NCBI GenBank assembly: GCA_021833625.1
Contig: JAKBEU010000001.1
Span: 372,001-436,000, forward strand
DNA from: a bacterium
GTDB taxonomy: Bacteria; Patescibacteriota; Microgenomatia; UBA1406; GWC2-37-13
DNA length: 64,000 nucleotides
Direction: 5' to 3'
Shown here: in pieces, positions 1 to 64,000 of the stretch
Layout of the letters: every line of letters begins with the position of its first letter
How positions within the stretch are numbered: the first letter of the stretch is position 1
Notes under the pieces: generated by a model
Seen by the model: only the letters and a program-made list of their open reading frames with translations
Told to the model about the DNA's origin: nothing
Database searches by the model: none
Translations under genes and position numbers: made by a program

Positions 1-1032
1 AAGATCACTTTTGTCTCCCTTCTCCCCGAGGAAATGCGTGTTTTTGCCTCAAAAACACCTCTTCTTGAAGGGCTGATTGCAAAACGCCCGGATACCTATT
101 CTCAAATTGAAGGAGTGATGGGAACTAAGCTTTTTTCACATATAAAAAAATACTTATCCGAGATTGACATCTTTCAGAACAATGCAACATCCTCCGTTTT
201 CAACTCTCTCATTTCCCTTATCGACAAACCGGTTGTCACCACTCTTCATACGAATGCCGACAGTCCCAGTATGCTCGTCCCCTATTCTCTCGGATCATTT
301 GACGGCTCTCCCCATCACTATTTTGTAAGGATCGCAAACCATCAAGATAATTTCATAAAAAAGAATGATATTAAGCTCAATGTCGTAAAAACTATTTACA
401 ACGGAATCGATACGACCCGTAATGCTCCGCTTTTCACGACAAGTAATGCGGAAGGCGGCCTGTGGATTGGAAGAATAAGCGAAAAACACAACAAAGGGAT
501 AAAGGAGGCTATGCAATCAACCCATGCATCCCATAAAAAGTTATCCTGTTTTGTTACCATCGACGACAAGGAATATTATCAAAAAGAGGTCGCTCCCCGT
601 TGTGACGGAGACATCACAGTCAGCGATGCCGTCATCTCTTTTGAAGAAAAGATTGCAGAATATCAAAAAGCCGCCTATTTCCTCTATCCGATTATGTGGG
701 AAGAGCCGTTTGGTCTTGTGCTGACTGAGGCCATGGCCTGCGGAACGCCGGTTATCGCCTTTGCAAAAGGTGCAGTTCCTGAAATAGTCAGGGACGGCGA
801 GACAGGTTTTATCGTCAATTCTTCAGACGATGATATCCGGGGGGACTTTTTAATCAAAAAAACGGGGAAAGAAGGGTTGAGCGAAGCTATGGAAAGGATC
901 AGCGCTCTCTCTCCACAACAATATATGACAATGAGAAAGAACAGTCGCCGGCTTATTGAAGACAATTTCACGATAGAGAAAATGGTAGACCAATATGAGG
1001 CGCTCTATCAAGATATTCTTCAAAAAAAATAA
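1..1032 (+). CDS. GT4-family glycosyltransferase (5' end cut by the window)
   Basis: Predicted GT-B glycosyltransferase that moves a sugar from a nucleotide-sugar donor, probably for surface glycans. The C-terminal Rossmann half carries the GT4 donor-site pattern EEPFGLVLTEAMACGTPV followed by GAVPEIVRDGETGFIV; the first Glu of the EPFG block and the Glu of TEAMACG are the usual donor-binding acids. The frame is open from base 1 upstream of the first ATG (34), and the paralogue at 1309-2454 has about 50 more N-terminal residues, so the true start lies outside the window. The family call is firm; donor and acceptor are unknown. Confidence 0.88.
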   Translation, partial: KITFVSLLPEEMRVFASKTPLLEGLIAKRPDTYSQIEGVMGTKLFSHIKKYLSEIDIFQNNATSSVFNSLISLIDKPVVTTLHTNADSPSMLVPYSLGSFDGSPHHYFVRIANHQDNFIKKNDIKLNVVKTIYNGIDTTRNAPLFTTSNAEGGLWIGRISEKHNKGIKEAMQSTHASHKKLSCFVTIDDKEYYQKEVAPRCDGDITVSDAVISFEEKIAEYQKAAYFLYPIMWEEPFGLVLTEAMACGTPVIAFAKGAVPEIVRDGETGFIVNSSDDDIRGDFLIKKTGKEGLSEAMERISALSPQQYMTMRKNSRRLIEDNFTIEKMVDQYEALYQDILQKK

Positions 1033-1046
1033 GATTATAGCATTGT

Positions 1047-1373
1047 ATGGATAATATCAAGGATATTCTAAAAAACTTTAAGCCCACTCAGGATAAGTAT
1101 ATTTCCCGTGAGTTCCAACCGTTTGGCGTATATTTGTCCGAAAAACTGGAAGATAAACGGCGGATTGGCCTTTATATGAAGTATGCAAAAACCCTTCCCC
1201 GCCCGGTCCTTGAAGAAGCGCTCCGTTTTGTCATCGATGCGAAGGCGCGCAACAAAGCAGCACTTTTTATGTGGAAACTGAAGGAACTGGGAATAATCGG
1301 AAAAAAAACTATTTCTTCGAAAGGATCTCCCGGTACAAAGAAACGTATTCGTCAACCATTCGATTTACATTAA
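1047..1373 (+). CDS. Small basic hypothetical protein (108 aa)
   Basis: I do not recognise the family. The product is short, Lys/Arg-rich and probably helical (DNIKDILKNF at the N-terminus, then LRFVIDAKARNKAALFMWKL). It starts 14 nt after the glycosyltransferase stop on the same strand, so it may be co-transcribed. Its last 65 nt run antisense over the 3' end of the convergent glycosyltransferase at 1309-2454, so the low-complexity tail after residue ~88 is probably not under strong selection. An alternative is that the whole ORF is fortuitous, but the spacing and codon use look genic. Confidence 0.5.
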   Translation: MDNIKDILKNFKPTQDKYISREFQPFGVYLSEKLEDKRRIGLYMKYAKTLPRPVLEEALRFVIDAKARNKAALFMWKLKELGIIGKKTISSKGSPGTKKRIRQPFDLH

Positions 1374-2454
1374 ATTTTTCCTCTGCGTGCGTCCGGCATG
1401 CCTTTCTCATTGCCTCGTATTCTGCCGGCTTCATTGCATATATGCGTGCAACGGCCTCACATAAGCCGTCAATGCCCGTCTTTTTTATTAAGAAGTTACC
1501 TCGGATATCGTCTTCCGAAGGGTTTACCAAAAATCCGGTCACCCCGTCTTTGACAAGCTCAGGCAATGATCCTCGAGAATACGCAACAACGGGAGTGCCG
1601 CATGCCATCGATTCGATAACGGTAAAGCCGAAGGGTTCTTCCCATTTGACCGGAAATAAAAACACCTTACTGTTTTGATACTCAACGACAAGCTTACTCC
1701 GTATGACATTAAAATCTATACGCACTCTGTCCAGCTGATTTATGATATCCCGTTTTTCCAGAACTTCCGTATATAACCAATTAAAATATTCATTTTTAAT
1801 GATAGGAAATGCTTTCGTAGGAATTTTCATTCGTTTGGAAACCATCATCACTTCATCAAGCCCTTTCTCTGGAATAGCCCGTCCCGTCCATATAATATTA
1901 TTTCCTCCCTTTTCATTGAAAAGAAACTTATTGCTTGTGTCGATACCATGATAAATGGTTCTCGATTTATTAAAGTAGGTGTTTTTCTTTTGCATGTCGC
2001 TTATCGATACGAAGTGAATATTCTTTTGATCCTTATAGAGGGAGTAATATTTGCTTGTGTACTTCTCATCCGTTGAACCATGCATCGTTATTACGATAGG
2101 CTTTTTGATAAAACGCGTAAACGGAAGAACGTATTCTCCGTTCCCTAAATTGACGTGATATATGTCAAACTTATTGCTCATTCCAAAGGCCTTGGAGATA
2201 AGCGATATTTCAAAGAGGACCTGTTTTTGCTCGCCGATGTTTTTATCTTCCGTGGATGAATGATAACTGACGCTTTCTTTTTTTATGGGAAGTATCGAAT
2301 CTCCCGTGCAAAAAGCAGTGGCGTTGATTTCTTTTCCATATCTTTTTGCAAGATTTTGGATGAAGAGGTAGTCGAAGATTTCGGTTCCTTTTTTCGTATA
2401 GGGACCGATTTTTACGTAATTCGTATTGACCAAACCCAAACGAATTTTCTTCAT
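1309..2454 (-). CDS. GT4-family glycosyltransferase, paralogue of the gene at 1-1032
   Basis: Predicted GT-B/GT4 glycosyltransferase of about 381 residues. The C-terminal block EEPFGFTVIESMACGTPVV and the tail SEDDIRGNFLIKKTG are nearly identical in layout to the upstream gene, so the two are paralogues arranged tail to tail. I chose the ATG at 2454 (MKKIRLGLVNTNYVKIGP) because it begins the first beta strand of the N-terminal Rossmann domain and sits 25 nt after the stop of the GH18-like gene. The longer frame to 2607 would overlap that gene by 128 nt and adds non-homologous residues. Confidence 0.88.
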   Translation of the reverse strand: MKKIRLGLVNTNYVKIGPYTKKGTEIFDYLFIQNLAKRYGKEINATAFCTGDSILPIKKESVSYHSSTEDKNIGEQKQVLFEISLISKAFGMSNKFDIYHVNLGNGEYVLPFTRFIKKPIVITMHGSTDEKYTSKYYSLYKDQKNIHFVSISDMQKKNTYFNKSRTIYHGIDTSNKFLFNEKGGNNIIWTGRAIPEKGLDEVMMVSKRMKIPTKAFPIIKNEYFNWLYTEVLEKRDIINQLDRVRIDFNVIRSKLVVEYQNSKVFLFPVKWEEPFGFTVIESMACGTPVVAYSRGSLPELVKDGVTGFLVNPSEDDIRGNFLIKKTGIDGLCEAVARIYAMKPAEYEAMRKACRTHAEEKFNVNRMVDEYVSLYREILSKK

Positions 2455-2479
2455 AGGTTCATTGTAACAGATAATATGT

Positions 2480-3556
2480 TTAGAAGTATCCGTTAGCCCA
2501 ATAAGAGACCTCTGCAATGCCCTGAGTCTTGAGGTATTCCGCTTTAATTCGTGCAGATTCTTCATCTTCCCACCACATAATATGCTTTCTGCCGTTCCCG
2601 TCGACATACGTTATCGCCTTCTCTCCTGAACCCGTCTCCGCTATCTTATTGTAGGGGGCAACAAAAGACGAGATTTTGTTTTTTATTTGTATGAGCGTTA
2701 ACGCTTCCGCGGATTTAAGGGGTATCCCCTGTTCATTCAGTGTCCAGTCATATCCGTACATGCCAAAAATAACAACGAGTTTTTCTTTTGGCACAACCGA
2801 GGAAAAATCCCGCAGCATGGTTTTAAAATCGTACCCGTATTTTTCTTTTCCTTCAAAACTGAAATTGGGACCCGGCTCGCCGGACGATTTGTGAAAGTCA
2901 TACGCCATAATAAGTACTTTATCAACAATTCCGGCTAAAGACGAAATGTCGTAAGGGCGCCCATGGTAAAACACGTCTCCATAAACGATGAGGTCACATG
3001 TCTTATAGTCTGATTTTATTGACGAGCATATTTTTTGAACAAAGTTTGTTATTTGGATTGGTCTTTCCGTATTCAAGCTAAAAGGGATTTCCATGTCGAG
3101 AGCAACCCCTTTCATACCGTTCTCTTTGAGGATGTTTCTTATGTTTTGAACAAGACGTTCATGCACGGTGACGCTCCCCATTAAAAGATCGATACTATTT
3201 TTGTCCATCATCCGCAGCACGAGGGTTGTCTTGTCCGTTAATGCATTGTCAATAAGCTCCATATTCTTTTTTCCCTGCTCGTCTTCTATCTCTCCGTTTC
3301 CGTTTGGTGTTATACCGAAATAATAATATTCATTATATTTTTTTTCATAATTACCCTGTCCCAGAGCCCAATAGGGAATAAAAATACTTTTTTTTTGCAC
3401 CCCGAGAGGCGCCGGAGGGGGGGTGACAGAGATGAGAGTGATATTCTGCCTTTTTTTTGTATTAAGGAAAGTGGCGGACCGTTTCTTTTGCTTAGCAAAC
3501 AACAGAAAAACAAAGAGTAAAACGAAGATAATAGCGAACAGAACTTTTTTATTCAT
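2480..3556 (-). CDS. GH18-like glycoside hydrolase, membrane-anchored
   Basis: A 358-residue protein with an N-terminal membrane segment (residues ~4-21, VLFAIIFVLLFVFLLFA) and an extracytoplasmic TIM-barrel domain of the GH18/YaaH type. Supporting motifs are GVALDMEIP (the DxxDxDxE strand-4 signature in reduced form, keeping D and the catalytic E), VLIMAYDFH, and the C-terminal IMWWEDEESARIKAEYLKTQ...SYWANGYF pattern. Such proteins hydrolyse or bind beta-1,4-linked amino sugars in cell walls; the degenerate DxE motif leaves real catalysis open. It is followed 25 nt later by the GT4 gene and preceded by 9 nt from the Thr/Pro-rich secreted protein, so these three minus-strand genes are probably one operon. 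Confidence 0.8.
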   Translation of the reverse strand: MNKKVLFAIIFVLLFVFLLFAKQKKRSATFLNTKKRQNITLISVTPPPAPLGVQKKSIFIPYWALGQGNYEKKYNEYYYFGITPNGNGEIEDEQGKKNMELIDNALTDKTTLVLRMMDKNSIDLLMGSVTVHERLVQNIRNILKENGMKGVALDMEIPFSLNTERPIQITNFVQKICSSIKSDYKTCDLIVYGDVFYHGRPYDISSLAGIVDKVLIMAYDFHKSSGEPGPNFSFEGKEKYGYDFKTMLRDFSSVVPKEKLVVIFGMYGYDWTLNEQGIPLKSAEALTLIQIKNKISSFVAPYNKIAETGSGEKAITYVDGNGRKHIMWWEDEESARIKAEYLKTQGIAEVSYWANGYF

Positions 3557-3565
3557 GTTGATGTA

Positions 3566-4600
3566 TTAATAGATCAATCCGTCTAGACTGCCCTCGTCGA
3601 TAAGAATAACTCCGGGCCTTCCCTCCCCGGTATTTCCCTGGACACCCGAGAGACCGGTCGGAAGCTGGATAAAACCATTTTTTGAAAGATCGATTATCCA
3701 ATTAATAGCTGACCATCCCTTATATCCGTAAGAAAGAATTGAAAGATTGCCCTTCCAGTCATTGGGGGCTGCACAGTCAATAATCATCACCCGTCCGATA
3801 AATCGCGCTTTAGGATTTTTTGCATCATCTATTCCGAACATATATTTTATTTTCCACAGATCTTTTGGCGTACGTGTTGCGGCATAGGCAATGACTTTCC
3901 CTGTTTTTTTTGCTTCATCTGGCGTCATATTTGACTGCTTTTCCATGTAGTTGTCACTGATGAATTTCCGCGCGGCATCAATGGTTATCCCTTTGTTGTT
4001 ATGGATAACATCAGCAACGACATTATATCCGCTGCTATGTTCGTCCCCGTAATACGTCGCCCATCCTAAGCCCTTATCGACCGGCGTTTGATAAAGTGTT
4101 TCGTAAGGACATCCACTTATCGTGTTGTTTCTGCAGCCTATTTGCGGCGGATTTGAAACGAATCCGTTAAGCTTTGAATAATCAGGGGTTTTTACGGGAA
4201 TGGGAGTCGGGGGGGGAGGAGATGTCGGATACGCTGTTGGTTGCCGGGTCGGCCGTACCGTTGGAATAATTTCAGACGTGGGAAACAGTGAGAGTTCCGG
4301 GGTTGGAAACGATGTCACATGTTGAGGAATAACGGTCGGACCGGACCACATATCTGCAATGGTAGGAATTGGACTTGGGAGCGCCAGCTCGGCGAGGATT
4401 GGAGTAATCTTTTTTTCCTCGACGCTTGTTTTGACGTTCCATGTCATAAGCTTTATGGAAGGAAGCGTAACCAGGTGGAGCAGCTCTTCTCTTGTGGGGA
4501 TATAGGGCGAAGTGACAAGAAGAGACGGAAGTAATCGTACCACCAATATGGAGAGAAAGAGGGCAATAAAAATACGAATACGGGTGGGAATCCGGGTCAT
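3566..4600 (-). CDS. Secreted/anchored Thr/Pro-rich protein of unknown function
   Basis: 344 residues. An N-terminal membrane segment (~9-29) is followed by a Pro/Thr/Ser-rich stalk (~75-145, with repeated PTP/PTx motifs such as PTSPPPPTPIPVKTP) and a C-terminal globular domain with three Cys (C-R-N-N-T-I-S-G-C early, and IDCAAPNDW later). I do not recognise the globular domain. The architecture (anchor, PT-rich linker, globular head) is the same as in the two lysozyme-like proteins at 44.4-46.6 kb, so it is probably displayed on the cell surface. A TACAAT box at 4608-4613 lies 7 nt from the ATG, predicting a leaderless message. Confidence 0.7.
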   Translation of the reverse strand: MTRIPTRIRIFIALFLSILVVRLLPSLLVTSPYIPTREELLHLVTLPSIKLMTWNVKTSVEEKKITPILAELALPSPIPTIADMWSGPTVIPQHVTSFPTPELSLFPTSEIIPTVRPTRQPTAYPTSPPPPTPIPVKTPDYSKLNGFVSNPPQIGCRNNTISGCPYETLYQTPVDKGLGWATYYGDEHSSGYNVVADVIHNNKGITIDAARKFISDNYMEKQSNMTPDEAKKTGKVIAYAATRTPKDLWKIKYMFGIDDAKNPKARFIGRVMIIDCAAPNDWKGNLSILSYGYKGWSAINWIIDLSKNGFIQLPTGLSGVQGNTGEGRPGVILIDEGSLDGLIY

Positions 4601-4607
4601 TTATGTC

Positions 4608-4613
4608 ATTGTA
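4608..4613 (-). promoter_or_regulatory. -10 box (TACAAT) for the 3566-4600 operon
   Basis: TACAAT on the minus strand ends 7 nt before the ATG at 4600, so the predicted transcript starts at or next to the start codon. No clear -35. Confidence 0.4.
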
Positions 4614-4646
4614 TCAAAAAAAAGGACTCCATTTTTTATATTCCCA

Positions 4647-4675
4647 TTGACAATTTCTTTTATTTCGAGAATAAT
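4647..4675 (+). promoter_or_regulatory. Sigma-70-type promoter for the glutaredoxin-like gene
   Basis: TTGACA (4647-4652), 17-nt spacer, AATAAT (4670-4675). The predicted start is about 4682 and the ATG is at 4687, so the leader is only a few nt. Confidence 0.6.
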
Positions 4676-4686
4676 GAAAAGTACAT

Positions 4687-5226
4687 ATGAAAATCGTTCT
4701 GTACACCATCTCAACATGTGAATTTTCAAAACAGGAAAAAGAATATCTTATGGGTCACAGTCTCCCCTTTGAAGAAAAAAATGTAGAACAAAACCGTGAA
4801 TTTTTGACTGAGATGCTCTCCGTCGGCAACAATTTCGCCGGAACTCCCCTTACGAAAATAGAAAAAGATGACGGAAAAATTGAAGTTCTGAAGGGATTTA
4901 CAAAGGAAGAATTTGATAAGGTATTGGGTTTTGAAGTTAAAGCAGAAGCAAAGACGCCAACCCCAGAACCTGTGGTAACAGCTCCCGCTCCGACACCCGT
5001 TGCCGCGCCTGTTGCACCGGAACCGGTGGTTGCCCCTCAAGCGCCGGTCGCGCCTGCTCCTGCCCCCGTTGCAAAACCGGAGGATCCTCTTGCATCCGTA
5101 CTTAACGATTTACAGTCAAAAGCAGCTGCTCCACCAGAACCAGTCGTACCACAAGCACCCGTTGCACCCACTCCTCCTCCCACTGTTGTCTCAGGACAAC
5201 CGACGATTCCTGACCCACAGTTCTAA
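4687..5226 (+). CDS. Glutaredoxin-like protein with long Pro/Ala-rich tail
   Basis: Residues 1-82 form a glutaredoxin/NrdH-like thioredoxin fold: beta strand KIVLYT, active site CEFS (Cys11, Ser14, a monothiol CxxS), cis-Pro motif GTPLTKI, then a GFTKEEFDKVLGF helix. A monothiol site suggests deglutathionylation or a structural role rather than dithiol reduction. From ~85 to 179 the protein is low complexity, dominated by Pro, Ala and Val (PAPTPVAAPVAPEPVV), with one short helical island (DPLASVLNDLQSK). Such tails are unusual on glutaredoxins. No membrane segment is visible, so it should be cytosolic. Confidence 0.75.
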   Translation: MKIVLYTISTCEFSKQEKEYLMGHSLPFEEKNVEQNREFLTEMLSVGNNFAGTPLTKIEKDDGKIEVLKGFTKEEFDKVLGFEVKAEAKTPTPEPVVTAPAPTPVAAPVAPEPVVAPQAPVAPAPAPVAKPEDPLASVLNDLQSKAAAPPEPVVPQAPVAPTPPPTVVSGQPTIPDPQF

Positions 5227-5262
5227 TTCATCATTTCAAGCTCCCCTCCAAGCCTATCTATT

Positions 5263-5271
5263 TGCTATAAT
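5263..5271 (+). promoter_or_regulatory. Extended -10 promoter of tRNA-Trp
   Basis: TGCTATAAT, a perfect extended -10 (TGnTATAAT), with the tRNA 5' end 13 nt downstream. No good -35, as expected for an extended -10 promoter. Confidence 0.6.
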
Positions 5272-5284
5272 GAATAGTCCGTTA

Positions 5285-5355
5285 AGGGCCATAGTTCAAT
5301 GGCAGAATAGAAGTCTCCAAAACTTTTGATGGAGGTTCGACTCCTCCTGGCCCTG
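5285..5355 (+). tRNA. tRNA-Trp (anticodon CCA)
   Basis: Folds as a full cloverleaf. Acceptor AGGGCCA pairs with TGGCCCT, D stem GTTC/GAAT, anticodon stem GAAGT/ACTTT around loop CTCCAAA, T arm GGAGG-TTCGACT-CCTCC, discriminator G. The 3' end reads GCCC, so CCA is not encoded. CCA reads only UGG, consistent with TGA being a stop. Confidence 0.95.
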
Positions 5356-5372
5356 CCCGCTTCGTTTATCTA

Positions 5373-6581
5373 TTATCGTATTCCCACCGCGTAGAGATCG
5401 GGAGCTTTATTGAGCTGGGGGTTCAAATTCGCAAGAATAAGAAGTTTTTCGTCACTTGTGACGTCAAAATATGAGCCGTCATGCGGACCGGAATAAATAA
5501 TCTGTTTATTTGTTCCGTCATATTCCATAATAGAAATCTGATTCTCTTCATGTACCACGAGGTGTTTAGAACTCGGGAACCAAATAACGACGTTCTTCCC
5601 CTTCTTCCGGCTTTCTTCAACCGGAGCAGGAAGCTTTACTTCGTAGTTCCTATCTTCTTTTCTGTCGTATACATACAACTGACCCGCCTTTATACTTCGC
5701 TCTTCAGGCGTCTGATCGGCTGAAACAAGGGGTGGATTGATGATAAGGGGGAGATCTATCGACTGCTTTGCTTCGTAGAGAATTTTTGTCTTGTCCGGGG
5801 AAAGGGATGAAATTTTGAATGAGTCCGAGGCGATTTTCACAAATCCTGCAGGAAATATCTCAAGAAGCTTTGCAGCCTCTTTTTGTCGTTCGGCATCCCA
5901 TGCACTAAAAAGTGAGTCCTTTGAGCTTGTCACTTCAAAGAGTTGCTTATTCTCATCTTCTACCGAAAGAAGATATGAGATGGTATCTTCCCCGTTTTTG
6001 AACGTAAAAACCCCTTCCTTGTAATCGGGAGAGAAAGTGACGTCTGCGCTCCCCATATCAACCCCTTCCGGAAACTGACGTTTGTATGCCAATATCTTTA
6101 AAGGAGGAAAAAGGGAAAACGGACGCTTTGTCTGATCAAATAGATAGATGCCGTCCTTTTCCGTGTCCCCATTCTGGACAAAAAGGAGCGCCTTATCGGT
6201 CTTATCAATAGTAACAACTGAAGATATGCCAATCGAGGTAAGAGGAGTGAGAGAGGTATTTAAGGGAAACAACGTCGCATCCGCCGTAACAACAAGCTCT
6301 CCCTTAAGAACAAAGTTTCTTTTCCATGAAGTATATCCTTCTTTTCGCACCTCAACGGTATATTTCCCGAATGGAAGTGTCAGATGCATATCCGTCACCC
6401 CTTTTAAGACGCCATTCACATACACCTGGGCAGTTGCCGGGTCGGATGAAACCGCTATGATCCCGGTTGAGGTCACCTTGCCTTTCTGGGCATCAAGACG
6501 GTATCCTCGTGCATACGCGATAACGACTCCCAGTAGGAGCACAAATAAAAACAAAGGAATAATTTTTCTCGTAACATGCAT
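5373..6581 (-). CDS. PEGA-domain protein with C-terminal beta-propeller-like region
   Basis: 402 residues. An N-terminal membrane segment (~7-25, IIPLFLFVLLLGVVIAYARG) is followed by a PEGA domain (~38-110) with the typical GIIAVSSDPATAQVYVNG and KYTVEVRKEGYTSWKR motifs, then ~290 residues of short beta strands resembling WD40/TolB-like blades (DKALLFVQNG, DVTFSPDYKEGVFTF, PSSKHLVVHEENQI). It is probably surface-anchored. The tRNA-Trp gene ends 17 nt away in the convergent direction. A TATAAT on the minus strand at 6599-6604 lies 17 nt from the ATG, and the promoter region is shared with divergent mreB. Confidence 0.8.
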   Translation of the reverse strand: MHVTRKIIPLFLFVLLLGVVIAYARGYRLDAQKGKVTSTGIIAVSSDPATAQVYVNGVLKGVTDMHLTLPFGKYTVEVRKEGYTSWKRNFVLKGELVVTADATLFPLNTSLTPLTSIGISSVVTIDKTDKALLFVQNGDTEKDGIYLFDQTKRPFSLFPPLKILAYKRQFPEGVDMGSADVTFSPDYKEGVFTFKNGEDTISYLLSVEDENKQLFEVTSSKDSLFSAWDAERQKEAAKLLEIFPAGFVKIASDSFKISSLSPDKTKILYEAKQSIDLPLIINPPLVSADQTPEERSIKAGQLYVYDRKEDRNYEVKLPAPVEESRKKGKNVVIWFPSSKHLVVHEENQISIMEYDGTNKQIIYSGPHDGSYFDVTSDEKLLILANLNPQLNKAPDLYAVGIR

Positions 6582-6598
6582 AGTGGCTTTGTGTTAAT

Positions 6599-6616
6599 AT
6601 TATATACAATTATACT
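6599..6616. promoter_or_regulatory. Divergent -10 boxes of the PEGA gene and mreB
   Basis: TATAAT on the minus strand at 6599-6604 faces the PEGA gene (ATG at 6581). TATACT on the plus strand at 6611-6616 faces mreB (ATG at 6647, leader ~24 nt). The whole intergenic region is only 65 nt. Confidence 0.45.
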
Positions 6617-6646
6617 ATTTATTACCGTTAGTTTCTCCCAAAACAC

Positions 6647-7657
6647 ATGATATTCGGCAAAAAAGTTGGTATCGACCTCGGAACTGCGAATACGCTCGTC
6701 TACGTAGAAAAACAAGGAATTGTTCTAAACGAACCGACAGTCGTTGCCTACTCTCTGGAAACAAAGCAAATTTTAGCCGTTGGAGACGATGCAAAGGAAA
6801 TGTTAGGAAGAACCCCCGGCTCCATTGTTGCAGCCCGCCCCATGAAAGAAGGAGTTATCGCAGATTATCACACAACATCCGCCATGATTACCTATTTTCT
6901 TAAAAAAGCCCTCCATGGGTTGGTATTGTGGCCGGATATTATGATATCTATCCCCGGCGGATCGTCACAGGTCGAGAAACGCGCGGTCGTTGCCGCATGT
7001 AAACAAGCAGGAGCGTCAAACATTTACCTCATCGAGGAACCGCTTGCTGCAGCAATCGGCGCAAAGATCCCCATTTCTCAACCGTCTGGACATATGATCA
7101 TTAATCTCGGAGGAGGAACGGCGGAAATCGCTGTCATATCCTTGGGTCAGTTGGTTTCCTACAAAACCGTCCGCGTTGCAGGAACAAAACTGGACGAGGC
7201 GATAATGCATCAATTACGAAAAAAACACAATCTTATCGTCGGCGAACGGACAGCGGAGCAGATTAAAATAGAAATCGGCAATGCATTCATAGAAGAAAAA
7301 GAGGGATACAAGGAACGCACTATGGAAGTAAAGGGGCGCGATTTTCAAACCGGCCTTCCGCGCATCTTTGTGGTTGGAGAAAAAAGTATTTCAGAAGCAA
7401 TCCAAAAACCGTTAAAACAAATCCTTGAAGGAATAAAAGATGTCCTCGCCCTCACCCCTCCCGAGCTTGCGGCGGACATCGTTGACAAAGGCATTGTTCT
7501 GTCCGGTGGAACGTCCCAACTTACCAACATAGACCGCTACATCAGCTACTATATTAACGTCGCATCCTTCGTAGTTGAAGAGCCACTTTTTTGCGTTATC
7601 CGGGGTGTGGGAATGGCAATTGAGAACTTTAACAGTTTTAGAGAAGCTATCAAGTAA
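6647..7657 (+). CDS. mreB: MreB-like actin homologue
   Basis: Bacterial actin that polymerises under the membrane and guides cell-wall growth. 336 residues, the usual length. Visible motifs: phosphate-1 loop GIDLGTANTLVY (residues ~8-19), connect-1 IEEPLAAAIGA with the catalytic Glu, phosphate-2 loop INLGGGTAEIAVIS, adenosine motif GIVLSGGTSQL. The Asp that normally opens the phosphate-2 loop (D-I-G-G-G-T) is Asn153 here. No mreC, mreD, rodA or pbp2 follows; the next gene, 238 nt on, is a glycosyltransferase. The family call is firm. Confidence 0.93.
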   Translation: MIFGKKVGIDLGTANTLVYVEKQGIVLNEPTVVAYSLETKQILAVGDDAKEMLGRTPGSIVAARPMKEGVIADYHTTSAMITYFLKKALHGLVLWPDIMISIPGGSSQVEKRAVVAACKQAGASNIYLIEEPLAAAIGAKIPISQPSGHMIINLGGGTAEIAVISLGQLVSYKTVRVAGTKLDEAIMHQLRKKHNLIVGERTAEQIKIEIGNAFIEEKEGYKERTMEVKGRDFQTGLPRIFVVGEKSISEAIQKPLKQILEGIKDVLALTPPELAADIVDKGIVLSGGTSQLTNIDRYISYYINVASFVVEEPLFCVIRGVGMAIENFNSFREAIK

Positions 7658-7895
7658 TAGAATTTATCTTATAATATAAAGGGGTTAAAATAAAAAAGAT
7701 AAAGAAGAAAAGAAATCATAAGCAATATCTTTTTAAAAGACATTCTATAGTAAATTAATAATATTTTTAATATTTTTGACAAGAAAAATTGATATAGATT
7801 GTTCAGAAAGTCCAATATTTGTTCAAAATAAATGAACAGAAATGAATGTATAGAAAGAAGTCAAATTATAAAAAAATAACTTATAATATATACCT
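7658..7895. other. AT-rich intergenic region with TTGTTCA repeats
   Basis: 238 nt of very AT-rich sequence between mreB and the WecG-like gene. It holds two TTGTTCA direct copies (7799-7805 and 7819-7825, 20 nt apart) and TGAACA at 7833-7838, which forms an inverted repeat with the second copy (TGTTCA-N7-TGAACA). A TATAAT box at 7882-7887 serves the next gene. No ORF or RNA gene is recognised. Confidence 0.4.
7882..7887 (+). promoter_or_regulatory. -10 box for the WecG-like gene
   Basis: TATAAT ends 8 nt before the ATG at 7896, predicting a leaderless or nearly leaderless mRNA. Confidence 0.5.
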
Positions 7896-8669
7896 ATGCC
7901 ACAAACTCGCTTTTCCTTCCTCGGAGTACCCCTTGACGCTTACTCGACAAATGAAATCCTAGAGAAAATTAAAAAATACATAAATACCCCCTCAGGTTTT
8001 GTCCACATCGTCTCCATAAATCCCGAAAATGTCGTCATTGCACAACAAAACAATCTCTTCAGGACAGTATGTGGCGAATCCAGTTTAGCTCTTTGTGACG
8101 GGATAGGAGTGCTTATCGGCGCAAGAATGCTCGGCATTCCACTCGAAATGCGCACACAAGGGTCGGTGCTTTTTCCTCAGCTTCTTGATTTAGCAGGACA
8201 GATGAGCTTGTCAGTGCTCCTAGTTGGTTCACAGGCAAATTTAGCAGAAGATATTGCTAAGTGCTACCAGCGAAGCTACCCCAAGGCTAAGTTTACCGGT
8301 CTTCAAGGATATCAGAATATATCAAAACCCACTCCGGAAGAGGAAGAGGCCCTCCTCTCTATAGTGAACGCCACAAGGCCCCGCATCGTATTCGCGGCAT
8401 TTGGATCTCCCTCACAAGAGCTCTGGTTTTATTCCCATAAACATCTTTTTAAGGATATGATATGCATGGGAGTGGGAGGTGGATTTAACTATTTGTCTGG
8501 AGCGTCTAAACGACCCAACAGATATATCCGCCAACTTGGACTGGAGTGGTTGTATAGGCTAGTGACAGAACCAAAACGATTTCAAAGACAAATGACCCGA
8601 TTGCCCGTTTTTGTGGGAATGCTTATTAAAGAAAAAATATATGGAAAAAAATCTCGCGACCGTTCTTGA
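7896..8669 (+). CDS. WecG/TagA/CpsF-family (GT26) glycosyltransferase
   Basis: 257 residues, the family length. Transfers an N-acetyl-hexosamine-type sugar to a lipid-linked acceptor in surface-polymer synthesis. Motifs: FLGVPLDAYSTNEIL at the start, VSINPENVVIA, ALCDGIGVLIGARMLG (with the conserved Asp of the GT26 active site), FAAFGSPSQELW, GVGGGFNYLSGASKR-P, and the closing GLEWLYRLVTEPKRFQRQ amphipathic tail that holds the enzyme at the membrane. No N-terminal signal; cytosolic face. It overlaps the nucleotidyltransferase gene by 29 nt, so the two are probably translated from one message. Substrate not assignable. Confidence 0.93.
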   Translation: MPQTRFSFLGVPLDAYSTNEILEKIKKYINTPSGFVHIVSINPENVVIAQQNNLFRTVCGESSLALCDGIGVLIGARMLGIPLEMRTQGSVLFPQLLDLAGQMSLSVLLVGSQANLAEDIAKCYQRSYPKAKFTGLQGYQNISKPTPEEEEALLSIVNATRPRIVFAAFGSPSQELWFYSHKHLFKDMICMGVGGGFNYLSGASKRPNRYIRQLGLEWLYRLVTEPKRFQRQMTRLPVFVGMLIKEKIYGKKSRDRS

Positions 8670-9531
8670 GTACTTTTCCTTCTTTTCCTATGCCCCCACA
8701 TTTGATGAAATTCATCTCTTTTTTCCGATAAAAATAACAAAAGATGAGCTCTCCATCCTTTTGAACCAACTGGTACGACAAAGGAGGCTTATTTTGGAAC
8801 CAAAAATAACCTCTGGAGCAACAAAACAAGCTATTGGAGAATGGAAAATGAGGCTAAAAAATGAGACATATACTCTCCCCCAGTATAGTATAGGAACCAA
8901 AAAAAAGTCTTCTCCAGGAATGAGTGATAAGCTTGTTGGGACAATACGAACATATGTATCGTTCCTCAAATGGTGTCCTCTTATCCGCTATGTCGGGGTG
9001 ACAGGTGCAAGTGCAATGAGGGGAATGCACAAAAATGATGATGTCGACCTCTGTATCGTCTCAAAACGAGGACACATATGGAGCGCCCGCTTCTTTTCGA
9101 TTATCCTGGCAAAAATACTGGGTATTCACTCGCTAACCGGCGTCTGTCTGAACCTTTATTTTGATGAGGGCGACCTTTCCATTCCTAAAAACAAACAGAA
9201 CTCATATATCGCCCACGAAGTTCTCCAAATGAAGCCGATATTTGACAAAAGTGATATATATAATCGATTTCTTGATCAAAACGGATGGATCTCCCGTTAT
9301 TTCCCCAATGCATTGCCGGATAAGAAAACCGAGCAGGTATCTCAAACACTTTTGACAGGTCTTGCTCAACTTACTTGCCTGATATTCTCTCCATTTGATT
9401 ATGTATTTAAGTGGATACAGGTGCCCATTATTCGCCGTAACAATACGGCTTTTTATGTCAGCAGCACACAACTATGGCTCTTTAGAAATGATTTTGAGAA
9501 AAGACTTAAGGGGCGGGGACTCGTGATATAA
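8641..9531 (+). CDS. Winged-helix plus nucleotidyltransferase-domain protein
   Basis: About 296 residues. Residues ~1-60 look like a winged helix (YAPTFDEIHLFFPIKITKDELSILLNQLVRQRRLI). The centre carries a minimal nucleotidyltransferase signature, GASAMRGMHKNDDVDLCIV, where the GxSAxxG loop is followed by paired acids DxD that would bind Mg-NTP. The rest is helical and unassigned. I chose the ATG at 8641; an upstream in-frame start at 8611 would lengthen the overlap with the glycosyltransferase to 59 nt. It may nucleotidylate a sugar or protein, but the substrate cannot be inferred. Confidence 0.75.
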   Translation: MEKNLATVLEYFSFFSYAPTFDEIHLFFPIKITKDELSILLNQLVRQRRLILEPKITSGATKQAIGEWKMRLKNETYTLPQYSIGTKKKSSPGMSDKLVGTIRTYVSFLKWCPLIRYVGVTGASAMRGMHKNDDVDLCIVSKRGHIWSARFFSIILAKILGIHSLTGVCLNLYFDEGDLSIPKNKQNSYIAHEVLQMKPIFDKSDIYNRFLDQNGWISRYFPNALPDKKTEQVSQTLLTGLAQLTCLIFSPFDYVFKWIQVPIIRRNNTAFYVSSTQLWLFRNDFEKRLKGRGLVI

Positions 9532-9532
9532 T
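9524..9532 (+). promoter_or_regulatory. Extended -10 promoter of the tRNA-Leu/tRNA-Ser pair
   Basis: TGATATAAT, a perfect extended -10, overlaps the last codons and the stop of the nucleotidyltransferase gene. tRNA-Leu begins 15 nt downstream. Confidence 0.6.
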
Positions 9533-9547
9533 GGTGAATACCAATAT

Positions 9548-9632
9548 GCCCCGATGCTGAAATTGGCAGACAGGCATGCTTCAGAAGCATGTGCCCTTTA
9601 AAGGCGTGAGGGTTCAAATCCCCCTCGGGGCA
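9548..9632 (+). tRNA. tRNA-Leu (anticodon CAG)
   Basis: Class II cloverleaf. Acceptor GCCCCGA/TCGGGGC, anticodon stem CATGC/GCATG around loop TTCAGAA, long variable arm (TGCCCTTTAAAGGCGT), T arm with GGTTCAAATCC, discriminator A. No CCA is encoded. It reads CUG. Confidence 0.95.
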
Positions 9633-9653
9633 CTTGTTATTTCCGGAAAAAAA

Positions 9654-9739
9654 GGAGGGTTGGCTGAGCGGTCCAAAGCGAGGGGTTGCTAACCCCTTGA
9701 GTCGCAAGACTCGCACAGGTTCAAATCCTGTACCCTCCG
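9654..9739 (+). tRNA. tRNA-Ser (anticodon GCT)
   Basis: Class II cloverleaf. Acceptor GGAGGGT/ACCCTCC, anticodon stem AGGGG/CCCCT around loop TTGCTAA, long variable arm (GAGTCGCAAGACTC), T arm CAGG-TTCAAAT-CCTG, discriminator G. No CCA is encoded. It lies 21 nt after tRNA-Leu, probably in the same transcript. It reads AGC/AGU. Confidence 0.95.
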
Positions 9740-9752
9740 CACGTCGTCGTCT

Positions 9753-10133
9753 TTATCGTTGTTGACGTTCGAGTTTTTGTATCACCTTCTCCACTTCCCT
9801 ATCGTTTATCCTATGATACCGACCTTTGTGAGAAAGGAGGGCGCCCGAAAACGTTTTCGGAATATGCATGAGTTCATGAATGATTGTTTTTATTTGTTCA
9901 CGTTCGGGTAATTTATCATATTTTTTTGAAACTACTTCAATAATGTAGTTTGGTGGAATTCCTGCTACTTCATGGAATAATCGAGACATTCCCCAAATAC
10001 GTGCATATGCTCTTGTTTTTGCATCAAGACTTCTGATGCAATGGATGCGAGTCACATCAATATGCTCCATTTCGAGTTGTTGTACCAACGCGTCTACAAT
10101 ATTTTTTACGTCCGGTGCTTTTATATAGTTCAT
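9753..10133 (-). CDS. Small putative zinc metallopeptidase
   Basis: 126 residues. The motif TIIHELMHIPKTFSG gives HExxH (residues ~89-93), with further His residues at LLSHKGRYHRIND that could supply the third zinc ligand. The layout (helix, short sheet, HExxH, basic tail EVEKVIQKLERQQR) matches the small putative phage/archaeal metallopeptidase family (DUF-type) rather than a known protease with an assigned substrate. No signal peptide, so it is cytosolic. The gene is convergent with tRNA-Ser (13 nt apart) and divergent from the giant surface protein gene. Confidence 0.7.
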   Translation of the reverse strand: MNYIKAPDVKNIVDALVQQLEMEHIDVTRIHCIRSLDAKTRAYARIWGMSRLFHEVAGIPPNYIIEVVSKKYDKLPEREQIKTIIHELMHIPKTFSGALLSHKGRYHRINDREVEKVIQKLERQQR

Positions 10134-10173
10134 TTCAATTGCCGAAAAAGGGGGAATATATGCATTATTTGGC

Positions 10174-10203
10174 TTGACATTTACCCCTCATTATTATTAT
10201 AGT
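10174..10203 (+). promoter_or_regulatory. Sigma-70-type promoter of the NHL/Calx-beta giant gene
   Basis: TTGACA (10174-10179) followed after 18 nt by TATAGT (10198-10203). The first ATG in the predicted transcript is at 10227 but runs into a stop (see the following CDS). Confidence 0.6.
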
Positions 10204-10317
10204 GAAGTATACATAATTATTAATTAATGTACGGCTATTTGTATCGAAAAGAGTAGAATCGCAAAGAAGAGCTTCATAGCAATCTTTTTCGCCGCACTAT
10301 TCGCGGCATTTCTCTTT

Positions 10318-13300
10318 TTGCCCAATTTAGCTTTTGCACAATCCGTCTTTCATCACGAATTTCTCTACAAATTTCAGGGTAGATGGGCAGATGTCGCGGT
10401 AAATAGTACTCCTGATAGAATTTTTCTTCTGAATGATGCGTATTCTCGCATTGAAGAATACAATACATCAGGAATACTTCAAGCGATACATGGATCATTC
10501 GGCACGGGCAATACACAATTCTCCCGTCCCCAGGGAATCGCAATGGATTCGTCAAACAAATTATATGTCCTTGATACGGGGAATAACCGTGTTGTCATTT
10601 ATGATGCAAGCGGAGCAGTGGGGACGACTCCCACATATCTTACGCAATGGGCGCCTTCAATTGTCGGACAACTGAATAATCCGTCTGCAATTGCAGTCGA
10701 CAGCACGGGAACAAACGTGTACATTGCCGATACGGACAATAACCGCGTTCAAAAATGCACAAGCGATGGAGTTACCTGTGTTGCATACGGATCTCTTGGG
10801 TCTGCAAACGGAAAGTTTAGCGGTCCAAAAGGAATTGCATATGATCCGACAAGTTCAACGATTTTGGTTGCTGATACGGGAAATAACCGTGTTCAAGAAA
10901 TTTCAGCAACTGACGGAACGTGGATACGGACAATCGGACAGTATGGTTCCTCGGCCGGACAGTTTACCACTCCTACCCGCGTTGCAACCGATACCTCCGG
11001 CAACATATACGTACTCGATGCATTGAACCGTATCCAAAAATTTAATATTTTACGAAGTGCCACACTTCTTTGGACCCTCCCCACAAGCGGTGCAAGTATG
11101 AAAATACATACGAATACTATGTATATTACGGAACTTCCGACTACCATGCAGACATATAATACAGTTGGAGGCGGAGCGTTATCTACCCTTACTAACGATG
11201 TTGGACATCCGGTAGATATGACCCTTGACTCATCGGGGAATTTCTACATTAACAACAATTTCACTCCCAACCCTGCTCCCACTCCGGGTGTTCCGGTTAT
11301 ACAAAAATTTTCTTCCCAGTTTGTCCAACTAAACGAATGGCGGAAAACCCCTGATTTTGCATACACCTCACAGGGACCTATGGGAATTGGAGCAAATTCG
11401 GGAAATGACATATATATTGCTAATACTGATGCAAATTCTATTGAAAAAATTAATTCCCTTGGAAATTTCGTTACTCCTTATCCGGTATCCCCCACACCCG
11501 GCGCTCTTTCCGGACCCATGGACGTCGCAACCGAAACAACAGGAAAATATACCGTGGCAGACACGGGAAATCACAGAATAGTAAAATATGATCCTGTCGG
11601 GAATTTTGTATGCTCCGCATTTCTTCCTTCGCCGACCCCGGGAGGACCAACCCCGCTTCCCAACTCAACCGCATCCCCCTACGGCGTAACAATAGATTCA
11701 ACAAATAAAATTTACGTTGCCGATGCAGGATATCACCGCATCCAACGATTTGATGGAAACTGTGTCTTTGAAACTTCGTGGGGAATGTTCGGGTCAGCTG
11801 ATAGCAGTCTTCTTTGGCCGAACATTCCTCAGTTTGATACTCCTGAGGGGATGGCTATTGACACAAGCGGTTTTATTTATGTCGCAGATATGAGAAACAG
11901 CCGTATCCAGCGGTTTAATCAAAATGGAGACCTATCAACCGGATATGCGAAGTGGGGAGCGTACGGAACACAGGATGGGAATTTTGTACAACCGAGAAAT
12001 GTAGCCGTTGATGCAAATACCAGGATCTTTGTGAGCGAAGTCGGAAACAGACGTATACAGGCATTCGGAGATGCCACAGCAAGCGCGGGACTGGGTATTG
12101 TGCAAACGGGTGGGGTACTGCTTAAAGAAGGAACCGATTCAGCTTCTATGACGGTAGACTCCTATACGGTCCAATTGACAACTCAACCGAGCACAATTCC
12201 GACTGACTCAACGGTGTATGTTGACGTTTCCGTTTCAGATCCGACACAGGCTACGGTTCAGACTCCCACACTCGTTTTCACCCCTCAAAACTGGAATATC
12301 CCGCAGGTCGAAACTGTTGTTCCAATACACGACTTCGTGTCAAGTGGGACACATACGGTGGTTATTTATCATAAACCACGGTCAGCAACAGATGTTCATT
12401 ACCAAAAATTGGCAATCGAAACCCGACAAGCCTGGGCAGATAATTTTCCTGTCACCGCAACTATTGAAGATATCGACGTTCCCGGCGTTACCTTTTCCAC
12501 CAACACGGTTCCTCTCGCAACAGAAGGAGCTCAACTCTCCAACGCATATACGGTTGTCCTTAACACAAAACCTGCAAACAATTCGGTCGTGACAATTGCG
12601 CTTACTCCTGACGCTTCGTTCCTTGCGATAAGTCCGACATCCATGGTCTTTACCGCAACTGATGGTGACTGGAACAGCCCTCGTGCGGTACACATCCTCC
12701 CCCTTCACGATAACATTGTGAACGTAACCAATCCTCATGTCGGAAACATTAATCACACCGTCACTTCAACAACCGACCCGAACTATCAACTTCCCCTTGT
12801 CACGTTCAGCGGTGGTTCAGGGAATGTTGCGGTGAACATATCGGATATTGACCATGTAGGAGTTACTCTCTCGAAGAGTACGGTCAACGTAACAGAAAAT
12901 GGTGCTTCGGACAGTTATACCGTGAGACTTACTTCAAAGCCCTACAATGATGTTCAATTATATCTCCAGGATGCAAGTGCATCTGCGCAGGTTTCCATTT
13001 CGCCCTCTTCCCTTACTTTCAACTCGAGCAATTGGGATCAGACTCAAACCGTCACTGTCGATGCAATTCATGATTTCATAAAAAACCCCATTAATCCGCG
13101 AAGTACAGTGATAAATACGACCGTCAGCTCAGGAGACCCCGCATATAATGCACTTGCCGTTTCTAATGTAACTGCGAATATAACAGATACTGACACGACA
13201 ACTCTCCTTCTCTATACGCCTGACGGAACGAATCTGAAAGCAACCGAAGGGGGAGCAACCGGAACATATCTCATGCAGCTTACCAGTCAACCGAGTGCTA

Positions 13301-14904
13301 CTGTCACTGCCACCCTTTCCTCTCCGGACAACCAGGCGACAACATCCGCATATATATATACCTTTACCCCCTCTAATTGGGACACACCACAATACGCAAC
13401 GGTGAGTGCAATCGATGACGCACTCGCACAAGGAACTCATACTGGAAATATCCTTCACACTCTTGTTTCCTCCGATGCAAACTTTAACGGAAAAACCGCA
13501 ACGATTACGGTTACCATAACGGACAATGATACCCCGGGAATTGTGCTTACCCTCCCCAATGGCACGATTAATATTGCTGAGGCCGGACCGACAGACACTT
13601 ACTTTGTTAGACTCGGTTCACAGCCGACTGCAAATGTAACATTAAACTTCAACGGTGTTAACCAGGCAACCGCGTCTCCGTACATTCTTAATTTTGATTC
13701 TACCAACTGGAACGTCGATCAAACCGTAAATATCGCAGCAATACAAGACTATATTGTAGAAGGACAGATGACGGCAACCATGACCTATACTGCAGTGTCA
13801 ACCGACTTAAATTACAACGGAAAAACCGCAAGTTTTGTTGCGAATATTTCGGATGATGACACGTTAAGCCCGGGACTTACCATCGTTGAGACGAACGGAT
13901 CAACAGAGGTCACTCAGGGAGGCGCAAACGATACTTATACGATAGCTCTTGGCAGCAAACCGACTGCGAACGTTAAGGTAAAAATAATCTCGGATAACAC
14001 GTATGCAACAACATCTGCAGGCCTGTTCTGGTTCACTCCTGCCATATGGAATATCCCGCAAACGGTGACTGTGATAACCAAACCTGGCCCTTCTGTCAGC
14101 GGTTCAGCGACGACGATATTCACACACCTTGTCATGTCAACCGACCCTCACTATGATGGCCTGACCGCTCCCACCGTCAATGTAACAGTACATGAAAATA
14201 ATTCTGCAAGCGCTGCTTCAGCCGCTGATGCAAAGCCACCGATATGTGGTAAAACCCCGCCAAACAGTGCGCCGAATCTTTTCCAGGTAAATACCATGCA
14301 GACTCAAGCAACTCTTTACTTCGCTCCAATAAGGGATAATATTTCTTACTACTTTATTGCATATGGCTTCGCACCTGGTGATTTCAGATTCGGAACCAGT
14401 TTCCAAATGGGACCTTATGATGGCGTTATTGACTATACCATCAATATGCTGACTCCTGGAACGAAGTATTACTTTACCGTCCGTGGAGGAAATGGATGTG
14501 CTCCGGGACCTTGGTCAGCAGCAGTACCCGCAACAACAGTGTCCTCTGCAGGAAGTTCAACAGCAACGCAGGTTTACTATGCACCGGTCACGCAGACGAC
14601 ATCGTCCTCTTCAAGCGGAAGCTCAGGAAGCGGACTTGTACTGACGAGAAATCTCTATCCGGGATCACGGGGAGCTGACGTACGTGCATTACAGCAATAC
14701 TTGAACACAAAAGGATTCCTCGTTGCCCAGTCAGGCGCCGGATCACCGGGAAATGAAACCGACTATTATGGAAGCCTTACTGCAGCGGCTGTCCGCAGAT
14801 TCCAGGAAGCTCACTTCCAGGAAATCTTAAGCCCTCTCGGCTATGCAAGCGGAACGGGAATAGTAGGTCCTTCTACACGCGGATACATCAGTAGTCATCC
14901 ATAA
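10318..14904 (+). CDS. Giant secreted NHL / Calx-beta / FN3 / peptidoglycan-binding protein
   Basis: A 1528-residue frame from the TTG at 10318, probably ~30 residues longer. Domains: NHL six-bladed propeller repeats (residues ~15-590; recurring VADTGNNRVQ and FSGPKGIA-type motifs), six Calx-beta-like repeats of ~110-120 residues (~600-1300; recurring SYTVRLTSKP, FNSSNWDQTQTV and ITDTD endings), an FN3-like domain (~1305-1400), a Ser-rich linker, and a PGBD peptidoglycan-binding domain (~1445-1525; GSRGADVRALQQYLNTKGF). It should be an exported, wall-bound adhesin or scaffold. The frame upstream of 10318 encodes a clear signal peptide (SFIAIFFAALFAAFLFLP, cleavage after AFA) but has no ATG, GTG or TTG before a stop at 10225; see findings for a possible frameshift at 10247-10250. 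Confidence 0.9.
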   Translation: MPNLAFAQSVFHHEFLYKFQGRWADVAVNSTPDRIFLLNDAYSRIEEYNTSGILQAIHGSFGTGNTQFSRPQGIAMDSSNKLYVLDTGNNRVVIYDASGAVGTTPTYLTQWAPSIVGQLNNPSAIAVDSTGTNVYIADTDNNRVQKCTSDGVTCVAYGSLGSANGKFSGPKGIAYDPTSSTILVADTGNNRVQEISATDGTWIRTIGQYGSSAGQFTTPTRVATDTSGNIYVLDALNRIQKFNILRSATLLWTLPTSGASMKIHTNTMYITELPTTMQTYNTVGGGALSTLTNDVGHPVDMTLDSSGNFYINNNFTPNPAPTPGVPVIQKFSSQFVQLNEWRKTPDFAYTSQGPMGIGANSGNDIYIANTDANSIEKINSLGNFVTPYPVSPTPGALSGPMDVATETTGKYTVADTGNHRIVKYDPVGNFVCSAFLPSPTPGGPTPLPNSTASPYGVTIDSTNKIYVADAGYHRIQRFDGNCVFETSWGMFGSADSSLLWPNIPQFDTPEGMAIDTSGFIYVADMRNSRIQRFNQNGDLSTGYAKWGAYGTQDGNFVQPRNVAVDANTRIFVSEVGNRRIQAFGDATASAGLGIVQTGGVLLKEGTDSASMTVDSYTVQLTTQPSTIPTDSTVYVDVSVSDPTQATVQTPTLVFTPQNWNIPQVETVVPIHDFVSSGTHTVVIYHKPRSATDVHYQKLAIETRQAWADNFPVTATIEDIDVPGVTFSTNTVPLATEGAQLSNAYTVVLNTKPANNSVVTIALTPDASFLAISPTSMVFTATDGDWNSPRAVHILPLHDNIVNVTNPHVGNINHTVTSTTDPNYQLPLVTFSGGSGNVAVNISDIDHVGVTLSKSTVNVTENGASDSYTVRLTSKPYNDVQLYLQDASASAQVSISPSSLTFNSSNWDQTQTVTVDAIHDFIKNPINPRSTVINTTVSSGDPAYNALAVSNVTANITDTDTTTLLLYTPDGTNLKATEGGATGTYLMQLTSQPSATVTATLSSPDNQATTSAYIYTFTPSNWDTPQYATVSAIDDALAQGTHTGNILHTLVSSDANFNGKTATITVTITDNDTPGIVLTLPNGTINIAEAGPTDTYFVRLGSQPTANVTLNFNGVNQATASPYILNFDSTNWNVDQTVNIAAIQDYIVEGQMTATMTYTAVSTDLNYNGKTASFVANISDDDTLSPGLTIVETNGSTEVTQGGANDTYTIALGSKPTANVKVKIISDNTYATTSAGLFWFTPAIWNIPQTVTVITKPGPSVSGSATTIFTHLVMSTDPHYDGLTAPTVNVTVHENNSASAASAADAKPPICGKTPPNSAPNLFQVNTMQTQATLYFAPIRDNISYYFIAYGFAPGDFRFGTSFQMGPYDGVIDYTINMLTPGTKYYFTVRGGNGCAPGPWSAAVPATTVSSAGSSTATQVYYAPVTQTTSSSSSGSSGSGLVLTRNLYPGSRGADVRALQQYLNTKGFLVAQSGAGSPGNETDYYGSLTAAAVRRFQEAHFQEILSPLGYASGTGIVGPSTRGYISSHP

Positions 14905-14976
14905 AAGAAACTCCCAATCCTAAACTCTAAGCTTTAAACGGAGAAATAATGATAAAATAAGATGGTGTAGATGAGA

Positions 14977-15053
14977 GCGCCCATAGCTTAATTGGATAGA
15001 GCAAAAGCTTGCGGAGCTTTAGGTTGACCGTTCAAGTCGGTCTGGGCGCACCA
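14977..15053 (+). tRNA. tRNA-Arg (anticodon GCG), CCA encoded
   Basis: Acceptor GCGCCCA/TGGGCGC, D arm GCTTAATTGGATAGAGC with A20 (an arginine identity base), anticodon stem AAAGC/GCTTT around loop TTGCGGA, T arm GACCG-TTCAAGT-CGGTC, discriminator A followed by a genomic CCA. The anticodon is GCG, not the ACG (inosine) used by most bacteria for CGN codons. A TAAAAT box at 14953-14958 may be its -10. Confidence 0.93.
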
Positions 15054-15066
15054 ACAGAGAACAAAT

Positions 15067-15981
15067 TCAAAAATCACTAGGGTTGTTTTTCTTTCGCCTT
15101 CGTTCTTTTTTTTCCTGCTCAAAAAAAACATTTGGACCAAGCGCATCAACAATTTTTTTTGTTACGGGGTTAGAACAGTTCCACATAACACTGAATATAG
15201 ATCGGAAAGAAGACGTAAAAAGACGACTATTGATAATCACTCCCCACGCTTCATTGTCTTTGGCGGTAATAATATAAACACAATCCTCCCCTACATACAT
15301 ATCTTGATGTAGATCAAAAGTATCGGTATCGATATATCGGAAATTATTCTGTGCAATGTAGTCTTTATTCCGCGCATATTGATAGGTGAGGACGTGTTGT
15401 GTCCATGTATTCCACGGGATAATCGTCTTCCGGTGGATGTTATTTTTTTTCTGTTCCACAAGCGCCTTCTGCACCTCAGCGTTGATATAGGACTTTCCGA
15501 ATGTATCCATAGGCATAAGATGATCAAAAACGAAAAGTGAGCTATCTTTTGGCAGGTTTTTGATTTTGTCGTCAACATGTTTTGCCCCGCCAATTCCCGG
15601 ATAATAACGAACGTATGAATTTTGTTGATTTCCGAGATATTCGTGTTTCAGATCAGACAGAATATCAACCAAGTGGACTTCGAGCGCCCGAAGGTCCTTT
15701 TCCCTTTGAAAAACAATGTTCCGCAACACGGATGGATTTTTTGGGACAATCCATGTCTGCTGCTTCTCCAACCCTTTACTTGTTTCCAGCTTTATGAGCC
15801 CTTTGAGCGATAAGTTCATCATTGCGTCATATACCGTGGTTCGGGGAATTCCTGTCTGTTTAGCAAGCTGAAACGGGGATATTTTGGCATGTTTTATGGC
15901 TTCCAGGTAAAGTGTTGCTTCATTGTCGGAAAGTCCGAAATCGTTCAATGTTTTGTGGATGAAAGATGTGCCTGTGTTCAT
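15067..15981 (-). CDS. TrmB-family transcriptional regulator
   Basis: 304 residues. The N-terminal winged helix (residues ~10-75: LNDFGLSDNEATLYLEAI, then IPRTTVYDAMMNLSLKGLI) is the signature of TrmB regulators, which are common in archaea and in CPR bacteria. A coiled segment (~85-115) and a C-terminal ~190-residue effector-like domain follow, where TrmB proteins usually bind sugars. The C-terminal tail is very basic (KKERRRKKN). It is divergent from an Ntn hydrolase; the shared 97-nt region holds both promoters and short repeats, so autoregulation and control of the hydrolase are the simplest reading. Effector unknown. Confidence 0.85.
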   Translation of the reverse strand: MNTGTSFIHKTLNDFGLSDNEATLYLEAIKHAKISPFQLAKQTGIPRTTVYDAMMNLSLKGLIKLETSKGLEKQQTWIVPKNPSVLRNIVFQREKDLRALEVHLVDILSDLKHEYLGNQQNSYVRYYPGIGGAKHVDDKIKNLPKDSSLFVFDHLMPMDTFGKSYINAEVQKALVEQKKNNIHRKTIIPWNTWTQHVLTYQYARNKDYIAQNNFRYIDTDTFDLHQDMYVGEDCVYIITAKDNEAWGVIINSRLFTSSFRSIFSVMWNCSNPVTKKIVDALGPNVFFEQEKKERRRKKNNPSDF

Positions 15982-15985
15982 GCTT

Positions 15986-16010
15986 ACAGTCTATCACTGT
16001 CGGAACTGTC
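15986..16010. promoter_or_regulatory. Candidate TrmB operator repeats
   Basis: Perfect inverted repeat ACAGT-N5-ACTGT at 15986-16000, plus a second ACTGTC (16005-16010) directly repeating the one at 15996-16001. The repeats lie over the -10 and spacer of the trmB promoter, where a bound regulator would block it. Assignment by position only. Confidence 0.35.
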
Positions 16011-16016
16011 CGTCAA
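15988..16016 (-). promoter_or_regulatory. Promoter of the TrmB-family gene (leaderless)
   Basis: Minus strand: TTGACG (16016-16011), 17-nt spacer, TAGACT (15993-15988), then 6 nt to the ATG at 15981. The predicted transcription start coincides with the start codon. Confidence 0.6.
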
Positions 16017-16018
16017 CT

Positions 16019-16047
16019 TTGACAATTAAAAGGGATGGCTCTATACT
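16019..16047 (+). promoter_or_regulatory. Consensus sigma-70-type promoter of the Ntn hydrolase gene
   Basis: TTGACA (16019-16024), exactly 17 nt, TATACT (16042-16047). The leader to the ATG at 16079 is about 25 nt. Its -35 is two bases from the -35 of the divergent trmB promoter. Confidence 0.7.
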
Positions 16048-16078
16048 ACCTATAGTTATCAGATTAACCGTATCAAAT

Positions 16079-16816
16079 ATGTGCACAACAGCAGCAAAAC
16101 AAATCAATTCGTCCTGGACACTTCTTAAGACACGGGACCCCGTTTCATGGATGCGATGGGACGATGAAATAAAACTGTATGCAACTCAAAGTGACGTATT
16201 CAAAAAATGGATCGTACAAAATCCGGACCCTCATGAGGACGGATATTACGGAGGCATCAACGAAAAAGGGGTTGCCTTCGTTTCGACATTTGTCCATGTT
16301 GCCGAAAATCAGATTTCCTATATCCGTAGGCCGTATATCCGCCTTATTCTTGATGCCGCGTCTGCTTCCGAAGCTGTCGCGATAATAAAATCTTTCACTC
16401 CGCGGATAGGCGGGAACATGTTTGTTGCAGACGCGAAAGAATGTTACGGGATTGAGGGAGTGCCTGAAAGGTATTATATTGAAAAATTAAATAAACCAGC
16501 AGTTAAGACAAATTATTTCCTTCATCTCAAAAACCATAATCTGGGATTTGATACGGATCCTCTTTTTGAAAATTGGACTACCGACCATCAAGAACGTGCG
16601 GAGAAGCTTATCAAATCGACGCATACAATTGATGATTGTAAGAAGCTTCTTTCCGACAGGGCAAACGCAAAAACGAAAACTGCCATTTGTACCCTCCCTT
16701 CCGAAGATCCCTGTTTCACCCATTCCGCATTTATTTTTGACACGAAAAATAAGTGTACATACTACTGTCAGGGAAATCCGTTCACGAATAAGTTTAAAAA
16801 ATACGGATTTGACTAA
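16079..16816 (+). CDS. Ntn-hydrolase-fold amidase/acyltransferase (C45/NRDE-like)
   Basis: About 245 residues from the ATG at 16079. This start is decisive: it gives M-C-T-T, so removal of Met exposes Cys as the N-terminal nucleophile of the Ntn fold. Supporting motifs: TRDPVSWM (the Arg-Asp pair of the oxyanion region), GGINEKGVAFV, GGNMFVADAKECYGIEG and KTNYFLHL, the pattern of acyl-CoA:6-APA acyltransferase-like and linear-amide hydrolases. A longer frame to 15923 would bury the Cys inside the chain and overlap trmB. It should cleave a linear amide or acyl group in the cytosol; substrate unknown. It ends 4 nt inside the convergent sortase gene. Confidence 0.75.
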   Translation: MCTTAAKQINSSWTLLKTRDPVSWMRWDDEIKLYATQSDVFKKWIVQNPDPHEDGYYGGINEKGVAFVSTFVHVAENQISYIRRPYIRLILDAASASEAVAIIKSFTPRIGGNMFVADAKECYGIEGVPERYYIEKLNKPAVKTNYFLHLKNHNLGFDTDPLFENWTTDHQERAEKLIKSTHTIDDCKKLLSDRANAKTKTAICTLPSEDPCFTHSAFIFDTKNKCTYYCQGNPFTNKFKKYGFD

Positions 16817-17523
16817 TCGCTTACGCGTACCGCAAAGACAAGAAGACGTTTGAATGTCGTCCCCATAGGCCAACAGGTCTGAAGAGTGAGAAATTCCTTA
16901 TTCGTTTTCCGGGTCAGATATTCAACCTGTGAAGGATCGACAATTGTCTTATCCACCACCCTATACACATATCGTTCCCCTTTATAAAAGATATTTATCT
17001 CGTCATTTTTCTGCAACTTATCAAGGAGGTAAAAAATGGCGTTATACGCTCCTACATTCCAGAAATAATCCGTAGAGTGGGCAAACAGGAAGATGTGTCC
17101 TCCTTCCCCCGGAAATGCAGTGCCAAGGGCATGAGCAACACCTTGTTTGAGTGCTGCTGAATATTCTTTTTCATTTGCACTATCGACGTTCGGAATTACT
17201 TTTGCATTCGCGCCGATTTTAGGAACCACAATACTGAAATCCGTATTTTCAGGAATAAGGACATCAGCTGTTTTTCCTGCTGCAACAAGACGCGTCAGAC
17301 TCCCCTTGTTCCCCGTCTTTTCCTGGAGTGAGAACTTTATTTCCTCCGGTGTTGCAACGACATATACCTTGTTGGTTATGGAGTTATATAAATAACGCAG
17401 TTCCTGATGTACCGGTTCGTAGAGCGTTTTACCGATCATAAAAAGTGAAGAGAGGATAAGGAAGTTCCCCAAGGTGCGCAACAGTAACACCGAAATATAT
17501 TCTTTCTTATGTGTTTTATGCAT
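16813..17523 (-). CDS. Sortase-family transpeptidase
   Basis: 236 residues. An N-terminal membrane anchor (~12-32, VLLLRTLGNFLILSSLFMIG) and a C-terminal sortase barrel. The catalytic triad is visible: His in IFLFAHSTD, Cys in LTLQTCWPMG, Arg in FKRLLVFAV. The type resembles class D/E sortases with VVPKIGANAKVIP at the start of the barrel. Sortases join surface proteins to the wall through a C-terminal LPxTG-type signal; I see no such signal on the giant proteins of this window, so its substrates probably lie elsewhere. tRNA-Arg(CCT) lies 10 nt upstream on the same strand. Confidence 0.9.
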   Translation of the reverse strand: MHKTHKKEYISVLLLRTLGNFLILSSLFMIGKTLYEPVHQELRYLYNSITNKVYVVATPEEIKFSLQEKTGNKGSLTRLVAAGKTADVLIPENTDFSIVVPKIGANAKVIPNVDSANEKEYSAALKQGVAHALGTAFPGEGGHIFLFAHSTDYFWNVGAYNAIFYLLDKLQKNDEINIFYKGERYVYRVVDKTIVDPSQVEYLTRKTNKEFLTLQTCWPMGTTFKRLLVFAVRVSD

Positions 17524-17533
17524 AGGTCTTCAG

Positions 17534-17605
17534 TGCCCTCAACAGGAATTGAACCCATATCTTGCCCTTAGGACGGGCCTGCTCTATCCGTTGAGCTATG
17601 AGGGC
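17534..17605 (-). tRNA. tRNA-Arg (anticodon CCT)
   Basis: Minus strand: acceptor GCCCTCA/TGAGGGC, D arm GCTC-AACGGATA-GAGC with A20, anticodon loop GTCCTAA closed by GCCC/GGGC (the 27:43 pair is G-A), T arm ATGGG-TTCAATT-CCTGT, discriminator A. No CCA is encoded. It reads AGG. Confidence 0.93.
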
Positions 17606-17614
17606 AAACTCATG

Positions 17615-17624
17615 TATAATTATA
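17615..17624. promoter_or_regulatory. Palindromic double -10 box for tmk (+) and tRNA-Arg(CCT) (-)
   Basis: TATAATTATA is a perfect 10-bp palindrome: TATAAT on the plus strand (17615-17620) faces tmk, and TATAAT on the minus strand (17624-17619) faces tRNA-Arg. The tmk ATG is 9 nt downstream and the tRNA 5' end is 13 nt downstream of its box. Confidence 0.55.
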
Positions 17625-17629
17625 CTATT

Positions 17630-18232
17630 ATGTTGCTCGTCATCGAGGGCATTGATGGTGCTGGCTGCGAAACTCAGGCTAATAGCATTGTTCAAGAGCT
17701 CAAAAAACAATCCAAACCGGTCTATTATATTAAATTTCCCCATTACGATACGCCTGTTGGGAAGATGATCAAAGAATTTTTATACGACAATAAATCCCTT
17801 TCGGTTGACGAACAGTTTTTGCTGTATACGCTCCAATTCGTATTCGACAAACGGGATATAGAACAAAAAATGAAGGAAGGAATCGTCGTTGCGGACCGCT
17901 ACTTCTCAACAACCCTTTGCTACCAAACGCTCGAAGGATTTGACGAAAAAAAAGCACTTTCATTTGCACAGGATTTTGGTATCATTAAGCCCGACGCAAT
18001 TTTGTATCTCGACGTCCCTCCAGAAACAGCCATCAAATGGAAATTCGGGGAAAATAAACCCAAAAATTTCCGGGAAGAAGATCATGTGTTCATTAAACGG
18101 ACGTATGAAAAATATGATGACCTGGTAAAGCGGAACGTCTGGGCAAAATGGATCCGTATACAGGGCGAACAGGCAAAACAAAAAGTTACGGAAGAGATTT
18201 TGAAGGTAATTAATACATTATACCAATTTTGA
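17630..18232 (+). CDS. tmk: Thymidylate kinase-like protein with altered P-loop
   Basis: 200 residues, the usual Tmk length; phosphorylates dTMP to dTDP. The ATG at 17630 starts directly at the P-loop strand MLLVIEGIDGAG. Other motifs fit: VVADRYFSTTLCYQ (DR of the dTMP site), KPDAILYLDVPPETAIKW. The P-loop reads GIDGAGCETQ, so the Walker A Lys is Cys13, which should weaken phosphate binding unless another residue substitutes. The downstream ndk genes follow after 2 nt, so the operon makes dTTP from dTMP. The leaderless promoter sits on the palindrome at 17615-17624. Confidence 0.85.
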   Translation: MLLVIEGIDGAGCETQANSIVQELKKQSKPVYYIKFPHYDTPVGKMIKEFLYDNKSLSVDEQFLLYTLQFVFDKRDIEQKMKEGIVVADRYFSTTLCYQTLEGFDEKKALSFAQDFGIIKPDAILYLDVPPETAIKWKFGENKPKNFREEDHVFIKRTYEKYDDLVKRNVWAKWIRIQGEQAKQKVTEEILKVINTLYQF

Positions 18233-18234
18233 TT

Positions 18235-18816
18235 ATGGAACAGACACTTATCATCCTCAAACCGGATGCAATAAAACGGGGACTTGTCGGGCTCACCATT
18301 GAAACGTTTGAAAAAACAGGGCTTAAGTTAATGGCGGCAAAAATGGTCACCCCTGATGAACAGGTCATAAAAAATCATTATCCCGGAACCAAAGAGTGGA
18401 TAACCGAAATGGGAAACAAAACGCTCTCTTCCTTTAAGCAGGCAGGAAGAGACGTAAAAAAAGAGATGGGAACGGACGACCCCTACAAGCTTGGATCTTT
18501 TGTGTACGAACGTTTAATAAAGTACTGGCAGGAAGGACCAATAATCGTCATGGTGTTTGAAGGACCAAATGCAGTTGCGGTATGTCGCAAATTAAGAGGA
18601 CACACCATTCCCTCCCTTGCCGATGCAGGGACAATACTTGCTCAGTATTCTTTTGATTCGTCCACCCTTTCCTCATCTCTCGACCGAGCCGTCAAAACAT
18701 TTATTCACGCATCAGGAAGTGTGCAGGAAGCAGAGCGAGAAATAAAATATTGGTTTAAAGGCGCACAGTTTGATGTATATTCCCGGGAAGTTGACACATT
18801 ATATTTATCAAAATAA
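18235..18816 (+). CDS. ndk: Nucleoside-diphosphate kinase, first of a tandem pair
   Basis: 193 residues from the ATG at 18235 (an in-frame TTG lies 6 nt earlier). Phosphorylates NDPs through a phospho-His. Motifs: IILKPDAIKRG (ATP-site Lys), FIHASGS with the active His (family NxxHGSDS). It is ~45 residues longer than a usual bacterial Ndk (140-150) because of an insertion around residues 45-90, before the conserved VMVFEG strand. The usual PGTIRGD loop reads AGTILAQY, losing the Arg that contacts the phosphates, so this copy may be less active or work with its neighbour. It follows tmk by 2 nt. Confidence 0.88.
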   Translation: MEQTLIILKPDAIKRGLVGLTIETFEKTGLKLMAAKMVTPDEQVIKNHYPGTKEWITEMGNKTLSSFKQAGRDVKKEMGTDDPYKLGSFVYERLIKYWQEGPIIVMVFEGPNAVAVCRKLRGHTIPSLADAGTILAQYSFDSSTLSSSLDRAVKTFIHASGSVQEAEREIKYWFKGAQFDVYSREVDTLYLSK

Positions 18817-18818
18817 CT

Positions 18819-19403
18819 ATGAAAAAACAAAAAGCACTCATCATCATCAAACCGGACGCAGTTCAACGGGGCTTAAGCGGAACTATAGTAAAACGGTTCG
18901 AACAGGTCGGTCTGACCATTATCGGATTTAAATTCCAAAAAGCGGACGAAAAAACCGTTATCGCACACTATCCAAGCACTGATGCATGGTTTGAAAAGGT
19001 GGGAAAAAGGACGCTCAACAATTGCCAGGTAAAAGGAATTGACGTAAAAGACACATTTAAAACGGATGATGCAATCACAATTGGAAAACAGGTCAAACAA
19101 TGGCTTATCACCTACTTTCAGGAATCCCCTGTCCTTGTGATGGCGGTTGAAGGATATGAAGTAATTGAAATAGTCCGTAAATTGTCCGGAAACACCATTC
19201 CCGTCCTGGCAGCCCCCGGTACCATCCGTGGAGATTTTTCGCATGATTCTATAGACTTAGCAAACGAAACATGCCGCCCGCTTCGCAATGTCATCCATGC
19301 TTCAGATGCGGTTGAAGACGGCGAAAAAGAAGTTGCTTTGTGGTTTACGCCGGATGAACTATTTTCTTACGTCCGTTGCGACGAGAAGATAATGTTCCCG
19401 TAA
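18819..19403 (+). CDS. ndk: Nucleoside-diphosphate kinase, second of a tandem pair
   Basis: 194 residues. Same long form as the preceding gene but with canonical motifs: IIIKPDAVQRGL, AAPGTIRGDFS (Arg present) and NVIHASDAVEDGE with the catalytic His. It starts 2 nt after the stop of the first copy. The shared insertion shows that the pair arose by duplication of an already long ancestor, and the sequences have diverged widely since. Most likely the main NDP kinase; a hetero-oligomer with the first copy is possible. Confidence 0.9.
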   Translation: MKKQKALIIIKPDAVQRGLSGTIVKRFEQVGLTIIGFKFQKADEKTVIAHYPSTDAWFEKVGKRTLNNCQVKGIDVKDTFKTDDAITIGKQVKQWLITYFQESPVLVMAVEGYEVIEIVRKLSGNTIPVLAAPGTIRGDFSHDSIDLANETCRPLRNVIHASDAVEDGEKEVALWFTPDELFSYVRCDEKIMFP

Positions 19404-19420
19404 GAACCGCTGAAAAGTTT

Positions 19421-19972
19421 TCACACTATTTTTTCTATTTCTTTATTAAGAAGCGCAAGGTCTCCGTTGTTCTCTATTTTTATGTCGGCAAGCTGCATAC
19501 AGGCGAGCACCTGCTGTCCGCTTTTATTTTGTTTATCTCCCTGATCCCGACAGTCCACTTTTTCAAACGATTCCCAGTCTTTTGGATCCCATGGTTTTCC
19601 GCGCTTGATGACCCGATCGTAGCGAAGTTCGCGTTTGGAATCGATTGCAATAAGATAGAAATGGGGCAATGTACGTAAATATTCAACCTCTCCCGGATTG
19701 CGGATACCTTCAATGATAACGTTTTCTACTTCTTTTTCTTTCAGAATTGCAACCGCCCGCTTTGCAAGTGCCCCGTCCCCTTCCCGCATGCGCAGCTTAT
19801 CTCCGATATCCTGGAGAGTCGTGCGGGTAAAGTTCGTAACTCCACTTTTTTTCAACTCATCATGAACGATAGTTGATAGCGAAAAGGAAGCAAATCCTTT
19901 GTTTTTAATTAAGTACTCAGCAACAACTCCTTTTCCGCAGGCAAGCGGACCGACAACGCCGATAATTTTCAT
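19421..19972 (-). CDS. P-loop nucleotide kinase (dNMP kinase / CoaE-like)
   Basis: 183 residues from the ATG at 19972. P-loop GPLACGKGVVAEYL (residues ~8-21), a SFSLSTIVHDELKKSG acceptor-site region, and VIIEGIRNPGEVEYLR as a Walker B-like strand, all in the style of dephospho-CoA kinase and phage deoxynucleoside-monophosphate kinases. Because the window also has an archaeal-type dephospho-CoA kinase (43307-44320), a nucleotide substrate is more likely than dephospho-CoA. It is the last gene of the long operon starting at 31503, 16 nt after the prepilin peptidase gene. Confidence 0.7.
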   Translation of the reverse strand: MKIIGVVGPLACGKGVVAEYLIKNKGFASFSLSTIVHDELKKSGVTNFTRTTLQDIGDKLRMREGDGALAKRAVAILKEKEVENVIIEGIRNPGEVEYLRTLPHFYLIAIDSKRELRYDRVIKRGKPWDPKDWESFEKVDCRDQGDKQNKSGQQVLACMQLADIKIENNGDLALLNKEIEKIV

Positions 19973-19988
19973 ATTATTTCGACTCTCA

Positions 19989-20795
19989 TTATATCCCATA
20001 TATTCTTTTTATTCCCTGCAATAATACATCCCCCCACAATGCAACAATTATCATCCCCAATATCAGAAACGGTCCGAACGAAATGCTGCTTTTCAGCTTC
20101 TTCTTTTGTGAAAGAATGAGGGCTATTCCAACAACTGCGCCGATGACAAATCCGAAATACAAAGCTAAAAATCCCTTTCCCATGCCAAATAAGAACCCGA
20201 TAATGAATGCAAGTATCACATCCCCCAGTCCCATCGCCCGTTCCCTGCTTATCAAATAAATAAGTCCTATGGGAAGTGCGACCATTACCCCGGAGATGAC
20301 GTCAAACCCAAGGGAAAAAAGGGTAGCGCGCTCAATCAGTTTAAGCAGAAAGACAAAGACAAAAAAGGTAAGTTGAACAGAGTCGGAAATTAGCTGATAT
20401 TTTAGGTCGGAAATAAAGATAATCCATGCGGACGATACTATCCCCCAGTATAGTACGATATGCAGCATATCAGCCTGTGGTGACAACAAAACGACCAGAA
20501 TAAACAAACAACCGGTCAGAAACTCGACTAAAGGATATTGAAAAGACAGTTTCTTGTGGCAATAGCGACATCTCCCTCTCAAAAAAAGGTAAGAAAACAC
20601 GGGAATAAGATCCATGAAAGACAACGTTTTCTTGCAATAGTCACAATGGGACCTTCCTGAAAGCGGTTCATCGTGTATGAGTCTGTCAGCTACCACATTA
20701 ATGAAAGATCCGATAGCTAAGCCCATGAAACCAGCAAATAAAAGTGCAAAAAAAGATAGGTCAGAATAGGTATTTAATGGATATAAGGGTATCAA
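19989..20795 (-). CDS. pilD: Prepilin peptidase (type IV pilin leader peptidase, A24)
   Basis: 268 residues, a polytopic membrane protein. It cleaves and may N-methylate type IV prepilins. N-terminal cytoplasmic loop with the zinc Cys pairs (CDYC and CRYC), the family motif GSFINVVADRL, and the two catalytic Asp in ISDLKYQLISD and MGLGDVILA (GxGD). About eight hydrophobic segments follow. Its ATG overlaps the stop of the rhodanese-like gene by 4 nt. No pilin or PilB/C/T gene is in the window. Confidence 0.93.
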   Translation of the reverse strand: MIPLYPLNTYSDLSFFALLFAGFMGLAIGSFINVVADRLIHDEPLSGRSHCDYCKKTLSFMDLIPVFSYLFLRGRCRYCHKKLSFQYPLVEFLTGCLFILVVLLSPQADMLHIVLYWGIVSSAWIIFISDLKYQLISDSVQLTFFVFVFLLKLIERATLFSLGFDVISGVMVALPIGLIYLISRERAMGLGDVILAFIIGFLFGMGKGFLALYFGFVIGAVVGIALILSQKKKLKSSISFGPFLILGMIIVALWGDVLLQGIKRIYGI

Positions 20796-21454
20796 TTTGA
20801 ATCAATTAAACTGTTCACATCTATTTTTCCCCACAAAGGCTCTGGGATCCAGATATTCTGGAAGTGCCGGAATTCATTCCATCCAACCGCTAACAGTTTC
20901 GCGGAATATCCCCTCTTCTTTAATTGACTCATAACCTCTTGCTGTCTCTGAAAGGAGTTGCTTGGTCCATATACGACGATTTGTTTTGCTTTATCCAGCC
21001 GAATTTTTCCCAATACGCCATCTATTGCATAGTACGCAACATTTCCGTCCCCTATATGATATATGGGGGCAGAAATAGCACCTTTAATGTGCTCTTTTTT
21101 ATACTCATCATCACTCCTTATGTCAAGAAAAGAAATGCCCGCATTTCCTTCTTTTATCACTTGCACCACATCAAGTGGGTCAAAATAGTTTCCACTCCCC
21201 ATCGGCGCTGTTTTTGCCTGTTGCGGTAAAGAAAATACTGACACACTCTTGGAAAGACGTGTCTTCAGTTGTTTTCCATACCAATGGTAGCCTAACACAC
21301 TTATGCCTACCAAGCTGAAGCTCACAATGAATAAAATCACTGGTCTAGCATACCGAGAGATATACTTTGCTGGAGAAACTTGTGACAATAATGTTTTTTT
21401 CTTTTCTTCCTCGTCCACTGGTCGTTTTATTGATCTTTTTATTGATTTATTCAT
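20792..21454 (-). CDS. Membrane-anchored rhodanese-like domain without catalytic Cys
   Basis: 220 residues: a basic N-terminus, one membrane segment (~37-56, PVILFIVSFSLVGISVLGY) and an extracytoplasmic rhodanese fold (~90-205; FLDIRSDDEYKKEHIKGAI and the C-terminal VGWNEFR). The active-site loop that normally starts with Cys after the IVVY strand reads IVVYGPSNSFQRQ, so the sulfur-accepting Cys is missing and the domain is probably a binding module. The gene overlaps the permease (8 nt) and the prepilin peptidase (4 nt) and so is tightly coupled to both. Confidence 0.8.
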   Translation of the reverse strand: MNKSIKRSIKRPVDEEEKKKTLLSQVSPAKYISRYARPVILFIVSFSLVGISVLGYHWYGKQLKTRLSKSVSVFSLPQQAKTAPMGSGNYFDPLDVVQVIKEGNAGISFLDIRSDDEYKKEHIKGAISAPIYHIGDGNVAYYAIDGVLGKIRLDKAKQIVVYGPSNSFQRQQEVMSQLKKRGYSAKLLAVGWNEFRHFQNIWIPEPLWGKIDVNSLIDSN

Positions 21455-23531
21455 ACCTCAATGCATTCAATGCTGATATCTTCTTTGCACGCTGAGCGGG
21501 ATAAATACCGGTCACAACCCCTACTACAAACGAGCAAGCGAGGATAAATAACGTAAAATTGAGCGGAATATAGGTGAGATCAATATACCCTTGACCCTGA
21601 GAAAATGCAATAAGTGAGACTATCAATGAAAGACCCTTCCCGACTAAAAATCCAAGCAGCAAGCCTCCAAGACCGCCTGAAATACCCATAATCATAGCTT
21701 CGGCAAGAAAAAGGTCTTGAACCTCTTCACTTACCATTCCCATTGTCTTCATGCCTCCGATTTCGCGGGTACGTTCAAGAAGCGAGACAGTAAGAGTGTT
21801 AAACATACCCAAAGCCGCCACACCAAGGGCAACAAGACCCAAAATTGCGAGGATAAAACGAAGATTGGCAAAGAGTGACTCTATTTGTTTTACAGTATCG
21901 GCGGTGCTGTTTGTGCGAAATCCAAGTGTCTCTATACTTTTGCGGACATTCGCCATATCGCCAACATTCTTCAGAACAATTTTAAGCTGGGAGACATTGG
22001 GAATGGTAAGTTGTTTTATGTCGGAATACGGAATATAAAAATAGGTATTATTCGGATCATCCACAACGCCGATTATTTTATAGTCAATCGGTTCGGACAG
22101 CGCCTTGCCCTCCACTGACGGAAGAAGGCTTTTTCCAATAATGAAAGATGACGAAAAAATTGTCCCTACTGCTTTTTTTTCGGAAATAGATAGTAAATTA
22201 AGGAGCCCAGAGGATACGACAGCTTCCCCCTTTGGCTTTACTGAAAAAGTGAGCTGATCTTGTGTTTTCTTCACCGTAGCACCACCGGAAGCTTGAAGTG
22301 AGACCGTTTCGATTCCTGCAGAATCGCTTGATAGGACCCTCGCATCAAAAGAGGAACCTGCTGAATCGCTTGCTACTTCAAGTTCAGCGCTCCCCGTTGA
22401 CTCCCCCAGAACCTTCCCCTCCGAAATAGCAATAATCGGCTTTGTTTGCACAAGCCGCTCTTGAATACACCCCGATTTCCATAACTGCCCTCCCGTTTCG
22501 CTTATTTGCGGAATAAGCGCCATATCTGCTCCTTTTTGAAAAAGGAGTACCTGCCCGAGAACCCATCTACCCGTATATATTCTTCGTATGGCGTCGTATC
22601 CGGCACGTCCATAGGAATCAAAGGGTCCATATTCTCCTCCCCAGTAAAGATATCCTTCATACCCACCCTCAATACGCGTAGTGTATCCTAATAACTTTGA
22701 AGAAATATCACATCGTTCCCATACTGGCACCGATTCTCCAGGAAGTACATTGAATTCCTGTCGTAGCAATGTCCTTTTTTCATTAAGGAGAGCATGCTCC
22801 ATCTCCGTTTCCGCTCCTGCAACTGCACCACCCTCTTTTGATGCTTTTGTAGAATCAAACGATTGGTTATCGGAATACAAAGATCCTTTCTTCGCTTGTA
22901 TCTTCATTGCATCCAAATAACTTCGGGGAGCTGCATAAACTAAGACGTCGGTTGCGGCTTTATTATAAGTAATTTTCCCAACTACCGATACAAGGGGAAT
23001 TGCTTTTTGTACGCTTGATATTGCACTAATCTTGTTATAGACTGTCCTATCAAGCCGAAGAGAAGTGGTCTCACTTGAAGACACGTCAACCATTTTTAAT
23101 TCATCAAGAGATGCAACACGAGAGATAACTAGCCTCTCAATGCCGTATCCAAGAGAAAGTAAAAGGACAATAATTCCGATACCGACCGACATCCCAAATA
23201 TAGTAATGAACGAACGTGTCTTTTTTGAAAGGAGATTTTTGAAAGCAATATTGATAAGATAGCTTCGTTTTACTTCAGATGGCCGTAGTCCATCGAGCCT
23301 TGAACTGAGCAACTGCTCATAATGCAGCATCGTTTTTCCGGCAGGAAAGTTTATTTTCCGGATATAGATGCCCACTATCGGCAAAAAGGTAAGACGGGCC
23401 GCAAGTTTGCTCAGAACAAACAGTACGAGAAGAAGAAAAAACGAGGCAAACAAATACATCGTGCGGAAAATATTTCGCCAAAATTTCAAGGAAAATATTT
23501 TTTTTGCAAAATCTATTATTTTCTTTTTCAT
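21447..23531 (-). CDS. MacB/FtsX-type ABC transporter permease
   Basis: 694 residues. It has an atypical ~100-residue N-terminal part with its own hydrophobic segments (~25-50), then the standard layout: KTRSFITIFGMSVGIGIIVLLLSLG as TM1 (~108-130), a large extracytoplasmic domain (~135-560) and three C-terminal TMs (FILAILGLVALGVAALGMFNT..., MGISGGLGGLLLGFLVG..., LFILACSFVVGVVTGIYPA). MacB-type permeases act as mechanotransmitters that drive export of proteins, peptides or lipids. The ATPase is encoded 3 nt upstream, and the giant Kelch protein before that is a plausible client. Confidence 0.88.
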   Translation of the reverse strand: MKKKIIDFAKKIFSLKFWRNIFRTMYLFASFFLLLVLFVLSKLAARLTFLPIVGIYIRKINFPAGKTMLHYEQLLSSRLDGLRPSEVKRSYLINIAFKNLLSKKTRSFITIFGMSVGIGIIVLLLSLGYGIERLVISRVASLDELKMVDVSSSETTSLRLDRTVYNKISAISSVQKAIPLVSVVGKITYNKAATDVLVYAAPRSYLDAMKIQAKKGSLYSDNQSFDSTKASKEGGAVAGAETEMEHALLNEKRTLLRQEFNVLPGESVPVWERCDISSKLLGYTTRIEGGYEGYLYWGGEYGPFDSYGRAGYDAIRRIYTGRWVLGQVLLFQKGADMALIPQISETGGQLWKSGCIQERLVQTKPIIAISEGKVLGESTGSAELEVASDSAGSSFDARVLSSDSAGIETVSLQASGGATVKKTQDQLTFSVKPKGEAVVSSGLLNLLSISEKKAVGTIFSSSFIIGKSLLPSVEGKALSEPIDYKIIGVVDDPNNTYFYIPYSDIKQLTIPNVSQLKIVLKNVGDMANVRKSIETLGFRTNSTADTVKQIESLFANLRFILAILGLVALGVAALGMFNTLTVSLLERTREIGGMKTMGMVSEEVQDLFLAEAMIMGISGGLGGLLLGFLVGKGLSLIVSLIAFSQGQGYIDLTYIPLNFTLFILACSFVVGVVTGIYPAQRAKKISALNALRYE

Positions 23532-23534
23532 ACC

Positions 23535-24329
23535 TTACAAGTGTAATTTTTCCAAAAACTTCGGATCGCGGACATTGGCTGTATCCTCACCAGCCCCTCC
23601 TTTTTTTCCGAAGGTAATCGTTTTATTTGCATTTTTTGGCTCATACGTCTCCACTACTTCACCATCCACCATATGAAAAATCTTTGTCCCATATCGCAGA
23701 TATTCCAAATCATGTGTAACCATTACGACCGTTTTCCCAAGCTTTACCAACCCCATGAATGTTTGTAGTAATTCTTGTCCCGAAACAGTGTCAAGATTTC
23801 CCGTCGGTTCGTCCGCAACAATCATTAACGGATCAAGCATGAGGGCACGGGCAAGACTGATTTTTTGCTGTTGTCCCGAGCTCAAAGTTGTTGGGACATA
23901 TGCTGCCCATTTTTCCATGCCGACATGGGTGAGAACCTCATGGGCCTTTTTTTCTATTTCTTCTTCAGGATAATCGAGTAAATGGAGGGGAAACATCACG
24001 TTTTCAATGACGTTAAGCGCAGAAATCCATAGTGGTTGTTGATAAATAATACTTACCTTGTGACGACGGTAGATAGAACGCTGATCCTCTGTCATCGCAT
24101 ATACGTCCTGTCCTTCCATTAATACTTTGCCTGAAGTGGGATTTTCCAGTCCAAGCAGACAATGGAGGAGTGTTGATTTTCCGCATCCTGACGGTCCAAA
24201 TATAATTCCAAACTCTCCCTTATCAACTGTTATATTAATCCCTTTCAATATCTCAACCGCCCCATCCCCGATTGAGAATGACTTTCGCATATCCCTAATT
24301 TCCAGTAATTTGTTGCCATTTATTGCCAT
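23535..24329 (-). CDS. ABC transporter ATP-binding protein (LolD/MacB type)
   Basis: 264 residues. Walker A GPSGCGKST, Q-loop YQQPLW, signature LSSGQQQKISLARAL, Walker B LMIVADEPTGNLD, H-loop VMVTHD, all intact. A ~35-residue C-terminal extension ends in KFLEKLHL. The pattern EPTGNLD is typical of the MacB/LolD/FtsE group, and the permease follows directly. The ATG is 1 nt from the stop of the giant Kelch gene, so ribosomes can pass from one to the other. Confidence 0.93.
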   Translation of the reverse strand: MAINGNKLLEIRDMRKSFSIGDGAVEILKGINITVDKGEFGIIFGPSGCGKSTLLHCLLGLENPTSGKVLMEGQDVYAMTEDQRSIYRRHKVSIIYQQPLWISALNVIENVMFPLHLLDYPEEEIEKKAHEVLTHVGMEKWAAYVPTTLSSGQQQKISLARALMLDPLMIVADEPTGNLDTVSGQELLQTFMGLVKLGKTVVMVTHDLEYLRYGTKIFHMVDGEVVETYEPKNANKTITFGKKGGAGEDTANVRDPKFLEKLHL

Positions 24330-24330
24330 A

Positions 24331-27300
24331 TTATCTCAGTATAGACGTTCCTTTCAGGAATCCAAATGTCTTTGATAAATTATCAATAACCAGGTTGAGG
24401 GCGTCTTTCGTCGATTTCGGAGTAATAATAACAGTATCGAGTGATTGTCCAACGTTCCCCGCCTTATCCTTTGAGAGCGTATGTAGGTGATATATTTTTG
24501 AAGGACTTAAGCTTGTTATCGTCACGGAATGATTCATAGTAAGATTGGTATCTTCCTGCGTTGTCTGATTATACGTCGTGCCCGTTCCCTGTCCATATTC
24601 CACCTGGGTTGTTCCCGGCTCGTCAGTGTCCCATGTTACGACTATTTGTGCCTGTGCATTGTCTCCTACGCCAATAATGGACGTTTCCACACTCAGGTTT
24701 TGAATTTCCGGAGGTCGAACGTCGTTTGCCGTCTTCAGATTCCGCGTCTCTGTTTTAGCTTCATTTCCTGCTGAATCCTTCCCTTTTATCAAAATGGTGT
24801 AGTCAGTATTGTCAAGTAGATTTTTTAATATTACCTCATGATTTGTTTTAAGCACAAGACTAATGTTATCCTGCGTGAGTTGAGGAGTTTGTGTTGGATA
24901 GTAAGAAACTATAGTGCTTGCAAGCGTATTTGTTGTCCACAACAATCGCAGTGTTGCCGTCGGCATTCCGACGACTTGTTGTGTCCGTAAGTTCATTATC
25001 TTAGGAGTCGGAAGAGTAGTGAATGTATAGTCATCGCTGTAATAGGTGTTTGCTTCGTCATCCTCTGCGGCAACACGAAGATGGTATAAGGATCCCTCAG
25101 TAAGCGTGTCAACTTCAATTGTATAAGCTGTTTCCGACTTTGACGTCGAAATTCCTTTTAGGCTCCCATACGAAATAGTTTTCCCATATTGAACGGTTGC
25201 CTTGATTGCTCCCTTTATTGTAAATGTCACTTCAGCTGAGTTGATATTTATCCGACTAAACTTCACACTAGACACAAATGGAGCTGGATTTGTCGAGAAA
25301 CTAAGTTCGTCGGAATGGCCGGTGTTTCCATCTTCATCTGTCCAGATGGCTTGATAGTAATATGTGGTCCCTGGGTCAAGACTATTTAATGCGATGGAAT
25401 GAGAAGAAACCTGCTCGGAAGAACCCGCTTCATTATCATACGAACCGCTCTTTTTTCCATACTTTACAAACGAATTGCTCTTACGATTGGTGGACCAATT
25501 AATAAGCGCTGATTTCGTTTTAACTGTTGCAGATTGGCTCGCAACAAGTTCAGGTGCAACACGCCATTTCCCATCAGGTAATAAATGAACTGTTGACGAA
25601 ACAGGAGAACACTGATTCGTTGTGTTACACGCCTTCATACAGTAATAATTTTCCACCTGGTTAAGATTCACGTCTATATATGATGTTTGTATTGTCTGAG
25701 CAACATACCCAAAGATGGAGCTATCGGTTGTACAATTTGCTCCAGAAACTGTCGATCTGTATACCTGATAATATGCCACTCCCGCGGAGCCACTCGATTC
25801 GGGAGCATCCCACGATAACGCCAGACGCCACTTACTTGTTTCTTTTATTGAGACGTCCGCAATGTCCGTACTTGTCGGCACTCCCGGTGCTGATGTGTCT
25901 GCATAAAAATCTGCTGAGGCATACGAATTATATGAAATATTCCCCACTTCATCTTTTGTAACAATGTAAATTGTGTTCTTGCCTACCTGGTTTGCATAAG
26001 AGCTTGAAGGAAGATATGTCTGCGCTCCAATAAGCGTGATATTGTTTGCGGTTGGGAGAGCATTCACCGAATAATAATACTTAAGACCCGCTTGCGTCCC
26101 TCCAAAAAAAGCCGGAGGTGTCCATTTGAATCCAAATTCCCCTGAAGTACTATGCTCCGGAGTTACAATTAAGTTTTGAACCACACCTGGTGCAGTCTCG
26201 AGAAGTTGATAAGTAATCGTTTTATACACAGCAGCAAAGTTTCCTGCGACGTCTTTCGTGCGAAGATAAAATGTATTATTCCCCTCCTGATATGCCGAAA
26301 TACTTGCAATAGATGTGTCGCCTATACATTGCTCCACTGATCCGATAGCTCCCGTTTTATAACAATAACTCACGTCCGGAGTTCCTCCACTCCAAGCAAA
26401 AGTATACGCATTGATGTTTGTGGGACCAGGAGGATCAACCGTCATTGTTGTTGGATTATCCGGTTTTTGATCATTAAACTTATAAACAAAACCAAGGTAT
26501 TCAGAAGGACTTATGTTCCCCGCGTTGTCCTTTGTCTTTAAGCGAAGATAATATGTCTGTCCTGCGGTTAGGTCTTTTGGCGCGTAATTTGTTGTTGTCT
26601 GATATGTTCCTTCGGTAATAATATCGGCGCTTTCAGAAGCGCCAAAATAGACGTAGTATCCAGCAATCCCAGATCCGTTTGTTCCATCTGTAGCTCCTCC
26701 CATTGCGTCTTCCAAGGGCCATTCAAAATAGGGGGAAGGCATATTGCCCCAATTACCTGAGGTAAGCGTCGCACTTTTTGTCGCAGTTGTGTAGCCCGTA
26801 ACAACAGACGGGTTTGACGGAGCATCTATATCCTGATAATAGGAAATGGAATAGTCTCTAATAACTGGGGAATACTTTCCATCTCCGGATGAAAGGTCAA
26901 ATCTTACTTGAATATACCGTTTCATCGAGGAATTGACCTTATACGTTCTATTTGAACCAATAATCTTTTCATCCGTAACTGCCTGCCAATCGTCCCAAGT
27001 ACTGTTGTCGGAAGATGTCCTCGTGTATGCGGTCATCGATGTATTGTTGGCCGGCACATACCCCACATTCAAGTTTGCAAAGCGATAAACCGGTCCAAGA
27101 TCTATTGATCCGGACGTGTAACTTCCCGATTCTTGGAATGAAGTATTTGCCGTTTGCATAATGTAAGAATATAACCCATTGCTGTAGGTATTCGTTCCCG
27201 CTCCTGCAATAACAAGCATGCTTTCCGTTCCAACAGGAGCCGCAGACCCACCCGTATAAATTTGTGCCGGCGCATTTGCAATAGTGGACCAGGAGTTCGT

Positions 27301-30300
27301 TGAGAGGGAGTAAGAATAACAACCAACCTGATTTCCCCCTCGACAGGCATAGAGAAGATCTTCTCCCCCATCCACTAAAAAGCCATCGTTATAGATGGTG
27401 GCTCCCGCAGGCAAATCGGCAACAATCGCGTCATTCCAAGTTGGCGTCCCTGACAGGGGGCCATATCTGTAAAAACCTAGTTGGTTATTCCCACGAAGTG
27501 CATAGATATAGTCATTTTTTATGACCAAATCGGACCCATATGACAAGGAGCTTGGAGCATTTGGCACTATCGCTGCGCTCCATTTATGAGCAGAGGTTCC
27601 CTGCGTATCAAACTTATACATTGCAGAGCTTCCTCCTCCGGGTGTCCAGAAAATATAGCGCGATCCATCATATACCATCGTAGTCCCCGTATTGGAATCA
27701 ATGGGTGGCGGATCAAGCGTTTCTTCTGACCATGTATCGGTCGCGATATCGTACACGAAAAGTTTTCGATAATACGAACTTGTCGTTGCGTATATCTTGT
27801 TGTGAGTTGACTCATACACCAATTTTCCTCCGTTATAGAATCCTGCGGGAGCATCTGCAAGATTTGTCGTTTCGCCCGTGGTTGAATTATATCGGATAAA
27901 AAGATTGTCAAAATTACCCCTGGTGAGATAATAATTGTTTTCATCCCCTTTGATTATATCGGCACCATAATTAAACGTTCGTACATCATTTCCCCTATAC
28001 CAACCTCCGAAGAGGCCGACATTAGGAATCATCCACGATTGTTTTGCAATATTATATGTATACAGCTGACTTCCTCCGGCACCCCTCATTACATATAGCG
28101 TACCATTCACGTTCCGAATCGTACTTCCCGCAGAAATTCCCAAAGGAGCATCAGGCAAACTACTCCACGTGCGTGATGCAATATCATATTTGAAGAGAAG
28201 AGTAGTTCCCCAACCGGCTATGTAATAAATCGCATTGGTTTTCGCATCATATTGTATGTTCGAGCCGGCATTCGCCAATGCGGGGAGATTTGGTAGTTGG
28301 GACCACGTGTTGTTATCCGGATTGTATGAAGAAAACCCCGATCGCCCTCCTCCTTGCAAAGCATAGAACGTATTGTTCCCCGCATCAAATGCGAGATCCG
28401 CACCATCAGATATATTGTTATTCACTTGATTGTAGGGAGCTCCAAAATCAACATTTGCCAAAACTTCCCAGCTATCCGCCTGGGTATCATAACGCATAAA
28501 GGCATCATCATTATTTCCTTTAAGGGCATAAATATAATGACTACCATCAAATGCAAGAGATCCTCCATAGCTGATGGGTTGCGGAGCATCTGCTGCAGCC
28601 TCATCGCTCCACGTATCGGTTGCAATGTTATAGCTCCAAAAACTTGTCGTATTCCACCCTTTTGTTCCGTATAAATATCCAGCCGGACCCTCAATAGTGT
28701 CGTCTCCATAGTATACGGTCGAAGGAAGATTTCCCTTGGTTGTCCACGTGTCGGTATTTATGTCATATTCATAAAACGACTGGCTTCCATAGCCCCTGTT
28801 TAAATATAGCTTGTTTGTTGAGGCAACATAAGCAAACCCGGATCCATAATAAATGCCTGAAGGCGCCACACTTAACCGTTGTTGTTGCCAAAATCCCGGT
28901 TTTGAGGACAGTGAAATCTGATCTCCTACGGAAGAGGTGTTGGTTGAGGTGCCATCAGAAAAATCCGCTGAACTCGTCTTTGTCTCGGTCTGAGGAGGGG
29001 AAACGCCGGCATAAACATAAGAGAATCCCGTTGTTGCGGTAGAGATATTCCCGCTCGTATCTTTTGTTTTTAATCTCAAATAGTACGTCTGTCCTTTTAT
29101 CATTGGTACGGTGACCAAATAGTTTGTATTTGTCTTATAAACGCCCAGCGTTTCCGGATCAGCTCCGGGAGTAGTTCCGAAATAGACATAATATCCTGCA
29201 ACAGCAGTTTGACCATCTGTCGCCCCTGACCACGTAAAGTAAGGGGATGTGTATCGATAGCTCTGGCCTGATGTGATGCTTATTCCTCCTGCTGCTTGAG
29301 AAACCCCCGTAAACGATGAGGGATTAGTTGGCGCAATCTCATCTCCCACATAGTTTAAAGTGATTGAATCCACTGTGGGAGTTTGAACTCTTCCTGCTGA
29401 AGCATTCAAGGTGGCGCGGACTTGAAAGTAATTGCCAGGAGGGGAGGAAATAATGTCTCCGTTCACCGGTTGCCATGTACTCCAAGACGTCTTATCAAGA
29501 CTACTCCTCGTTTCAAAGCTCACCGTTGAATTTCCTGGAGTTGTTATCGAAGAAGCAAGCGTAAGCCAGTTTTGGACGTACCCCGTTTCAATAACATTAC
29601 TTGTCCAAATCCCTGTAGCTACATAATTATATTGCGAGGGTGTGTATTGATGGAGCCATATAAGGTTTTGGCCACTAATGGAATACATGTTCCCGTTTGT
29701 ACTATCGATGGTAAGAGATCCGCCATTATACGGTCCAATATCATAATAATATGCTCCCTGCAGATAAGGAAGTCTGCGCCAAGAGTTGGTAGAAATGATG
29801 TATTCCCAAAAGTCTTTTTTATAATATCCTGCCTGAAAGAATATCTTTCCTCCATAGTAGCGCATATCCGTTCCCCAGTTGGGAGCAAAAGGGAGACTGT
29901 TGACAGCAGTCCATGCATCATTTCCTATCGTGTATTTTAGCAGCGTTGATGTCCCATAACCTCCGGAATAATAAATATCTGTCCCGTCGGTTGTCATGCG
30001 TGCCCCATATCCTGCTTCTGCGTTATCCGGTAGATCGGCGACGCTTAGATCGTCCCACACATCGTTTGCTATCTTATAACGCCAAAAGGAGCGTGAATTA
30101 CCACCCCGCGTTGCATAAATAAAACCTCCACTTCCCGGATAAACCAAGGTTCCGCCGTAATATGTCGAAGCGGGCGTAACCGCGGTAAGAGTCGTCCACG
30201 AATCCAGAGCGGTATCATATCTATAAAATGCATTTGTGTTACTTCCTCTAAAGAAATAGAGACTACTTCCCACGACAACTCCCTTTGTATCATCGTTAAA

Positions 30301-31503
30301 ATTCCCGGGCGCAGCACTGAGACTTGTCCAAAGCCCCGTCGCAATCTCATACTTATAAAATAGCGCTGAGTTATTCCCTCTCATGTAATAGAGAAATCCA
30401 TTGTAGTATAGGAGGTCAGCTCCAGAACCCGGAGTATTCGGAAGATCCGTTGGTCCGAGAAAAGTATCTGTTGTCGGATGATATTTCCAAAAATCATATT
30501 GGCCGTTTCCTCTGAATACATATACATAATCATCTGCCGCATTATAAACTGTTCCAATATATCTTGTGGCCTGAGGGGTATTGGCAAGTGTCGTCCAAAT
30601 ATTGTCAATAATGTCGTATTTGTAAAAAGTCTGGGTTGCCTGATCGCGCGTAATAAATACTTCGTGCCCCCTTATCGAGGCGCTTTTATCTTCGCTGATT
30701 GTTGCCGGAGCTGCAGCAAGAGCTGTAATACCATCGGTCATTGTCGTATACCACACGTTCGCAGCAATGTTATATCGATATATTGTTGTTGTTCCATTTC
30801 CTCTTGTTGCATAGAGATTTCCATTGTAATAAACGAGTGTTGCTCCTGTCCCCATGGTTGCAGCAGGCACTGACATAGTAGACCACGTGTTTGTCGCGAC
30901 CGTGTATTTCCAAAAATCGGTTGTCGAAGTCCCTCGCAGGCAGAATATGTTCGTATTGTCAGTTGTACACGCACCTCCTCCATATACGAGATCGGGCATA
31001 TTCGCAAGAATTGTCCACGTATCCGTCGCAATAGAATAGCGCATGAAGTCTTTTTGATATCCTCCAAACTCCGCATAAATATACCCCCCAAGAGAGATAA
31101 GCTGCGCTCCCGGATAACTGAATTTGGGGGCAGGAGCAAGTGTTTGCCACTTGTTTTCTGTGGGAATATAGCGAGCGAATCGGTTGTCAGCATTTTGCAG
31201 TAAATAAATATAATTTCCGTCAGAGACAACTCCCGCCTGATCTCCCAGAGCAATATTTGGTGTCTTAAAAGAGCGAACTCCCCACAATCCGTCCGGTTTC
31301 AAACTGAGTTTTCCTTCTTGACTTGCAGTATCAGTGCCGTCTTGTATTCCTAATTCAAAATCAACTCGAGAAGTAATGGAATGCGAGGCTGCTGATACCG
31401 GTTCTTGTTGATGAGGCAAATATAAAAAATAAACAAAGAAGGTGGTGAAGAGGTATATGATTAATGAGAAAATTCGCAGAATGGTTATTAGTTTATGTTT
31501 CAT
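24331..31503 (-). CDS. Giant Kelch-propeller / FN3 surface protein (2390 aa)
   Basis: I use the ATG at 31503; an in-frame TTG at 31521 is less likely. Domains: signal/anchor (~5-32), Kelch-like beta-propeller 1 with repeating W-x-x-L-x-x-x-P and FYRYD-type motifs (~60-620), a beta-sandwich (SFETRSSLDKTSW, ~640-725), an FN3-like module ending YLRLKTKDTSGNIS, then a second copy of the same set (propeller ~860-1440, sandwich with TRTSSDNSTWDDW, FN3-like YLRLKTKDNAGNIS), and finally 5-6 FN3/PAP-N-like domains (~1660-2385; DPGTTYYYQAIW, TLTEGSLYHLRVAAED). It is an exported adhesin or glycan-binding scaffold. No LPxTG or lipobox is seen. First gene of a six-gene unit with an ABC exporter and prepilin peptidase. 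Confidence 0.88.
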   Translation of the reverse strand: MKHKLITILRIFSLIIYLFTTFFVYFLYLPHQQEPVSAASHSITSRVDFELGIQDGTDTASQEGKLSLKPDGLWGVRSFKTPNIALGDQAGVVSDGNYIYLLQNADNRFARYIPTENKWQTLAPAPKFSYPGAQLISLGGYIYAEFGGYQKDFMRYSIATDTWTILANMPDLVYGGGACTTDNTNIFCLRGTSTTDFWKYTVATNTWSTMSVPAATMGTGATLVYYNGNLYATRGNGTTTIYRYNIAANVWYTTMTDGITALAAAPATISEDKSASIRGHEVFITRDQATQTFYKYDIIDNIWTTLANTPQATRYIGTVYNAADDYVYVFRGNGQYDFWKYHPTTDTFLGPTDLPNTPGSGADLLYYNGFLYYMRGNNSALFYKYEIATGLWTSLSAAPGNFNDDTKGVVVGSSLYFFRGSNTNAFYRYDTALDSWTTLTAVTPASTYYGGTLVYPGSGGFIYATRGGNSRSFWRYKIANDVWDDLSVADLPDNAEAGYGARMTTDGTDIYYSGGYGTSTLLKYTIGNDAWTAVNSLPFAPNWGTDMRYYGGKIFFQAGYYKKDFWEYIISTNSWRRLPYLQGAYYYDIGPYNGGSLTIDSTNGNMYSISGQNLIWLHQYTPSQYNYVATGIWTSNVIETGYVQNWLTLASSITTPGNSTVSFETRSSLDKTSWSTWQPVNGDIISSPPGNYFQVRATLNASAGRVQTPTVDSITLNYVGDEIAPTNPSSFTGVSQAAGGISITSGQSYRYTSPYFTWSGATDGQTAVAGYYVYFGTTPGADPETLGVYKTNTNYLVTVPMIKGQTYYLRLKTKDTSGNISTATTGFSYVYAGVSPPQTETKTSSADFSDGTSTNTSSVGDQISLSSKPGFWQQQRLSVAPSGIYYGSGFAYVASTNKLYLNRGYGSQSFYEYDINTDTWTTKGNLPSTVYYGDDTIEGPAGYLYGTKGWNTTSFWSYNIATDTWSDEAAADAPQPISYGGSLAFDGSHYIYALKGNNDDAFMRYDTQADSWEVLANVDFGAPYNQVNNNISDGADLAFDAGNNTFYALQGGGRSGFSSYNPDNNTWSQLPNLPALANAGSNIQYDAKTNAIYYIAGWGTTLLFKYDIASRTWSSLPDAPLGISAGSTIRNVNGTLYVMRGAGGSQLYTYNIAKQSWMIPNVGLFGGWYRGNDVRTFNYGADIIKGDENNYYLTRGNFDNLFIRYNSTTGETTNLADAPAGFYNGGKLVYESTHNKIYATTSSYYRKLFVYDIATDTWSEETLDPPPIDSNTGTTMVYDGSRYIFWTPGGGSSAMYKFDTQGTSAHKWSAAIVPNAPSSLSYGSDLVIKNDYIYALRGNNQLGFYRYGPLSGTPTWNDAIVADLPAGATIYNDGFLVDGGEDLLYACRGGNQVGCYSYSLSTNSWSTIANAPAQIYTGGSAAPVGTESMLVIAGAGTNTYSNGLYSYIMQTANTSFQESGSYTSGSIDLGPVYRFANLNVGYVPANNTSMTAYTRTSSDNSTWDDWQAVTDEKIIGSNRTYKVNSSMKRYIQVRFDLSSGDGKYSPVIRDYSISYYQDIDAPSNPSVVTGYTTATKSATLTSGNWGNMPSPYFEWPLEDAMGGATDGTNGSGIAGYYVYFGASESADIITEGTYQTTTNYAPKDLTAGQTYYLRLKTKDNAGNISPSEYLGFVYKFNDQKPDNPTTMTVDPPGPTNINAYTFAWSGGTPDVSYCYKTGAIGSVEQCIGDTSIASISAYQEGNNTFYLRTKDVAGNFAAVYKTITYQLLETAPGVVQNLIVTPEHSTSGEFGFKWTPPAFFGGTQAGLKYYYSVNALPTANNITLIGAQTYLPSSSYANQVGKNTIYIVTKDEVGNISYNSYASADFYADTSAPGVPTSTDIADVSIKETSKWRLALSWDAPESSGSAGVAYYQVYRSTVSGANCTTDSSIFGYVAQTIQTSYIDVNLNQVENYYCMKACNTTNQCSPVSSTVHLLPDGKWRVAPELVASQSATVKTKSALINWSTNRKSNSFVKYGKKSGSYDNEAGSSEQVSSHSIALNSLDPGTTYYYQAIWTDEDGNTGHSDELSFSTNPAPFVSSVKFSRININSAEVTFTIKGAIKATVQYGKTISYGSLKGISTSKSETAYTIEVDTLTEGSLYHLRVAAEDDEANTYYSDDYTFTTLPTPKIMNLRTQQVVGMPTATLRLLWTTNTLASTIVSYYPTQTPQLTQDNISLVLKTNHEVILKNLLDNTDYTILIKGKDSAGNEAKTETRNLKTANDVRPPEIQNLSVETSIIGVGDNAQAQIVVTWDTDEPGTTQVEYGQGTGTTYNQTTQEDTNLTMNHSVTITSLSPSKIYHLHTLSKDKAGNVGQSLDTVIITPKSTKDALNLVIDNLSKTFGFLKGTSILR

Positions 31504-31554
31504 TGAGTGTGATACCAACAAAGCAGCTATTTCCCCATTTTAAACTCATACAAA

Positions 31555-31583
31555 AGTATATAGCTATACTAAAAAAGTATCAA
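31555..31583 (-). promoter_or_regulatory. Promoter of the giant Kelch / ABC / pilD operon
   Basis: Minus strand: TTGATA (31583-31578), exactly 17 nt, TATACT (31560-31555). The predicted leader is ~45 nt to the ATG at 31503, one of the few long leaders in the window. Confidence 0.65.
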
Positions 31584-31609
31584 AAAATGAGGCTCAATGC
31601 AAGGGTATA

Positions 31610-32881
31610 TTATAGTATAGAGGGAAGAATGATATCGCGTTCTCCCAATGGCCCAATTATGGCACAGTTGAGTCCGGAAAGAACAAACAGTTGCTTTGCA
31701 ACGTCAACTATTTCTTTCTCCGTTACTCCCATCAGTTTTTCAAGCGTCTTTTTTGTGTCAACCATTTCCCTCTCAAGCGTATATTTTGATCCGAACATTG
31801 TTGCGATATTCATCGAATCTTCGAGATTGAGAAGATAACGCCCCTTGAGAAGCTCTTTCGCTTTTTTTATTTCCTCAGTAGTAATCTCCCCTTTTGCAAT
31901 TTTCATATGTTCTTTCAAAATGACACTGACCGCTTCCTGTATTTTTTCCTTGTCGTTTCGAATGCCCGCCTGCGTTACAATACTTCCCGTATCCGCATAT
32001 AATTCACGTCCAGTTGAAATATAGTAACAAAGTCCTCTTCTTTCACGCACTTCCATGAACAGACGTGAAGACATCCCGCCTCCAAGTACTGTCGCTAACA
32101 CTTGGAGAGCATATTTACGCTCATCTTTGAATGAAAATGCGCGAAATCCGACACACATATGAACTTGTTCCGTCTGTTTATTTTTTATATAGAGCTGCGC
32201 ATTTCTTTGTGAGCCATTATACCCCTCATATCGTGCCGTTTTTTTATCTTTCCACGCTCCGAATTTCCTCTCAATTTCAGGAAGATAATTTTTTCCGGCA
32301 AGGCCTCCCGCAAGTACGACAACCGCATTACTGGGGTGATAAAGCTTTTCAATATAATCGGCAAACGTCTTTCTGTTAAACGTATTTACTGTTTCTTTTG
32401 TGCCTGCAATATCGTATCCGAGTGGGCTCCCCTTATACATCACTTCTTCAAAAATATCCCCCACTTTTCGTGCAGGCATATCCTCATACATGTTGATTTC
32501 CTCGATAATTACGCCCTTTTCGCGACCGATTTCTTCCTCGTCAAGAAGAGGGTGCAAAATCATATCCGACAACACATCCAAAAGCGTATGCGTATATTCG
32601 GTAGTTGCCTTTATCCAATACCCCGTATGGTCTTTTGACGTAAAGGCATTAAACAAGCCGCCAATGCCTTCTATTGCTGAGGATATTTCAAATGAATTCT
32701 TATATTTTTTAGATCCCTTAAATGCCATGTGTTCAAAGAAATGAGCAATCCCGTTATTGTCTTTTCGCTCATAACGGCTCCCCGCCCCTATCATAACAAG
32801 CGCGGTCACTGTCGGGAATGACTCCGTATCAACAAGAATAACTTTGAGTCCGTTGGAAAGAGTGTGAGTCGTTGTTTTCAT
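31610..32881 (-). CDS. M16-family zinc peptidase (processing-protease like)
   Basis: 423 residues, the size of a single-chain bacterial M16B peptidase. The inverted zinc motif HxxEH is present in AHFFEHMAFKG (residues ~46-50), with the downstream Glu in VIIEEINMYEDMP as third ligand. The second half carries the usual GMSSRLFMEVRERRGLCYYI motif (R and Y bind the substrate carboxylate). Degrades peptides or processes exported proteins; no signal peptide is visible. A TGTATAAT box lies 8 nt from the ATG. Confidence 0.93.
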   Translation of the reverse strand: MKTTTHTLSNGLKVILVDTESFPTVTALVMIGAGSRYERKDNNGIAHFFEHMAFKGSKKYKNSFEISSAIEGIGGLFNAFTSKDHTGYWIKATTEYTHTLLDVLSDMILHPLLDEEEIGREKGVIIEEINMYEDMPARKVGDIFEEVMYKGSPLGYDIAGTKETVNTFNRKTFADYIEKLYHPSNAVVVLAGGLAGKNYLPEIERKFGAWKDKKTARYEGYNGSQRNAQLYIKNKQTEQVHMCVGFRAFSFKDERKYALQVLATVLGGGMSSRLFMEVRERRGLCYYISTGRELYADTGSIVTQAGIRNDKEKIQEAVSVILKEHMKIAKGEITTEEIKKAKELLKGRYLLNLEDSMNIATMFGSKYTLEREMVDTKKTLEKLMGVTEKEIVDVAKQLFVLSGLNCAIIGPLGERDIILPSIL

Positions 32882-32889
32882 AGAAGAAA

Positions 32890-32897
32890 ATTATACA
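32890..32897 (-). promoter_or_regulatory. -10 box (TGTATAAT) of the M16 peptidase gene
   Basis: TATAAT on the minus strand (32895-32890) ends 8 nt before the ATG at 32881, predicting a leaderless mRNA. Confidence 0.5.
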
Positions 32898-32915
32898 CCC
32901 CAAAGAGGCCAACAT

Positions 32916-34043
32916 CTACATCTCTCTTCCCGCTGCTGCGACAAATGATCCTATTGTTGCCCGGGTAAGAGGAAGAGCTAAGGGGTCAGGATACCCATCG
33001 TCGTATCCGTCAACTTTCCAAAGGCCCAAACTATCCATTTCCACCTTATCACCGAATGTAGCTGACCTTACAATTTTATGTATAAAATTATTATATTCCA
33101 CGTCAGCAACAGAAGAAGGAAGATCAACTCCCAACAATCGTTCAGGAAAACCGGTTTCTTCAACAAAGAGGGGAAGTCTGCGACCTTCACTATGCAGAAA
33201 TGCATGAAGATTCCCAAATAAAAAGGGCGGATAGATGTGAATTGAATTTATCACGTTCGGAATATCAATATCCCTTTCATCAAGGTGCCACGGCCTATCT
33301 ACGCCTGTAATTATCGGCCTCGTCTTGTCTTTTTCATGAATTGTATCCATAACTTCAAGATACCAATCCTGAAAAATTGCGTGCCCGTCGGGACCTTCAG
33401 GGGGGACAAATTCGTTTCCCACTTCCCATGCGCCAACGGCAGATGAACCCCCAAGAGTATCGATAAGCATATCCGCTCTTTGCAAAAAAGATTTGCGGAG
33501 GCCCTTTTCGGTAAAAAACTGACGATAACTTTCCGAACTTCCGTCACAATACGGCGAAGTAATGGTGTTTTTTCCATAAACGGGGTTTTCTCTTATTTTC
33601 ATTCCATAGGAATCATAAAGACTGACAATGGTGTTGGGAGAACCTCCCACCTGTTTTTCGATGGTTGTATGCAATGACTGCAGCGCTCCCACCGCCTCTG
33701 TGTTGTATTTCCCGATATTCGGCTCAATACGGTCGTCTGCAAAAAGACGAAGATTAGCGGTTCCCGCGCTTTGCAGATGAGCCAGGGTTTGACTTTGTAT
33801 GTTTGGATAACACCATAGAAATGGACTGTTAATAAGAAGTCCTTGCAGTTCACGGGGCAAAGGAAAAGTCGGAGCTACTCTCAACCCTTCAAAACTATCC
33901 GGAAAAGAAGCATTTATCATCGCCTCGGTGATCTCGGGAAATAACACAGCTCCTCCAAGAGCACCTATCCCTAGCAATGTCATCTTGAGGAAATCTCTTC
34001 TTGTTATCTTATTCAGACGCTCTGGCGTTGCCATACTTTCCAT
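32916..34043 (-). CDS. Tat-exported GH5-like glycoside hydrolase
   Basis: About 375 residues. The N-terminus has a twin-arginine signal, ITRRDFLKM followed by LLGIGALGGAVLFP, so export in folded form is predicted. The mature part is a TIM-barrel hydrolase of the GH5/GH-A clan: GAWEVGNEFVP holds the acid/base Glu after the conserved N-E pair, and LFVEETGFPE holds the nucleophile Glu at the end of strand 7; IHIYPPF matches the strand-6 His/Tyr region. Substrate probably a beta-mannan or beta-glucan. I chose the ATG at 34043; 34034 is also possible and the extra GTG at 34046 is unlikely. No tatABC genes are in the window. Confidence 0.82.
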   Translation of the reverse strand: MESMATPERLNKITRRDFLKMTLLGIGALGGAVLFPEITEAMINASFPDSFEGLRVAPTFPLPRELQGLLINSPFLWCYPNIQSQTLAHLQSAGTANLRLFADDRIEPNIGKYNTEAVGALQSLHTTIEKQVGGSPNTIVSLYDSYGMKIRENPVYGKNTITSPYCDGSSESYRQFFTEKGLRKSFLQRADMLIDTLGGSSAVGAWEVGNEFVPPEGPDGHAIFQDWYLEVMDTIHEKDKTRPIITGVDRPWHLDERDIDIPNVINSIHIYPPFLFGNLHAFLHSEGRRLPLFVEETGFPERLLGVDLPSSVADVEYNNFIHKIVRSATFGDKVEMDSLGLWKVDGYDDGYPDPLALPLTRATIGSFVAAAGREM

Positions 34044-34066
34044 CACGTTTCGATGATGTTCGAGCC

Positions 34067-34075
34067 ATTATACCA
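34067..34075 (-). promoter_or_regulatory. Extended -10 promoter of the GH5-like gene
   Basis: TGGTATAAT on the minus strand, a perfect extended -10. Predicted leader ~17 nt to the ATG at 34043. Confidence 0.55.
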
Positions 34076-34100
34076 GTAATTATGTTTTTGAAGAAGAATG

Positions 34101-34172
34101 TGAGCCCACTGGGACTCGAACCCAGAACCAACAGCTTAAAAGGCTGCTGCTCTACCATTGAGCTATGGACCC
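34101..34172 (-). tRNA. tRNA-Lys (anticodon TTT)
   Basis: Minus strand: acceptor GGGTCCA/TGGGCTC, D arm GCTC-AATGGTA-GAGC, anticodon stem GCAGC/GCTGT around loop CTTTTAA, T arm CTGGG-TTCGAGT-CCCAG, discriminator A. No CCA is encoded. Confidence 0.95.
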
Positions 34173-34180
34173 ATGTCGTA

Positions 34181-34218
34181 CAGTTGATAATTGTATCAAC
34201 TGAGCCTCCCTAATTCAA
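34181..34218 (-). promoter_or_regulatory. tRNA-Lys promoter with a palindrome around the -10
   Basis: TTGAAT (34218-34213), 17-nt spacer, TACAAT (34195-34190) on the minus strand. The -10 lies inside a perfect inverted repeat with 9-bp arms (CAGTTGATA at 34181-34189, TATCAACTG at 34194-34202, 4-nt loop). No T-run follows, so it is not an obvious terminator of typA; it could be an operator or processing hairpin. Confidence 0.45.
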
Positions 34219-34231
34219 ACTTTCTTTCTCT

Positions 34232-36091
34232 TTATGATTGCTGTTGGCTTTCCCGTATCTGGCGTAATCGTCTGTCATTCACTTTTCTCAGCGTTGATTG
34301 TAAGACTCGTTTTCGAATACGAAGTGAAATAGGAGTAATTTCCAACAATTCATCGTCGTTGATAAAATCAAGACTTTGCTCAAGAGTAAGTTTTGTTGCC
34401 GGAACAATACCAATGGAGACTCCTTCTCCTGCTGATCGATTATTGGTCAGTTGTTTTTCTTTACTGACGTTCACTTCTATATCATCCATTTTATTTGCTG
34501 CTCCTACCACCATTCCCTCATAGACAATGTCTCCATGTGCAACAAAAAGGACGCCGCGTGCCTGTACTTTGCCAATAGAATAGTTTGCAGCCTCTCCGCC
34601 TTTGACCGACACCAAGCTTCCGTTTCGCGTATCTTCCATTCGCTGTCCCTTTGGAAAATATCCAAGGAAAAACGTATGGAGGATTGCTGTTCCTCTTGTT
34701 TTTGTAAGCAGTGAGTTGCGGATACCGAGTAAATTCTGACTCGCAATACGGTAAATGACACGATTTCGTCCACCGCTTTCTTTTTTCATGTCAACCATCG
34801 TGGCTTTTCTTTTTCCCATTTCCTCAGCAATGACTCCGAAATATTCCTCATCAACTTCAATTGTTGCTTCTTCAAACGGTTCACATATTTCTCCTTCAAT
34901 GGTCTTATAAATAACCTGCGGTTTTGAGACTTCCATTTCATACCCTTCTCTTCGCATTTGCTCAAGAAGTACCGCGAGATGTAATTCTCCACGACCGGAT
35001 ACAATAAATCCGACACCTTCCGTATCATCTTCAACACGCAGTCCTAGGTTTGTTTCTATTTCTTTGTACAGACGTTCACGAAGTTGTCGTGACGTGCTAA
35101 ACTTCCCTTCTTTTCCTCCGAAAGGACTGGTGTTTGGACCGATACTTATTTTAATCGTCGGTTCTTCAACGGTAATATGTGGCATGCTTTGAGGAAATGC
35201 CGGATCACAAACGGTTTGACCGATGGTAAGGATAGGGATTCCCGCAATGGTTGCAATGTCGCCAGCAACCGCCTCATCCACTTCTGTCCTGTTAAGTCCT
35301 GAGGTCGTATACAACTTGGAGACTTTATATGTTCCGAGCGTCTTATCATTCTCTCCCACGACGGCGACCGTCTGGTCTTTTTTCAAGATTCCCTGTTCAA
35401 TCTTTCCAATACATAATCTGCCCACATAATTGTCGTATTCAAGAGTAGAAATCTGCATCTGTAATGGTTTGTCTTCATTTTTTACGGCATTGGGGACTTC
35501 TTTCATGACCGTTTCAAAAAGAGGCGACAAATCGCCCGGAGTGTCAGCGGTATATGTAGCGGGAAGCGTGTAGAACGCTTTTCCATCACGCCCGACGGCA
35601 TAAAGAGTCGTAAATTCGAGAGATGAATCGTCCTCTGCTAAATCAAGGAAAAGATTTTCAACTTCCGAAACGATTTCAACCGGACGTGCATCGCGCTTAT
35701 CAATTTTGTTTATGACAAGAATAATACGCAAACCTGCCTGTAATGCTTTTTTCAAAACAAACTTTGTCTGAGGAAGCGGACCTTCTGCTGCATCCACAAG
35801 AAGAATGGCAGCTGAGGCCATATTAATCGTGCGCTCGACTTCTCCACCGAAATCAGCGTGTCCCGGAGTGTCGATAATATTGATTTTTGTATTTTTATAA
35901 AAAACGGAGGTGTTTTTTGCAAGAATGGTAATACCTCGTTCACGCTCAAGATCATTTGAATCCATGATAAGGGTTTCGGACATTTCTTTTTGATTTGAAC
36001 GGAACGTATGCGTTTGTTTGAGAAGAGCATCAACAAGCGTTGTCTTTCCGTGATCGACGTGGGCAATTATCGCAATATTTCGAATTTCCAT
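34232..36091 (-). CDS. typA: GTPase TypA/BipA
   Basis: Ribosome-binding translational GTPase (~619 residues) that helps 50S assembly and stress adaptation. G1 AHVDHGKTT, switch-[12 protein letters not shown]3 [15 protein letters not shown]4 NKIDK, then EF-G-like domains and the family-specific C-terminal region ([27 protein letters not shown]). I chose the ATG at 36091 ([16 protein letters not shown]); the frame runs 5 codons further up. A TGTATAAT box at 36171-36178 gives a ~75-nt leader without a recognised element. Confidence 0.95.
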
Positions 36092-36170
36092 AGCTAAAAA
36101 AATCAATTTCGGAGATTATCGACGTTTCAAGACGAGGTCTTAAAAAAAACTCCTTAAATAGCAAAAGTAT

Positions 36171-36178
36171 ATTATACA
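36171..36178 (-). promoter_or_regulatory. -10 box (TGTATAAT) of typA
   Basis: TGTATAAT on the minus strand; the first downstream start is the typA ATG at 36091. Confidence 0.45.
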
Positions 36179-36221
36179 CCTATATGTGCCGATTTTGGGA
36201 GGAAGTGAGGGATAATAGTAT

Positions 36222-36247
36222 AAAAAAGCTCATTGCAGATAAGCAAT
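36222..36247 (-). terminator. Weak candidate terminator after the Nudix gene
   Basis: Minus strand: ATTGC (36247-36243) pairs with GCAAT (36236-36232), followed after four bases by TTTTTT (36227-36222). The stem is short and includes the stop codon region. Confidence 0.3.
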
Positions 36248-36637
36248 ATTCTGCTTGTACACCGTAATTATGGGAATATGCGGAGGAAAAATGTTGTGGG
36301 GAAGACTATTTATGTCAAACCACTCCCATCCCGCGCATTTATCCTTCTCGACGCAGGTGATTGTTCCTTCGTACTCGCTTACGACAAAATTCACCTGAAT
36401 ATACATTTCACTTGGCAGCCGTTCATCGACAATTGAGCTAAAGCGGAGACGTAAAGCCCTCACTCCACATTCTTCGTATAACTCCCTTTTCACCCCATCG
36501 ACCAATCGCTCACCCTGCTCTAAATGTCCTCCCGGAAGGCCATACGTTCCCTCTCCTTTGCAGTTTTTTCTGAGGCCCAACAGTAGTTTGTTGTCTTTGA
36601 TGACCAGCCCGTTGCATCCGATATTTGTTTTAATCAT
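36230..36637 (-). CDS. Nudix hydrolase
   Basis: 135 residues. A complete Nudix box is visible from residue ~37: GGHLEQGERLVDGVKRELYE followed by ECGV, i.e. Gx5Ex7REUxEExGU with all metal-binding Glu. It hydrolyses a nucleoside diphosphate linked to another moiety in the cytosol. Last gene of a three-gene operon with ATGA overlaps (PLP enzyme, GNAT, Nudix), so its substrate may be a product or side product of that cluster rather than 8-oxo-dGTP. Confidence 0.92.
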   Translation of the reverse strand: MIKTNIGCNGLVIKDNKLLLGLRKNCKGEGTYGLPGGHLEQGERLVDGVKRELYEECGVRALRLRFSSIVDERLPSEMYIQVNFVVSEYEGTITCVEKDKCAGWEWFDINSLPHNIFPPHIPIITVYKQNIAYLQ

Positions 36638-37098
36638 AATGTTTTTTCCATATAATACGCCCTTATGTTTTCATTAGTCAGCAAAAATCCTCTTTTCTGA
36701 TAAAGAATATGCGCAACCTTAAACTGTTTATTTGTCCAGACCTCTATTTTTTTATATCCTTTCTGTATACAGTACTCTATTGCCCTGTCAAGAAGTTGTG
36801 AACCAAATCCCCGTCCCTGCTGTTCTTTTTTGACGTAAAAGCGCCGTATTTCCGCTACGTCTCCATTTGATGCTATCCCTATCGTTCCTATCACCTGCCG
36901 CTTCAGTTTGAGTACATAGAACATCCCTCCACTGTCTACATAATATTTCTTCGGATCTTCAAGATCATAGTGATACTTTGAATTATAGGTAAAGCCATAT
37001 TCTTTTGAAACCTCCAAAACCAGTGCCTTTACCTGTTTTTGATCTGATGCAGAAAGTTCCATAAAGACCGGGTTTGCTCCCTGTGTGATAGTGCTCAT
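36634..37098 (-). CDS. GNAT-family N-acetyltransferase
   Basis: 154 residues. Acetyl-CoA binding motif A is clear: VAEIRRFYVKKEQQGRGFGS (Q/RxxGxG/A), followed by LLDRAIEYCIQKGYKKIEVWT and the C-terminal AHILYQKRGFLLT strand of the GNAT fold. Transfers an acyl group to an amine; substrate unknown. It overlaps both neighbours by 4 nt (ATGA), so it is translationally coupled to the PLP enzyme upstream and the Nudix hydrolase downstream. Confidence 0.9.
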   Translation of the reverse strand: MSTITQGANPVFMELSASDQKQVKALVLEVSKEYGFTYNSKYHYDLEDPKKYYVDSGGMFYVLKLKRQVIGTIGIASNGDVAEIRRFYVKKEQQGRGFGSQLLDRAIEYCIQKGYKKIEVWTNKQFKVAHILYQKRGFLLTNENIRAYYMEKTL

Positions 37099-39305
37099 AA
37101 TGTGTTTTTTATTGTTTGTTTGATAAGTGCATCCGCAACTTTTTTCCCAAATGTTTCAAGCTCACTGCATGGCGTCTCAAGTCCAAAACTGACGCGGGGT
37201 ATCTTTTGAAAGAATAGTGCCCCCCTATACGAAAATTCACCGGGAATAAAGGTGACCCGGGTAGTATTGAGTCCAAAACTGCTTGCTCTTTCATACCCTG
37301 GAGTTGAGTCGAAGGGCTTTACCACCGATTTGACTATTTTTTTGAAGAACTTCTTATAACAATAAGACACTTCACTTATTTCCCCGTTCATATTCTTCAT
37401 CCGATAAAAAGGAAAGCGAAACCCCCTATTTTGAACCGCCCGTATCATCGTTGACATAGGAGGGATAAGATAGATGTACTGGGAAGAATCCCTGTTTGAC
37501 TCAATCCTCCATCTGAACTGCGACCCCGTCCTTCGCATTGCGCTCATAAATCCTTTTTGAAACTGTTTCCCTTTGTCCCACAGGCGGGCGGTGATTGCCT
37601 CTACTTCCTTTGCATTGAATGTGTGAAAAAAGCATAAGTCTCTGAGACTTATTGTTGCATGAGCGGTCAACAGGGCTTTACGTATAAAGGGTTTTATTTT
37701 CTCACCCCCTTCATATACCACGACTCCCGCAAAATGATTCCTGTCTCCGTGTCTGTATTTTGTCAGACTCGCAATTTCAAACAGATGGAGATTCTCCGGC
37801 TGTTTTTCACCCTTTGGTACAGTCCGATACAACAAATTGGTTGTCTTATCAACAATGAGGAAATAATTCTCCCGGGGATTGTTTTTTGCAATGCGTAGTA
37901 TGGACCAAATAAAGTCATCACGCTGTCTTTTATAATCTGTCGTCCTTTTCAGCGTAGTGTAGGGAGGATTGGAGCTTACATTTATACAAAAAACACGAAC
38001 GTGAGCATCCGTCATATTTCGAGCGATGGAAAACTCCCTCCGGATAATCGTATCCGCTTCATAATAGAGACCCTTTTGTATATATGCTAAAGGGCGATTT
38101 TTTTTCGTTTTGTCAAAGTAATGTGCCGCAGCATATACTCCGAATGTCGTGGCGCTCAGTCCCGTTCTTGTTAAAATAAGCACCGGTTGTTTGTGGGGTG
38201 CACCATGCCGATCACCCATAAGCACGCTCATATAGCTGTTTATGAGCGTTTTTTGCGCATGATGGGCAAACGTCTTTTCATTCTCCCCTGCAAGCAGTGA
38301 ATAGAGCTTCGACTGCTTTGCGGTTGTGTATGCCGACACATCCCTCAAAGCAGCAAGAGAAATTATTTCATCCCATATAGCTTCCAACTCCTTGAGTACG
38401 TTCGCTTTGCCAAGTCCCTTACCGCGCTTCACTTCCCTTCCCGCACTAAGTTCCGTTTTGTTGGCTCCCCTCATAAGGGATAGCCCACCCTCTAAAAGGG
38501 TTTCCAATATTTCCTGTCTTGAAGGCTCGGATTGTGGCAAAAAGGAGTTCTCATCCTCTTTTTTCATTCTCCGACCCGATAAAGCAAAGCCGCTCACTTC
38601 CTCATTGAGGTGAAACGGCAGAATGAGCATTGCCGGGCTGTCGTGCCGGGCATATATGTGGAGCGCTTCCTCTATCTCATCCTTGGTAAGAGTGCGGTTA
38701 AAATAGTATGCGGCAAGTCGTTTTTTATTTGATACTTCTATGATTTTTTTGAATTCATTCAGAGAGTAAATAGGTATGTAGAGAGCCTTTTTGGATAGCT
38801 CCTTGAAATACGCATCCATTTCTTTTCTTTTTACATAATGCGTCCGCGTTATTTCCGTGGGAAAAATATCCAAAGGTTGATCTGAAAACTCAAGCTGGCA
38901 GAGGCCTTCTTCTTCAAACAGGTATCCTGCCCTCCCGTATGCTTTTGTCCCGATATTCATGTGTATACGCGGACTCATTTCGTCCATGACAAAAATATCC
39001 AATAATGAAACAACGGTTCGTATACAGTTTTTCGCAAGCTGTTTTTCCGCGAAACCCCAGGAACTGTTACGATACTCTTTTAAGAGAGAAACCAGCCGTA
39101 CTATCAACTTTCTTTCCGCATCGGTGCATTTTTGAGAGTGTTCGGTAATGAGATGTGTTAAAGAGTGGATACATGCATTAATCTGAAAAATGGGGGCAAC
39201 TCTTGGGAGGAGGAGGGGAACAGAAACACTATGACGGAGAAATGTGCTTTCTTTCTTGCCGTTTTTTTGTCTATCTGTCTGTGACAGGACAAACAACCTC
39301 TTCAT
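37095..39305 (-). CDS. Divergent fold-type I PLP enzyme with a ~330-residue N-terminal extension
   Basis: 736 residues. The C-terminal ~380 residues align by motif with Cys/Met-metabolism PLP enzymes such as the gene at 47731-48765: PVLILTRTGLSATTFGVYAA (cofactor phosphate loop), NVSSNPPYTTL (the ESxxNP-like turn), FLIVDKTTNLLYR (VDNT-like; Asp binds the PLP ring) and ASLTKYRHGD (SxTKY; Lys forms the Schiff base). The N-terminal part (~1-330) is unlike anything I recognise. I use the ATG at 39305, 9 nt from a TATAAT; an in-frame GTG lies at 39332. It probably acts on an amino acid or peptide together with the neighbouring ATP-grasp, GNAT and Nudix enzymes. Confidence 0.72.
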   Translation of the reverse strand: MKRLFVLSQTDRQKNGKKESTFLRHSVSVPLLLPRVAPIFQINACIHSLTHLITEHSQKCTDAERKLIVRLVSLLKEYRNSSWGFAEKQLAKNCIRTVVSLLDIFVMDEMSPRIHMNIGTKAYGRAGYLFEEEGLCQLEFSDQPLDIFPTEITRTHYVKRKEMDAYFKELSKKALYIPIYSLNEFKKIIEVSNKKRLAAYYFNRTLTKDEIEEALHIYARHDSPAMLILPFHLNEEVSGFALSGRRMKKEDENSFLPQSEPSRQEILETLLEGGLSLMRGANKTELSAGREVKRGKGLGKANVLKELEAIWDEIISLAALRDVSAYTTAKQSKLYSLLAGENEKTFAHHAQKTLINSYMSVLMGDRHGAPHKQPVLILTRTGLSATTFGVYAAAHYFDKTKKNRPLAYIQKGLYYEADTIIRREFSIARNMTDAHVRVFCINVSSNPPYTTLKRTTDYKRQRDDFIWSILRIAKNNPRENYFLIVDKTTNLLYRTVPKGEKQPENLHLFEIASLTKYRHGDRNHFAGVVVYEGGEKIKPFIRKALLTAHATISLRDLCFFHTFNAKEVEAITARLWDKGKQFQKGFMSAMRRTGSQFRWRIESNRDSSQYIYLIPPMSTMIRAVQNRGFRFPFYRMKNMNGEISEVSYCYKKFFKKIVKSVVKPFDSTPGYERASSFGLNTTRVTFIPGEFSYRGALFFQKIPRVSFGLETPCSELETFGKKVADALIKQTIKNTL

Positions 39306-39314
39306 ACCTCCCCT

Positions 39315-39370
39315 ATTATACACTATTGTCACCTGCTAAACTATAAAAAGGACAGTAAATGATGTATAAT
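39315..39370. promoter_or_regulatory. Divergent promoters of the PLP and ATP-grasp genes
   Basis: TGTATAAT occurs on both strands: minus at 39322-39315 (ATG of the PLP gene at 39305, 9 nt away) and plus at 39363-39370 (ATG of the ATP-grasp gene at 39387). Both transcripts would have leaders of about 0-10 nt. The shared region is 81 nt. Confidence 0.5.
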
Positions 39371-39386
39371 TGGACAAACGTGAATA

Positions 39387-40739
39387 ATGCGTAACAAAAT
39401 ACTTTTCCTGGAGAAAGTACCATTTATGGGCGTTGAGTTGCTCGACCTTCTTGTCGAAAACTATTATATTGTTTCTTATCACTCCGACAGCACGACCACT
39501 CTCCTTCAGAAAAAAGGATTTCCGGTTGTCTGCTATAAAAATACAAATGCCTCCGAAAACATACTTGGAGGAGACGCAATTGCACGCGTACTTAAAAATA
39601 AAAAATTCATGAAAAAAATTGTTGGCAATAAGGGAACAAAAACCCGCGCCCTTTTCTTTTATACGACAAAAGAAATGGAAAGTCTCTGCAAGTCCCATAA
39701 CATCTCTCTTCTCCTTCCCTCCGTTCGGCTTCAAAAAAAACTGGGTGATAAATTGTCTTTGGAGCAATTTTGTAAACAGATGGGGATAAAGACAAACACA
39801 ACAATCGCGTACAAACGGGTAGCGTATACACCAAGCCGCGCGTATGAAGACTGCGTACAAAAACTGGGGCTTCCTTTTGTCATTCAAAGCAGCTTCGGTG
39901 CTTCGGGAGAGAGTACCTATAAAATTCACTCCGCAGAAGAATTCTTACTATTAAGCAATAAAATATCCGGCGGGCTGCGCGCTTCAAAATATTTAGGAGA
40001 CATTGTCCCGCTCTCCGTCCATATCTGCATTACACGCACCAAGATATTGTTTGAGGGTCCGTATCTACAAATTGTCGGATTCCCGGAGCTTTCCCAAAAT
40101 CCTTTCCAATTTTGCGGAAATGATATGAATCAACATATGCTTACGCAAACGGTAAAGGTAAAAATAAAATCGGCAAGTATAAAACTTGCGCAGTTCGCCC
40201 GGACACTGGGCTATCGGGGAATTTTGGGTATAGATTTCTTATACGACCCATCAAGTAAGGAAGTGTATGTCCAGGAAATAAACAGCAGACTTGTCGGACT
40301 TACGAGACTTATCACGGGCGTTCAAAAAGAACAAAAATTAACACCGCATCTTCTCTCACACATACAGCAATTTGTACCGCTGAAAAATAGCGAAGGGTTT
40401 GTGGAGGGAAATATAAAACTAAACGGACGTAGTTATTCTCAACTTTACATTGCTAATAATGCAACAACTCCACAAAGAGCTACACGTTCTCTCCCGTCCG
40501 GAATATATACTCTCAAAGGCAATAAATTAGCTCTGAAGAAAGAATCACTATTTGTTGCCGATATGACACGGGGGGACATTATGTGCACGTTTGCCGTTAA
40601 TAAAGGAGATAATGTACAGCCAAGCGATATTGTTGCAAAGATAATTCTGAAAGAGGCGGCTATCGAAAAAAAAGCATATCGCCTTACCAAAAAAACAAAA
40701 CACACCGTCGCTCACATCAGAAGATATATTTTGGGATAA
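39387..40739 (+). CDS. ATP-grasp ligase
   Basis: 450 residues. N-terminal pre-ATP-grasp Rossmann-like domain (~1-125), then an ATP-grasp core: KLSLEQFCKQMGIKT, LPFVIQSSFGASGESTYK (the flexible ATP-binding loop), LGYRGILGIDFLYD and VYVQEINSRLVGLTRL, where the E-x-N-x-R Glu/Asn bind Mg. A C-terminal ~100-residue domain ends with a GDNVQPSDIVAKI motif like the hammerhead domain of biotin-dependent carboxylases. It forms an amide from a carboxylate and an amine using ATP. Divergently transcribed from the PLP-GNAT-Nudix operon; a joint small-molecule or peptide pathway is inferred. Confidence 0.82.
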   Translation: MRNKILFLEKVPFMGVELLDLLVENYYIVSYHSDSTTTLLQKKGFPVVCYKNTNASENILGGDAIARVLKNKKFMKKIVGNKGTKTRALFFYTTKEMESLCKSHNISLLLPSVRLQKKLGDKLSLEQFCKQMGIKTNTTIAYKRVAYTPSRAYEDCVQKLGLPFVIQSSFGASGESTYKIHSAEEFLLLSNKISGGLRASKYLGDIVPLSVHICITRTKILFEGPYLQIVGFPELSQNPFQFCGNDMNQHMLTQTVKVKIKSASIKLAQFARTLGYRGILGIDFLYDPSSKEVYVQEINSRLVGLTRLITGVQKEQKLTPHLLSHIQQFVPLKNSEGFVEGNIKLNGRSYSQLYIANNATTPQRATRSLPSGIYTLKGNKLALKKESLFVADMTRGDIMCTFAVNKGDNVQPSDIVAKIILKEAAIEKKAYRLTKKTKHTVAHIRRYILG

Positions 40740-40763
40740 ACTCCCTCCTTTCATTTTCCCGGG

Positions 40764-40834
40764 TTGCCCAACCTGGATTCGAACCAGGATAATCAGATCC
40801 AGAGTCTGATGTCCTACCGTTAGACGATCGGGCA
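40764..40834 (-). tRNA. tRNA-Gln (anticodon CTG)
   Basis: Minus strand: acceptor TGCCCGA/TTGGGCA with the U1-A72 pair typical of tRNA-Gln, D stem GTCT/GGAC, anticodon stem TCAGA/TCTGA around loop CTCTGGA, T arm CCTGG-TTCGAAT-CCAGG, discriminator A followed by CCC, so CCA is not encoded. It reads CAG. It is convergent with the ATP-grasp gene. Confidence 0.93.
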
Positions 40835-40862
40835 ACGACAACCCCGGATATATTTTACACCA

Positions 40863-43292
40863 TTACATGACAAAATTGAGGATTCTCCCCTTCACGTAAA
40901 TGACTTTATATTGTTTTCCTTCAAGATACTGGGCGACTCGTTCGTTATTTTTTGCGATTCCCACGATTTCTTCCTGGCTCTGGGTACCTGCCGGCACTTG
41001 AATCATAGCCCTTACCTTCCCGTTTACCTGCACTGGAATAGTAAGAACAGTGTCTTTAAATACGTTTATATCGACCTTCGGCCACTTTGAGATGTGGATG
41101 GATGTTGTTTCTTTAAATACGTCCCTCCATATCTTTTCCGTCACAAACGGGGCAAAAGGAGACAGGATTTGAACGAATTTTTTCGTATCGGCAAGGGATA
41201 ATCCGGACGGATTTGCTTCCCATGCATTCAAAAATTCCATCATTGCAGCAACTGCCGTATTAAATTTTGTCTGTGCAATATCATCGCCGACCTTTCGGAT
41301 AGTTTTATTCAGTTTTGCAGTAAGGCTTGGATCAGATTTCAAGTCCAGTCCGCCGATCTTTTCAAACATTACCCATACGCGTTTTACAAACCTGTGAGCT
41401 CCTTGAAGTGCGGTCGTTGACCATGCAATTTCCATGTTAAACGGCGCCATAAACATTTCGTACAGACGTAATGTATCTGCTCCAAACTGGGAAATCACGT
41501 CGTCAGGATTGATGGTATTGCCCCATGATTTGCTCATCTTGCGATGATCCTCAGCAAGCACCATTCCGACATTCCTCAACCTCAAAAACGGCTCGGGAAA
41601 GTTAAGCAATCCCATATCCTGCAGCGCCTTCACCCAAAAACGAGCGTATAGCAAATGCAAAACGGCGTGTTCCGCCCCTCCCAAATACCAATCAACGGGC
41701 ATCCAGGGGAGTTTTTTGAGTCCGTCAGTGAATTGGGTGAGGGTTTCATCCCTTTTGTCCTGCGCAAAGCGGAGAAAATACCAGCAGCTGCCCGCCCAAT
41801 TCGGCATCGTATCCGTTTCGCGGACTGCCTTACCGTGGCACACGGGACAGGTTGTATTCACGAATTCGGGAATGGCAGATAGCGGAGACTCTCCCGTTTC
41901 TGTCGGCTCGTAACTTTCCGTATAGGGAAGTTTCAACGGAAGCTCGGTGTCCGGAATGGGATTCCATCCGCACTTTTCGCAGTAGACCATTGGAATAGGC
42001 TCTCCCCAATAGCGTTGGCGGGAAAAAATCCAGTCACGAAGATGATAAGAAACGGTTTTTTCTCCTTTTTTTATATTGGTAAGGTCGGCACATATCTTTA
42101 CCCTTGCCTCCTCGGTTTTCATGCCCGAATATCCTTCAGAGTTAACAAGAATGCCTTCATTTTCGTACGCTCCTTCATTATTTTTTCCTGACTCCGCGCC
42201 CGGCGGCACGACAACGGGAATAATCTCAATTCCATAGGCATTAGCAAAGTCGAAGTCTCTTTGATCATGAGCGGGAACGACCATAACAGCTCCCGTTCCC
42301 ACAGAGCCCAAAACATAGTCTCCTACCCATACCGGAATTTTTTTTGCGGTCAAAGGATGAACAACGTGTGCACCGGTAAATACTCCCGTTTTCTTTTTCG
42401 TATTGTCTTCGCGCTCCATTTCTGACTTTCGATATGATTTTTCTATATATTTTTTCACGTCAGGATTTTTTTCAACAGCCCGCTGTGCAAAAGAATGTTC
42501 CGGCGCAACAACAACTGCTGAAACACCGTATAAGGTGTCTATGCGTGTCGTAAAACATTCAATGAATTCGTCCGAGTTTTCCATTCCAAACCTTACATTG
42601 ACTCCTTTTTTTTTTCCTATCCAGTTCTTCTGCATTTCAAGAATTCCCTTCGGCCAGTCCAAAAGCTTCAAATCTTCAAGCAATCGCTCCGCATAAGCGG
42701 TGATTTTGAATATCCATTGAGGAAGTTCTTTTTTTATGATGGGTGTTCCGCACCGTTCGTGCGTACCGTTTGCAAGAACTTCTTCTTCAGCCAATCCGGT
42801 TTTGCACTTCGGACAAAAATTGATGGGTGTGTTTTTCTTATACAACAATCCCTTCTTGTAGAACTGAATAAACAACCACTGCGTCCATTTGTAGTAGGCG
42901 GGATCAGTTGTTGAGAATTCCTTCTCCCAATCGTAAGAAAGGCCAAGGCTTTGCATCTGGTGCTTAAAATTGGCTATATTACCGGGGACCATGTCGAGAG
43001 GATTCTTTTTTGCTTTAATGGCTGCATTTTCTGCCGGAAGACCGAATGCGTCCCACCCCATAGGATGGAGTACCTGTTTTCCTTCCATGCGGAAATAGCG
43101 GGCAAGGACATCCGTACCTGTATATATGCGGACGTGACCCACATGAAGTCCGGACCCAGACGGATAAGGGAACATTGACAGACAATATGATTTTGATGCA
43201 ATCTCACTTAACTTTGGTGTTTTATAGACCCCCTCTTTCTCCCAAACTGCAATGAGGGACCGTTCAAACTCCTGCGGATTATATAGTGGCAT
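40863..43292 (-). CDS. leuS: Leucyl-tRNA synthetase
   Basis: 809 residues. Charges tRNA-Leu. HIGH-type motif PYPSGSGLHVGHVRIYTGTD (residues ~37-56), two zinc Cys pairs (CPKC and CEKCG), the CP1 editing domain with the Thr-rich motif TTRIDTLYGVS, and KMSKSWGN. The C-terminal anticodon domain is complete, ending in a LeuRS-type KVIYVKGRILNFVM tail. It starts 14 nt after the stop of the CoA-biosynthesis fusion gene on the same strand. Confidence 0.97.
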   Translation of the reverse strand: MPLYNPQEFERSLIAVWEKEGVYKTPKLSEIASKSYCLSMFPYPSGSGLHVGHVRIYTGTDVLARYFRMEGKQVLHPMGWDAFGLPAENAAIKAKKNPLDMVPGNIANFKHQMQSLGLSYDWEKEFSTTDPAYYKWTQWLFIQFYKKGLLYKKNTPINFCPKCKTGLAEEEVLANGTHERCGTPIIKKELPQWIFKITAYAERLLEDLKLLDWPKGILEMQKNWIGKKKGVNVRFGMENSDEFIECFTTRIDTLYGVSAVVVAPEHSFAQRAVEKNPDVKKYIEKSYRKSEMEREDNTKKKTGVFTGAHVVHPLTAKKIPVWVGDYVLGSVGTGAVMVVPAHDQRDFDFANAYGIEIIPVVVPPGAESGKNNEGAYENEGILVNSEGYSGMKTEEARVKICADLTNIKKGEKTVSYHLRDWIFSRQRYWGEPIPMVYCEKCGWNPIPDTELPLKLPYTESYEPTETGESPLSAIPEFVNTTCPVCHGKAVRETDTMPNWAGSCWYFLRFAQDKRDETLTQFTDGLKKLPWMPVDWYLGGAEHAVLHLLYARFWVKALQDMGLLNFPEPFLRLRNVGMVLAEDHRKMSKSWGNTINPDDVISQFGADTLRLYEMFMAPFNMEIAWSTTALQGAHRFVKRVWVMFEKIGGLDLKSDPSLTAKLNKTIRKVGDDIAQTKFNTAVAAMMEFLNAWEANPSGLSLADTKKFVQILSPFAPFVTEKIWRDVFKETTSIHISKWPKVDINVFKDTVLTIPVQVNGKVRAMIQVPAGTQSQEEIVGIAKNNERVAQYLEGKQYKVIYVKGRILNFVM

Positions 43293-43306
43293 ATTCTTAC
43301 AATTTA

Positions 43307-44320
43307 TTAATTAAACTGCTGTAGTAAATTATACACCCTTCGCTTCATCTCTTCAGTAACTTTTACCGATACCGCCCCTACTTCCCGTTGGCCGTACCAA
43401 ACAATGCATCCTAGGGGAGCAATAAGGACCACTGCAAGGGTAAGAAGGTCTTCCTCTCCCTGAACAAGAATTTGATTTACGGCTTTATTATGCCCCATAT
43501 CAAATAACCGTAATAATGCGGTAACCGCGTCCTTCCCAATTGTCCCCTTTTCATTTATGGCGTTATAACGCTCTATTTCTAATATCTCTTTTAGAATTTT
43601 CACGTTTAGGGCTTCCCGCTTTGTTTGACCGTCAATAACAGATAAAAATGGAGAAACTCCCTTTTTTTTCAATTCATATGTCACTACGTCGCCAATCGCA
43701 CACAGATAAAACCGACCTTGAACTGAGGCTAAGTGTTTCATTTCCTCTATTTCTTCTTTAGAGAGCGTAGAAAAGGAAGAGATAACGCGGCCTAGCGGTT
43801 CTCTTAATACTTGCTTTAGTGATTCTGGCAGTATCCTTTTTTCTCTGCTAATTAGGAGCTTATCGTATCTTTTTCCTTCCCTGCTTGTTATCCCTTGACG
43901 GATGCGTTCAGAGGTAATTCTGTCTCCGTACTCATCAAGAACAAAAGGAACCAATTGAACAAAAAGGGGCTTCATGCCGACCTCAATTCGCATATTATTT
44001 ATGGCTTTTGCTCCCGGCAGCGTCTCCTCTGTGACAAATAAAGCTTCAAACGTGCTGTTTTTCGCCGTCGGGCCATAGATATCCTCAATTTGGACTATTT
44101 TTACTTCCTTTTTTTGCTCCGCCGCAAACTCGAGCACATTCCTTTTGCGAAGCATGTATGATTGCAATGAATAGTAGTAGGGTTTGTGCCTTACCATTGC
44201 CCCAGAGGTTATTCCTATCGTCACCTCTTTTCCGCTCTCAAAGCATGCGGAAAGTAATTGTTTGTGCCCTAAGTGGAGATGATCAAACGTACCACCGCAT
44301 ACGACGTGTTGAAACTGCAT
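43307..44320 (-). CDS. Archaeal-type PPAT fused to DUF359-type GTP-dependent dephospho-CoA kinase
   Basis: 337 residues. N-terminal half (~1-150): a COG1019-type pantetheine-phosphate adenylyltransferase with CGGTFDHLHLGHKQLL (the HxGH nucleotidyltransferase motif) and the RITSERIRQGI signature. C-terminal half (~165-335): the DUF359/COG1909 fold, with GDVVTYELKKKGVSP, LSVIDGQTKR, NEKGTIGKDAV and GEEDLLTLAVVLIAPLGCIV-W-YGQ, known in archaea as the GTP-dependent dephospho-CoA kinase. One chain would thus perform the last two steps of CoA synthesis by the archaeal route. A TATTAT box at 44328-44333 lies 7 nt from the ATG; leuS follows after 14 nt. Confidence 0.85.
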   Translation of the reverse strand: MQFQHVVCGGTFDHLHLGHKQLLSACFESGKEVTIGITSGAMVRHKPYYYSLQSYMLRKRNVLEFAAEQKKEVKIVQIEDIYGPTAKNSTFEALFVTEETLPGAKAINNMRIEVGMKPLFVQLVPFVLDEYGDRITSERIRQGITSREGKRYDKLLISREKRILPESLKQVLREPLGRVISSFSTLSKEEIEEMKHLASVQGRFYLCAIGDVVTYELKKKGVSPFLSVIDGQTKREALNVKILKEILEIERYNAINEKGTIGKDAVTALLRLFDMGHNKAVNQILVQGEEDLLTLAVVLIAPLGCIVWYGQREVGAVSVKVTEEMKRRVYNLLQQFN

Positions 44321-44327
44321 AAGAGAT

Positions 44328-44352
44328 ATAATACCAGGAAATACGATATACT
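44328..44352. promoter_or_regulatory. Divergent -10 boxes for the CoA fusion gene and lysozyme-like gene 1
   Basis: Minus-strand TATTAT (44333-44328), 7 nt from the ATG at 44320, and plus-strand TATACT (44347-44352), 9 nt from the ATG at 44362. The start codons are only 41 nt apart, so both mRNAs must be leaderless or nearly so. Confidence 0.5.
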
Positions 44353-44361
44353 CAAATTATC

Positions 44362-45477
44362 ATGCAATATGTTCATCCACGAATCCGTATCGCAGCAGTA
44401 CTTCTTGCCTCCTTTGCTATAAGCGGATTCATTATGAAATATTCACAGACATCTTCATCGTCTCAAGCGACAGCGCCCCGCGTTAAAATAAGTAGTATTA
44501 CTTCCGATATCTCTCAAGCCTTCTCAAATTCCCGGTCCCGTTTAATTACATCATTACAGTCTATCCGCGCTCCTTCTCTTGTTTCTTTTACGTCCGCAAT
44601 TCCATCATCAGCGCCCCAACAGATGGAACTGACTGAAGCCGACTATAACGGGTGGACACTCCTCCCAACCACCCCTCCACAGCCAACCGTGGCCATCCCT
44701 ACAGAAAACACCTCTCCCCTCCTTCCAACGTATGAACTGCTTCCCACCATAAAACCGACAAAGCCTCCGACGCCGACCAGTAAGCCCACCCCAACGGCAG
44801 TGCCGACTCCCGTTGCTCCGGCTGAAGATCTTCGACCGGGAAAAAGCCTTGAAGACATATTTAAAATTGCAGGCCAAACGGCCTGCGTCCCCTCTGCACT
44901 TCTTAAGGCGTTCGTTGCACAAGAAGGACCAGGGACACTCACCTATAGCGACAAATCCGCGTTATTTTATAATGCGTATGACTGGTGGCATCGTGTAACG
45001 GAAAAACAACAAGTGTGCAGCGGCTATGGCTACTATCCCGAAACGGGTCTTATCGCAGAGGACAGTTTGTATGCAGGAGAGCGGTGTAAGGAAGCGTTTT
45101 CTCCCGAGACGGCAAATGATACGGTTTCAAAATCATTAGGCGCCACACAAATACTGCAGTACTATTGGGAAAAGACATTCAAGGAGAAGACAAAACAGGC
45201 ACTAAAGGTGAATAACGTTGACAGACGTGTACTTCTTGATGCACTCGTGGGGTTTGGCATTATTCTCAAAGAGGGGACAAAATACAACGGTTCGTGCGAT
45301 AACTGGGATTTCAAATACGTTATCAAAGCTGCCTGCGTCAATACGGGAGGACACTGTGACTATTATAATTACTGTTATACCATCTGTAAAAATTATAATA
45401 AATTTGCCTCCCAGAATAACAGCTGTGACAATGTCGTGAATATGTTTGTCCCCGGTTCATACTGCGAGTTTAAATAA
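44362..45477 (+). CDS. Anchored lysozyme-like protein with Thr/Pro stalk, copy 1
   Basis: 371 residues: N-terminal membrane segment (~9-25, AAVLLASFAISGFIMKY), Ser-rich then Thr/Pro-rich stalk (~30-155, many PTPT/KPTxP motifs) and a C-terminal domain (~160-371). The domain start, IAGQTACVPSALLKAFVAQEG, resembles the catalytic helix of lytic transglycosylases (YGVPPALLLAIAQQES), with Glu as candidate acid; SLGATQILQYYW resembles the GLMQI motif. Nine or more Cys near the C-terminus suggest disulfides. Predicted peptidoglycan hydrolase on the cell surface; the fold call is by motif only. Tandem paralogue follows 52 nt later. Confidence 0.65.
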   Translation: MQYVHPRIRIAAVLLASFAISGFIMKYSQTSSSSQATAPRVKISSITSDISQAFSNSRSRLITSLQSIRAPSLVSFTSAIPSSAPQQMELTEADYNGWTLLPTTPPQPTVAIPTENTSPLLPTYELLPTIKPTKPPTPTSKPTPTAVPTPVAPAEDLRPGKSLEDIFKIAGQTACVPSALLKAFVAQEGPGTLTYSDKSALFYNAYDWWHRVTEKQQVCSGYGYYPETGLIAEDSLYAGERCKEAFSPETANDTVSKSLGATQILQYYWEKTFKEKTKQALKVNNVDRRVLLDALVGFGIILKEGTKYNGSCDNWDFKYVIKAACVNTGGHCDYYNYCYTICKNYNKFASQNNSCDNVVNMFVPGSYCEFK

Positions 45478-45514
45478 GCCTCAAAACAATGGAATTCGAG
45501 TTTTAAAAATACGG

Positions 45515-45520
45515 TATACT
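45515..45520 (+). promoter_or_regulatory. -10 box of lysozyme-like gene 2
   Basis: TATACT followed by CAA, 9 nt from the ATG at 45530. The first copy has the same TATACTCAA at the same distance from its ATG, so the promoter was duplicated with the gene. Confidence 0.5.
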
Positions 45521-45529
45521 CAATTTAGT

Positions 45530-46591
45530 ATGGTCTTTATTCCCCGCCGTGTCCGCATGGTATTTGTTCTTATCCTTTCTTTTTTGGTGAGCGGATTTGT
45601 CATGAAATACACAAAGAAATCTTCCTCTCAGGCAGCGCCCTCTCTCCAAACGCAAAGCGTCGTATCGGATTTTTCCCGCTCAATAAATACTGTCGGGACA
45701 GGAATTATCTCATCGATTAAATCTCTCCGCGTCCCTTCCCTCATTTCTTTTTCTCCCCCTTCCTCATCTACAAATCCCCAGGGAGGACAGCCGATAGAAC
45801 CGACCGAAGCTGACTATGGGGGGTGGACAATGGGTCCGACATCTTCTCCTGCTACGCCGCCCAGAGAACAACCGACAGGAAGTATTCCGTCTGTTCTCCC
45901 GACAAACAATCCCCTCCCTTCGTCTATCCAACCGACAAAAACACCTAAGCCGACCAATAAACCAAAATCCACCCCCACTCCGGAGCTTCCGCCTGTTACC
46001 TCAGACCAGCGTCCCGGTTCGAGTTTAGAAGAGGTATTCAGGGATGTTTCAAAGCGCATGTGTATTCCTGTCGCACTCCTTAAGGCAACCCAGCAGGAAG
46101 AGTCGGGCGAAAGGTACCGCTCGTTTGTAAACAGCAAGTTTTCCCTCGCAAACAGATATAACTGGTGGAATGAGGCAAGCGTCACGCAGCTTGATTATTT
46201 TAACGGTGTTGCCTACTACACGCAAAGCGGAAAAGGACCGACAGACAGCAAATTTCCCGGAGTACAAATTGCAAAAGCAGCACAGCCAGGTGCCTATGAT
46301 CAACAAATTATGGGGTCACAACAGATTTCTCAACAGGAACAGGAAGTATCCCGAAAAAATACCATTAAAATCCTTCCAAAAAATATCGACAGACGTGTCT
46401 TATTCGACAACCTTATTATCTATGCAAGCATAACGATAAACAGAGTGGGAAGCTCCCCGCACCCCAACTGTGACGACTGGCCGGAGGAAACAGTAAAATT
46501 GGCGGCAGAAAAACATTACGGCTCATGCAACATAGGAGGCGGGAGAAACTATTGTACCGAAATCTGGAACCTCTACAAATCATTCAAATAA
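45530..46591 (+). CDS. Anchored lysozyme-like protein with Thr/Pro stalk, copy 2
   Basis: 353 residues from the ATG at 45530, chosen because RMVFVLILSFLVSGFVMKYTK aligns with the start of copy 1; the frame to 45446 would run back into copy 1. Same plan: membrane segment, Ser/Pro/Thr stalk (EPTEADYGGWTMGPT matches the TEADYNGWT of copy 1), then a lysozyme-like domain with MCIPVALLKATQQEESGERY (candidate catalytic Glu) and QIMGSQQIS (GLMQI-like). It has fewer Cys than copy 1. Likely peptidoglycan hydrolase with a different specificity. It ends 2 nt before the convergent tyrS. Confidence 0.65.
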   Translation: MVFIPRRVRMVFVLILSFLVSGFVMKYTKKSSSQAAPSLQTQSVVSDFSRSINTVGTGIISSIKSLRVPSLISFSPPSSSTNPQGGQPIEPTEADYGGWTMGPTSSPATPPREQPTGSIPSVLPTNNPLPSSIQPTKTPKPTNKPKSTPTPELPPVTSDQRPGSSLEEVFRDVSKRMCIPVALLKATQQEESGERYRSFVNSKFSLANRYNWWNEASVTQLDYFNGVAYYTQSGKGPTDSKFPGVQIAKAAQPGAYDQQIMGSQQISQQEQEVSRKNTIKILPKNIDRRVLFDNLIIYASITINRVGSSPHPNCDDWPEETVKLAAEKHYGSCNIGGGRNYCTEIWNLYKSFK

Positions 46592-46593
46592 CA

Positions 46594-47688
46594 CTATCTC
46601 GTTATCTGGTAGCTTTTTACTGTCTCAAGCAGTTTTTTTGCTTCTTCGTTTTCTTCAAAGTGTTTTCGGACCGGTTGCAAAAGCTGATCTAAATAATTCA
46701 CGACTGCTGCCTTTAAATCCATCGGGTGCAATAATTTCTTTTCAAATGTATCGCACAGTTCCTGGTATGTTTTAAATGACAGATTGCCCCCAAATTTTTC
46801 CGGTCTTTCCACTAAAAACGCGGAAATATTCAACCGTTCAAACGATTCAAAAATAATGTATTTACAATATTCAAGAACCGGATTTTCCTTAATGTCCCCT
46901 TCCAGACAATATGCCTTATTGATTTTTCTTCGTATATCATCAGTCGTGTCGGTCATGAAAACGGCACTATCGGGCTTGGACTTTGACATTTTAAGCTCAA
47001 TAGTCCGCTGCAGTGCATCCTGCTCGCTTGAGACCGGTTTTCCCAGTCCCCGTAGCATGTGGTGACTTACAACGACAGGTTTCCAGTATCCAAGGACAGG
47101 TCCGACTTCGCGTGCCAACATGTTTACCTTACGCTGATCCATACCCAGTTGTGTTATTTTTGCACCCAACATAAAAATATCCGCAACTTGCATACATGAG
47201 TAGATAATATGAGCTCCGGTCAGTTTTTCAAGTGATTCTTCCCTTCCCATCATTTCTGCCGTGCGGATAAAGCGCTTCAAGGCGTTTGACTTACCCACCT
47301 GTACGACAAGCTTCCAGTATTCGGGATTTTTCGCCATGTCACTCGCCCACATAAACTCGACATTATTCAAATCCATTCCGCTTGCACGCCACACTTCGAT
47401 AAAATACTTTCCCACTGTTTTTATTTTCTCCAAATCCCCGCCCATTTTGTTGTTTGCCATTGCATGCCAATCGGCAACCCACATACGAAACTTCACGCCC
47501 GCCTTAATCATTTTATTCACGTTAATCGCACGAAGAAGACCCTGGGCAATATGAATTTGACCGGACGGCTCAAATCCGTCATATGCAATAAGCTGTTCTC
47601 CGCTTTCAAAAAGAGTTTTCAACTCTTCTGCTCCGATAACTTCTTCTCCTACCTGATTGATAAGATTCAGTCTGTCTTGTGTGTTCAT
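46594..47688 (-). CDS. tyrS: Tyrosyl-tRNA synthetase, archaeal/eukaryotic type
   Basis: 364 residues. Class I signature EPSGQIHIAQG (HIGH-type) and KMSKSKPDSAVFMTDTTDDI, which with RRKINKAYCLEG is the archaeal/eukaryotic TyrRS form. The bacterial C-terminal S4 domain is absent, as in archaeal enzymes (300-370 residues). It charges tRNA-Tyr, which is not in the window. It follows the PLP-lyase gene by 42 nt on the same strand and also has its own TATAAT 9 nt from the ATG, so it could be read both from the attenuated operon upstream and from its own promoter. Confidence 0.93.
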   Translation of the reverse strand: MNTQDRLNLINQVGEEVIGAEELKTLFESGEQLIAYDGFEPSGQIHIAQGLLRAINVNKMIKAGVKFRMWVADWHAMANNKMGGDLEKIKTVGKYFIEVWRASGMDLNNVEFMWASDMAKNPEYWKLVVQVGKSNALKRFIRTAEMMGREESLEKLTGAHIIYSCMQVADIFMLGAKITQLGMDQRKVNMLAREVGPVLGYWKPVVVSHHMLRGLGKPVSSEQDALQRTIELKMSKSKPDSAVFMTDTTDDIRRKINKAYCLEGDIKENPVLEYCKYIIFESFERLNISAFLVERPEKFGGNLSFKTYQELCDTFEKKLLHPMDLKAAVVNYLDQLLQPVRKHFEENEEAKKLLETVKSYQITR

Positions 47689-47697
47689 ATGTATCTC

Positions 47698-47703
47698 ATT
47701 ATA
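47698..47703 (-). promoter_or_regulatory. -10 box of tyrS
   Basis: TATAAT on the minus strand ends 9 nt before the ATG at 47688; predicted leaderless message. No clear -35. Confidence 0.45.
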
Positions 47704-47730
47704 GAAAATAATTAATAATTCACAACGGTA

Positions 47731-48765
47731 TCATTCCATCAGTGCCTGACGCAGATCATTAATAATGAAATTAACGTCCTCAATACCCACCGACATTCTC
47801 ACCAAGGTTCCCGTTATTTTTTGTTTTTTCAACTCCTCCTTGGGAGCGGTCCACGTCATCATGGAAAACGGATGAAGCAGTGTCGTCTGGGTTCCCCCAA
47901 AGCTATGCGCAATAGGAATATGCTTTAACTTCATAAGAAATGCCAGAGTGTCTTTTTCATCCCCCCTTATCCAGAATGAAACCACACCAGAAATACCGGG
48001 AAATACGCATCTCTCTACCCTTTGGTGATGGGCAAGAAAGTGGGCAACAAGTCGCGCATTCTTCTGGTGGGCCATCATACGTATTTTTAACGTCTGAATT
48101 CCTCTTAATACAAGCGCACAATCAAATGGACTTGGAACGGCTCCTAAGGTCCACTGGATATGACGCAATTGCTTAAATACAGCTGCATTATTCGTCATAA
48201 CTGCCCCGGATATGACATCGTGGTGTCCCGCAATATATTTGGTAAGACTATGCACGACGATATCTGCCCCACTTTCTAAAGGATGCGAAAAAACGGGTGT
48301 AGGTAAGGTGTTGTCAACAATAAAAAGCGTTTTTTTTCTTTTTATCTTCCCTATCTTTTCAATATTCAAACGCTGTAAACATGGATTAGTTATTGACTCG
48401 CACACCATCATCTGTGCACTTTCCATTCCTCGGCGTAATTCGTTTTCATTTGAGAAATCAACAGACGTATTTTTTATTCCAAACCGCCTAAACGTGTCTT
48501 GGAGCATGCGTGTCGTTCCTTCGTATACCTGGGTGTGACTTAAGACAGTATCTCCCGTTTTAAGTAATGAAAATACCGCAGCCAGTGCCGCAGACCCGGA
48601 CGCAAAAGACAATGCAAAACGCGCTTTCTCAAGACGTGCAAGTTCCGCCTCCAGTGCAAGCCGCGTAGAATTATCCACGCGGCTATATCCCATCTGACCA
48701 GGAAACAGATGCCTGGATATTGTTGAAATGGCAATTGGTTCGATTATCGGCATAAGGTTTTTCAT
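47731..48765 (-). CDS. Cys/Met-metabolism PLP enzyme (cystathionine gamma-synthase/lyase family)
   Basis: 344 residues, slightly shorter than the ~380-400 of CGS/CGL/MGL enzymes. Motifs: LSFASGSAALAAVFSLL (phosphate loop), VCESITNPCLQ (ESxxNP), FIVDNTLPTPVF (Asp for the PLP ring) and VVHSLTKYIAGHHDVISGAV with the Schiff-base Lys. It makes or breaks C-S bonds of sulfur amino acids, releasing thiols, 2-oxoacids or ammonia. Its ATG overlaps the stop of the methyltransferase by 4 nt, so the pair acts together. The operon lies behind two candidate tyrosine attenuators. Confidence 0.9.
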   Translation of the reverse strand: MKNLMPIIEPIAISTISRHLFPGQMGYSRVDNSTRLALEAELARLEKARFALSFASGSAALAAVFSLLKTGDTVLSHTQVYEGTTRMLQDTFRRFGIKNTSVDFSNENELRRGMESAQMMVCESITNPCLQRLNIEKIGKIKRKKTLFIVDNTLPTPVFSHPLESGADIVVHSLTKYIAGHHDVISGAVMTNNAAVFKQLRHIQWTLGAVPSPFDCALVLRGIQTLKIRMMAHQKNARLVAHFLAHHQRVERCVFPGISGVVSFWIRGDEKDTLAFLMKLKHIPIAHSFGGTQTTLLHPFSMMTWTAPKEELKKQKITGTLVRMSVGIEDVNFIINDLRQALME

Positions 48766-49682
48766 GTTGTTTCTTTCAAATTTGTAACCGTTTTTTTGAG
48801 GACAATATTATGCCTCGTACACTGAAGGGGCGGAACATGACTATCCTGTCCCTCTCGGGTGGCAATCTCAACAATATGAAAGCCGTCCTGTTCCCACATC
48901 CTTTTATGGTCGTCAAGGGTACGGAACCATTCTCCGTGCCCCTGCTTATCCTCCCCAAATACGACAAAGCTTTCGTTCGGCTCAATTTCTAAAATTGCGC
49001 CGCGTAATGCTTCAAAGTGGATTTGAGGAAAAGTGCGGGAGGCTTCCTCCAAATCATATATCCCCGTCTGTAGTGCGCGCACAATTTCATCTCCCAGCTC
49101 TTCCCTCACTCTTTCAAATGGGACAATATTTCTTCCTTCCGATTTCGAAAGATTGTCTGACGTTGTAATATTCACGACTGCAATTCCGCCAACTTTTAAT
49201 AGGCGTGCAGCTTCCTGGTCAATTGCACGATCTATCTCCGGAGGACAACAGTTACCGATATGATCCCTAAGAACGATATCTTGACTTCCTCCCTCTATTT
49301 TTGTATCGCGGGCATCGCATTGCAAGCACACCACCTTGTCAAGTCCCGAATTTTCTATAGCGGGAAAAATACCATCGCTTATGTCCACAGCAATTGTTGA
49401 AACTTGGCCAGACCCTAGACCATGCAATAACTTTTCAAAATCCCGAGGCCCCTCTGCTGTCGATATGCCGAGAATTGTCGAATTGACAGCTTTTCCCTCT
49501 AATTCAACCCCGAGCGCTTGGACAGAATCCATTTTGGCGAGATGTCCTACATTCACTCCCACCGTAGGCGTTTGATTCTTAACCGCATCCAGTCCTAGGC
49601 TCTCGAACAATCTCTGCGTATTTACGTACCCATTTGTGGCCCGAAATTCATGACCATCGGTGTATCCTCTAAATTCGTTCAT
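48762..49682 (-). CDS. SAM-dependent methyltransferase-like protein
   Basis: 306 residues. The central region has a class I methyltransferase layout: STIAVDISDGIFPAI (SAM-binding acidic loop), VVCLQCDARDT, SQDIVLRDHIGNCCPPEID (motif IV region) and ARLLKVGGIAVVNI (post-motif strand). The ~85 N-terminal residues and a C-terminal HNIVLKKTV strand flank it. The typical GxGxG loop is weak (GLGSGQ), so the call is moderate. It is the first full-length gene after the two peptide/terminator modules at 49707-49956, with the second terminator only ~25 nt before its ATG. Confidence 0.65.
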   Translation of the reverse strand: MNEFRGYTDGHEFRATNGYVNTQRLFESLGLDAVKNQTPTVGVNVGHLAKMDSVQALGVELEGKAVNSTILGISTAEGPRDFEKLLHGLGSGQVSTIAVDISDGIFPAIENSGLDKVVCLQCDARDTKIEGGSQDIVLRDHIGNCCPPEIDRAIDQEAARLLKVGGIAVVNITTSDNLSKSEGRNIVPFERVREELGDEIVRALQTGIYDLEEASRTFPQIHFEALRGAILEIEPNESFVVFGEDKQGHGEWFRTLDDHKRMWEQDGFHIVEIATREGQDSHVPPLQCTRHNIVLKKTVTNLKETT

Positions 49683-49706
49683 ACTATGTAAAAAATAAAA
49701 AATAAT

Positions 49707-49736
49707 AAAAAACCGCCGTTTTTTTTGGGACGGCGG
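49707..49736 (-). terminator. Intrinsic terminator 2 (candidate attenuator) before the methyltransferase gene
   Basis: Minus strand: CCGCCGT (49736-49730), 10-nt loop, ACGGCGG (49719-49713), then six T. The 7-bp GC-rich stem is perfect. It lies between the second short ORF and the ATG of the methyltransferase, so it can cut the operon off. The 5' arm can instead pair with ACGGTGG at 49779-49773 inside the short ORF. Confidence 0.8.
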
Positions 49737-49762
49737 GTGTTGGTTTAGTGAAAAATATGGTA

Positions 49763-49834
49763 CTAAACGGGCCCACCGTAGAGGAGTTGATAATAATAGA
49801 AGCTGAATTGTTTAATAAGCTGGAATTTATTCAT
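49763..49834 (-). CDS. Candidate leader peptide 2 (23 aa, Phe/Tyr-rich)
   Basis: ATG at 49834, TAG at 49763. Three consecutive TAT Tyr codons (codons 13-15) follow Phe, and a fourth Tyr is at codon 19. Codons 19-21 hold ACGGTGG, which pairs over 7 bp (one G-U) with the 5' arm of terminator 2. It starts 8 nt after the T-run of terminator 1, so it would be translated only on read-through transcripts. No Shine-Dalgarno is visible; start uncertain. Confidence 0.4.
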   Translation of the reverse strand: MNKFQLIKQFSFYYYQLLYGGPV

Positions 49835-49842
49835 ATAAGGGC

Positions 49843-49869
49843 AAAAAAAATCCCCGCACTTGGGCGGGG
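49843..49869 (-). terminator. Intrinsic terminator 1 (candidate attenuator)
   Basis: Minus strand: CCCCGC (49869-49864), 6-nt loop, GCGGGG (49857-49852), one A, then eight T (49850-49843). A strong canonical hairpin. Its 5' arm CCCCGCC can instead pair with GGCGAGG at 49896-49890, directly at the stop codon of leader peptide 1 (6 of 7 pairs). Confidence 0.85.
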
Positions 49870-49895
49870 TTCTTCACACAACAAGACACCCTCGC

Positions 49896-49940
49896 CTACT
49901 GCGCGGGATAATAATATGTTGCTGCGTGATTAATACTCAT
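49896..49940 (-). CDS. Candidate leader peptide 1, MSINHAATYYYPAQ
   Basis: A 14-codon ORF. The ATG at 49940 lies 7 nt after a TGATATAAT extended -10, the same leaderless spacing as the real genes here. Codons 9-11 are TAT TAT TAT. The stop codon TAG is fused to the GGCGAGG segment that can sequester the 5' arm of terminator 1. Size, position and codon content fit an attenuation leader peptide sensing charged tRNA-Tyr. Confidence 0.5.
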   Translation of the reverse strand: MSINHAATYYYPAQ

Positions 49941-49947
49941 AAGAACA

Positions 49948-49956
49948 ATTATATCA
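49948..49956 (-). promoter_or_regulatory. Extended -10 promoter of the leader/methyltransferase/PLP operon
   Basis: TGATATAAT on the minus strand; its TGA is also the stop codon of the 99-residue gene upstream. The predicted start is at about 49941, next to the ATG of leader peptide 1. Confidence 0.6.
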
Positions 49957-50253
49957 TTTTTTTATTTTGTGTGCGCTTTTACTCCAAGCACCAAAGCGCG
50001 TGCCGCTTGGCATTGACCAGTATCGCGCGTTCCACGCCTTATATTCCAGATCAATCCGTGTTACAGCTTCAAATCCGGAGAGTCCTTTTATTTTTTTTGA
50101 AAGTTTTTTCGCCTCAATGGGTCCTCTTAAGTCTCCCCTCCCCCCCTGTTCAAGAAAAATCGTAGTACCGGCAGCAAAAGAAACATCTCCTTCCGTTTCG
50201 GAGGAAGAAATTCCTTCAAGTGGAGGCTGATATGTATCGCGCTCTCCTGACAT
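49954..50253 (-). CDS. Hypothetical protein (99 aa)
   Basis: I do not recognise the family. The N-terminal half is acidic and flexible (GISSSETEGDVSF, then a TTIFLEQGGRGD strand); the C-terminal half is basic with aromatic residues (LEYKAWNARYW, RFGAWSKSAHKIKK), suggesting RNA or membrane binding only loosely. The ATG at 50253 lies 6 nt after a TGATATAAT box that overlaps the stop of the acyl-CoA synthetase gene, so it has its own leaderless promoter. Its stop codon forms part of the next promoter. Confidence 0.6.
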   Translation of the reverse strand: MSGERDTYQPPLEGISSSETEGDVSFAAGTTIFLEQGGRGDLRGPIEAKKLSKKIKGLSGFEAVTRIDLEYKAWNARYWSMPSGTRFGAWSKSAHKIKK

Positions 50254-50259
50254 GTCGCT

Positions 50260-50268
50260 ATTATATCA
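50260..50268 (-). promoter_or_regulatory. Extended -10 promoter of the 99-aa hypothetical gene
   Basis: TGATATAAT on the minus strand, 6 nt from the ATG at 50253; a TTGCGG (50289-50284) lies 18 nt upstream of TATAAT. Overlaps the end of the acyl-CoA synthetase gene. Confidence 0.55.
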
Positions 50269-52324
50269 CTATTCGCACGTCAACCGCAAAAAAGTCCTCT
50301 TTAGACATCATAAGGGGATTAATGTCTATCTCCTTTATCAGACCTGATGACTGCATCAGTTCTCCCACTCCATATGCGGCATCGTACAACTTCCGGATAT
50401 CGATACTTTTTTCTCCCCGAAATCCTTCAAAAAGTTTGTGCCATTTTTTTTTCATGATTTGATGAGAGAACTGGTCATAGGTAAATGGGTATACTAATAA
50501 AGCCGGATCGCCTATCACCTCCGTCAAAACTCCCCCGAGTCCTATTGCGACAACCGGTCCGAACGTATGGTCCCGTTTTGCGCCGACAATAAACTCAAAC
50601 CCCTTCATCATCGGTTGAATAATACATCCGTTGGCACCGGGAATTGACATGATTTTCGAATATACGACTTTGAGTTCGTCTTTGTTTTGCAGATTCACAT
50701 ACACACCTTTCACGTCCGTCTTATGAGTAATTCTCTCTGAAAATAATTTTGCAACTACGGGATACGAAAGAGCGGTCATTTCATCAATTTCTCGCGTTGA
50801 ATATGCCGTTATGGTAGGACAAACATTAATTCCATACGTACGTAAAACGGAAAGAGAATCGTTAAAATTTAATACGGATAATTTTTTTTCCTGTGCGGAG
50901 GTAGTCGCTTTTTCAAGTACCCTGTTTTTATCGACACGCTTTTCCGGATATTCCCTTTTTTGCTCACAAAATGTCCGGTATCCCATTATTTTTTCAAGTG
51001 CCCGCGGTAAAAAATCATAGGTCGTAAAACTGACGATTTGTTTTTGTTCGAAGAAGATGTGAGAGTTACCGACCGATTTTTCTCCCATAAAAATGGGGTA
51101 GAACGGGGTGATAAACTCTGCCTGCGCATCCGCAATGACCTTTGCCGTCTCTTCCACTTCCGTATTTGCCTGGGGAGTAAGGAGTATGATGACTGAGCCG
51201 ATATTTTTTTCTTTCATGGTGGAGGCAATGGTTGATTTGTAGTGAAATGCACTTGCATCTCCCAAAAGATCTATCGGATTATGAAGCGTCACACGGTGTG
51301 TTCCCATGGAAAGCATGATATCTTTTTTTGTCTCCTCAGACACGGTCACCAAAGAACAATGGCGTTTTATAAGTTCATCCGTAAGCAGCACTCCCGCTCC
51401 TCCCGCGTTGGAAAGGACAAGAATATTTTTCGTAAACGGCGCTTTTCCATAACTGAAAAGCCGTAAAAGCGACATAAACTCCCCGAAATACTGGGCACGG
51501 ATTGCTCCGCACTGCTCAAAGACGGCACTGAATACGCTGTCGTCTCCAATCATGCTTCCCGTATGGGAAATTGCCGCCTGGGAGCCTTCTTTTGTCGACC
51601 CTGACTTAAGGATAACAATCGGTTTGATACGGGAAATGCGCGCAACGGCCTCTTTAAATCTCTCTCCGTCTTTTACGTCTTCCAGATACATCGCAATGAC
51701 TTTTGTCTGCGCGTCGTTTCCTAAATATTCGAGAGTATCGCACTCGTCCATCTGGGTTTTGTTTCCTAAGCTGATAAATGTTGAGAATCCCAGGTTATGG
51801 TGATTTGAAAAGTAATCCTGGACCAAGCTCCCGAGTGCCCCCGATTGGGAAATAAATCCTATGTTCCCGTTCGGACTGACTCCTTTTAAAAAAGTCGTAT
51901 TGACACTTGCATGGGTATTGACAAAACCTATGCAATTAGGTCCGAGGAATGTAATCCCATACGAACGTACTTTTTCCAGTAATGCCATTTCTTTTTCGAC
52001 GCCTTCCCCTCCCACTTCCTTGAACCCCGCGGCAAAAACGACCGCATTGTGTATGTCAAGCGTTTTCATTTCTTCAAGAAGGGGAAAGATAGCATCAACC
52101 GGCACCGCAACAACAACCAAATCAATCTTTTTTCCTACGGAAGATAATGACGGATATACTTTTTTATCTAAGAGTTCGGAGTATTTCGGATTGACAAAAT
52201 AGAGATTACCTTCAAAGTGCTGATCAATACAATTCTTTGCAACAAGATAACCGACCTTTTTTGGATTTTCCGACACTCCTACTATTGCAATTGAGCCGGG
52301 ATTAAAAAAAGTCTTGAGATCCAT
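50261..52324 (-). CDS. ADP-forming acetate/acyl-CoA synthetase (fused alpha-beta)
   Basis: About 687 residues. Makes ATP and a carboxylate from acyl-CoA (or the reverse), a substrate-level phosphorylation step in fermenters. Order: CoA-binding domain (SIAIVGVSENPKKVGY), succinyl-CoA-synthetase-like domain with FLGPNCIGFVNT and GFISQSGALG, the SHTGSM loop with the phospho-His region (~255), then a C-terminal ATP-grasp beta part (YPVVAKLFSERITHKTDVKG, GCIIQPMMKGFEFIVG, IDINPLMMSKE). Alpha and beta are on one chain. The ATG at 52324 follows a TATAAT by 6 nt; the frame extends 7 codons further up. Confidence 0.92.
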   Translation of the reverse strand: MDLKTFFNPGSIAIVGVSENPKKVGYLVAKNCIDQHFEGNLYFVNPKYSELLDKKVYPSLSSVGKKIDLVVVAVPVDAIFPLLEEMKTLDIHNAVVFAAGFKEVGGEGVEKEMALLEKVRSYGITFLGPNCIGFVNTHASVNTTFLKGVSPNGNIGFISQSGALGSLVQDYFSNHHNLGFSTFISLGNKTQMDECDTLEYLGNDAQTKVIAMYLEDVKDGERFKEAVARISRIKPIVILKSGSTKEGSQAAISHTGSMIGDDSVFSAVFEQCGAIRAQYFGEFMSLLRLFSYGKAPFTKNILVLSNAGGAGVLLTDELIKRHCSLVTVSEETKKDIMLSMGTHRVTLHNPIDLLGDASAFHYKSTIASTMKEKNIGSVIILLTPQANTEVEETAKVIADAQAEFITPFYPIFMGEKSVGNSHIFFEQKQIVSFTTYDFLPRALEKIMGYRTFCEQKREYPEKRVDKNRVLEKATTSAQEKKLSVLNFNDSLSVLRTYGINVCPTITAYSTREIDEMTALSYPVVAKLFSERITHKTDVKGVYVNLQNKDELKVVYSKIMSIPGANGCIIQPMMKGFEFIVGAKRDHTFGPVVAIGLGGVLTEVIGDPALLVYPFTYDQFSHQIMKKKWHKLFEGFRGEKSIDIRKLYDAAYGVGELMQSSGLIKEIDINPLMMSKEDFFAVDVRIVI

Positions 52325-52330
52325 ATGTTC

Positions 52331-52336
52331 ATTATA
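52331..52336 (-). promoter_or_regulatory. -10 box of the acyl-CoA synthetase gene
   Basis: TATAAT on the minus strand, 6 nt from the ATG at 52324; leaderless message predicted. Confidence 0.5.
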
Positions 52337-52345
52337 CGCACACAC

Positions 52346-54196
52346 TTACTGAAGTTTTGCACGACATTTTTCCAGGTCTGCCCACAGTATCTGTCGGACA
52401 TTCCGCACCCTTTGAAGATAGCGCTGTATCTCCCCTGGAGAAGTTTTTTTACCTTCAAGGTATGCTGATCCCGCAAGTGTTGCCCCTTTTTGGATATTCT
52501 CCTTGACCTTTTGTATGCGCGCTTCCTTCCTTTTTCCCTTGAGAAGAAGAGAATAAAGTTCTGCTTTCGAAAGGGGATGATATTCTTTTCCCGTACCGAT
52601 TTTGTCGACATCAACCCGTAACATGTCGTCCAAAAACGCAGGATCGTCAACCGAGCTGTCAACAATATCTTTTACCAGATGGGTATAAAAATGTGCGTCA
52701 GACTCACTTTCTGCTTTGTTGATTGCTCTGTAGTGTTCTTTATATTCATGAGGATGGACGACATGTCTTTCATATCCGATAGGAACAACGGGCCCCGTCT
52801 CTTCACCGTCATCGTCAAAGAGGGTCAGAGTCCGGATATCTCTTAAGGCACCTCCCGTTGTCAGACGCTCTCCTTTTCGGACACCGATATAAAACGCTCC
52901 TGCAAAACGGGATACGATTACTTTTTTTCTGTCTTCCTCAGTCAGTGTCTCCTTTATGCGCTCCCATAACTTTTTTATCTGCATATCGGCATCGGCATAA
53001 GTCATTCCCGTATTAATCTCCTTGAGAAACTTAAAATCAAGTATGTAAAGTTGGCCTATTTCTCCCCTTTTCATGTGTTCGCTAAAATGTGATTTGGAAT
53101 AAATCATATCTCCCAACAACCTGTCAAAGATAGAATGTTCCACGATATGCAATAAATTCTCACGTCTGGATAAACCGTTGGGGGATACAATCGGTGTTTT
53201 TTTGTCGTATGCTGCCGCCAATCCAAACGGGACAGCTAATTCCGGATGATTTTTTGTTATATACGCTATTTTTTTTTCAAGGTCATCCCCCACTCCTTCG
53301 GGATACGAAATATCCCCGGCAGTTGTGGGATAATCACGTTTGTAAAGGTCCATGTCAAGCTTCCCGTGAGGTGAGTACTTGACGAGTATCCTGTTGAATT
53401 CGGTTTCATTAAACAGCGTTCCTCGTTGAAAAAAGTCAAGATAAATTTCCCTTTCCGCTCCCGTTTGTGGCGGACGTAACCACTCAACAATATTCCCCGC
53501 TTCATCAATTTTTTTCAGTTGAATCGGAAGGTTTTTTATCTCGCCGTCCTGCTTGTAAAGACCGGTTTCACATCCCAGTTTTTCTTGAACGCGCTTCATT
53601 ATCATTTCTTTTGCACCTATTGCCTTATCTCCAAAAAGAGCTATCACAAACTCATCTCCTCCATATCGTCCGAGTTCATAGGAGTTTGTGTCATACATAT
53701 ACCCCTGTTCAAGCCATACCTCCCTGAGAGCACTGCGGATTGCGCGGGCAGATTTGTTGATAATGATGTCGGCAGAATGAACACCCTTATCCCTTTCCCC
53801 CAAATCAAAGTCCGCATTGCGGAAATTCTGCAGATCAATCATCCCGAATTCAACATGCTTACCGGCACGTATTTCTTCCATCGAATGCGTTATGAGGGAC
53901 GAACGGGAGTGAATGGGAATTGCGGCTTCAGAAAGTTGGATCATACCCTCTTTTGTTGCTACTTCACAACTTACATTTCTATTTGTTCCTGCATCAAATA
54001 TATGACTTAAGAGTCCGTTGAACACGTTTGAAGCCCGCACGTCATCCGGAAACTCAAACGATTTGATTGTGGGTCCGAAAATCCTCCGCATTGCATTGTT
54101 GCGCATATCCCGAGTTTCCTGCGTTTCGCGCTGCTTTGTTTCAACATGTGAAATGCGCCTGTGATGGGGGGGGGTATAACTCATTTGCTCGGACAT
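52346..54196 (-). CDS. Tandem GGDEF protein, one intact and one degenerate domain
   Basis: 616 residues, no membrane segment. The first GGDEF domain (~115-290) has MIDLQNFRNADFDLGERDKG (metal-binding Asp and substrate Asn/Asp) and the intact active loop ELGRYGGDEFVIALFGD. The product-inhibition RxxD motif before it is replaced (TNSY), so feedback by c-di-GMP is unlikely. A second GGDEF-like domain (~385-470: LYILDFKFLKEINTG, then SRFAGAFYIGV) has lost the signature and is probably regulatory. The C-terminal ~140 residues are helical and basic. Predicted diguanylate cyclase, in a lineage where c-di-GMP signalling is rare. A TATAAT lies 6 nt from the ATG. Confidence 0.8.
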   Translation of the reverse strand: MSEQMSYTPPHHRRISHVETKQRETQETRDMRNNAMRRIFGPTIKSFEFPDDVRASNVFNGLLSHIFDAGTNRNVSCEVATKEGMIQLSEAAIPIHSRSSLITHSMEEIRAGKHVEFGMIDLQNFRNADFDLGERDKGVHSADIIINKSARAIRSALREVWLEQGYMYDTNSYELGRYGGDEFVIALFGDKAIGAKEMIMKRVQEKLGCETGLYKQDGEIKNLPIQLKKIDEAGNIVEWLRPPQTGAEREIYLDFFQRGTLFNETEFNRILVKYSPHGKLDMDLYKRDYPTTAGDISYPEGVGDDLEKKIAYITKNHPELAVPFGLAAAYDKKTPIVSPNGLSRRENLLHIVEHSIFDRLLGDMIYSKSHFSEHMKRGEIGQLYILDFKFLKEINTGMTYADADMQIKKLWERIKETLTEEDRKKVIVSRFAGAFYIGVRKGERLTTGGALRDIRTLTLFDDDGEETGPVVPIGYERHVVHPHEYKEHYRAINKAESESDAHFYTHLVKDIVDSSVDDPAFLDDMLRVDVDKIGTGKEYHPLSKAELYSLLLKGKRKEARIQKVKENIQKGATLAGSAYLEGKKTSPGEIQRYLQRVRNVRQILWADLEKCRAKLQ

Positions 54197-54202
54197 TTAT
54201 TC

Positions 54203-54208
54203 ATTATA
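54203..54208 (-). promoter_or_regulatory. -10 box of the GGDEF gene
   Basis: TATAAT on the minus strand, 6 nt from the ATG at 54196. The divergent transketolase gene has TATGCT at 54217-54222, 11 nt from its own ATG. Confidence 0.45.
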
Positions 54209-54233
54209 ACGTAATTTATGCTAGGATTAAAAT

Positions 54234-56216
54234 ATGAGCAGTAGTTTAAGAATGACAACTCTTTGCAAGCGGATTCGCGCCAATATTGTCTCTTCAACAA
54301 CCACAGCAAAGTCGGGACATCCCTCCTCTTCTCTTTCGGCAGTAGAACTCACGGCCGTTCTTTTTTTTGGAGGGTTCTTTAACCAGGATATTACCCGTTT
54401 TGATTATCCGTTTAATGATAAGTTTGTACTGTCAAAAGGTCATGCTGCTCCTCTTTTATATGCACTCTATGAAGCTGCAAGAGTGTTGACTCATACAGAA
54501 ATACTCACCTTAAGAAAATTTAACTCGCACCTACAGGGACACCCCACCCCCGAACTTCCATTCGTCGATGTTGCAACAGGAAGTCTGGGCCAGGGGCTTT
54601 CTGCGGGACTGGGAATGGCACTTGGATTGCGCCTTAAGGTAAAAGAACTTGGTATCCCCATGAAAAGGGAGCCTACCGTTTGGGTGCTGTTGGGCGACTC
54701 GGAAATGGCCGAAGGACAGGTGTGGGAAGCAATGGAAGTTGCCTCCTTTTATAAGGTAAACAACCTCATAGGAATTGTTGATATGAACCGTTTGGGACAA
54801 AGCGGTGAAACGGAACTTGCATGGGACAGCGACGCATATAAAAAACGCATTGAAACATTCGGTTGGCAAGTGCTTGAGATAAAAAACGGACACAACATAG
54901 ACGAAATACAAAACGTATTTAAAAAAGCAAATGCCCTGAATACTGTCCGTACCCAAAAACCCACAATGATTCTTGCCCGCACGGTAAAGGGAAAAGGAAT
55001 ATCCTTCATGGAAAATAAAGAAGGATGGCACGGTAAACCGGTGCCTTCCGAGCGGTTAAAAGAAGCATTGAAGGAAATTGGTACATATGACAAAAAAATA
55101 AAGGGAATTATTGCTCCCCCTCAATTTTTTGATTATAAAACACAAGAAAAAACCAAAAAAATTCTTGAAAAATTAGGGCGTGTCATAGGTGGCGCGGGCG
55201 GAGGGGACCCCAACGGCGCGCATATCGGACAAAGTCCGAAGAGCACCGAATGGGCGAAGGAGAGCCGTGGCAGAATCTATGACACCTCGACCAAAACCGC
55301 AACGCGTGAGGCTTTCGGAGATGCACTTCAAGACTTGGGGAGCACTAATCCTGCAGTGGTTGCCCTTGACGGAGAAGTGGGAAACTCTACTTTCACCGAA
55401 CGTTTAAAAAAGACAAACCCTTCCCATTTTTTCCAAATATTTATTGATGAGGAAAATATGGTGTCGGTTGGACTCGGACTTTCAAAAATAGGATATATTC
55501 CCTATGTTTCAACATTTGCAGCATTTTTTACGCGGGCGTTTGATCAAATACGGATGAGTCAATATTCCCATGCGACGCTAAACATTGTCGGTTCTCACTG
55601 CGGATGCTCTATTGGCCAAGATGGAGTGTCACAGATGGGACTTGAGGATATTGCAATGATGAGAAGCATACGAGAAAGTGTTGTTCTGTGTCCCGCTGAT
55701 GCACCATCGGCTTATTTCCTGACAAAAGAGGTGATAAAGCAACCGGGAATACATTATCTGCGCACCACACGCGGGAAAACTCCCATTATCTATGGAAAGG
55801 ACGAAACGTTTCCCATTGGAGGGTTGAAAGTACATTCTCCATCACACACAACACAAAAACATGCAGCCCTCATTATTGCGGCGGGGATAACAGTTCATGA
55901 AGCACTGAAGGCGCAAAAAGATCTTGACAAAAAACATATATATGTGGTAGTTGTCGATCTCTATTCGATAAAACCTCTTGACGTCACCTCCCTTTCTTCC
56001 CTCGTAAAAAAAGCCAATCACACTATTGTTGTAGAAGATCATTACGAAGCGGGCGGCATTGCAGAGGCAGTGCTTTCTGCACTTTCTTTAGCACATGAGC
56101 CGCCCTCCTCTTTTACCCATCTGTGCGTCAAAAAAGAACCCCGTTCCGGAACACCGGAAGAACTCCTTCACTTTGAAGAAATCGACGCATCCGCAATCAT
56201 AAAAGCGGTTGCTTAG
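54234..56216 (+). CDS. tkt: Transketolase (single chain)
   Basis: 660 residues. Transfers two-carbon units in the non-oxidative pentose phosphate pathway with ThDP. N-terminal PP domain: KSGHPSSSLSAVEL, FVLSKGHAAPLLYALY, GSLGQGLSAGLGMALG, the ThDP/Mg motif GDSEMAEGQVWEAME...NN. C-terminal Pyr and transketolase-C domains: IFIDEENMVSVGLGLSKIG (catalytic Glu), HCGCSIGQDGVSQMGLEDIAMM-R. The linker between the halves (residues ~315-345, bases ~55180-55275) is Gly-rich and clearly more GC-rich than the rest of the gene. Convergent with the 1189-residue gene. Confidence 0.96.
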   Translation: MSSSLRMTTLCKRIRANIVSSTTTAKSGHPSSSLSAVELTAVLFFGGFFNQDITRFDYPFNDKFVLSKGHAAPLLYALYEAARVLTHTEILTLRKFNSHLQGHPTPELPFVDVATGSLGQGLSAGLGMALGLRLKVKELGIPMKREPTVWVLLGDSEMAEGQVWEAMEVASFYKVNNLIGIVDMNRLGQSGETELAWDSDAYKKRIETFGWQVLEIKNGHNIDEIQNVFKKANALNTVRTQKPTMILARTVKGKGISFMENKEGWHGKPVPSERLKEALKEIGTYDKKIKGIIAPPQFFDYKTQEKTKKILEKLGRVIGGAGGGDPNGAHIGQSPKSTEWAKESRGRIYDTSTKTATREAFGDALQDLGSTNPAVVALDGEVGNSTFTERLKKTNPSHFFQIFIDEENMVSVGLGLSKIGYIPYVSTFAAFFTRAFDQIRMSQYSHATLNIVGSHCGCSIGQDGVSQMGLEDIAMMRSIRESVVLCPADAPSAYFLTKEVIKQPGIHYLRTTRGKTPIIYGKDETFPIGGLKVHSPSHTTQKHAALIIAAGITVHEALKAQKDLDKKHIYVVVVDLYSIKPLDVTSLSSLVKKANHTIVVEDHYEAGGIAEAVLSALSLAHEPPSSFTHLCVKKEPRSGTPEELLHFEEIDASAIIKAVA

Positions 56217-56223
56217 GCAAATT

Positions 56224-56241
56224 CTAAGATTTAATTCTTAG
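56224..56241. terminator. Weak bidirectional hairpin between convergent genes
   Basis: Inverted repeat CTAAGA-N6-TCTTAG, 8 nt after the tkt stop and overlapping the last codons of the opposite gene. No T-run on either strand, so a terminator role is tentative. Confidence 0.25.
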
Positions 56242-59200
56242 ACGCCTCGGGCTTTGGAGTTTTCTTTCCTCCGTTTTTTCTTATGATTGCTTTTGATGCT
56301 TCGGATACTCCGGACAGACTATTGATGTCCGCTTCTTCCATTTTGAGACCTGTATATGCTAACAGATCAGCAAGTGATGGAGCCTCAATCATCCAGTCAT
56401 CGGTACCGGTATATTCTCTCAACTTCTCCTGAAGTTTAAGACGCAACTGTGTCTGATTTCCATGGGGATCAATGCTGTTTATTAACCAGGCAATTACCTC
56501 CATTCGTGATGCCTGAATCTTGCTGGAAAGTTGGGTAAGCTGAGTGACCACCTGTCTTCTTTCTTCATAAATCTGTCTCAAAAGTGCCGGGAATTGCTCA
56601 TCCACAAAAGCGACAGCGGCATCGATCTGCATCTTTCGCATTCTTAATTTGTCTTCAGCAATCCTGAGCTCTTCTTCGTGTGCCTTTCCGTGAAGACTCA
56701 CCAGTCGGCCTTCGAGGGTTTGGATTTTATTCAACTGCTCAGCTGTTCTTCTGAGCGCTTCCGTTCGGAAGCCATCCGTAACCCCCATCATTTGTTTTGC
56801 ATCTCCCAATCGTTGGAGCAAAATTGCATTCATTCCCCGCGCAAGTTCGTTTGATGATTTTATTGCATCGGTAGAACCGGTGTCACGGGATATGGTCATT
56901 GAAAGTTGTGCTTCATTCTGTTCAGCTCTCATAAGCGCATCAACTATTTCGCTTATCCCCTCAGCTCCGCGTCCCAAACTTTGATCACGTGCAGCGAGAA
57001 GTCCCACGAGCCCTATTGATCTTCCATAGCCTCCGGTATATGGTCCCCATAGGTTACGAATAAAGGGAGCCATATTTCGTGAAACTGATGCGGAAGCCTT
57101 ACCTGCTTTCCCCCCATCTTGAGGAACTCCTAAGATTGCTCCAAGTACATTACCGACTTCTTGGAGAATTAATGATTCCCTCAATGCTCCCCTCCCGAAT
57201 GAGCCCTCTATAATTTTTTCTGCCAAATCAGGAGCGGATTTTAATCTTGTTTCTGCTTGTCCTACGATTTCTGAAACAACCCCACCCTCATCGGTTCCAG
57301 CAATTGCTCTCATTCCTTCAATAAGTTTTTGTGCATCTGCATCGGTTGCAATGTGGAACATTCCTCCCTCTTCCATTCCCGGAATTTTTTTTGGCAATGT
57401 CAGTAAACGAACACCTCCATCTTCTGAAGTAACAAGCAGGTCCTCTTCAAATATACCTGACATCGCTGCCATTCCACTTAAGAGACGTTCCTGTACTCCT
57501 CGTTGATCTCCGGAAAGCCGTTCGACAACATTGATTATTCTGCCGAATCCAAGGATGGATTCCATTGGCGCTTCAATACGCAGTCTTCGTGCAAATTCAT
57601 ACGCCAGTCGTTTTTTTGCGTCTGCTGTAATCTGTTGAACTTCTGTATTTAACTCTGCAAGTCGTTTCCCGTCTTTTCCGACAATGAATTCCTGACCGGG
57701 GGTAAAGTGAAGTCTATTTCCGAGGAACCACGTCATTTGTAATGCGTCAAGTGCAAATGAAAACTCAGTACCTGAAAGGTTTGAACCGAGTAGCATTTCG
57801 ATAAGAGATCCCGGTTTATCTTCCAGGTCTGGGGAAGCATTGAACATCTGGTGAGTGAGGGACAATATATCCTTTGCAATTCCAGGACGGACTCCGCTCA
57901 TTTTTCCCTCTTCGCCAAGTTCTGGAAGGAAGGACTGTGCTCTATGAGCCATCGGAAGCGTTACCTCTTTCCATTGTTTCAGAAGAGCCGGATTTTCCAC
58001 ACACATCTTGGTAAATTTCTTTAAAAAGTCATCACGCGCATCTTGTGGATAGTAAGGAAGACACCCCTCAAGTACAAGTCGGGAAGCTTCCCTCACCTGC
58101 GTGCTTGCCGCTCCCGGAACTGCCATAATACTGACAAGAAAATCATTCAAACGTCCGTACATCTGCGTTGCACGTTCCGTATGGGGCATGAATTGCAGTG
58201 CTCTTCCGACAAAAAATAATTGTGTTGCGGCAAAATCTGCAAACAGTGCATTTTGTTCTGTTGCCGTTCCCATTACTTCCGATAGGGTTGCGTCAAGAAA
58301 GAGTTTGTTAAAGTGGTCGTTCGCCTCTGCTACCATTTCCAGTTTTTCAACGGAAATGACTCTTACAGACGCATCGGGAAGACCTCTCTTTTGGAATCGT
58401 GCGATTGCTGTCTCACGTATCTTTTTCAGTTCGTCAAGCGAACACATTGTCGGAACTGTTCCTATACTGTAATCTTGGTTAAATGGTCCGAATTTATCTA
58501 CCCATTTTGTACGATCACCCATTTGTTTCCTCATTTTTCCTGATGGAAAAAGTCCGTCCGCGACAAGTTTCGTGATAACGCGGGGGCTTGAAAGCCCGTG
58601 TTTTCCCTTTGGAGTATTGGGAGTCATGCGGATTGCGGGCATTCGGTCGTAAACGGGTTCATAATGATTCGTAAGAGCAAACGCTTCAAGAGGCGTCATA
58701 TCAGAAGTAACGATATTGTCTCTTCCCGGATTATATTTTGCAGGCTTTAAGAAAAGCCTGTTATCTCCCCGTCCGACGTCGGCAATCATCATCATTTCCG
58801 CAAACAAAGCAGGACTCATTGAATTAACAACGGAAAACCAGTTTGTCCTGTGCCATTCGAGCTGTCGGGCAGCATGGGCTGCTTTTTCGGGACTTTGTGC
58901 TAGTTTCCCTTCTGCCAAAAGTCTCCATGACTCCATTGCTTCCCTATTGTCCCCTTCCAAAAATTCAGATCCCGCAACAAGTGAAGTGATTTGCTTTCCG
59001 GGATTTGATTCCTCAAGCAACATCAGTTGCTGACTCACAATCCCTCTATTTGCAAATAAAAGATTTTGAGCAATATCTATTTGATTATCGTTTTTTGGAA
59101 TACCAAAAACGGTTCCGTTAGGAGTGGAAACATAAATGCCAAGCGCGGCTATTAAATCGCCTGGATTCTTTTGGACGACCCCGTTAAGAGCCTGAATTGC

Positions 59201-59800
59201 CCTATCTTCCGTGTGTTCACTTTTTGCTTTGGCAAGTTCTTTATCGTTTGTTAATGCATCGGCGACTATCCCTTCCGTTGCTTCGTACAGCATGCGTGCC
59301 ATAATCATTCCCTGCACGTCTTTTTGACCGTCATATTCATGAACAAGCCCGCCGCATTTATCAAATAATTTTTTAAGAAAATCTTCTTTTGTTCTCAAAC
59401 TTCTTACCGCAATGACTTTTTCTGCTGCAAACAAATGTATTGCCGGAGTAATGGGACCGCGTTTAAGTGTCCCTCCTGCGATTTCCCGTGCCGCGGCATC
59501 AACGGAGAACATTGCCTGCTCAACAAGCTCATCCGTTCTGAGTCCATGAAATTTTTCAACAAGTGCGGCTGCAGATGCGAAGCTTTCCGCAAGACCATTC
59601 TCACCGGATTTGTTCCCGAAGGCAATTCCCTGTACTGTTGCTGCGTCCGTGAGAAGTGGAGCGATCAATAATGTGGCGCCTGCCAGTTCCTGCATCCCCT
59701 GTGCAAGTCTGCCGGGCTTTTTATGCGACTCAGGAGCAGCGGGCGCAACTCCAAACCTTTCTCTGAGGGACGGTTTAATTCGGCCGGGTGTTTGAGACAT
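56231..59800 (-). CDS. Very large helical protein of unknown function (1189 aa)
   Basis: I do not recognise the family. It has no signal peptide; a weak hydrophobic stretch lies at ~38-60 (AGATLLIAPLLTDAATVQGIA). The rest is mostly amphipathic helices without Cys clusters or nucleotide motifs, with a long coiled-coil-like part near the end (~1070-1140: LEGRLVSLHGKAHEEELRIA and following heptads). The C-terminus is basic (KNGGKKTPKPEASKN). It directly follows, after 113 nt, the 1023-residue lipoprotein-like gene on the same strand; the pair may form one envelope complex. Own TATAAT at 59812-59817, 11 nt from the ATG. Confidence 0.75.
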   Translation of the reverse strand: MSQTPGRIKPSLRERFGVAPAAPESHKKPGRLAQGMQELAGATLLIAPLLTDAATVQGIAFGNKSGENGLAESFASAAALVEKFHGLRTDELVEQAMFSVDAAAREIAGGTLKRGPITPAIHLFAAEKVIAVRSLRTKEDFLKKLFDKCGGLVHEYDGQKDVQGMIMARMLYEATEGIVADALTNDKELAKAKSEHTEDRAIQALNGVVQKNPGDLIAALGIYVSTPNGTVFGIPKNDNQIDIAQNLLFANRGIVSQQLMLLEESNPGKQITSLVAGSEFLEGDNREAMESWRLLAEGKLAQSPEKAAHAARQLEWHRTNWFSVVNSMSPALFAEMMMIADVGRGDNRLFLKPAKYNPGRDNIVTSDMTPLEAFALTNHYEPVYDRMPAIRMTPNTPKGKHGLSSPRVITKLVADGLFPSGKMRKQMGDRTKWVDKFGPFNQDYSIGTVPTMCSLDELKKIRETAIARFQKRGLPDASVRVISVEKLEMVAEANDHFNKLFLDATLSEVMGTATEQNALFADFAATQLFFVGRALQFMPHTERATQMYGRLNDFLVSIMAVPGAASTQVREASRLVLEGCLPYYPQDARDDFLKKFTKMCVENPALLKQWKEVTLPMAHRAQSFLPELGEEGKMSGVRPGIAKDILSLTHQMFNASPDLEDKPGSLIEMLLGSNLSGTEFSFALDALQMTWFLGNRLHFTPGQEFIVGKDGKRLAELNTEVQQITADAKKRLAYEFARRLRIEAPMESILGFGRIINVVERLSGDQRGVQERLLSGMAAMSGIFEEDLLVTSEDGGVRLLTLPKKIPGMEEGGMFHIATDADAQKLIEGMRAIAGTDEGGVVSEIVGQAETRLKSAPDLAEKIIEGSFGRGALRESLILQEVGNVLGAILGVPQDGGKAGKASASVSRNMAPFIRNLWGPYTGGYGRSIGLVGLLAARDQSLGRGAEGISEIVDALMRAEQNEAQLSMTISRDTGSTDAIKSSNELARGMNAILLQRLGDAKQMMGVTDGFRTEALRRTAEQLNKIQTLEGRLVSLHGKAHEEELRIAEDKLRMRKMQIDAAVAFVDEQFPALLRQIYEERRQVVTQLTQLSSKIQASRMEVIAWLINSIDPHGNQTQLRLKLQEKLREYTGTDDWMIEAPSLADLLAYTGLKMEEADINSLSGVSEASKAIIRKNGGKKTPKPEASKN

Positions 59801-59811
59801 ATTTTGTGTGT

Positions 59812-59847
59812 ATTATAACAAAAGATTATAGGGTTTAAAACCTTATA
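59812..59847 (-). promoter_or_regulatory. -10 box and overlapping palindrome of the 1189-aa gene
   Basis: TATAAT (59817-59812) on the minus strand. At the expected -35 position lies an inverted repeat centred on 59837: arms 59827-59836 and 59838-59847, 10 bp with one mismatch (core GGTTTAAAACC). It could be an operator. Confidence 0.35.
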
Positions 59848-59913
59848 AAAATAATTGATAAATGACTGTTAAATAAATAAATTAATAATTTGTTAACTTT
59901 GCTATAAGATATA

Positions 59914-62900
59914 TTATTTCAATATATATTGAGTCATATTCATGTTTTCAATCGCCTCAACGACCATTTCAAAATAAGGCTGCAACTCTTTTGTCTGATT
60001 TCCGAATTCGCCTCTCACCAACTCCGTTATGCTTGCCCTGTCGATTTTTCTGTTGAGAGGTAACTGTTTATCAACACGGTCGTGAATTCTGCGTGCAATA
60101 AGGCCTGCAATTTGCGTTCTGTATATTTGGGTTTTTTCTCCCGCCATTTCCCCTACTTCTTTAAAAAGCGCCATTGCCGTTTGCAAGTCTCCCACTTGGA
60201 TATATCCGGAAATGAGGGCGACTTTTTCCCTCAGGCTGCGAGACTCTTCAAGATATACCGTTGCATAGTCCGCCATTCTATGTTTTCCCAAATAAAGAAT
60301 AATTGACGCATCGTCAAACTCTTCTCCCTCTCCAATCAATTTTGTGGCAATTTTTCTCCTGACGTTTGGATTATCAATAAGTAATATTTCCACACTTTTC
60401 CCGTTTTTTCTTACCGGAACTTTTTTTGCAACGGCATAGCAGAGAGTAATTTCGCGTATTTTTTGAGCAAGCGAAAGATTATACAGCTGCATTCCTTTCC
60501 ACAACGCCTCATATTTTCCACTTACCTGAAGATCAAGCAAGAGTTCAAGTACATCACCTTGCATTCCCTGTCTTTTCTCTGACTCTATCATTCCCCTTAG
60601 TCCCTGTTCTTTATCTACGTGAGCGAATATCCATTCCTTTATCTTTGAAGAGTACGCTCTCAGCACTTTTCGTTGCACCCGGTCGGCATCAGGAAGAACG
60701 CGGGAAGAATAAATATCATTAATATCTTTTGTGGCTTCTAATATCTCATGCGCATGGCGGGCATTGGGGGGGGTTGCGTTTTCGTCCGGATGCCATTCAT
60801 TGAAATATTGAAATGTTTTATCAACCAACAACCGTATTCTTGATGCCTCCAGTTCTTGAATCTGCAAAGCCCTAAACTCTTCTCCCCGTTTTTGTCGCGG
60901 TCGTTTTATATGTTCCGGAGCACGAGGAGGAATTTTTGCATTTATTGCGCTTTTTGCATCAAGAACCACATTTATTTGCTTCTCAAATCCCGGCAAACTT
61001 CTTCCGCCCTTATTTTGAGACAAGAATTCATCCGTACTTTTCAGCGCATTTCTTGTAATATCCGAAATGGCATTTGCACGGGCTGATTCATTCAAATAAT
61101 CGTACAATCCGGGACCGTATTTTTTTCCCGCAGCGGCTCCTGTTGAAAGTACGAGTAACATCCCGGCAAGCAAAGGACCAAAATAAGAGACCTCTTCCCA
61201 AACGGAAGGATTTTCCCGAAGAGGAACAACAAAATTGGAGTCAACCGGATACGTTGCCTGCAAAGAGAATCCGTTTTTATCCAACATATTCAAATGAATG
61301 AGGGGACTTCCTACATCTCCCGACGGGAGATAACAGGAAAGTTCGACCTGCCATTTGTTTCCCGCCAAATCAACACCATCCATTCCAAGATCCGTGCAAG
61401 TGAACTGACCCTTCATGCCAAATTTCTTCCATTGTGCCTGTTCTCCATTGGCTGAGACACTTTTAAGCAATGCTTCGTTGGGGGCGTTTAGATAAATAAA
61501 CATGTGTGAGGCATCTTTTGGATTAAATTGCACGCTTACCTGAGGTTTATGAAAAATATATTGTCCATGACCTTCAGAAAGAAGTCCCGTTTGACTAAAT
61601 TTATCAACGGCTCCGACCCGAACACAGTTATCTCCCATAGTTGAGGGAGCAATATCACCGACAAAAATACCCGTATCAGGAGCAACGGGAAGGGTTGCGA
61701 TGGGTTGATTTACCGTGCAGCTTTCGACAACGACGTTTACTGCCGGAACTCCGTTTGACGTTTGCGTCTTCCCCTCTACGTGAAGTTTGTCATCTTGCTG
61801 TTGGAGATTGACACTGCTTACATCAAGTTTATAAGGGGAATGTATTTCAGCGCTTCGCGCCGTGTTACCGAATTGGTCAGCGGCAACAGCAACGGCACAG
61901 GTATCTCCTATTTTTGGAACAACTCCTGTCAGCACACCGTTCATTACCGTTCCGTTTAAAGGGGAACCATCACATGCCTGAACACTTGTATTGACCGGAA
62001 CCCCAAAGTTGGTAGTCCCTGACGGGGTAAAATTAATTGTTCCCGTCGGTTTTCCGTCACCGCCGATATCGGACCCTGTTGCTATCGTCGCGCCTACTAC
62101 ATATGACTCTTGTGAACGTGAAGTTTGAGGATTTGATGCATTTCCCAAAGTATCGGTTGCTACCGCTTCTACACAGATCACTTCTCCCGTTTTCGGACTG
62201 ATTACTATCGAATAATTTCCTCCTCCTTGATTTTCCATTGCAAGAGGCGCTTTTCCCTGTCCGTTGGGATTGCCGCAGGTGCTTGCTGTTGCTACTCCAA
62301 CCCCCGACGGGTCAGAAATCACGCTGTCCACAATAAGTTTTCCGTTTACATATTTGGGTTTTCCAAGTGTAACTGTGGGAGCGGTGTTGTCGGCGGAAAT
62401 ATTCAAACTGAATGTCGTTGGCATCGTACATATGTTCTGTCCGGTTAAACACTCCTGTCCTGCCACCACAACGTTAAAAACACCGTCCTCCGACGGAACA
62501 ATGGAGAGTGTTGCCGGGGTATGTGTTTTATCGGGTTTTGGATGTATCTCAATTGTCGCATTCGCCCCCGGCGTTTGACTGAGTATACTGAGTCTTGTTT
62601 CAATACTGGCCGAGGAAAGCGCAAGATTAATATCTTCTTGAGAAACGCCTCTCGCCTGTGCTGCTGCAACAAGCTGATTAACGGCACTTGTGTAAGTAAA
62701 GTCGTCCTTGTATCCCCCTTTTACCAGGTGAGTAGTCTGTGCATCTACTCCATTGAAGGTCCCCTGATAATTTTGTATTTCTGCACTGGTCATGCTTGGT
62801 CCACATCCGGCGAGAATAAGAGCCGTAAGGGCAATGAGAATGACTGTTTTATTCTTTTTTGACTCCAGTGTGGCGGGGAGTCTATGAGCAATTCTTCTGA

Positions 62901-62985
62901 TGGTAGAAATTTGCGTGCTTAACGCACGCATCATTTGAGGACTAACTGTTGGCTCTGTTCCCTTGTGGGCAGCTTCCAATCCCAT
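59914..62985 (-). CDS. Large lipoprotein-like, Ig-repeat membrane protein with J-domain-like tail
   Basis: 1023 residues. A ~45-residue N-terminal extension precedes a hydrophobic segment ending in a lipobox-like LILAGC (Cys ~60). Residues ~60-610 are Ig-like beta domains (DNTAPTVTLGKPKYVNGKL, VVATDTLGNAS-type endings). A second membrane segment follows (~625-650, FGPLLAGMLLVLSTGAAAG), so the last ~370 residues should be cytosolic. That tail has a helix followed by WHPDENATPP and HEILEATKDINDIYSS, which resembles helix II, the HPD loop and helix III of a J-domain. Function unknown; it could couple an outside sensor or adhesin to DnaK inside. TATAAT at 62997-63002. Confidence 0.7.
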   Translation of the reverse strand: MGLEAAHKGTEPTVSPQMMRALSTQISTIRRIAHRLPATLESKKNKTVILIALTALILAGCGPSMTSAEIQNYQGTFNGVDAQTTHLVKGGYKDDFTYTSAVNQLVAAAQARGVSQEDINLALSSASIETRLSILSQTPGANATIEIHPKPDKTHTPATLSIVPSEDGVFNVVVAGQECLTGQNICTMPTTFSLNISADNTAPTVTLGKPKYVNGKLIVDSVISDPSGVGVATASTCGNPNGQGKAPLAMENQGGGNYSIVISPKTGEVICVEAVATDTLGNASNPQTSRSQESYVVGATIATGSDIGGDGKPTGTINFTPSGTTNFGVPVNTSVQACDGSPLNGTVMNGVLTGVVPKIGDTCAVAVAADQFGNTARSAEIHSPYKLDVSSVNLQQQDDKLHVEGKTQTSNGVPAVNVVVESCTVNQPIATLPVAPDTGIFVGDIAPSTMGDNCVRVGAVDKFSQTGLLSEGHGQYIFHKPQVSVQFNPKDASHMFIYLNAPNEALLKSVSANGEQAQWKKFGMKGQFTCTDLGMDGVDLAGNKWQVELSCYLPSGDVGSPLIHLNMLDKNGFSLQATYPVDSNFVVPLRENPSVWEEVSYFGPLLAGMLLVLSTGAAAGKKYGPGLYDYLNESARANAISDITRNALKSTDEFLSQNKGGRSLPGFEKQINVVLDAKSAINAKIPPRAPEHIKRPRQKRGEEFRALQIQELEASRIRLLVDKTFQYFNEWHPDENATPPNARHAHEILEATKDINDIYSSRVLPDADRVQRKVLRAYSSKIKEWIFAHVDKEQGLRGMIESEKRQGMQGDVLELLLDLQVSGKYEALWKGMQLYNLSLAQKIREITLCYAVAKKVPVRKNGKSVEILLIDNPNVRRKIATKLIGEGEEFDDASIILYLGKHRMADYATVYLEESRSLREKVALISGYIQVGDLQTAMALFKEVGEMAGEKTQIYRTQIAGLIARRIHDRVDKQLPLNRKIDRASITELVRGEFGNQTKELQPYFEMVVEAIENMNMTQYILK

Positions 62986-62996
62986 ATAAGAAGGGA

Positions 62997-63002
62997 ATTA
63001 TA
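62997..63002 (-). promoter_or_regulatory. -10 box of the 1023-aa gene
   Basis: TATAAT on the minus strand, 11 nt from the ATG at 62985; short or no leader. Confidence 0.45.
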
Positions 63003-63120
63003 TATCAAACTATAGGTATTAGCAATAATAATATGTAATAGTTTACGGAGCTTCAACAAAAGGACTCTCTTGTGCAGAAGGTTTTGTTATAAGTTTTTTT
63101 CAAAAAAAATATGATGTGTA

Positions 63121-64000
63121 TTATATATGTACTATCTTCTTTACTCCCCGAATAAAAAACAGAATCGATGCGGAAAGCGCAATAAACAAAATATACTGGA
63201 CGTATGAGACAGGAGAAACGCTGAATACTTTTGAAAGTGCCGGAATACGGACAATTCCCAACTGGAAAACAAACGGAAGGGTGAATACCGCCAAGAAAAG
63301 CGGGGTCAAAAGCGTTCTTATATGCGAGCGGATATGCCGATGGCTCAACCACAGATCGACAAAGATAAACGACTGTATAAGGGTAAGGACGGAAAATACT
63401 GCTGCCTTTGCCGTTCCCTCGGAAATTCGCAAAAACAGGGCATACGAAGCAAGAGTAATGACACTGGTAAGGATACCCACTAATAAAATATATTTTTGCT
63501 CCTTTTTTTGGAGCAATTCAAGTTCTTTCTGCGGTTTCTCCGCCATAAGATTTCGGGTACGGGGAGAAAATGCAAGAGAAAGCGCGGGCAGTCCATCCGT
63601 TACCAGGTTGATATAGAGCAGTTGTATCGGAAATAATACATGGTTAAATCCCAACATCAGTCCTCCGATAAGTGTTACTGCTTCTGAAATATTACAGGAG
63701 AGGAGATATTGAATTGCATTTTTAAGATTATTGATGATGTTGCGTCCCTCTTCAACCGCAGTAACAATTGAGGCAAAATTATCATCAGTAATCACCATAT
63801 CGGCAGCCTCCCGCGCCACATCCGTTCCGACAAGTCCCATTGCAATACCGACGTCCGCCTGTTTTAGTGCTATTGCGTCATTCACTCCATCCCCTGTTAC
63901 GGCAACGACCTCTCCCAATTTTTGGAACAGCGTGACAATGCGGTTTTTGTGAAACGGTGTCGTGCGGGCAAATATATTCGTATTAGGAAGAAGTACCAGA
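63121..64000 (-). CDS. P-type cation-transporting ATPase, C-terminal part (5' end outside window)
   Basis: About 292 residues. The frame is open to the window edge: IFARTTPFHKNRIV and then VVAVTGDGVNDAIALKQADV-G-IAMG, the hinge motif of P-type ATPases with the Mg-binding Asp pair. The rest is the C-terminal transmembrane region (M5-M10), including NISEAVTLIGGLM and LLYINLVTDGLPALSLAF, the pattern of P2A/P2B (Ca-type) pumps. Ion specificity is likely Ca2+ or Mn2+ but cannot be fixed without M4. The 135 nt between its stop and the next promoter hold nothing I recognise. Confidence 0.93.
   Translation of the reverse strand, partial: LVLLPNTNIFARTTPFHKNRIVTLFQKLGEVVAVTGDGVNDAIALKQADVGIAMGLVGTDVAREAADMVITDDNFASIVTAVEEGRNIINNLKNAIQYLLSCNISEAVTLIGGLMLGFNHVLFPIQLLYINLVTDGLPALSLAFSPRTRNLMAEKPQKELELLQKKEQKYILLVGILTSVITLASYALFLRISEGTAKAAVFSVLTLIQSFIFVDLWLSHRHIRSHIRTLLTPLFLAVFTLPFVFQLGIVRIPALSKVFSVSPVSYVQYILFIALSASILFFIRGVKKIVHI

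Follow-up and report, generated by a model that had tools for sequence, protein, structure and literature searches.

A candidate three-gene cassette pairs a giant secreted protein with a type VII ABC transporter in CPR bacteria

Gene content of the locus

We analyzed a stretch of 64,000 nucleotides (the window) from a genome of 1.10 Mb in 3 contigs and focused on a run of six minus-strand genes that opens with a gene for a giant secreted protein. The genes and the features within them are listed in the order in which they would be transcribed.

24331 to 31503, minus strand: giant secreted protein of 2,390 aa from ATG, with an N-terminal signal, two kelch-type beta-propeller regions, Ig/fn3 domains, and a conserved C-terminal module
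24334 to 25530, minus strand: the giant's constant C-terminal module of 399 aa, with fn3/Ig-like domains and the tail, common to 59 aligned sequences
24334 to 24435, minus strand: the giant's C-terminal tail, TVIITPKSTKDALNLVIDNLSKTFGFLKGTSILR, with a predicted helix (module residues 375-388) and the stripe A377/V381/L385/F389
23535 to 24329, minus strand: ABC ATPase of the FtsE/LolD/MacB type, with Walker A/B and H-loop legible in the sequence
21447 to 23531, minus strand: type VII ABC permease of 694 aa by its predicted fold, with an extra N-terminal helical region, a MacB_PCD-type ectodomain, and an FtsX C-terminal domain
22428 to 22796, minus strand: extra beta-rich insert in the permease ectodomain (residues ~246-368), weakly SH3b-like
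20792 to 21454, minus strand: membrane-anchored, Cys-less rhodanese-like protein, an optional and lineage-limited companion
19989 to 20795, minus strand: prepilin peptidase (A24), the genome's sole copy and an optional companion
19421 to 19972, minus strand: small nucleotide/nucleoside kinase-like protein, unlikely to be a member of the cassette

We reproduced the tight packing of these six genes from the open reading frames: neighboring genes are separated by 1, 3, or 16 nt or overlap by 8 or 4 nt. The giant starts at the ATG at 31503, and a TTG further upstream at 31521 is also possible. Pfam assigned kelch and fn3/purple-acid-phosphatase-N domains to the giant, and ABC_tran, FtsX with MacB_PCD, Rhodanese, A24, and AAA_17/18 to the genes that follow it. 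A preliminary description of this DNA had placed all six genes behind one strong promoter. A promoter-like site is present at 31583-31555 (TTGATA-17-TATACT, 10/12), but sites of this kind are not enriched over shuffled sequence (1 compared to a mean of 1.9 in one test, 26 compared to 26.2 in another), so the claim of a strong promoter is unsupported.

The ABC ATPase matches ABC_tran with an E value of 6.7e-32 and, judged by its sequence, carries the motifs of an active ATPase partner (GPSGCGKST, DEPTGNLD, and THD). It scored 182.7 bits against the FtsE equivalog model, for which the cut-off is 264.85, and the FtsX equivalog models were likewise below cut-off. Pfam detected both FtsX and MacB_PCD in all 11 permease members scanned. 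The predicted structure of the permease (mean pLDDT 84.9) has a type VII fold, and residues 83-694 of this model match chains of MacB, YtrF, LolE, and FtsX; the comparison gave Z 23.8 and rmsd 9.2 over 377 residues for 5gko, and Z 23.6 and rmsd 4.7 over 385 residues for 9o9x. The Pfam domains and the model place the permease, whose MacB/Lol-type ectodomain falls between core TM helices 1 and 2 and whose C-terminal domain is of the FtsX type, in the type VII ABC transporter superfamily (MacB/Lol/FtsX fold). Two parts lie beyond the type VII core: the N-terminal 80 residues and the beta-rich insert at about residues 246-368. The insert matched bacterial SH3 (SH3_3) weakly in 2 of 20 members (best E 0.0057), and a PDB profile search with it returned no useful match. 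We speculate that the insert, if it is an SH3b domain, could hold the cell wall.

Conservation of the giant, ABC ATPase, and permease in CPR genomes

We searched for the permease in 37 genomes of relatives, including the genome that contains the window. Long relatives of the permease occurred in a minority of these genomes and short ones in most. In 12 annotated stretches from relatives, the order giant, ABC ATPase, permease was found wherever the DNA reaches (two stretches, L040 and L041, stop short of any possible giant position). We then used an alignment of 11 permeases to scan GTDB species genomes and obtained 79 loci from the best 80 of 156 stretches encoding a relative. The source records are labelled Roizmanbacteria, Woesebacteria, Shapirobacteria, Collierbacteria, Daviesbacteria, WWE3, Moranbacteria, WS6, Paceibacterota, and others. 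Fourteen of the 79 loci were too short upstream to judge. Among the 65 with readable upstream DNA, a giant with the same C-terminus lies directly upstream of the ABC gene, or of a fused ABC-permease gene, in 62; a script identified 59 of these, and we added L072, L075, and L090 by hand inspection. At some of the 62 loci one small gene sits between the giant and the ABC gene, and at L110 we saw no ABC gene separating the giant from the permease. The three loci lacking a giant are L101 and L113, where the ABC pair is present, and L118, which holds a broken fusion.

The arrangement varies in several ways. ATPase and permease are separate genes in the window and a single fused chain in 7 of the 79 loci. 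Two giants stand ahead of one transporter at four loci (L061, L120, L156, and L158), and giants with no adjoining ABC gene also occur (L128, L135, L144, L145, L148, L149, L154, L160, L226, and L227). Two apparent fusions of permease and giant were set aside: the one in L101 (3,982 aa) is an artefact of a run of N rather than a natural fusion, and the short one in L118, which joins a giant N-terminus to a permease C-terminus, is degenerate or misassembled.

We also compared the presence of giant and permease across 379 genomes. The giant module matched 174 of these genomes at E ≤ 0.001; the weak matches are probably ordinary fn3 domains, and we therefore limited giant matches to E ≤ 1e-30 and permease matches to E ≤ 1e-45, with both limits fixed after viewing the hit lists. 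Both proteins were present in 66 genomes, only the giant in 5, only the permease in 7, and neither in 301 (Fisher p 3e-59, uncorrected for kinship). We inspected 10 of the 12 discordant genomes at the level of the region. Six of the seven permease-only regions (L219, L220, L221, L222, L223, and L225) show a permease with neither giant nor adaptor beside it, with little upstream DNA in L223; in the seventh, L224, the permease is absent from the ORF call. The three giant-only regions inspected show no ABC gene, and the protein in L228 does not end with the module.

The preliminary description had proposed a dedicated unit of giant protein and ABC machine within a wider operon. The pairing at 62 of 65 loci and the association across 379 genomes strongly support the dedicated unit. 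The comparison of gene order upheld the larger proposal in part: giant, ABC ATPase, and permease are conserved together, whereas the rhodanese and the prepilin peptidase each accompany them at 7 of the 79 loci. From these comparisons, the conserved core is a three-gene CPR cassette consisting of a giant secreted protein, an ABC ATPase, and a type VII (MacB/LolC/FtsX-like) permease.

For the rhodanese we counted genes directly 3' of the permease (in L049 one precedes the giant), and for the prepilin peptidase genes at most two genes away. Downstream DNA extends at least 1,500 bases in 71 of the 79 loci and is short in 8, so the companion counts are slightly low. Loci with either companion come mostly from Roizmanbacteria-type records. 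The rhodanese had been called inactive, and the catalytic-loop cysteine is indeed absent in the window's protein and 8 homologues (9 of 9 sequences). The prepilin peptidase keeps both CxxC pairs as well as D130 and D192, which we take to be the catalytic aspartate pair and which are invariant in 4 rows. It is the only A24 match in the genome, and the pilin and PilB/PilT genes are at C2:137-149 kb, about 250 kb from the operon at C2:392 kb. This sole peptidase presumably serves the distant pilin cluster, and its place in the operon therefore looks like lineage-specific sharing. A link to pilus-type structures, suggested earlier from the peptidase's presence, is not supported, given its frequency as a companion and the distance to the pilin genes; the N-terminal hydrophobic signals of the giants are of the ordinary kind. 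In relatives, the kinase is found with nucleoside diphosphate kinase genes and not with the cassette, of which it is probably not a part.

The giant's constant tail and the adaptor slot

The heads of the giants differ widely. Pfam scans of 11 giants, including that of the window, identified kelch propellers, LamG_3, EPTP, DUF2341, Ig domains, and an FGE-sulfatase-like domain in the heads. All 11 share an fn3 or purple-acid-phosphatase-N region at the C-terminus. Of 64 giants, 63 carry the tail motif TPKxTxxALxLVxxNLxxxFGFL (62 recognized by pattern and L116 by eye); the exception, L084, has an unreadable end. Across the 59 aligned rows, A377 is conserved in 59, V381 in 57, L385 in 56, and F389 in 58. 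These residues form an i+4 series along one face of the helix, and the sequence varies freely at positions 375, 383, 386, and 387. The conserved positions of the tail are hydrophobic and aromatic. An AlphaFold2 model of the C-terminal module consists of fn3-like sandwiches followed by a helix at residues 375-388, and a Foldseek search with this model returned fibronectin-type tandem domains. Confidence in the tail helix is low (pLDDT about 46-57), as expected for a free peptide; the value fits such a peptide but proves none.

We looked for other means by which the giants could be held at the cell. No C-terminal membrane segment and no LPxT[GASN] motif in the last 150 residues was found in any of 64 giants, and no lipobox in any of the 44 with a complete N-terminus. 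A hydrophobic stretch is present at the N-terminus in 40 of these 44, and an AxA-like site often follows it. Since no other shared anchor was found, the tail would be, after signal cleavage, the only shared feature able to hold the protein at the cell; the hydrophobic stretch, if uncleaved, could itself anchor the giant. A sortase gene at 16813-17523, and others near some relatives' cassettes, led us to consider sortase anchoring, which we rejected because no giant has a sorting motif.

More distant giants from the phylum search carry related tails, for example SVxDIIxxSLxxxLGWL, and pair with ABC genes and with permeases of about 400 residues that have no ectodomain insert. We examined 23 loci. 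In the 6 whose tails are of the TPK type (ending in FGF, or FGV in one), the permease is long and has the insert; at the loci with any other tail, the permease is short wherever one is seen (L215 shows none). This match between tail type and permease type amounts to one split in the tree and is therefore not independent evidence of binding. Sequence identities of giant C-termini also track those of the permeases (Spearman 0.87, 741 pairs from 39 loci), and both this correlation and the match of types are confounded by shared descent because the long permeases form one clade.

The position that the giant occupies is filled differently at ordinary loci of the superfamily. The window's genome encodes two other type VII ABC (MacB-type) pairs, both with an HlyD/MacA-type adaptor directly upstream. 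At ordinary short type VII loci in relatives, a MacA-like adaptor is directly upstream of the ABC gene in 19 of 20 (the remaining locus, L188, is cut off within the ABC gene), and a giant occurs at none of the 20. Conversely, none of the 79 loci has a MacA/HlyD-type adaptor beside its giant-type permease; a match in L083 belongs to a second ABC locus. Passages in PMC5985334 report that many Gram-positive MacA-like adaptor genes share operons with macB homologues. We built a maximum-likelihood tree from 66 permeases: 26 drawn from the 50 rows of alignment A5, 16 short giant-associated, and 24 adaptor-associated. A branch with SH-aLRT 100 separates the adaptor-associated from the giant-associated permeases. 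The plainest reading of these gene orders is that the giant replaced the adaptor as the partner of a type VII ABC transporter.

Candidate roles of the giant-ABC pair

We consider it narrowly probable that the giant's tail docks on the permease and that the ABC complex serves as the giant's dedicated anchor and ATP-driven motor. The N-terminal Sec-type signal would export the giant, which would fold outside the membrane into an extended series of beta-domains bearing a variable head; the giant may be an adhesin, as the preliminary description called it, and its head may contact other cells. The constant C-terminus, a run of fn3-like domains with a short amphipathic helix, would dock on the outer domain of the permease and play the role that MacA plays on MacB or EnvC on FtsX. 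The ABC complex would then be both membrane anchor and motor, and would push, tense, or release the giant by means of ATP.

The nearest rival, which we consider rather unlikely, is that the ABC machine handles the giant as a passing substrate. After Sec export it would pull the amphipathic tail from the outer leaflet, as in LolCDE, and free the giant to the wall or the medium, once per molecule. The resemblance of the permease to LolC/LolE and MacB and the hydrophobic and aromatic character of the tail are consistent with this, and so are the loci where several giants can share one transporter and the giants without a transporter of their own, as with substrates served in trans. However, the giant occupies the slot of a fixed partner, the adaptor, and not that of a substrate. 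The window's genome yielded a single protein with this tail, and we found no other anchor on the giant to hold it once released.

It is improbable that the transporter exports or senses a small compound and that the giant is adjacent only through co-expression and shared regulation of envelope genes. MacB-type pumps often handle small compounds, but the adjacency persists over many lineages while the other neighbors change, the tail is constant compared to the variable heads, and the adaptor is missing exactly where the giant is present. Least plausible is a pilus-linked assembly unit comprising the whole six-gene run, with parts processed by the prepilin peptidase: this gene and the rhodanese gene overlap each other and the permease end and recur in several Roizmanbacteria-type loci, but each companion is confined to the few loci counted above and the pilin genes are elsewhere in the genome.

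Among known systems, MacAB-type pumps (MacB/MacA, and YknXYZ and SpMacAB in Gram-positives) resemble the cassette in combining a type VII ABC transporter with an outer partner encoded directly upstream, and the predicted fold of the cassette permease matches MacB and YtrF best. In contrast to these pumps, the cassette has a giant surface protein in place of an HlyD-type adaptor, its ATPase and permease are mostly separate genes, and its long permease adds the N-terminal helical region and the ectodomain insert. FtsEX-EnvC offers a precedent for a type VII ABC complex that acts as a mechanical transmitter with an outer protein partner (PMC7668044), whereas no domain of a peptidoglycan-hydrolase activator was found in the giant and the permease ectodomain is of the MacB/Lol type. 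LolCDE has a related permease fold, and the cassette would likewise have an amphipathic anchor at the outer leaflet as its target; LolCDE extracts lipoproteins, whereas the cassette's giants lack a lipobox.

Giant proteins with adhesion domains in CPR bacteria are already in print, and the superfamily of the machine is known. Those described in Absconditicoccaceae and Patescibacterium are likewise very long and exported, with fn3, concanavalin, or DUF2341 domains, and the passages on them in PMC8080830, PMC13059738, and PMC11809585 describe neither an ABC partner nor a common C-terminal tail. PMC10633639 describes an fn3 protein, SEML1_0890, as one of the essential proteins in the envelope of a cultured epibiont. 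We found no account of the giant's tail or its ABC pairing in the open-access full-text literature searched.

More broadly, and only tentatively, we propose that these loci represent a distinct CPR class of type VII ABC transporter, widespread over the radiation, in which a giant with a constant docking tail and an interchangeable head acts as the outer partner. Such a complex would form an ATP-driven surface arm whose heads evolution exchanges to fit partner cells, and it would have arisen by a switch from an adaptor-type ancestor. The tail and the ABC complex provide a testable candidate for how giant proteins reach and stay on the surface of ultra-small episymbiotic bacteria. The pairing suggests how ultra-small cells hold or move proteins that may grip other cells, and tail and permease together serve as a marker for finding surface proteins that differ between lineages. 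It would also add a giant surface protein to the adaptors, lipoproteins, and hydrolase activators already known as partners of type VII ABC transporters.

Giants and their repeats

The window's giant secreted protein matches the phage family phrog_12615 in 9 stretches (E 4.6e-76). This family is of unknown function, and its repeats are of the same kind as those in the giant. In two other loci (L154 and L160), two or three giants bearing the constant C-terminal tail lie in tandem, without an adjoining transporter; these are possibly served by a transporter encoded elsewhere.

Small proteins beside the giant

In six loci (L100, L104, L105, L106, L108, and L111), a membrane-anchored protein of 129 to 138 aa, with a small, fn3-like outer domain, is encoded between the giant and the ABC gene. 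The L202 copy of this protein matches the C-terminal profile of the giants weakly. Several loci encode a protein of approximately 100 aa immediately before the giant, perhaps a winged-helix regulator; two of these, with similar ones elsewhere, are:
870-1175 in L047, protein of approximately 100 aa preceding the giant
1651-1950 in L053, the same

The labels of some of these DNA stretches are doubtful. The genome of L105 (CP011212.1) and L202 is labelled candidate division TM6; G244, with a contig of equal length, is placed by the genome search in the window's own class, and the TM6 label may be wrong. Similarly, L085 is on a contig labelled Anaerolineae, probably a binning error; its nearest relative is L086 from Pacebacteria (permease 83% and giant C-terminus 90% identical).

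Genes flanking the operon

Two features of the window lie beside the operon:
18229-19403, two tandem genes, putative nucleoside diphosphate kinases, convergent with the operon's last gene, a small kinase
31610-32881, M16 peptidase gene near the giant cassette

The nucleoside diphosphate kinase family name was assigned by reading the sequence; these genes and the small kinase occur together again in L049 and L082. Among the 79 giant-type permease loci from the GTDB species-genome scan, nine have an M16 peptidase gene close to the cassette, either before or behind it (L046, L048, L053, L055, L058, L060, L061, L082, and L093). The peptidase is possibly a processing partner.

Follow-up and report, generated by a model that had tools for sequence, protein, structure and literature searches.

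BesB is a cystathionine gamma-synthase (CGS)-like PLP enzyme that works together with the ATP-grasp ligase BesA in the formation of gamma-glutamyl-propargylglycine, and DcsG is the ATP-grasp reference for the gene partners of the shorter proteins dealt with in this work. The BesB step is part of the beta-ethynylserine pathway, as described in PMC10187165. In lactic acid bacteria, according to PMC12250964, ThiF/MccB-type RiPP clusters occur that contain PLP enzymes and N-acetyltransferases. Processed microcin C is acetylated by the GNAT domain of MccE (PMC12250964). Clusters around azetidine-2-carboxylate synthase, some of them from Patescibacteria, are characterized in PMC11794875 as small amino-acid modules that have been spread by transfer and have ATP-grasp and N-acetyltransferase genes as neighbours. 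In the literature we found, neither a PLP subfamily with an SFG-x3-TR loop nor a PLP/GNAT/Nudix/ATP-grasp gene set in Patescibacteria is named. To our knowledge, few specialised metabolites have been reported from ultrasmall bacteria at all.

The locus studied here lies in a 64,000-nucleotide stretch of DNA (the window) from a genome of 1.1 Mb in three contigs (G000:C2). A first-pass annotation had pointed to four neighbouring enzyme genes that could together build and modify an amino-acid or peptide derivative.

Organization of the four-gene block

The four enzyme genes at 36230-40739 are all intact open reading frames, and the enzyme classes originally given to them are upheld (Table 1). The ATGA overlaps between the PLP, GNAT and Nudix genes are seen directly in the sequence, at 36634-36637 (Nudix/GNAT) and 37095-37098 (GNAT/PLP). 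The ATP-grasp gene is divergent, as had been stated, and the reported intergenic distance of 81 nt holds for an ATG start of the PLP gene at 39305 but not for the GTG at 39332, which yields the 745-aa protein and leaves 54 nt. On the minus strand AGGGGAGG precedes the ATG start at 39305, and this start is more likely than the GTG. The block is bordered by TypA on one side and by tRNA-Gln followed by LeuRS on the other. Its four reading frames include none for a transporter, a carrier protein or a precursor peptide, and there is no cell-wall gene within or beside it.

Table 1. Coordinates of the block, its genes and the two parts of the 745-aa protein (window positions).
Feature	Position	Strand	Remarks
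Nudix hydrolase, 135 aa	36230..36637	-	last gene of the minus-strand operon; PF00293 E 4.6e-14
GNAT N-acetyltransferase, 154 aa	36634..37098	-	ATGA overlap at both ends; PF00583 E 9.8e-19
745-aa 'PLP' protein, whole ORF	37095..39332	-	frame intact
Predicted fold-type-I PLP domain, about residues 381-745 of the 745-aa protein	37095..38192	-	from alignments, leave-out HMM and hhalign
N-terminal region of the 745-aa protein, ~330 residues plus linker	38193..39332	-	common to G317 and G539 only
ATP-grasp carboxylate-amine-ligase-like protein, 450 aa	39387..40739	+	PF02786/PF02655, PRK06524-like; divergent from the PLP gene
Segment from TypA to tRNA-Gln carrying the four-gene block	36107..40760	.	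missing from congener G001

Identity of the 745-aa protein

When queried as a single sequence, the 745-aa protein gave nothing above cut-off in Pfam-A or NCBIfam and no convincing match in the PDB. PF01053, the Pfam family of CGS, cystathionine gamma-lyase and methionine gamma-lyase, was found neither in this protein nor in those of G317 (both at E<=1) and G539 (E<=0.1), the two other long forms. Several shorter relatives (short forms) do pass the PF01053 cut-off, e.g. L061 (3.3e-12) and L107 (2.6e-21); L060 lies slightly under it and L055 has no match. Among 379 genomes of the phylum, the own genome included, the lone distant relative of the window protein was the 704-aa protein of G317 (21% identity). 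The two-row profile led to a 424-aa protein of G426, and this protein as query retrieved G415 as well as plasmid-encoded proteins of Pseudomonas amygdali and Enterococcus faecalis. In the PDB, a profile from six aligned rows of the common domain matched methionine gamma-lyase and cystathionine gamma-lyase at E 3.4e-9. Several other searches gave nothing new: in the genome contigs the window protein alone revealed no further relative and the two-row profile recovered the G317 contig only, viral contigs contained no relative detectable with single proteins or the two-row profile, and tblastn was without result when phages and plasmids were searched with the window protein or plasmids with the G317 protein.

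Matches to the six-row profile occur in 29 of the 233 class genomes sampled, and 24 of these reach E<=1e-20. Family membership was counted at the latter threshold, leaving out five weaker matches (G612, G368, G540, G570 and G591). G612 and G570 were rejected as members also by their sequence motifs, which are those of canonical CGS, and a match of the family profile in G385 turned out to be a canonical CGS as well. The 29-row profile reached cystathionine gamma-lyase 8j6n in the PDB with E 9.8e-19 and a set of canonical CGS rows, by hhalign, with E 1.5e-26. With an HMM free of any plasmid rows, proteins from plasmids of Mammaliicoccus sciuri and Lactococcus lactis scored E 4.7e-16 and 2.3e-19.

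The circularity inherent in alignments that contain the window protein was removed by an HMM built from 26 shorter relatives, with all long forms excluded and Z set to 1e6. This leave-out HMM found the window protein with E 8.6e-6, G539 with 2.1e-4 and G317 with 0.7; addition of G317 and G539 brought the window protein to E 1.3e-15. Of 1000 shuffles of the window protein, the best-scoring one had E 41 against the 26-form HMM, and no shuffle fell below 15 in any run, which rules out that the PLP call stems from a chance match to motifs. The sole other reading frame of the window that scored, at 47731-48765, encodes a canonical CGS (Pfam E 1e-95). Taken by themselves, the three long forms hardly resemble canonical CGS (hhalign probability 1.5%). 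Homology to the fold-type-I PLP superfamily thus holds at the level of profiles, with the link hinging on the intermediate sequences, and the original PLP assignment was right despite the want of support from any single-sequence search in Pfam, NCBIfam or the PDB.

The motifs on which that assignment had been built, the Schiff-base lysine among them, are borne out. Gly391 of the SG turn, Tyr423, Asp495, Ser522, the Schiff-base lysine Lys525 (codon 37758-37760) and Arg713 are conserved in the window protein when it is aligned with five canonical CGS, and the respective columns are invariant or at least 90% conserved across the 29 family rows. We take these to be the CGS positions that matter for catalysis. 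Judged by these alignments, the 745-aa protein has a PLP domain of fold type I that is CGS-like but divergent and has retained its catalytic residues. The family has features of its own: the canonical YGG(T/C) following the tyrosine is turned into Y-Y/F-E/Q, and the S-L-G loop of CGS is replaced by SFG-x3-TR. The arginine of this loop, Arg692, is present in 29/29 family rows and in 0/5 canonical CGS rows, and one possible meaning is that it holds a second anionic group of the substrate.

The approximately 330 residues in front of the PLP domain are as unfamiliar as first described. They are shared with G317 and G539 only, at ~20% identity, and their sole Pfam hit is DUF1947 with E 0.034, which is under the cut-off; the three-row profile of this region has no match in the PDB. 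The PLP domains of the three long forms constitute a clade with 100/100 support on long branches. An AlphaFold model of the whole 745-aa protein reached a pLDDT of 35, and modelling of the PLP domain together with one relative gave a poor model (mean pLDDT 41, pTM 0.44). Without exception, the 13 best Foldseek matches of the latter belong to the fold-type-I PLP enzymes, with a best E of 6e-3 and TM-scores <=0.26, a result that is consistent with the proposed fold without deciding the matter.

The accompanying enzymes

Going by sequence matches, the GNAT, Nudix and ATP-grasp genes bear intact family signatures. The ATP-grasp protein matches PF02786 with E 1.5e-5 and an NCBIfam model of the PRK06524 type with E 1.3e-33, yet far under the cut-off of that model. 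Lys122, Asp283, Glu297, Asn299 and Arg301 are invariant in a 14-row alignment. The Asp, Glu and Asn are presumably residues of the Mg site, so that the predicted ATP-grasp domain has kept this site as in carboxylate-amine ligases. Among the matches of the family profile are carbamoyl-phosphate synthetase and biotin carboxylase. BesA, which is named in NCBIfam and in PDB entry 8yi6, is matched weakly by this profile (E 8.5e-4); the window ATP-grasp protein by itself has no BesA match in NCBIfam. Its nearest relative is found in G101 (42% identity), a genome lacking any PLP-family gene. The nearest relative of the GNAT (G032, 47%) likewise has no PLP-family gene adjoining it. A Nudix protein of similar type is present in 53 of 172 genomes of the phylum at E<=1e-10; the window Nudix is of a common type with few ties to the chemistry of the block.

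Distribution of the block

Co-occurrence of the four genes in relatives, which the first-pass annotation had named as its own test, is absent. The long-form PLP gene was found in 1/57 and the ATP-grasp gene in 1/54 close relatives, in both cases in the own genome only. G317 and G539 possess the long-form PLP gene without a window-type ATP-grasp, and the converse holds for G101. In G539 the long-form gene is flanked by genes that resemble rpsO and infB by eye. The PLP-family profile detected no true relative, only one canonical CGS, in 42 genomes chosen for their window-type ATP-grasp. No further genome with all four genes was encountered among those sampled, and a conserved four-gene operon was discarded as an explanation, the set occurring in its own genome alone. 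An ATP-grasp gene is present in 13 of 28 PLP-family genomes, comprising 13/13 from family f173 and 0/15 from the others, and lineage may therefore account for this co-occurrence.

In congener G001, TypA is followed after 250 bp by tRNA-Gln and LeuRS, with neither a block gene nor any other protein gene in the interval. This suggests, as the simplest account, that the block was gained recently at a variable site next to tRNA-Gln. The same interval holds an unrelated 205-aa ORF in G002 and other genes in G009, so that its contents differ among all three relatives with both ends seen. Such variability would also suit a gathering of independent accessory genes beside tRNA-Gln that have no joint function, and the Nudix and GNAT are generic enough for this. 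On the other hand, three of the genes are joined by ATGA overlaps with the fourth divergent at 54-81 nt, and both the PLP-family and the ATP-grasp genes have recurrent, chemistry-matched partners elsewhere; we consider a mere assemblage doubtful.

Recurrent gene partners

The neighbourhoods of PLP-family genes were sampled at 22 loci (L092-L113). Reading frames were called mechanically, retaining the longest where they overlapped, and most neighbours were typed by BLAST clustering from representatives tested against Pfam and NCBIfam, not singly. An AspA/AstE-type deacylase gene lies beside the PLP-family gene at 8/22 loci and a glutathione-synthetase (GSH-S)/DcsG-type ATP-grasp gene at 5/22. 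In all 13 loci whose fetched stretch holds a gene of either type it is the immediate neighbour; the product of the per-locus adjacency chances is ~10^-9.6 with shared ancestry not removed. In 3/5 loci the GSH-S/DcsG-type gene is divergent from the PLP-family gene, as in the window. These ATP-grasps beside short forms belong to a subfamily other than that of the window ATP-grasp. The partner label (AspA or ATP-grasp) changes four times on the tree, the window included, and the pairing has thus arisen or been swapped several times. Further loci have a cyclase-type hydrolase (two) or an alpha/beta hydrolase (two). At L105 the AspA-type gene shares a 4-nt overlap with a Nudix gene, and the deacylase of L108 is DoeB-like, under the cut-off.

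The deacylases and the cyclase-type hydrolases, together with the fact that the solved structures matched best by profiles of the PLP family are lyases, bear the possibility of salvage or detoxification: a PLP lyase would degrade a sulfur-containing or side-chain-activated amino acid, with acyl-amino-acid hydrolases, ligases and GNAT aiding its uptake or neutralization. The acetyltransferase and the ligase of the window build amides rather than break them, and a canonical CGS-type enzyme is already available in the same genome, which makes this a rather improbable role for the block.

Genes related to the window-type ATP-grasp were inspected in 20 fetched regions, of which 19 are ATP-grasp regions; the remaining one, L033, is the PLP region of G317 and was left out of the count. 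A PALP-type PLP enzyme is directly adjacent in 8/19 and one gene away in two more. In a second set it adjoins the ATP-grasp gene in 9/10 loci, with L125, whose contig ends before the PALP position, scored as a miss. Several of the fetched regions contain genes for Mur ligase, MraY or MurG, and it is conceivable that the window ATP-grasp, too, serves modification of the cell wall or of surface peptides by attaching the amino-acid product of the PLP enzyme to a precursor of peptidoglycan type. The ATP-grasp relatives in question are distant (18-25% identity), the nearest one (G101) is located outside such a region, the block and its flanks are devoid of cell-wall genes and the window PLP enzyme is of a different fold type from PALP. 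Wall modification is therefore unlikely.

The four plasmid-borne PLP relatives all have an acetyltransferase gene (GNAT or AAC(3)) downstream. It follows directly with a 4-nt overlap in P. amygdali and three genes on in M. sciuri and in L. lactis, where a ThiF cluster is present; in E. faecalis it is the fourth gene along, within a ThiF/MFS/decarboxylase cluster. By BLAST, these acetyltransferases have no similarity to the window GNAT or to one another. Three pairings are thus recurrent: PLP-family genes with amide-forming or amide-cleaving genes, ATP-grasp genes with PLP enzymes, and PLP-family genes with acetyltransferases.

Discussion

The real find of this work is the PLP subfamily with its swapped partners, and the four-gene set is peculiar to this genome among all those sampled. 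The module for an amino-acid or peptide derivative that was envisaged at the outset draws support from the enzyme classes, the PLP motifs and the recurrent pairwise partners; the four genes as a conserved unit do not stand. Since the evidence points to a PLP enzyme with an amino acid as its substrate and with amide chemistry as the usual partner, we tentatively favour, with a confidence somewhat short of even, a small amino-acid/amide module that was gained laterally and serves to make a nonstandard amino acid and to ligate it. In such a module, the PLP enzyme would carry out beta or gamma elimination, replacement or similar chemistry on an amino acid that bears a second group, acidic or phosphorylated, for the family-specific Arg692 to grip. 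The ATP-grasp enzyme would convert a carboxylate into an acyl phosphate and join it to an amine, giving an amide or a dipeptide. The GNAT may N-acetylate the product or a precursor, be it as a modification or for protection of the producer, and the Nudix protein could remove a nucleotide by-product or be an incidental passenger.

A bolder version would have the block as a minimal antimetabolite factory, in which the SFG-x3-TR enzyme would produce a reactive nonstandard amino acid for the ATP-grasp ligase to conceal within a dipeptide, with the co-translated GNAT shielding the producer and the N-terminal domain possibly binding a substrate or carrier. We regard this as a long shot. If it were true, one would expect the plasmid relatives in Pseudomonas, Enterococcus, Mammaliicoccus and Lactococcus to belong to related antibiotic clusters that await characterization. 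The recurrent pairing of this CGS-like family (24/233 class genomes at E<=1e-20) with genes for making or cutting amides provides a testable entry point to the amino-acid chemistry of these organisms, and through the plasmid clusters related chemistry would be open to direct assay in culturable hosts.

Compared with the PF01053 enzymes, the window protein has the fold-type-I PLP domain in common and SG, Tyr, D-x-T, S-x-x-K and R-x-S-x-G align. It differs in lacking a Pfam match, in having Y-Y/F-E in place of YGG(T/C), in its SFG-x3-TR loop and in ~330 extra N-terminal residues. The PALP-ATP-grasp pair found close to Mur genes elsewhere in the phylum resembles the window in that a related ATP-grasp (E 5e-31 to 1e-9) adjoins a PLP enzyme; PALP, however, is of fold type II, whereas the window enzyme is CGS-like and of fold type I, and the window ATP-grasp has the CGS-like gene, tRNA-Gln and LeuRS as its neighbours, without any PALP or Mur gene. 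With the ThiF/MccB-type RiPP clusters (PMC12250964) there is the link that the plasmid PLP relatives of E. faecalis and L. lactis sit in ThiF clusters with an acetyltransferase, but the window block has neither a ThiF gene nor an exporter. By analogy with the GNAT domain of MccE, we favour a role of the window GNAT in modification or self-protection. The azetidine-2-carboxylate clusters likewise represent a small amino-acid module with ATP-grasp and N-acetyltransferase genes nearby; according to PMC11794875, their core is AzeJ, a SAM-dependent enzyme of methyltransferase fold, in contrast to the PLP enzyme of the window. The BesB/BesA pathway includes halogenase, BesC-like and hydroxylase genes, which are missing from the four-gene block itself. 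It nevertheless combines a CGS-like PLP enzyme with an ATP-grasp amino-acid ligase to which the window ATP-grasp family is weakly similar, and by analogy BesB/BesA would be the nearest worked example of the logic of the module proposed here.

Further features of the window and of related loci

The genome that carries the four-gene block also encodes a canonical PLP enzyme of Cys/Met metabolism, recognized by PF01053 with an E-value of 1e-95, the profile match beginning only at position 44. Elsewhere in the window, two adjoining ORFs form a tandem pair, called nucleoside-diphosphate-kinase-like on visual inspection of how their sequences begin, and a single ORF of 2396 aa with a hydrophobic start adjoins an ABC-ATPase-like ORF. 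Another single ORF combines a cytidylyltransferase-like domain (PF01467) with DUF359 (PF04019), to which the GTP-dependent dephospho-CoA kinases of archaeal type belong; it is predicted to be a fused CoA-pathway protein, unusual in a bacterium.

In the window, as in the related genome G009, the tRNA-Gln gene shares its strand with TypA and LeuRS; in the congeners G001 and G002 it lies on the opposite strand. This difference marks a local inversion next to a variable insertion spot.

Coordinates of features in the window and in fetched loci (L-numbers)
Feature	Location	Strand
Canonical Cys/Met metabolism PLP enzyme	window 47731-48765	-
Nucleoside-diphosphate-kinase-like ORF	window 18229-18816	+
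Nucleoside-diphosphate-kinase-like ORF	window 18819-19403	+
2396-aa ORF	window 24331-31521	-
PF01467 + DUF359 ORF	window 43307-44320	-
tRNA-Gln	window 40761-40835	
tRNA-Gln	L149:5542-5616	
ThiF adenylase + CGS-like PLP enzyme + acetyltransferase, Enterococcus faecalis plasmid	L060:3565-11551	
ThiF adenylase + CGS-like PLP enzyme + acetyltransferase, Lactococcus lactis plasmid	L184:3629-10219	
Gene run with PALP/CGS-like fusion, genome G592	L107:3515-14612	

In other genomes of the phylum, a pair of PALP and ATP-grasp genes recurs (L119-L128), probably an amino-acid ligation pair. The two plasmid clusters are possibly uncharacterised ThiF-type clusters. In G592, a PALP domain is fused to a CGS-like domain in a protein of 838 aa, a fusion also present on P. 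amygdali plasmids. The G592 fusion gene is surrounded by aconitase-like, racemase-like, carbamoyltransferase-like and MFS-like genes, whose names, unlike that of the fusion, were given by eye, and the whole stretch looks like a natural-product cluster.

Follow-up and report, generated by a model that had tools for sequence, protein, structure and literature searches.

The tyrosine locus and its predicted folding

The source genome (1.10 Mb, three contigs) is placed with Candidatus Roizmanbacteria (Microgenomates), and the window, the whole stretch of its DNA that was analysed, is 64,000 nucleotides long. The minus strand of the window carries two short ORFs in series, each with three consecutive tyrosine codons and each followed by a terminator, ahead of three genes of which the last is tyrS. 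In what follows A denotes the antiterminator segment of a module, B the 5' arm of its terminator and C the 3' arm. In the direction of transcription the features are as listed here.

49953-49948, minus strand: -10 promoter box TATAAT, 7 nt 5' of the ORF1 ATG and inside TGATATAAT at 49956-49948
49940-49896, minus strand: leader ORF1, MSINHAATYYYPAQ, 14 codons, ATG at 49940; orthologues MTTSALQNYYYFQP, MKTHFSSTYYYFQL, MKNNFSAKYYYFLA and MKNVVSAKYYYLQP
49929-49919, minus strand: 5' arm of the protector (anti-antiterminator) hairpin of module 1, forming 11 bp with 49884-49874 in the fold without a ribosome
49916-49908, minus strand: Tyr codons 9-11 of ORF1, TAT TAT TAT; a Tyr or Phe/Tyr run is kept in relatives
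49896-49890, minus strand: antiterminator segment A1, GGCGAGG, at the ORF1 stop codon; pairs at six of seven positions with CCCCGCC at 49869-49863
49884-49874, minus strand: 3' arm of the protector hairpin, from the same fold
49869-49843, minus strand: terminator 1, CCCCGCCCAAGTGCGGGG then a T run (sequence and fold)
49834-49763, minus strand: leader ORF2, MNKFQLIKQFSFYYYQLLYGGPV, 23 codons, ATG at 49834; orthologues in relatives
49798-49790, minus strand: Tyr codons 13-15 of ORF2, TAT TAT TAT, kept in relatives
49779-49772, minus strand: antiterminator segment A2, ACGGTGGG, inside ORF2; pairs with CCCGCCGT at 49737-49730
49768-49743, minus strand: helper hairpin GTTTAGT...ACTAAAC, closing the loop of the module 2 antiterminator (fold; also in G001 and G002)
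49736-49707, minus strand: terminator 2, CCGCCGTCCCAAAAAAAACGGCGG then TTTTTT (sequence and fold)
48762-49682, minus strand: first putatively controlled gene, methyltransferase-like, 306 aa (weak Methyltransf_11 match, just under the cut-off)
47731-48765, minus strand: second gene, Cys/Met-metabolism PLP enzyme (PF01053)
46594-47688, minus strand: third gene, tyrS, TyrRS of archaeal/eukaryotic type (NF006330, 369 bits against a cut-off of 220)

A preliminary description of the region had placed on this strand a promoter, the 14-codon ORF with its TAT TAT TAT and a terminator at 49869-49843, then the 23-codon ORF with the same codon run and a terminator at 49736-49707, and each lies at those coordinates. 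It had also pointed to a segment in either module that can pair with the 5' arm of the terminator, and to a nearly equal geometry in the two. Both observations hold: the pairing of GGCGAGG with CCCCGCC is as described, that in module 2 now extends to eight pairs including one G-U, and the segment begins 11 nt past the last Tyr codon in ORF1 and 10 nt past it in ORF2. The protector hairpin of module 1 and the helper hairpin of module 2 had been overlooked. The methyltransferase, PLP enzyme and tyrS that it had named downstream were upheld by the family matches listed above; the functions of the first two have no tie to tyrosine, and tyrS charges the amino acid that would be sensed.

The TATAAT box is invariant in 10 aligned first modules from the lineage, and a -10-like box stands 5-12 nt ahead of the leader ATG in all 10. 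By the same measure it precedes 21 of 29 single modules, 13 of the 41 window ORFs of at least 150 aa and, within 40 nt upstream, none of 11 second modules; a Shine-Dalgarno-like core was seen at 4 of those 41 ORFs. With TATAAT 7 nt 5' of the ATG, transcription starting about 6-8 nt downstream of the box would yield a leaderless or near-leaderless mRNA, and the first leader ORF is thus probably leaderless or nearly so. As second modules have no promoter box, ORF2 would be transcribed solely through read-through of terminator 1; it has no Shine-Dalgarno site, and if transcripts begin at the single promoter 5' of ORF1 it is not leaderless either. The stop codon (TGA) of a 99-aa ORF without a family match (window 49954-50253) overlaps the -10 box.

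How readily such an arrangement arises by chance was gauged with a scanner that looks for a terminator preceded by a segment able to pair with its 5' arm, where that segment lies within a short ATG ORF or at the end of one. Module 2 was the sole match in the 64 kb window, module 1 being missed on account of the one mismatch in its alternative pairing. Sixty dinucleotide-preserving shuffles of the window gave two matches in total and none with a residue triplet, a result that already tells against reading the region as two plain intrinsic terminators with Tyr runs nearby by chance.

Folding was modelled with the RNA masked by a ribosome footprint from -12 to +14 of the P-site and with transcription halted ahead of the terminator 3' arm, the readout being the probability that upstream RNA holds the terminator 5' arm. 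For module 1 this antiterminator probability was 0.11 with no ribosome, 1.00 with a ribosome stalled on Tyr and 0.10 with one at the stop codon; the corresponding values for module 2 were 0.98, 0.98 and 0.02. The suggestion that a ribosome held on the Tyr codons would prevent termination and one at the stop would permit it is consistent with these folds of the alternative structures, which predict a stall-dependent switch in both modules. In the model the two differ in their default when no ribosome is present: module 1 is predicted to terminate, since the protector hairpin then sequesters A1, and module 2 to read through, owing to the helper hairpin within its antiterminator.

Conservation and compensatory change in relatives

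Short ORFs with YY were sought in the 1.5 kb around tyrS of relatives and no obvious leaders were seen, the leaders being located 5' of the operon's first gene; the effective search took the intergenic DNA as query. The congeners G001 (contig JAPLYQ010000151.1) and G002 (JAPLYR010000030.1) each have a pair of leader ORFs carrying Tyr or Phe/Tyr runs, with both terminators and the alternative pairing of either module, and the same tandem features recur in other genera, in G009, G022 (JACRJL010000001.1), G064, G067, G074, G090, G091 and further contigs. In G001, MTTSALQNYYYFQP and a terminator are followed by MNKFILIKQFSFYYYQLLYGGPV and a terminator, then by a gene of the tryptophanase/tyrosine phenol-lyase family (NF009709, 599 bits); G002 has the same arrangement, with tyrS 3' of the lyase. 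MKTHFSSTYYYFQL and MKNKSKLARQVSYYYYQLLYRRVIM lie ahead of another gene and tyrS in G009, and MKNLNPNFYFYFTREGGGEGCDC and MRNKRFLIKQTSYYYRELLYGGVPFHA ahead of a methyltransferase/PLP/tyrS operon in G022, where the methyltransferase-like protein is 62 % identical to that of the source genome; with this gene as search anchor it was found, among the relatives, in G022 only. With further leader pairs (L059/L098, L091, L102, L118, L127 and that of G091), tandem modules occur in at least 10 genomes. Different genes can occupy the position between the Tyr leaders and tyrS, which is filled by the methyltransferase and PLP enzyme in the source genome (operon 46594-49682) and G022, by the tyrosine phenol-lyase-like gene in G002 and by another gene in G009.

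Model R1, built on module 2, found 11 strong orthologues among 83 genomes of the order; as the RNAalifold structure on which it was based retained only two pairs, it acts much like a sequence profile, and its matches are not independent structural evidence. Within the SFYYYQLLY block of these orthologues, pairwise codon differences comprise 106 synonymous against 72 nonsynonymous, a synonymous excess as would be expected of a translated ORF.

The pairing segments change together. In G091 the set GGYGGG/CCCGCC/GGCGGG (A/B/C) has become GGAGGG/CCCTCC/GGAGGG, and the peptide still reads SFYYYQLLYGG, GGAGGG being Gly-Gly codons; since A, B and C have all altered, the change is a compensatory three-way one. 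The matched pattern GGGAGG...CCTCCC...GGGAGG-T has 22 matches in 19 of 72 family genomes. The mismatched pattern GGCGGG...CCTCCC...GGGAGG-T has three in the same 72, all of them GGCGGGAGG, which hence also contains the matching segment. About 50 matches to GGYGGG..CCCGCC..GGCGGG-T were found in the 72 genomes and none when the pattern was reversed, as was true of the reversed control in every pattern search (family, class and phylum sample). The predicted alternative pairings of both modules are thus preserved by compensatory change. Variation was seen in A1:B1, which has a mismatch in the source genome and a perfect GGCGGG in G001 and G002, and in the protector hairpin of module 1, which is absent from some orthologues.

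The GGYGGG flavour is present in 31 of the 72 family genomes. Outside the family the counts cover GGCGGG only, which occurs in 26 of 373 genomes of the class, mostly of the same family, and in 4 of 240 sampled across the phylum, two of these four lying outside the class; with so low a frequency elsewhere, we make no claim for the CPR in general. A scan of 85,000 species with the pattern TAYTAYNNNNNNCTNCTNTAYGGYGGG gave 23 stretches, of which only six, from Roizmanbacteria/Microgenomates, constitute a short ORF with a terminator; the others, lying in long genes or outside any short-ORF/terminator context, were rejected as leaders.

The preliminary description had held that hairpins kept in relatives while Tyr codons, short ORFs or alternative pairings were lost would speak for two plain terminators. 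This was looked for in the relatives and did not occur. Both terminators are indeed strong, and similar GC arms recur in the lineage, as plain terminators would explain. Such elements would not, however, keep Tyr runs, spacing and pairing, show covariation of A with the terminator arms, or carry leader codons that match the genes behind them (see below), and on this pattern of conservation we reject the plain-terminator reading, whose probability is negligible. To a T-box, or another leader that binds tRNA or a protein, we attach next to no likelihood: in Firmicutes tyrS is a classic target of the T-box, but what is conserved here is a three-way pairing together with a short ORF. No Rfam family, T-box RF00230 included, reached the gathering score in the window region or at 20 related loci, none of the described amino-acid operon leaders was matched there, and RF00230 had no match at E <= 5 in the region, the weak E-value matches that do occur belonging to unrelated families.

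The mismatch in A1:B1 of the source genome, together with the lack of a recognisable initiation signal for ORF2, might suggest that only one module regulates and that the other is a relic or plain terminator. We think this improbable, because both modules are retained together across genera in tyrosine, DAHP synthase and Thr-codon operons, which would be unexpected of a relic, and because a stall-dependent switch is predicted for each of them.

Proposed mechanism and a wider class of leaders

We conclude, with a probability of about 0.91, that the region comprises two ribosome-mediated transcription attenuators of the trp type in series, both sensing charged tRNA-Tyr, before an operon that ends in tyrS. 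From the anatomy, conservation, covariation and predicted structures described above, we infer that both ORFs would be translated and that control would run as follows. RNA polymerase would start at the single promoter a few bases 5' of ORF1. When Tyr-tRNA is short, the ribosome would stall in the Tyr run with its downstream edge leaving A free, and A would pair with the terminator 5' arm, so that no terminator forms and transcription goes on. When Tyr-tRNA is plentiful, a ribosome at the stop codon would cover A, the terminator would form and transcription would end. As the same test is repeated at module 2, the operon would be expressed only if polymerase passes both.

Similar candidate leaders, read from pattern and model searches (as were the further instances in the source genome), precede genes for other amino acids. 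Phe/Tyr runs stand before DAHP synthase (L118, L120, L170) and the transaldolase family (L125, L193), and His runs before hisS (L062, L192), histidine ammonia-lyase (L057, L067, L114), a histidine-racemase-like gene (L063, L116) and a hisC-like gene (L107). Ile/Leu/Val runs lead to the branched-chain aminotransferase ilvE (L079, L113), and LALLIL to leuA (L190); Ser runs lead to serB-serA (L133, L136, L139, L140, L146) or serB-like genes (L060, L137, L143), CCC to cysteine synthase (L141) and MMM to SAM hydroxide adenosyltransferase, a SAM hydrolase (L117). A leader with Trp codons, NWRNWQ, sits between a TrpR-like gene and trpB (L189, G028:C1:957500-962000), an arrangement that may combine a repressor with an attenuator, as in E. 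coli. Leaders with Thr or Cys-Thr runs occur in tandem (e.g. CTTTT + CTTTT) ahead of genes that match no family (L169, L180, L182, L191, L194). The GC cores of these tandem leaders differ, with CCCTCC in the first cassette and CCCGCC in the second. The observed match between leader residue and downstream enzyme was never reached in 100,000 permutations (35 elements; 14 classes taken once), and across the lineage the pathway of the downstream gene can be read, with exceptions, from the putative leader codons.

One exception is in the source genome (L186, G000:C2:111953-112059:+), where the candidate leader MKNNLSVLFIRLITPPRAG (VLFIRLI) precedes a PLP decarboxylase. The protein is named histidine decarboxylase by NF002748, above the cut-off, and this name does not match the leader codons; perhaps the named substrate is wrong, or the leader is a false match. 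In relatives, many Ile/Leu/Val leaders are followed by genes for large proteins that match no Pfam family. A second candidate leader in the source genome, MKTPNPNIFGVIIFVFCLILRL (G000:C1:223406-223465:-; L072, L128), lies 3' of a seryl-tRNA-synthetase-like gene and 5' of a 736-aa protein, the first 494 aa of which have no Pfam match.

Fifty elements were folded as above. The antiterminator probability was higher with the ribosome stalled than with it at the stop in 48, and by more than 0.3 in 41, values to be read as consistency and not as independent proof, since the elements had been chosen for A:B complementarity within or at the end of the ORF; the remaining nine show a weak predicted switch or none. 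The ORF extends beyond A in several elements, so that a ribosome at the stop would leave A uncovered, and the protector hairpin, present in module 1 and absent from module 2 of the tyrosine locus, is variable across the class. The spacing is independent of the selection for complementarity: A starts 11.2 +/- 2.6 nt past the last regulatory codon in the 50 elements, and at 8-14 nt in 44, a number that averaged 8.6 and at most reached 18 under random placement.

The wider class also bears on a nascent-peptide sensor of the TnaC type, in which (S/F)YYYQLLYGG would stall the ribosome at high free tyrosine and so induce the genes. Such a sensor would suit G001 and G002, where the peptide precedes a gene of the tryptophanase/tyrosine phenol-lyase family, and would account for the conservation of QLLY past the Tyr run although its codons change. 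The same leader is, however, also found before operons with tyrS, and Phe/Tyr-run relatives with different peptides precede DAHP synthase and transaldolase, genes that are needed in shortage. First modules have only the Tyr run in common, QLLY is limited to tyrosine second modules, and where the class extends to His, Ser, Cys, Met and Ile/Leu/Val its peptides are unrelated. We therefore consider peptide sensing unlikely, and prefer attenuation governed by the charging of tRNA-Tyr.

Histidine ammonia-lyase (L057, L067, L114) and tyrosine phenol-lyase/tryptophanase genes (L047, L059) were observed behind His and Tyr leaders of the shortage type. Both enzyme families are normally regarded as degradative; behind such leaders they may run in the synthetic direction, or another logic may be at work.

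There is, in our estimate, an even chance that a broader picture is correct, in which ribosome-mediated attenuation would be a main and modular form of amino-acid control in Roizmanbacteria and their close relatives among the Microgenomates, whose genomes measure about 1 Mb, extending to Tyr, Phe, His, Ile/Leu/Val, Ser, Cys, Met, Trp and probably Thr. Cassettes stacked in series would act as filters that respond to a single amino acid, as in Tyr+Tyr and Thr+Thr, or to a pair, as in Phe/Tyr then Tyr; the second cassette would be translated by internal, Shine-Dalgarno-independent initiation just past a terminator, and the tyrosine and histidine lyases may work synthetically.

Comparison with known systems

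Accounts of CPR bacteria usually portray them as extensively deficient in biosynthesis and, to our knowledge, little is known of their gene regulation. The leaders point to a lineage with elaborate and readable amino-acid control, in which leader peptides would tell which amino acid each operon answers to. Runs of leader codons would then offer a route to the function of unnamed downstream genes, for instance those that encode large proteins and follow Ile/Leu/Val leaders. Such control implies that these cells couple transcription to translation, and stacked attenuators become testable as sharper filters or as filters of combined signals.

In the open-access literature that was searched, no report joins CPR/Patescibacteria with leader-peptide attenuation. 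The preliminary description had called the arrangement undescribed; for that literature this stands for the combination and the lineage, but not for tandem or leaderless leaders as such, since each has precedents. What is new here is the tyrosine signal, the arrangement in series and the fact that a reduced CPR lineage uses such leaders widely; the mechanism itself is classical.

In the T-box of Firmicutes, the charging of Tyr-tRNA controls a tyrS operon through antitermination, by direct binding of the tRNA. The locus described here would likewise couple antitermination to Tyr-tRNA charging; it differs in that a translating ribosome is the proposed sensor and in giving no T-box match.

As far as sequence can tell, the locus has the defining features of trp-type attenuators: a codon run, a terminator before the structural genes, a covarying antiterminator, the spacing and, downstream, tyrS. 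With trpL, hisL, pheL and ilvL it shares a short leader ORF containing consecutive codons for the end product, mutually exclusive antiterminator and terminator and, in module 1 only, a protector hairpin. Unlike those attenuators, it has a run of Tyr codons only, ahead of an operon with tyrS, two modules in series, a probably near-leaderless ORF1, a module 2 without protector, no match to an Rfam leader sequence, and the recurring cores GGCGGG/CCCGCC/GGCGGG or GGGAGG/CCTCCC/GGGAGG.

In Sinorhizobium meliloti trpL (PMC7298713) and Corynebacterium glutamicum ilvBNC (PMC11857589) the transcript starts at the leader ATG or one base from it, and the ilvBNC leader forms terminator, antiterminator and anti-antiterminator hairpins (PMC11857589). 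Both thus have a leaderless leader ORF as predicted here, but they are single modules, from Proteobacteria and Actinobacteria, that respond to Trp and branched-chain amino acids. The leader of Salmonella mgtCBR contains two short ORFs and two attenuators (PMC3641672), which sense ATP and proline and control an Mg2+ transport/virulence operon, an arrangement that its authors call singular (PMC3641672). In the leaders described here, by contrast, both modules would read Tyr, or Phe/Tyr and then Tyr, and such tandem leaders are found in many genomes.
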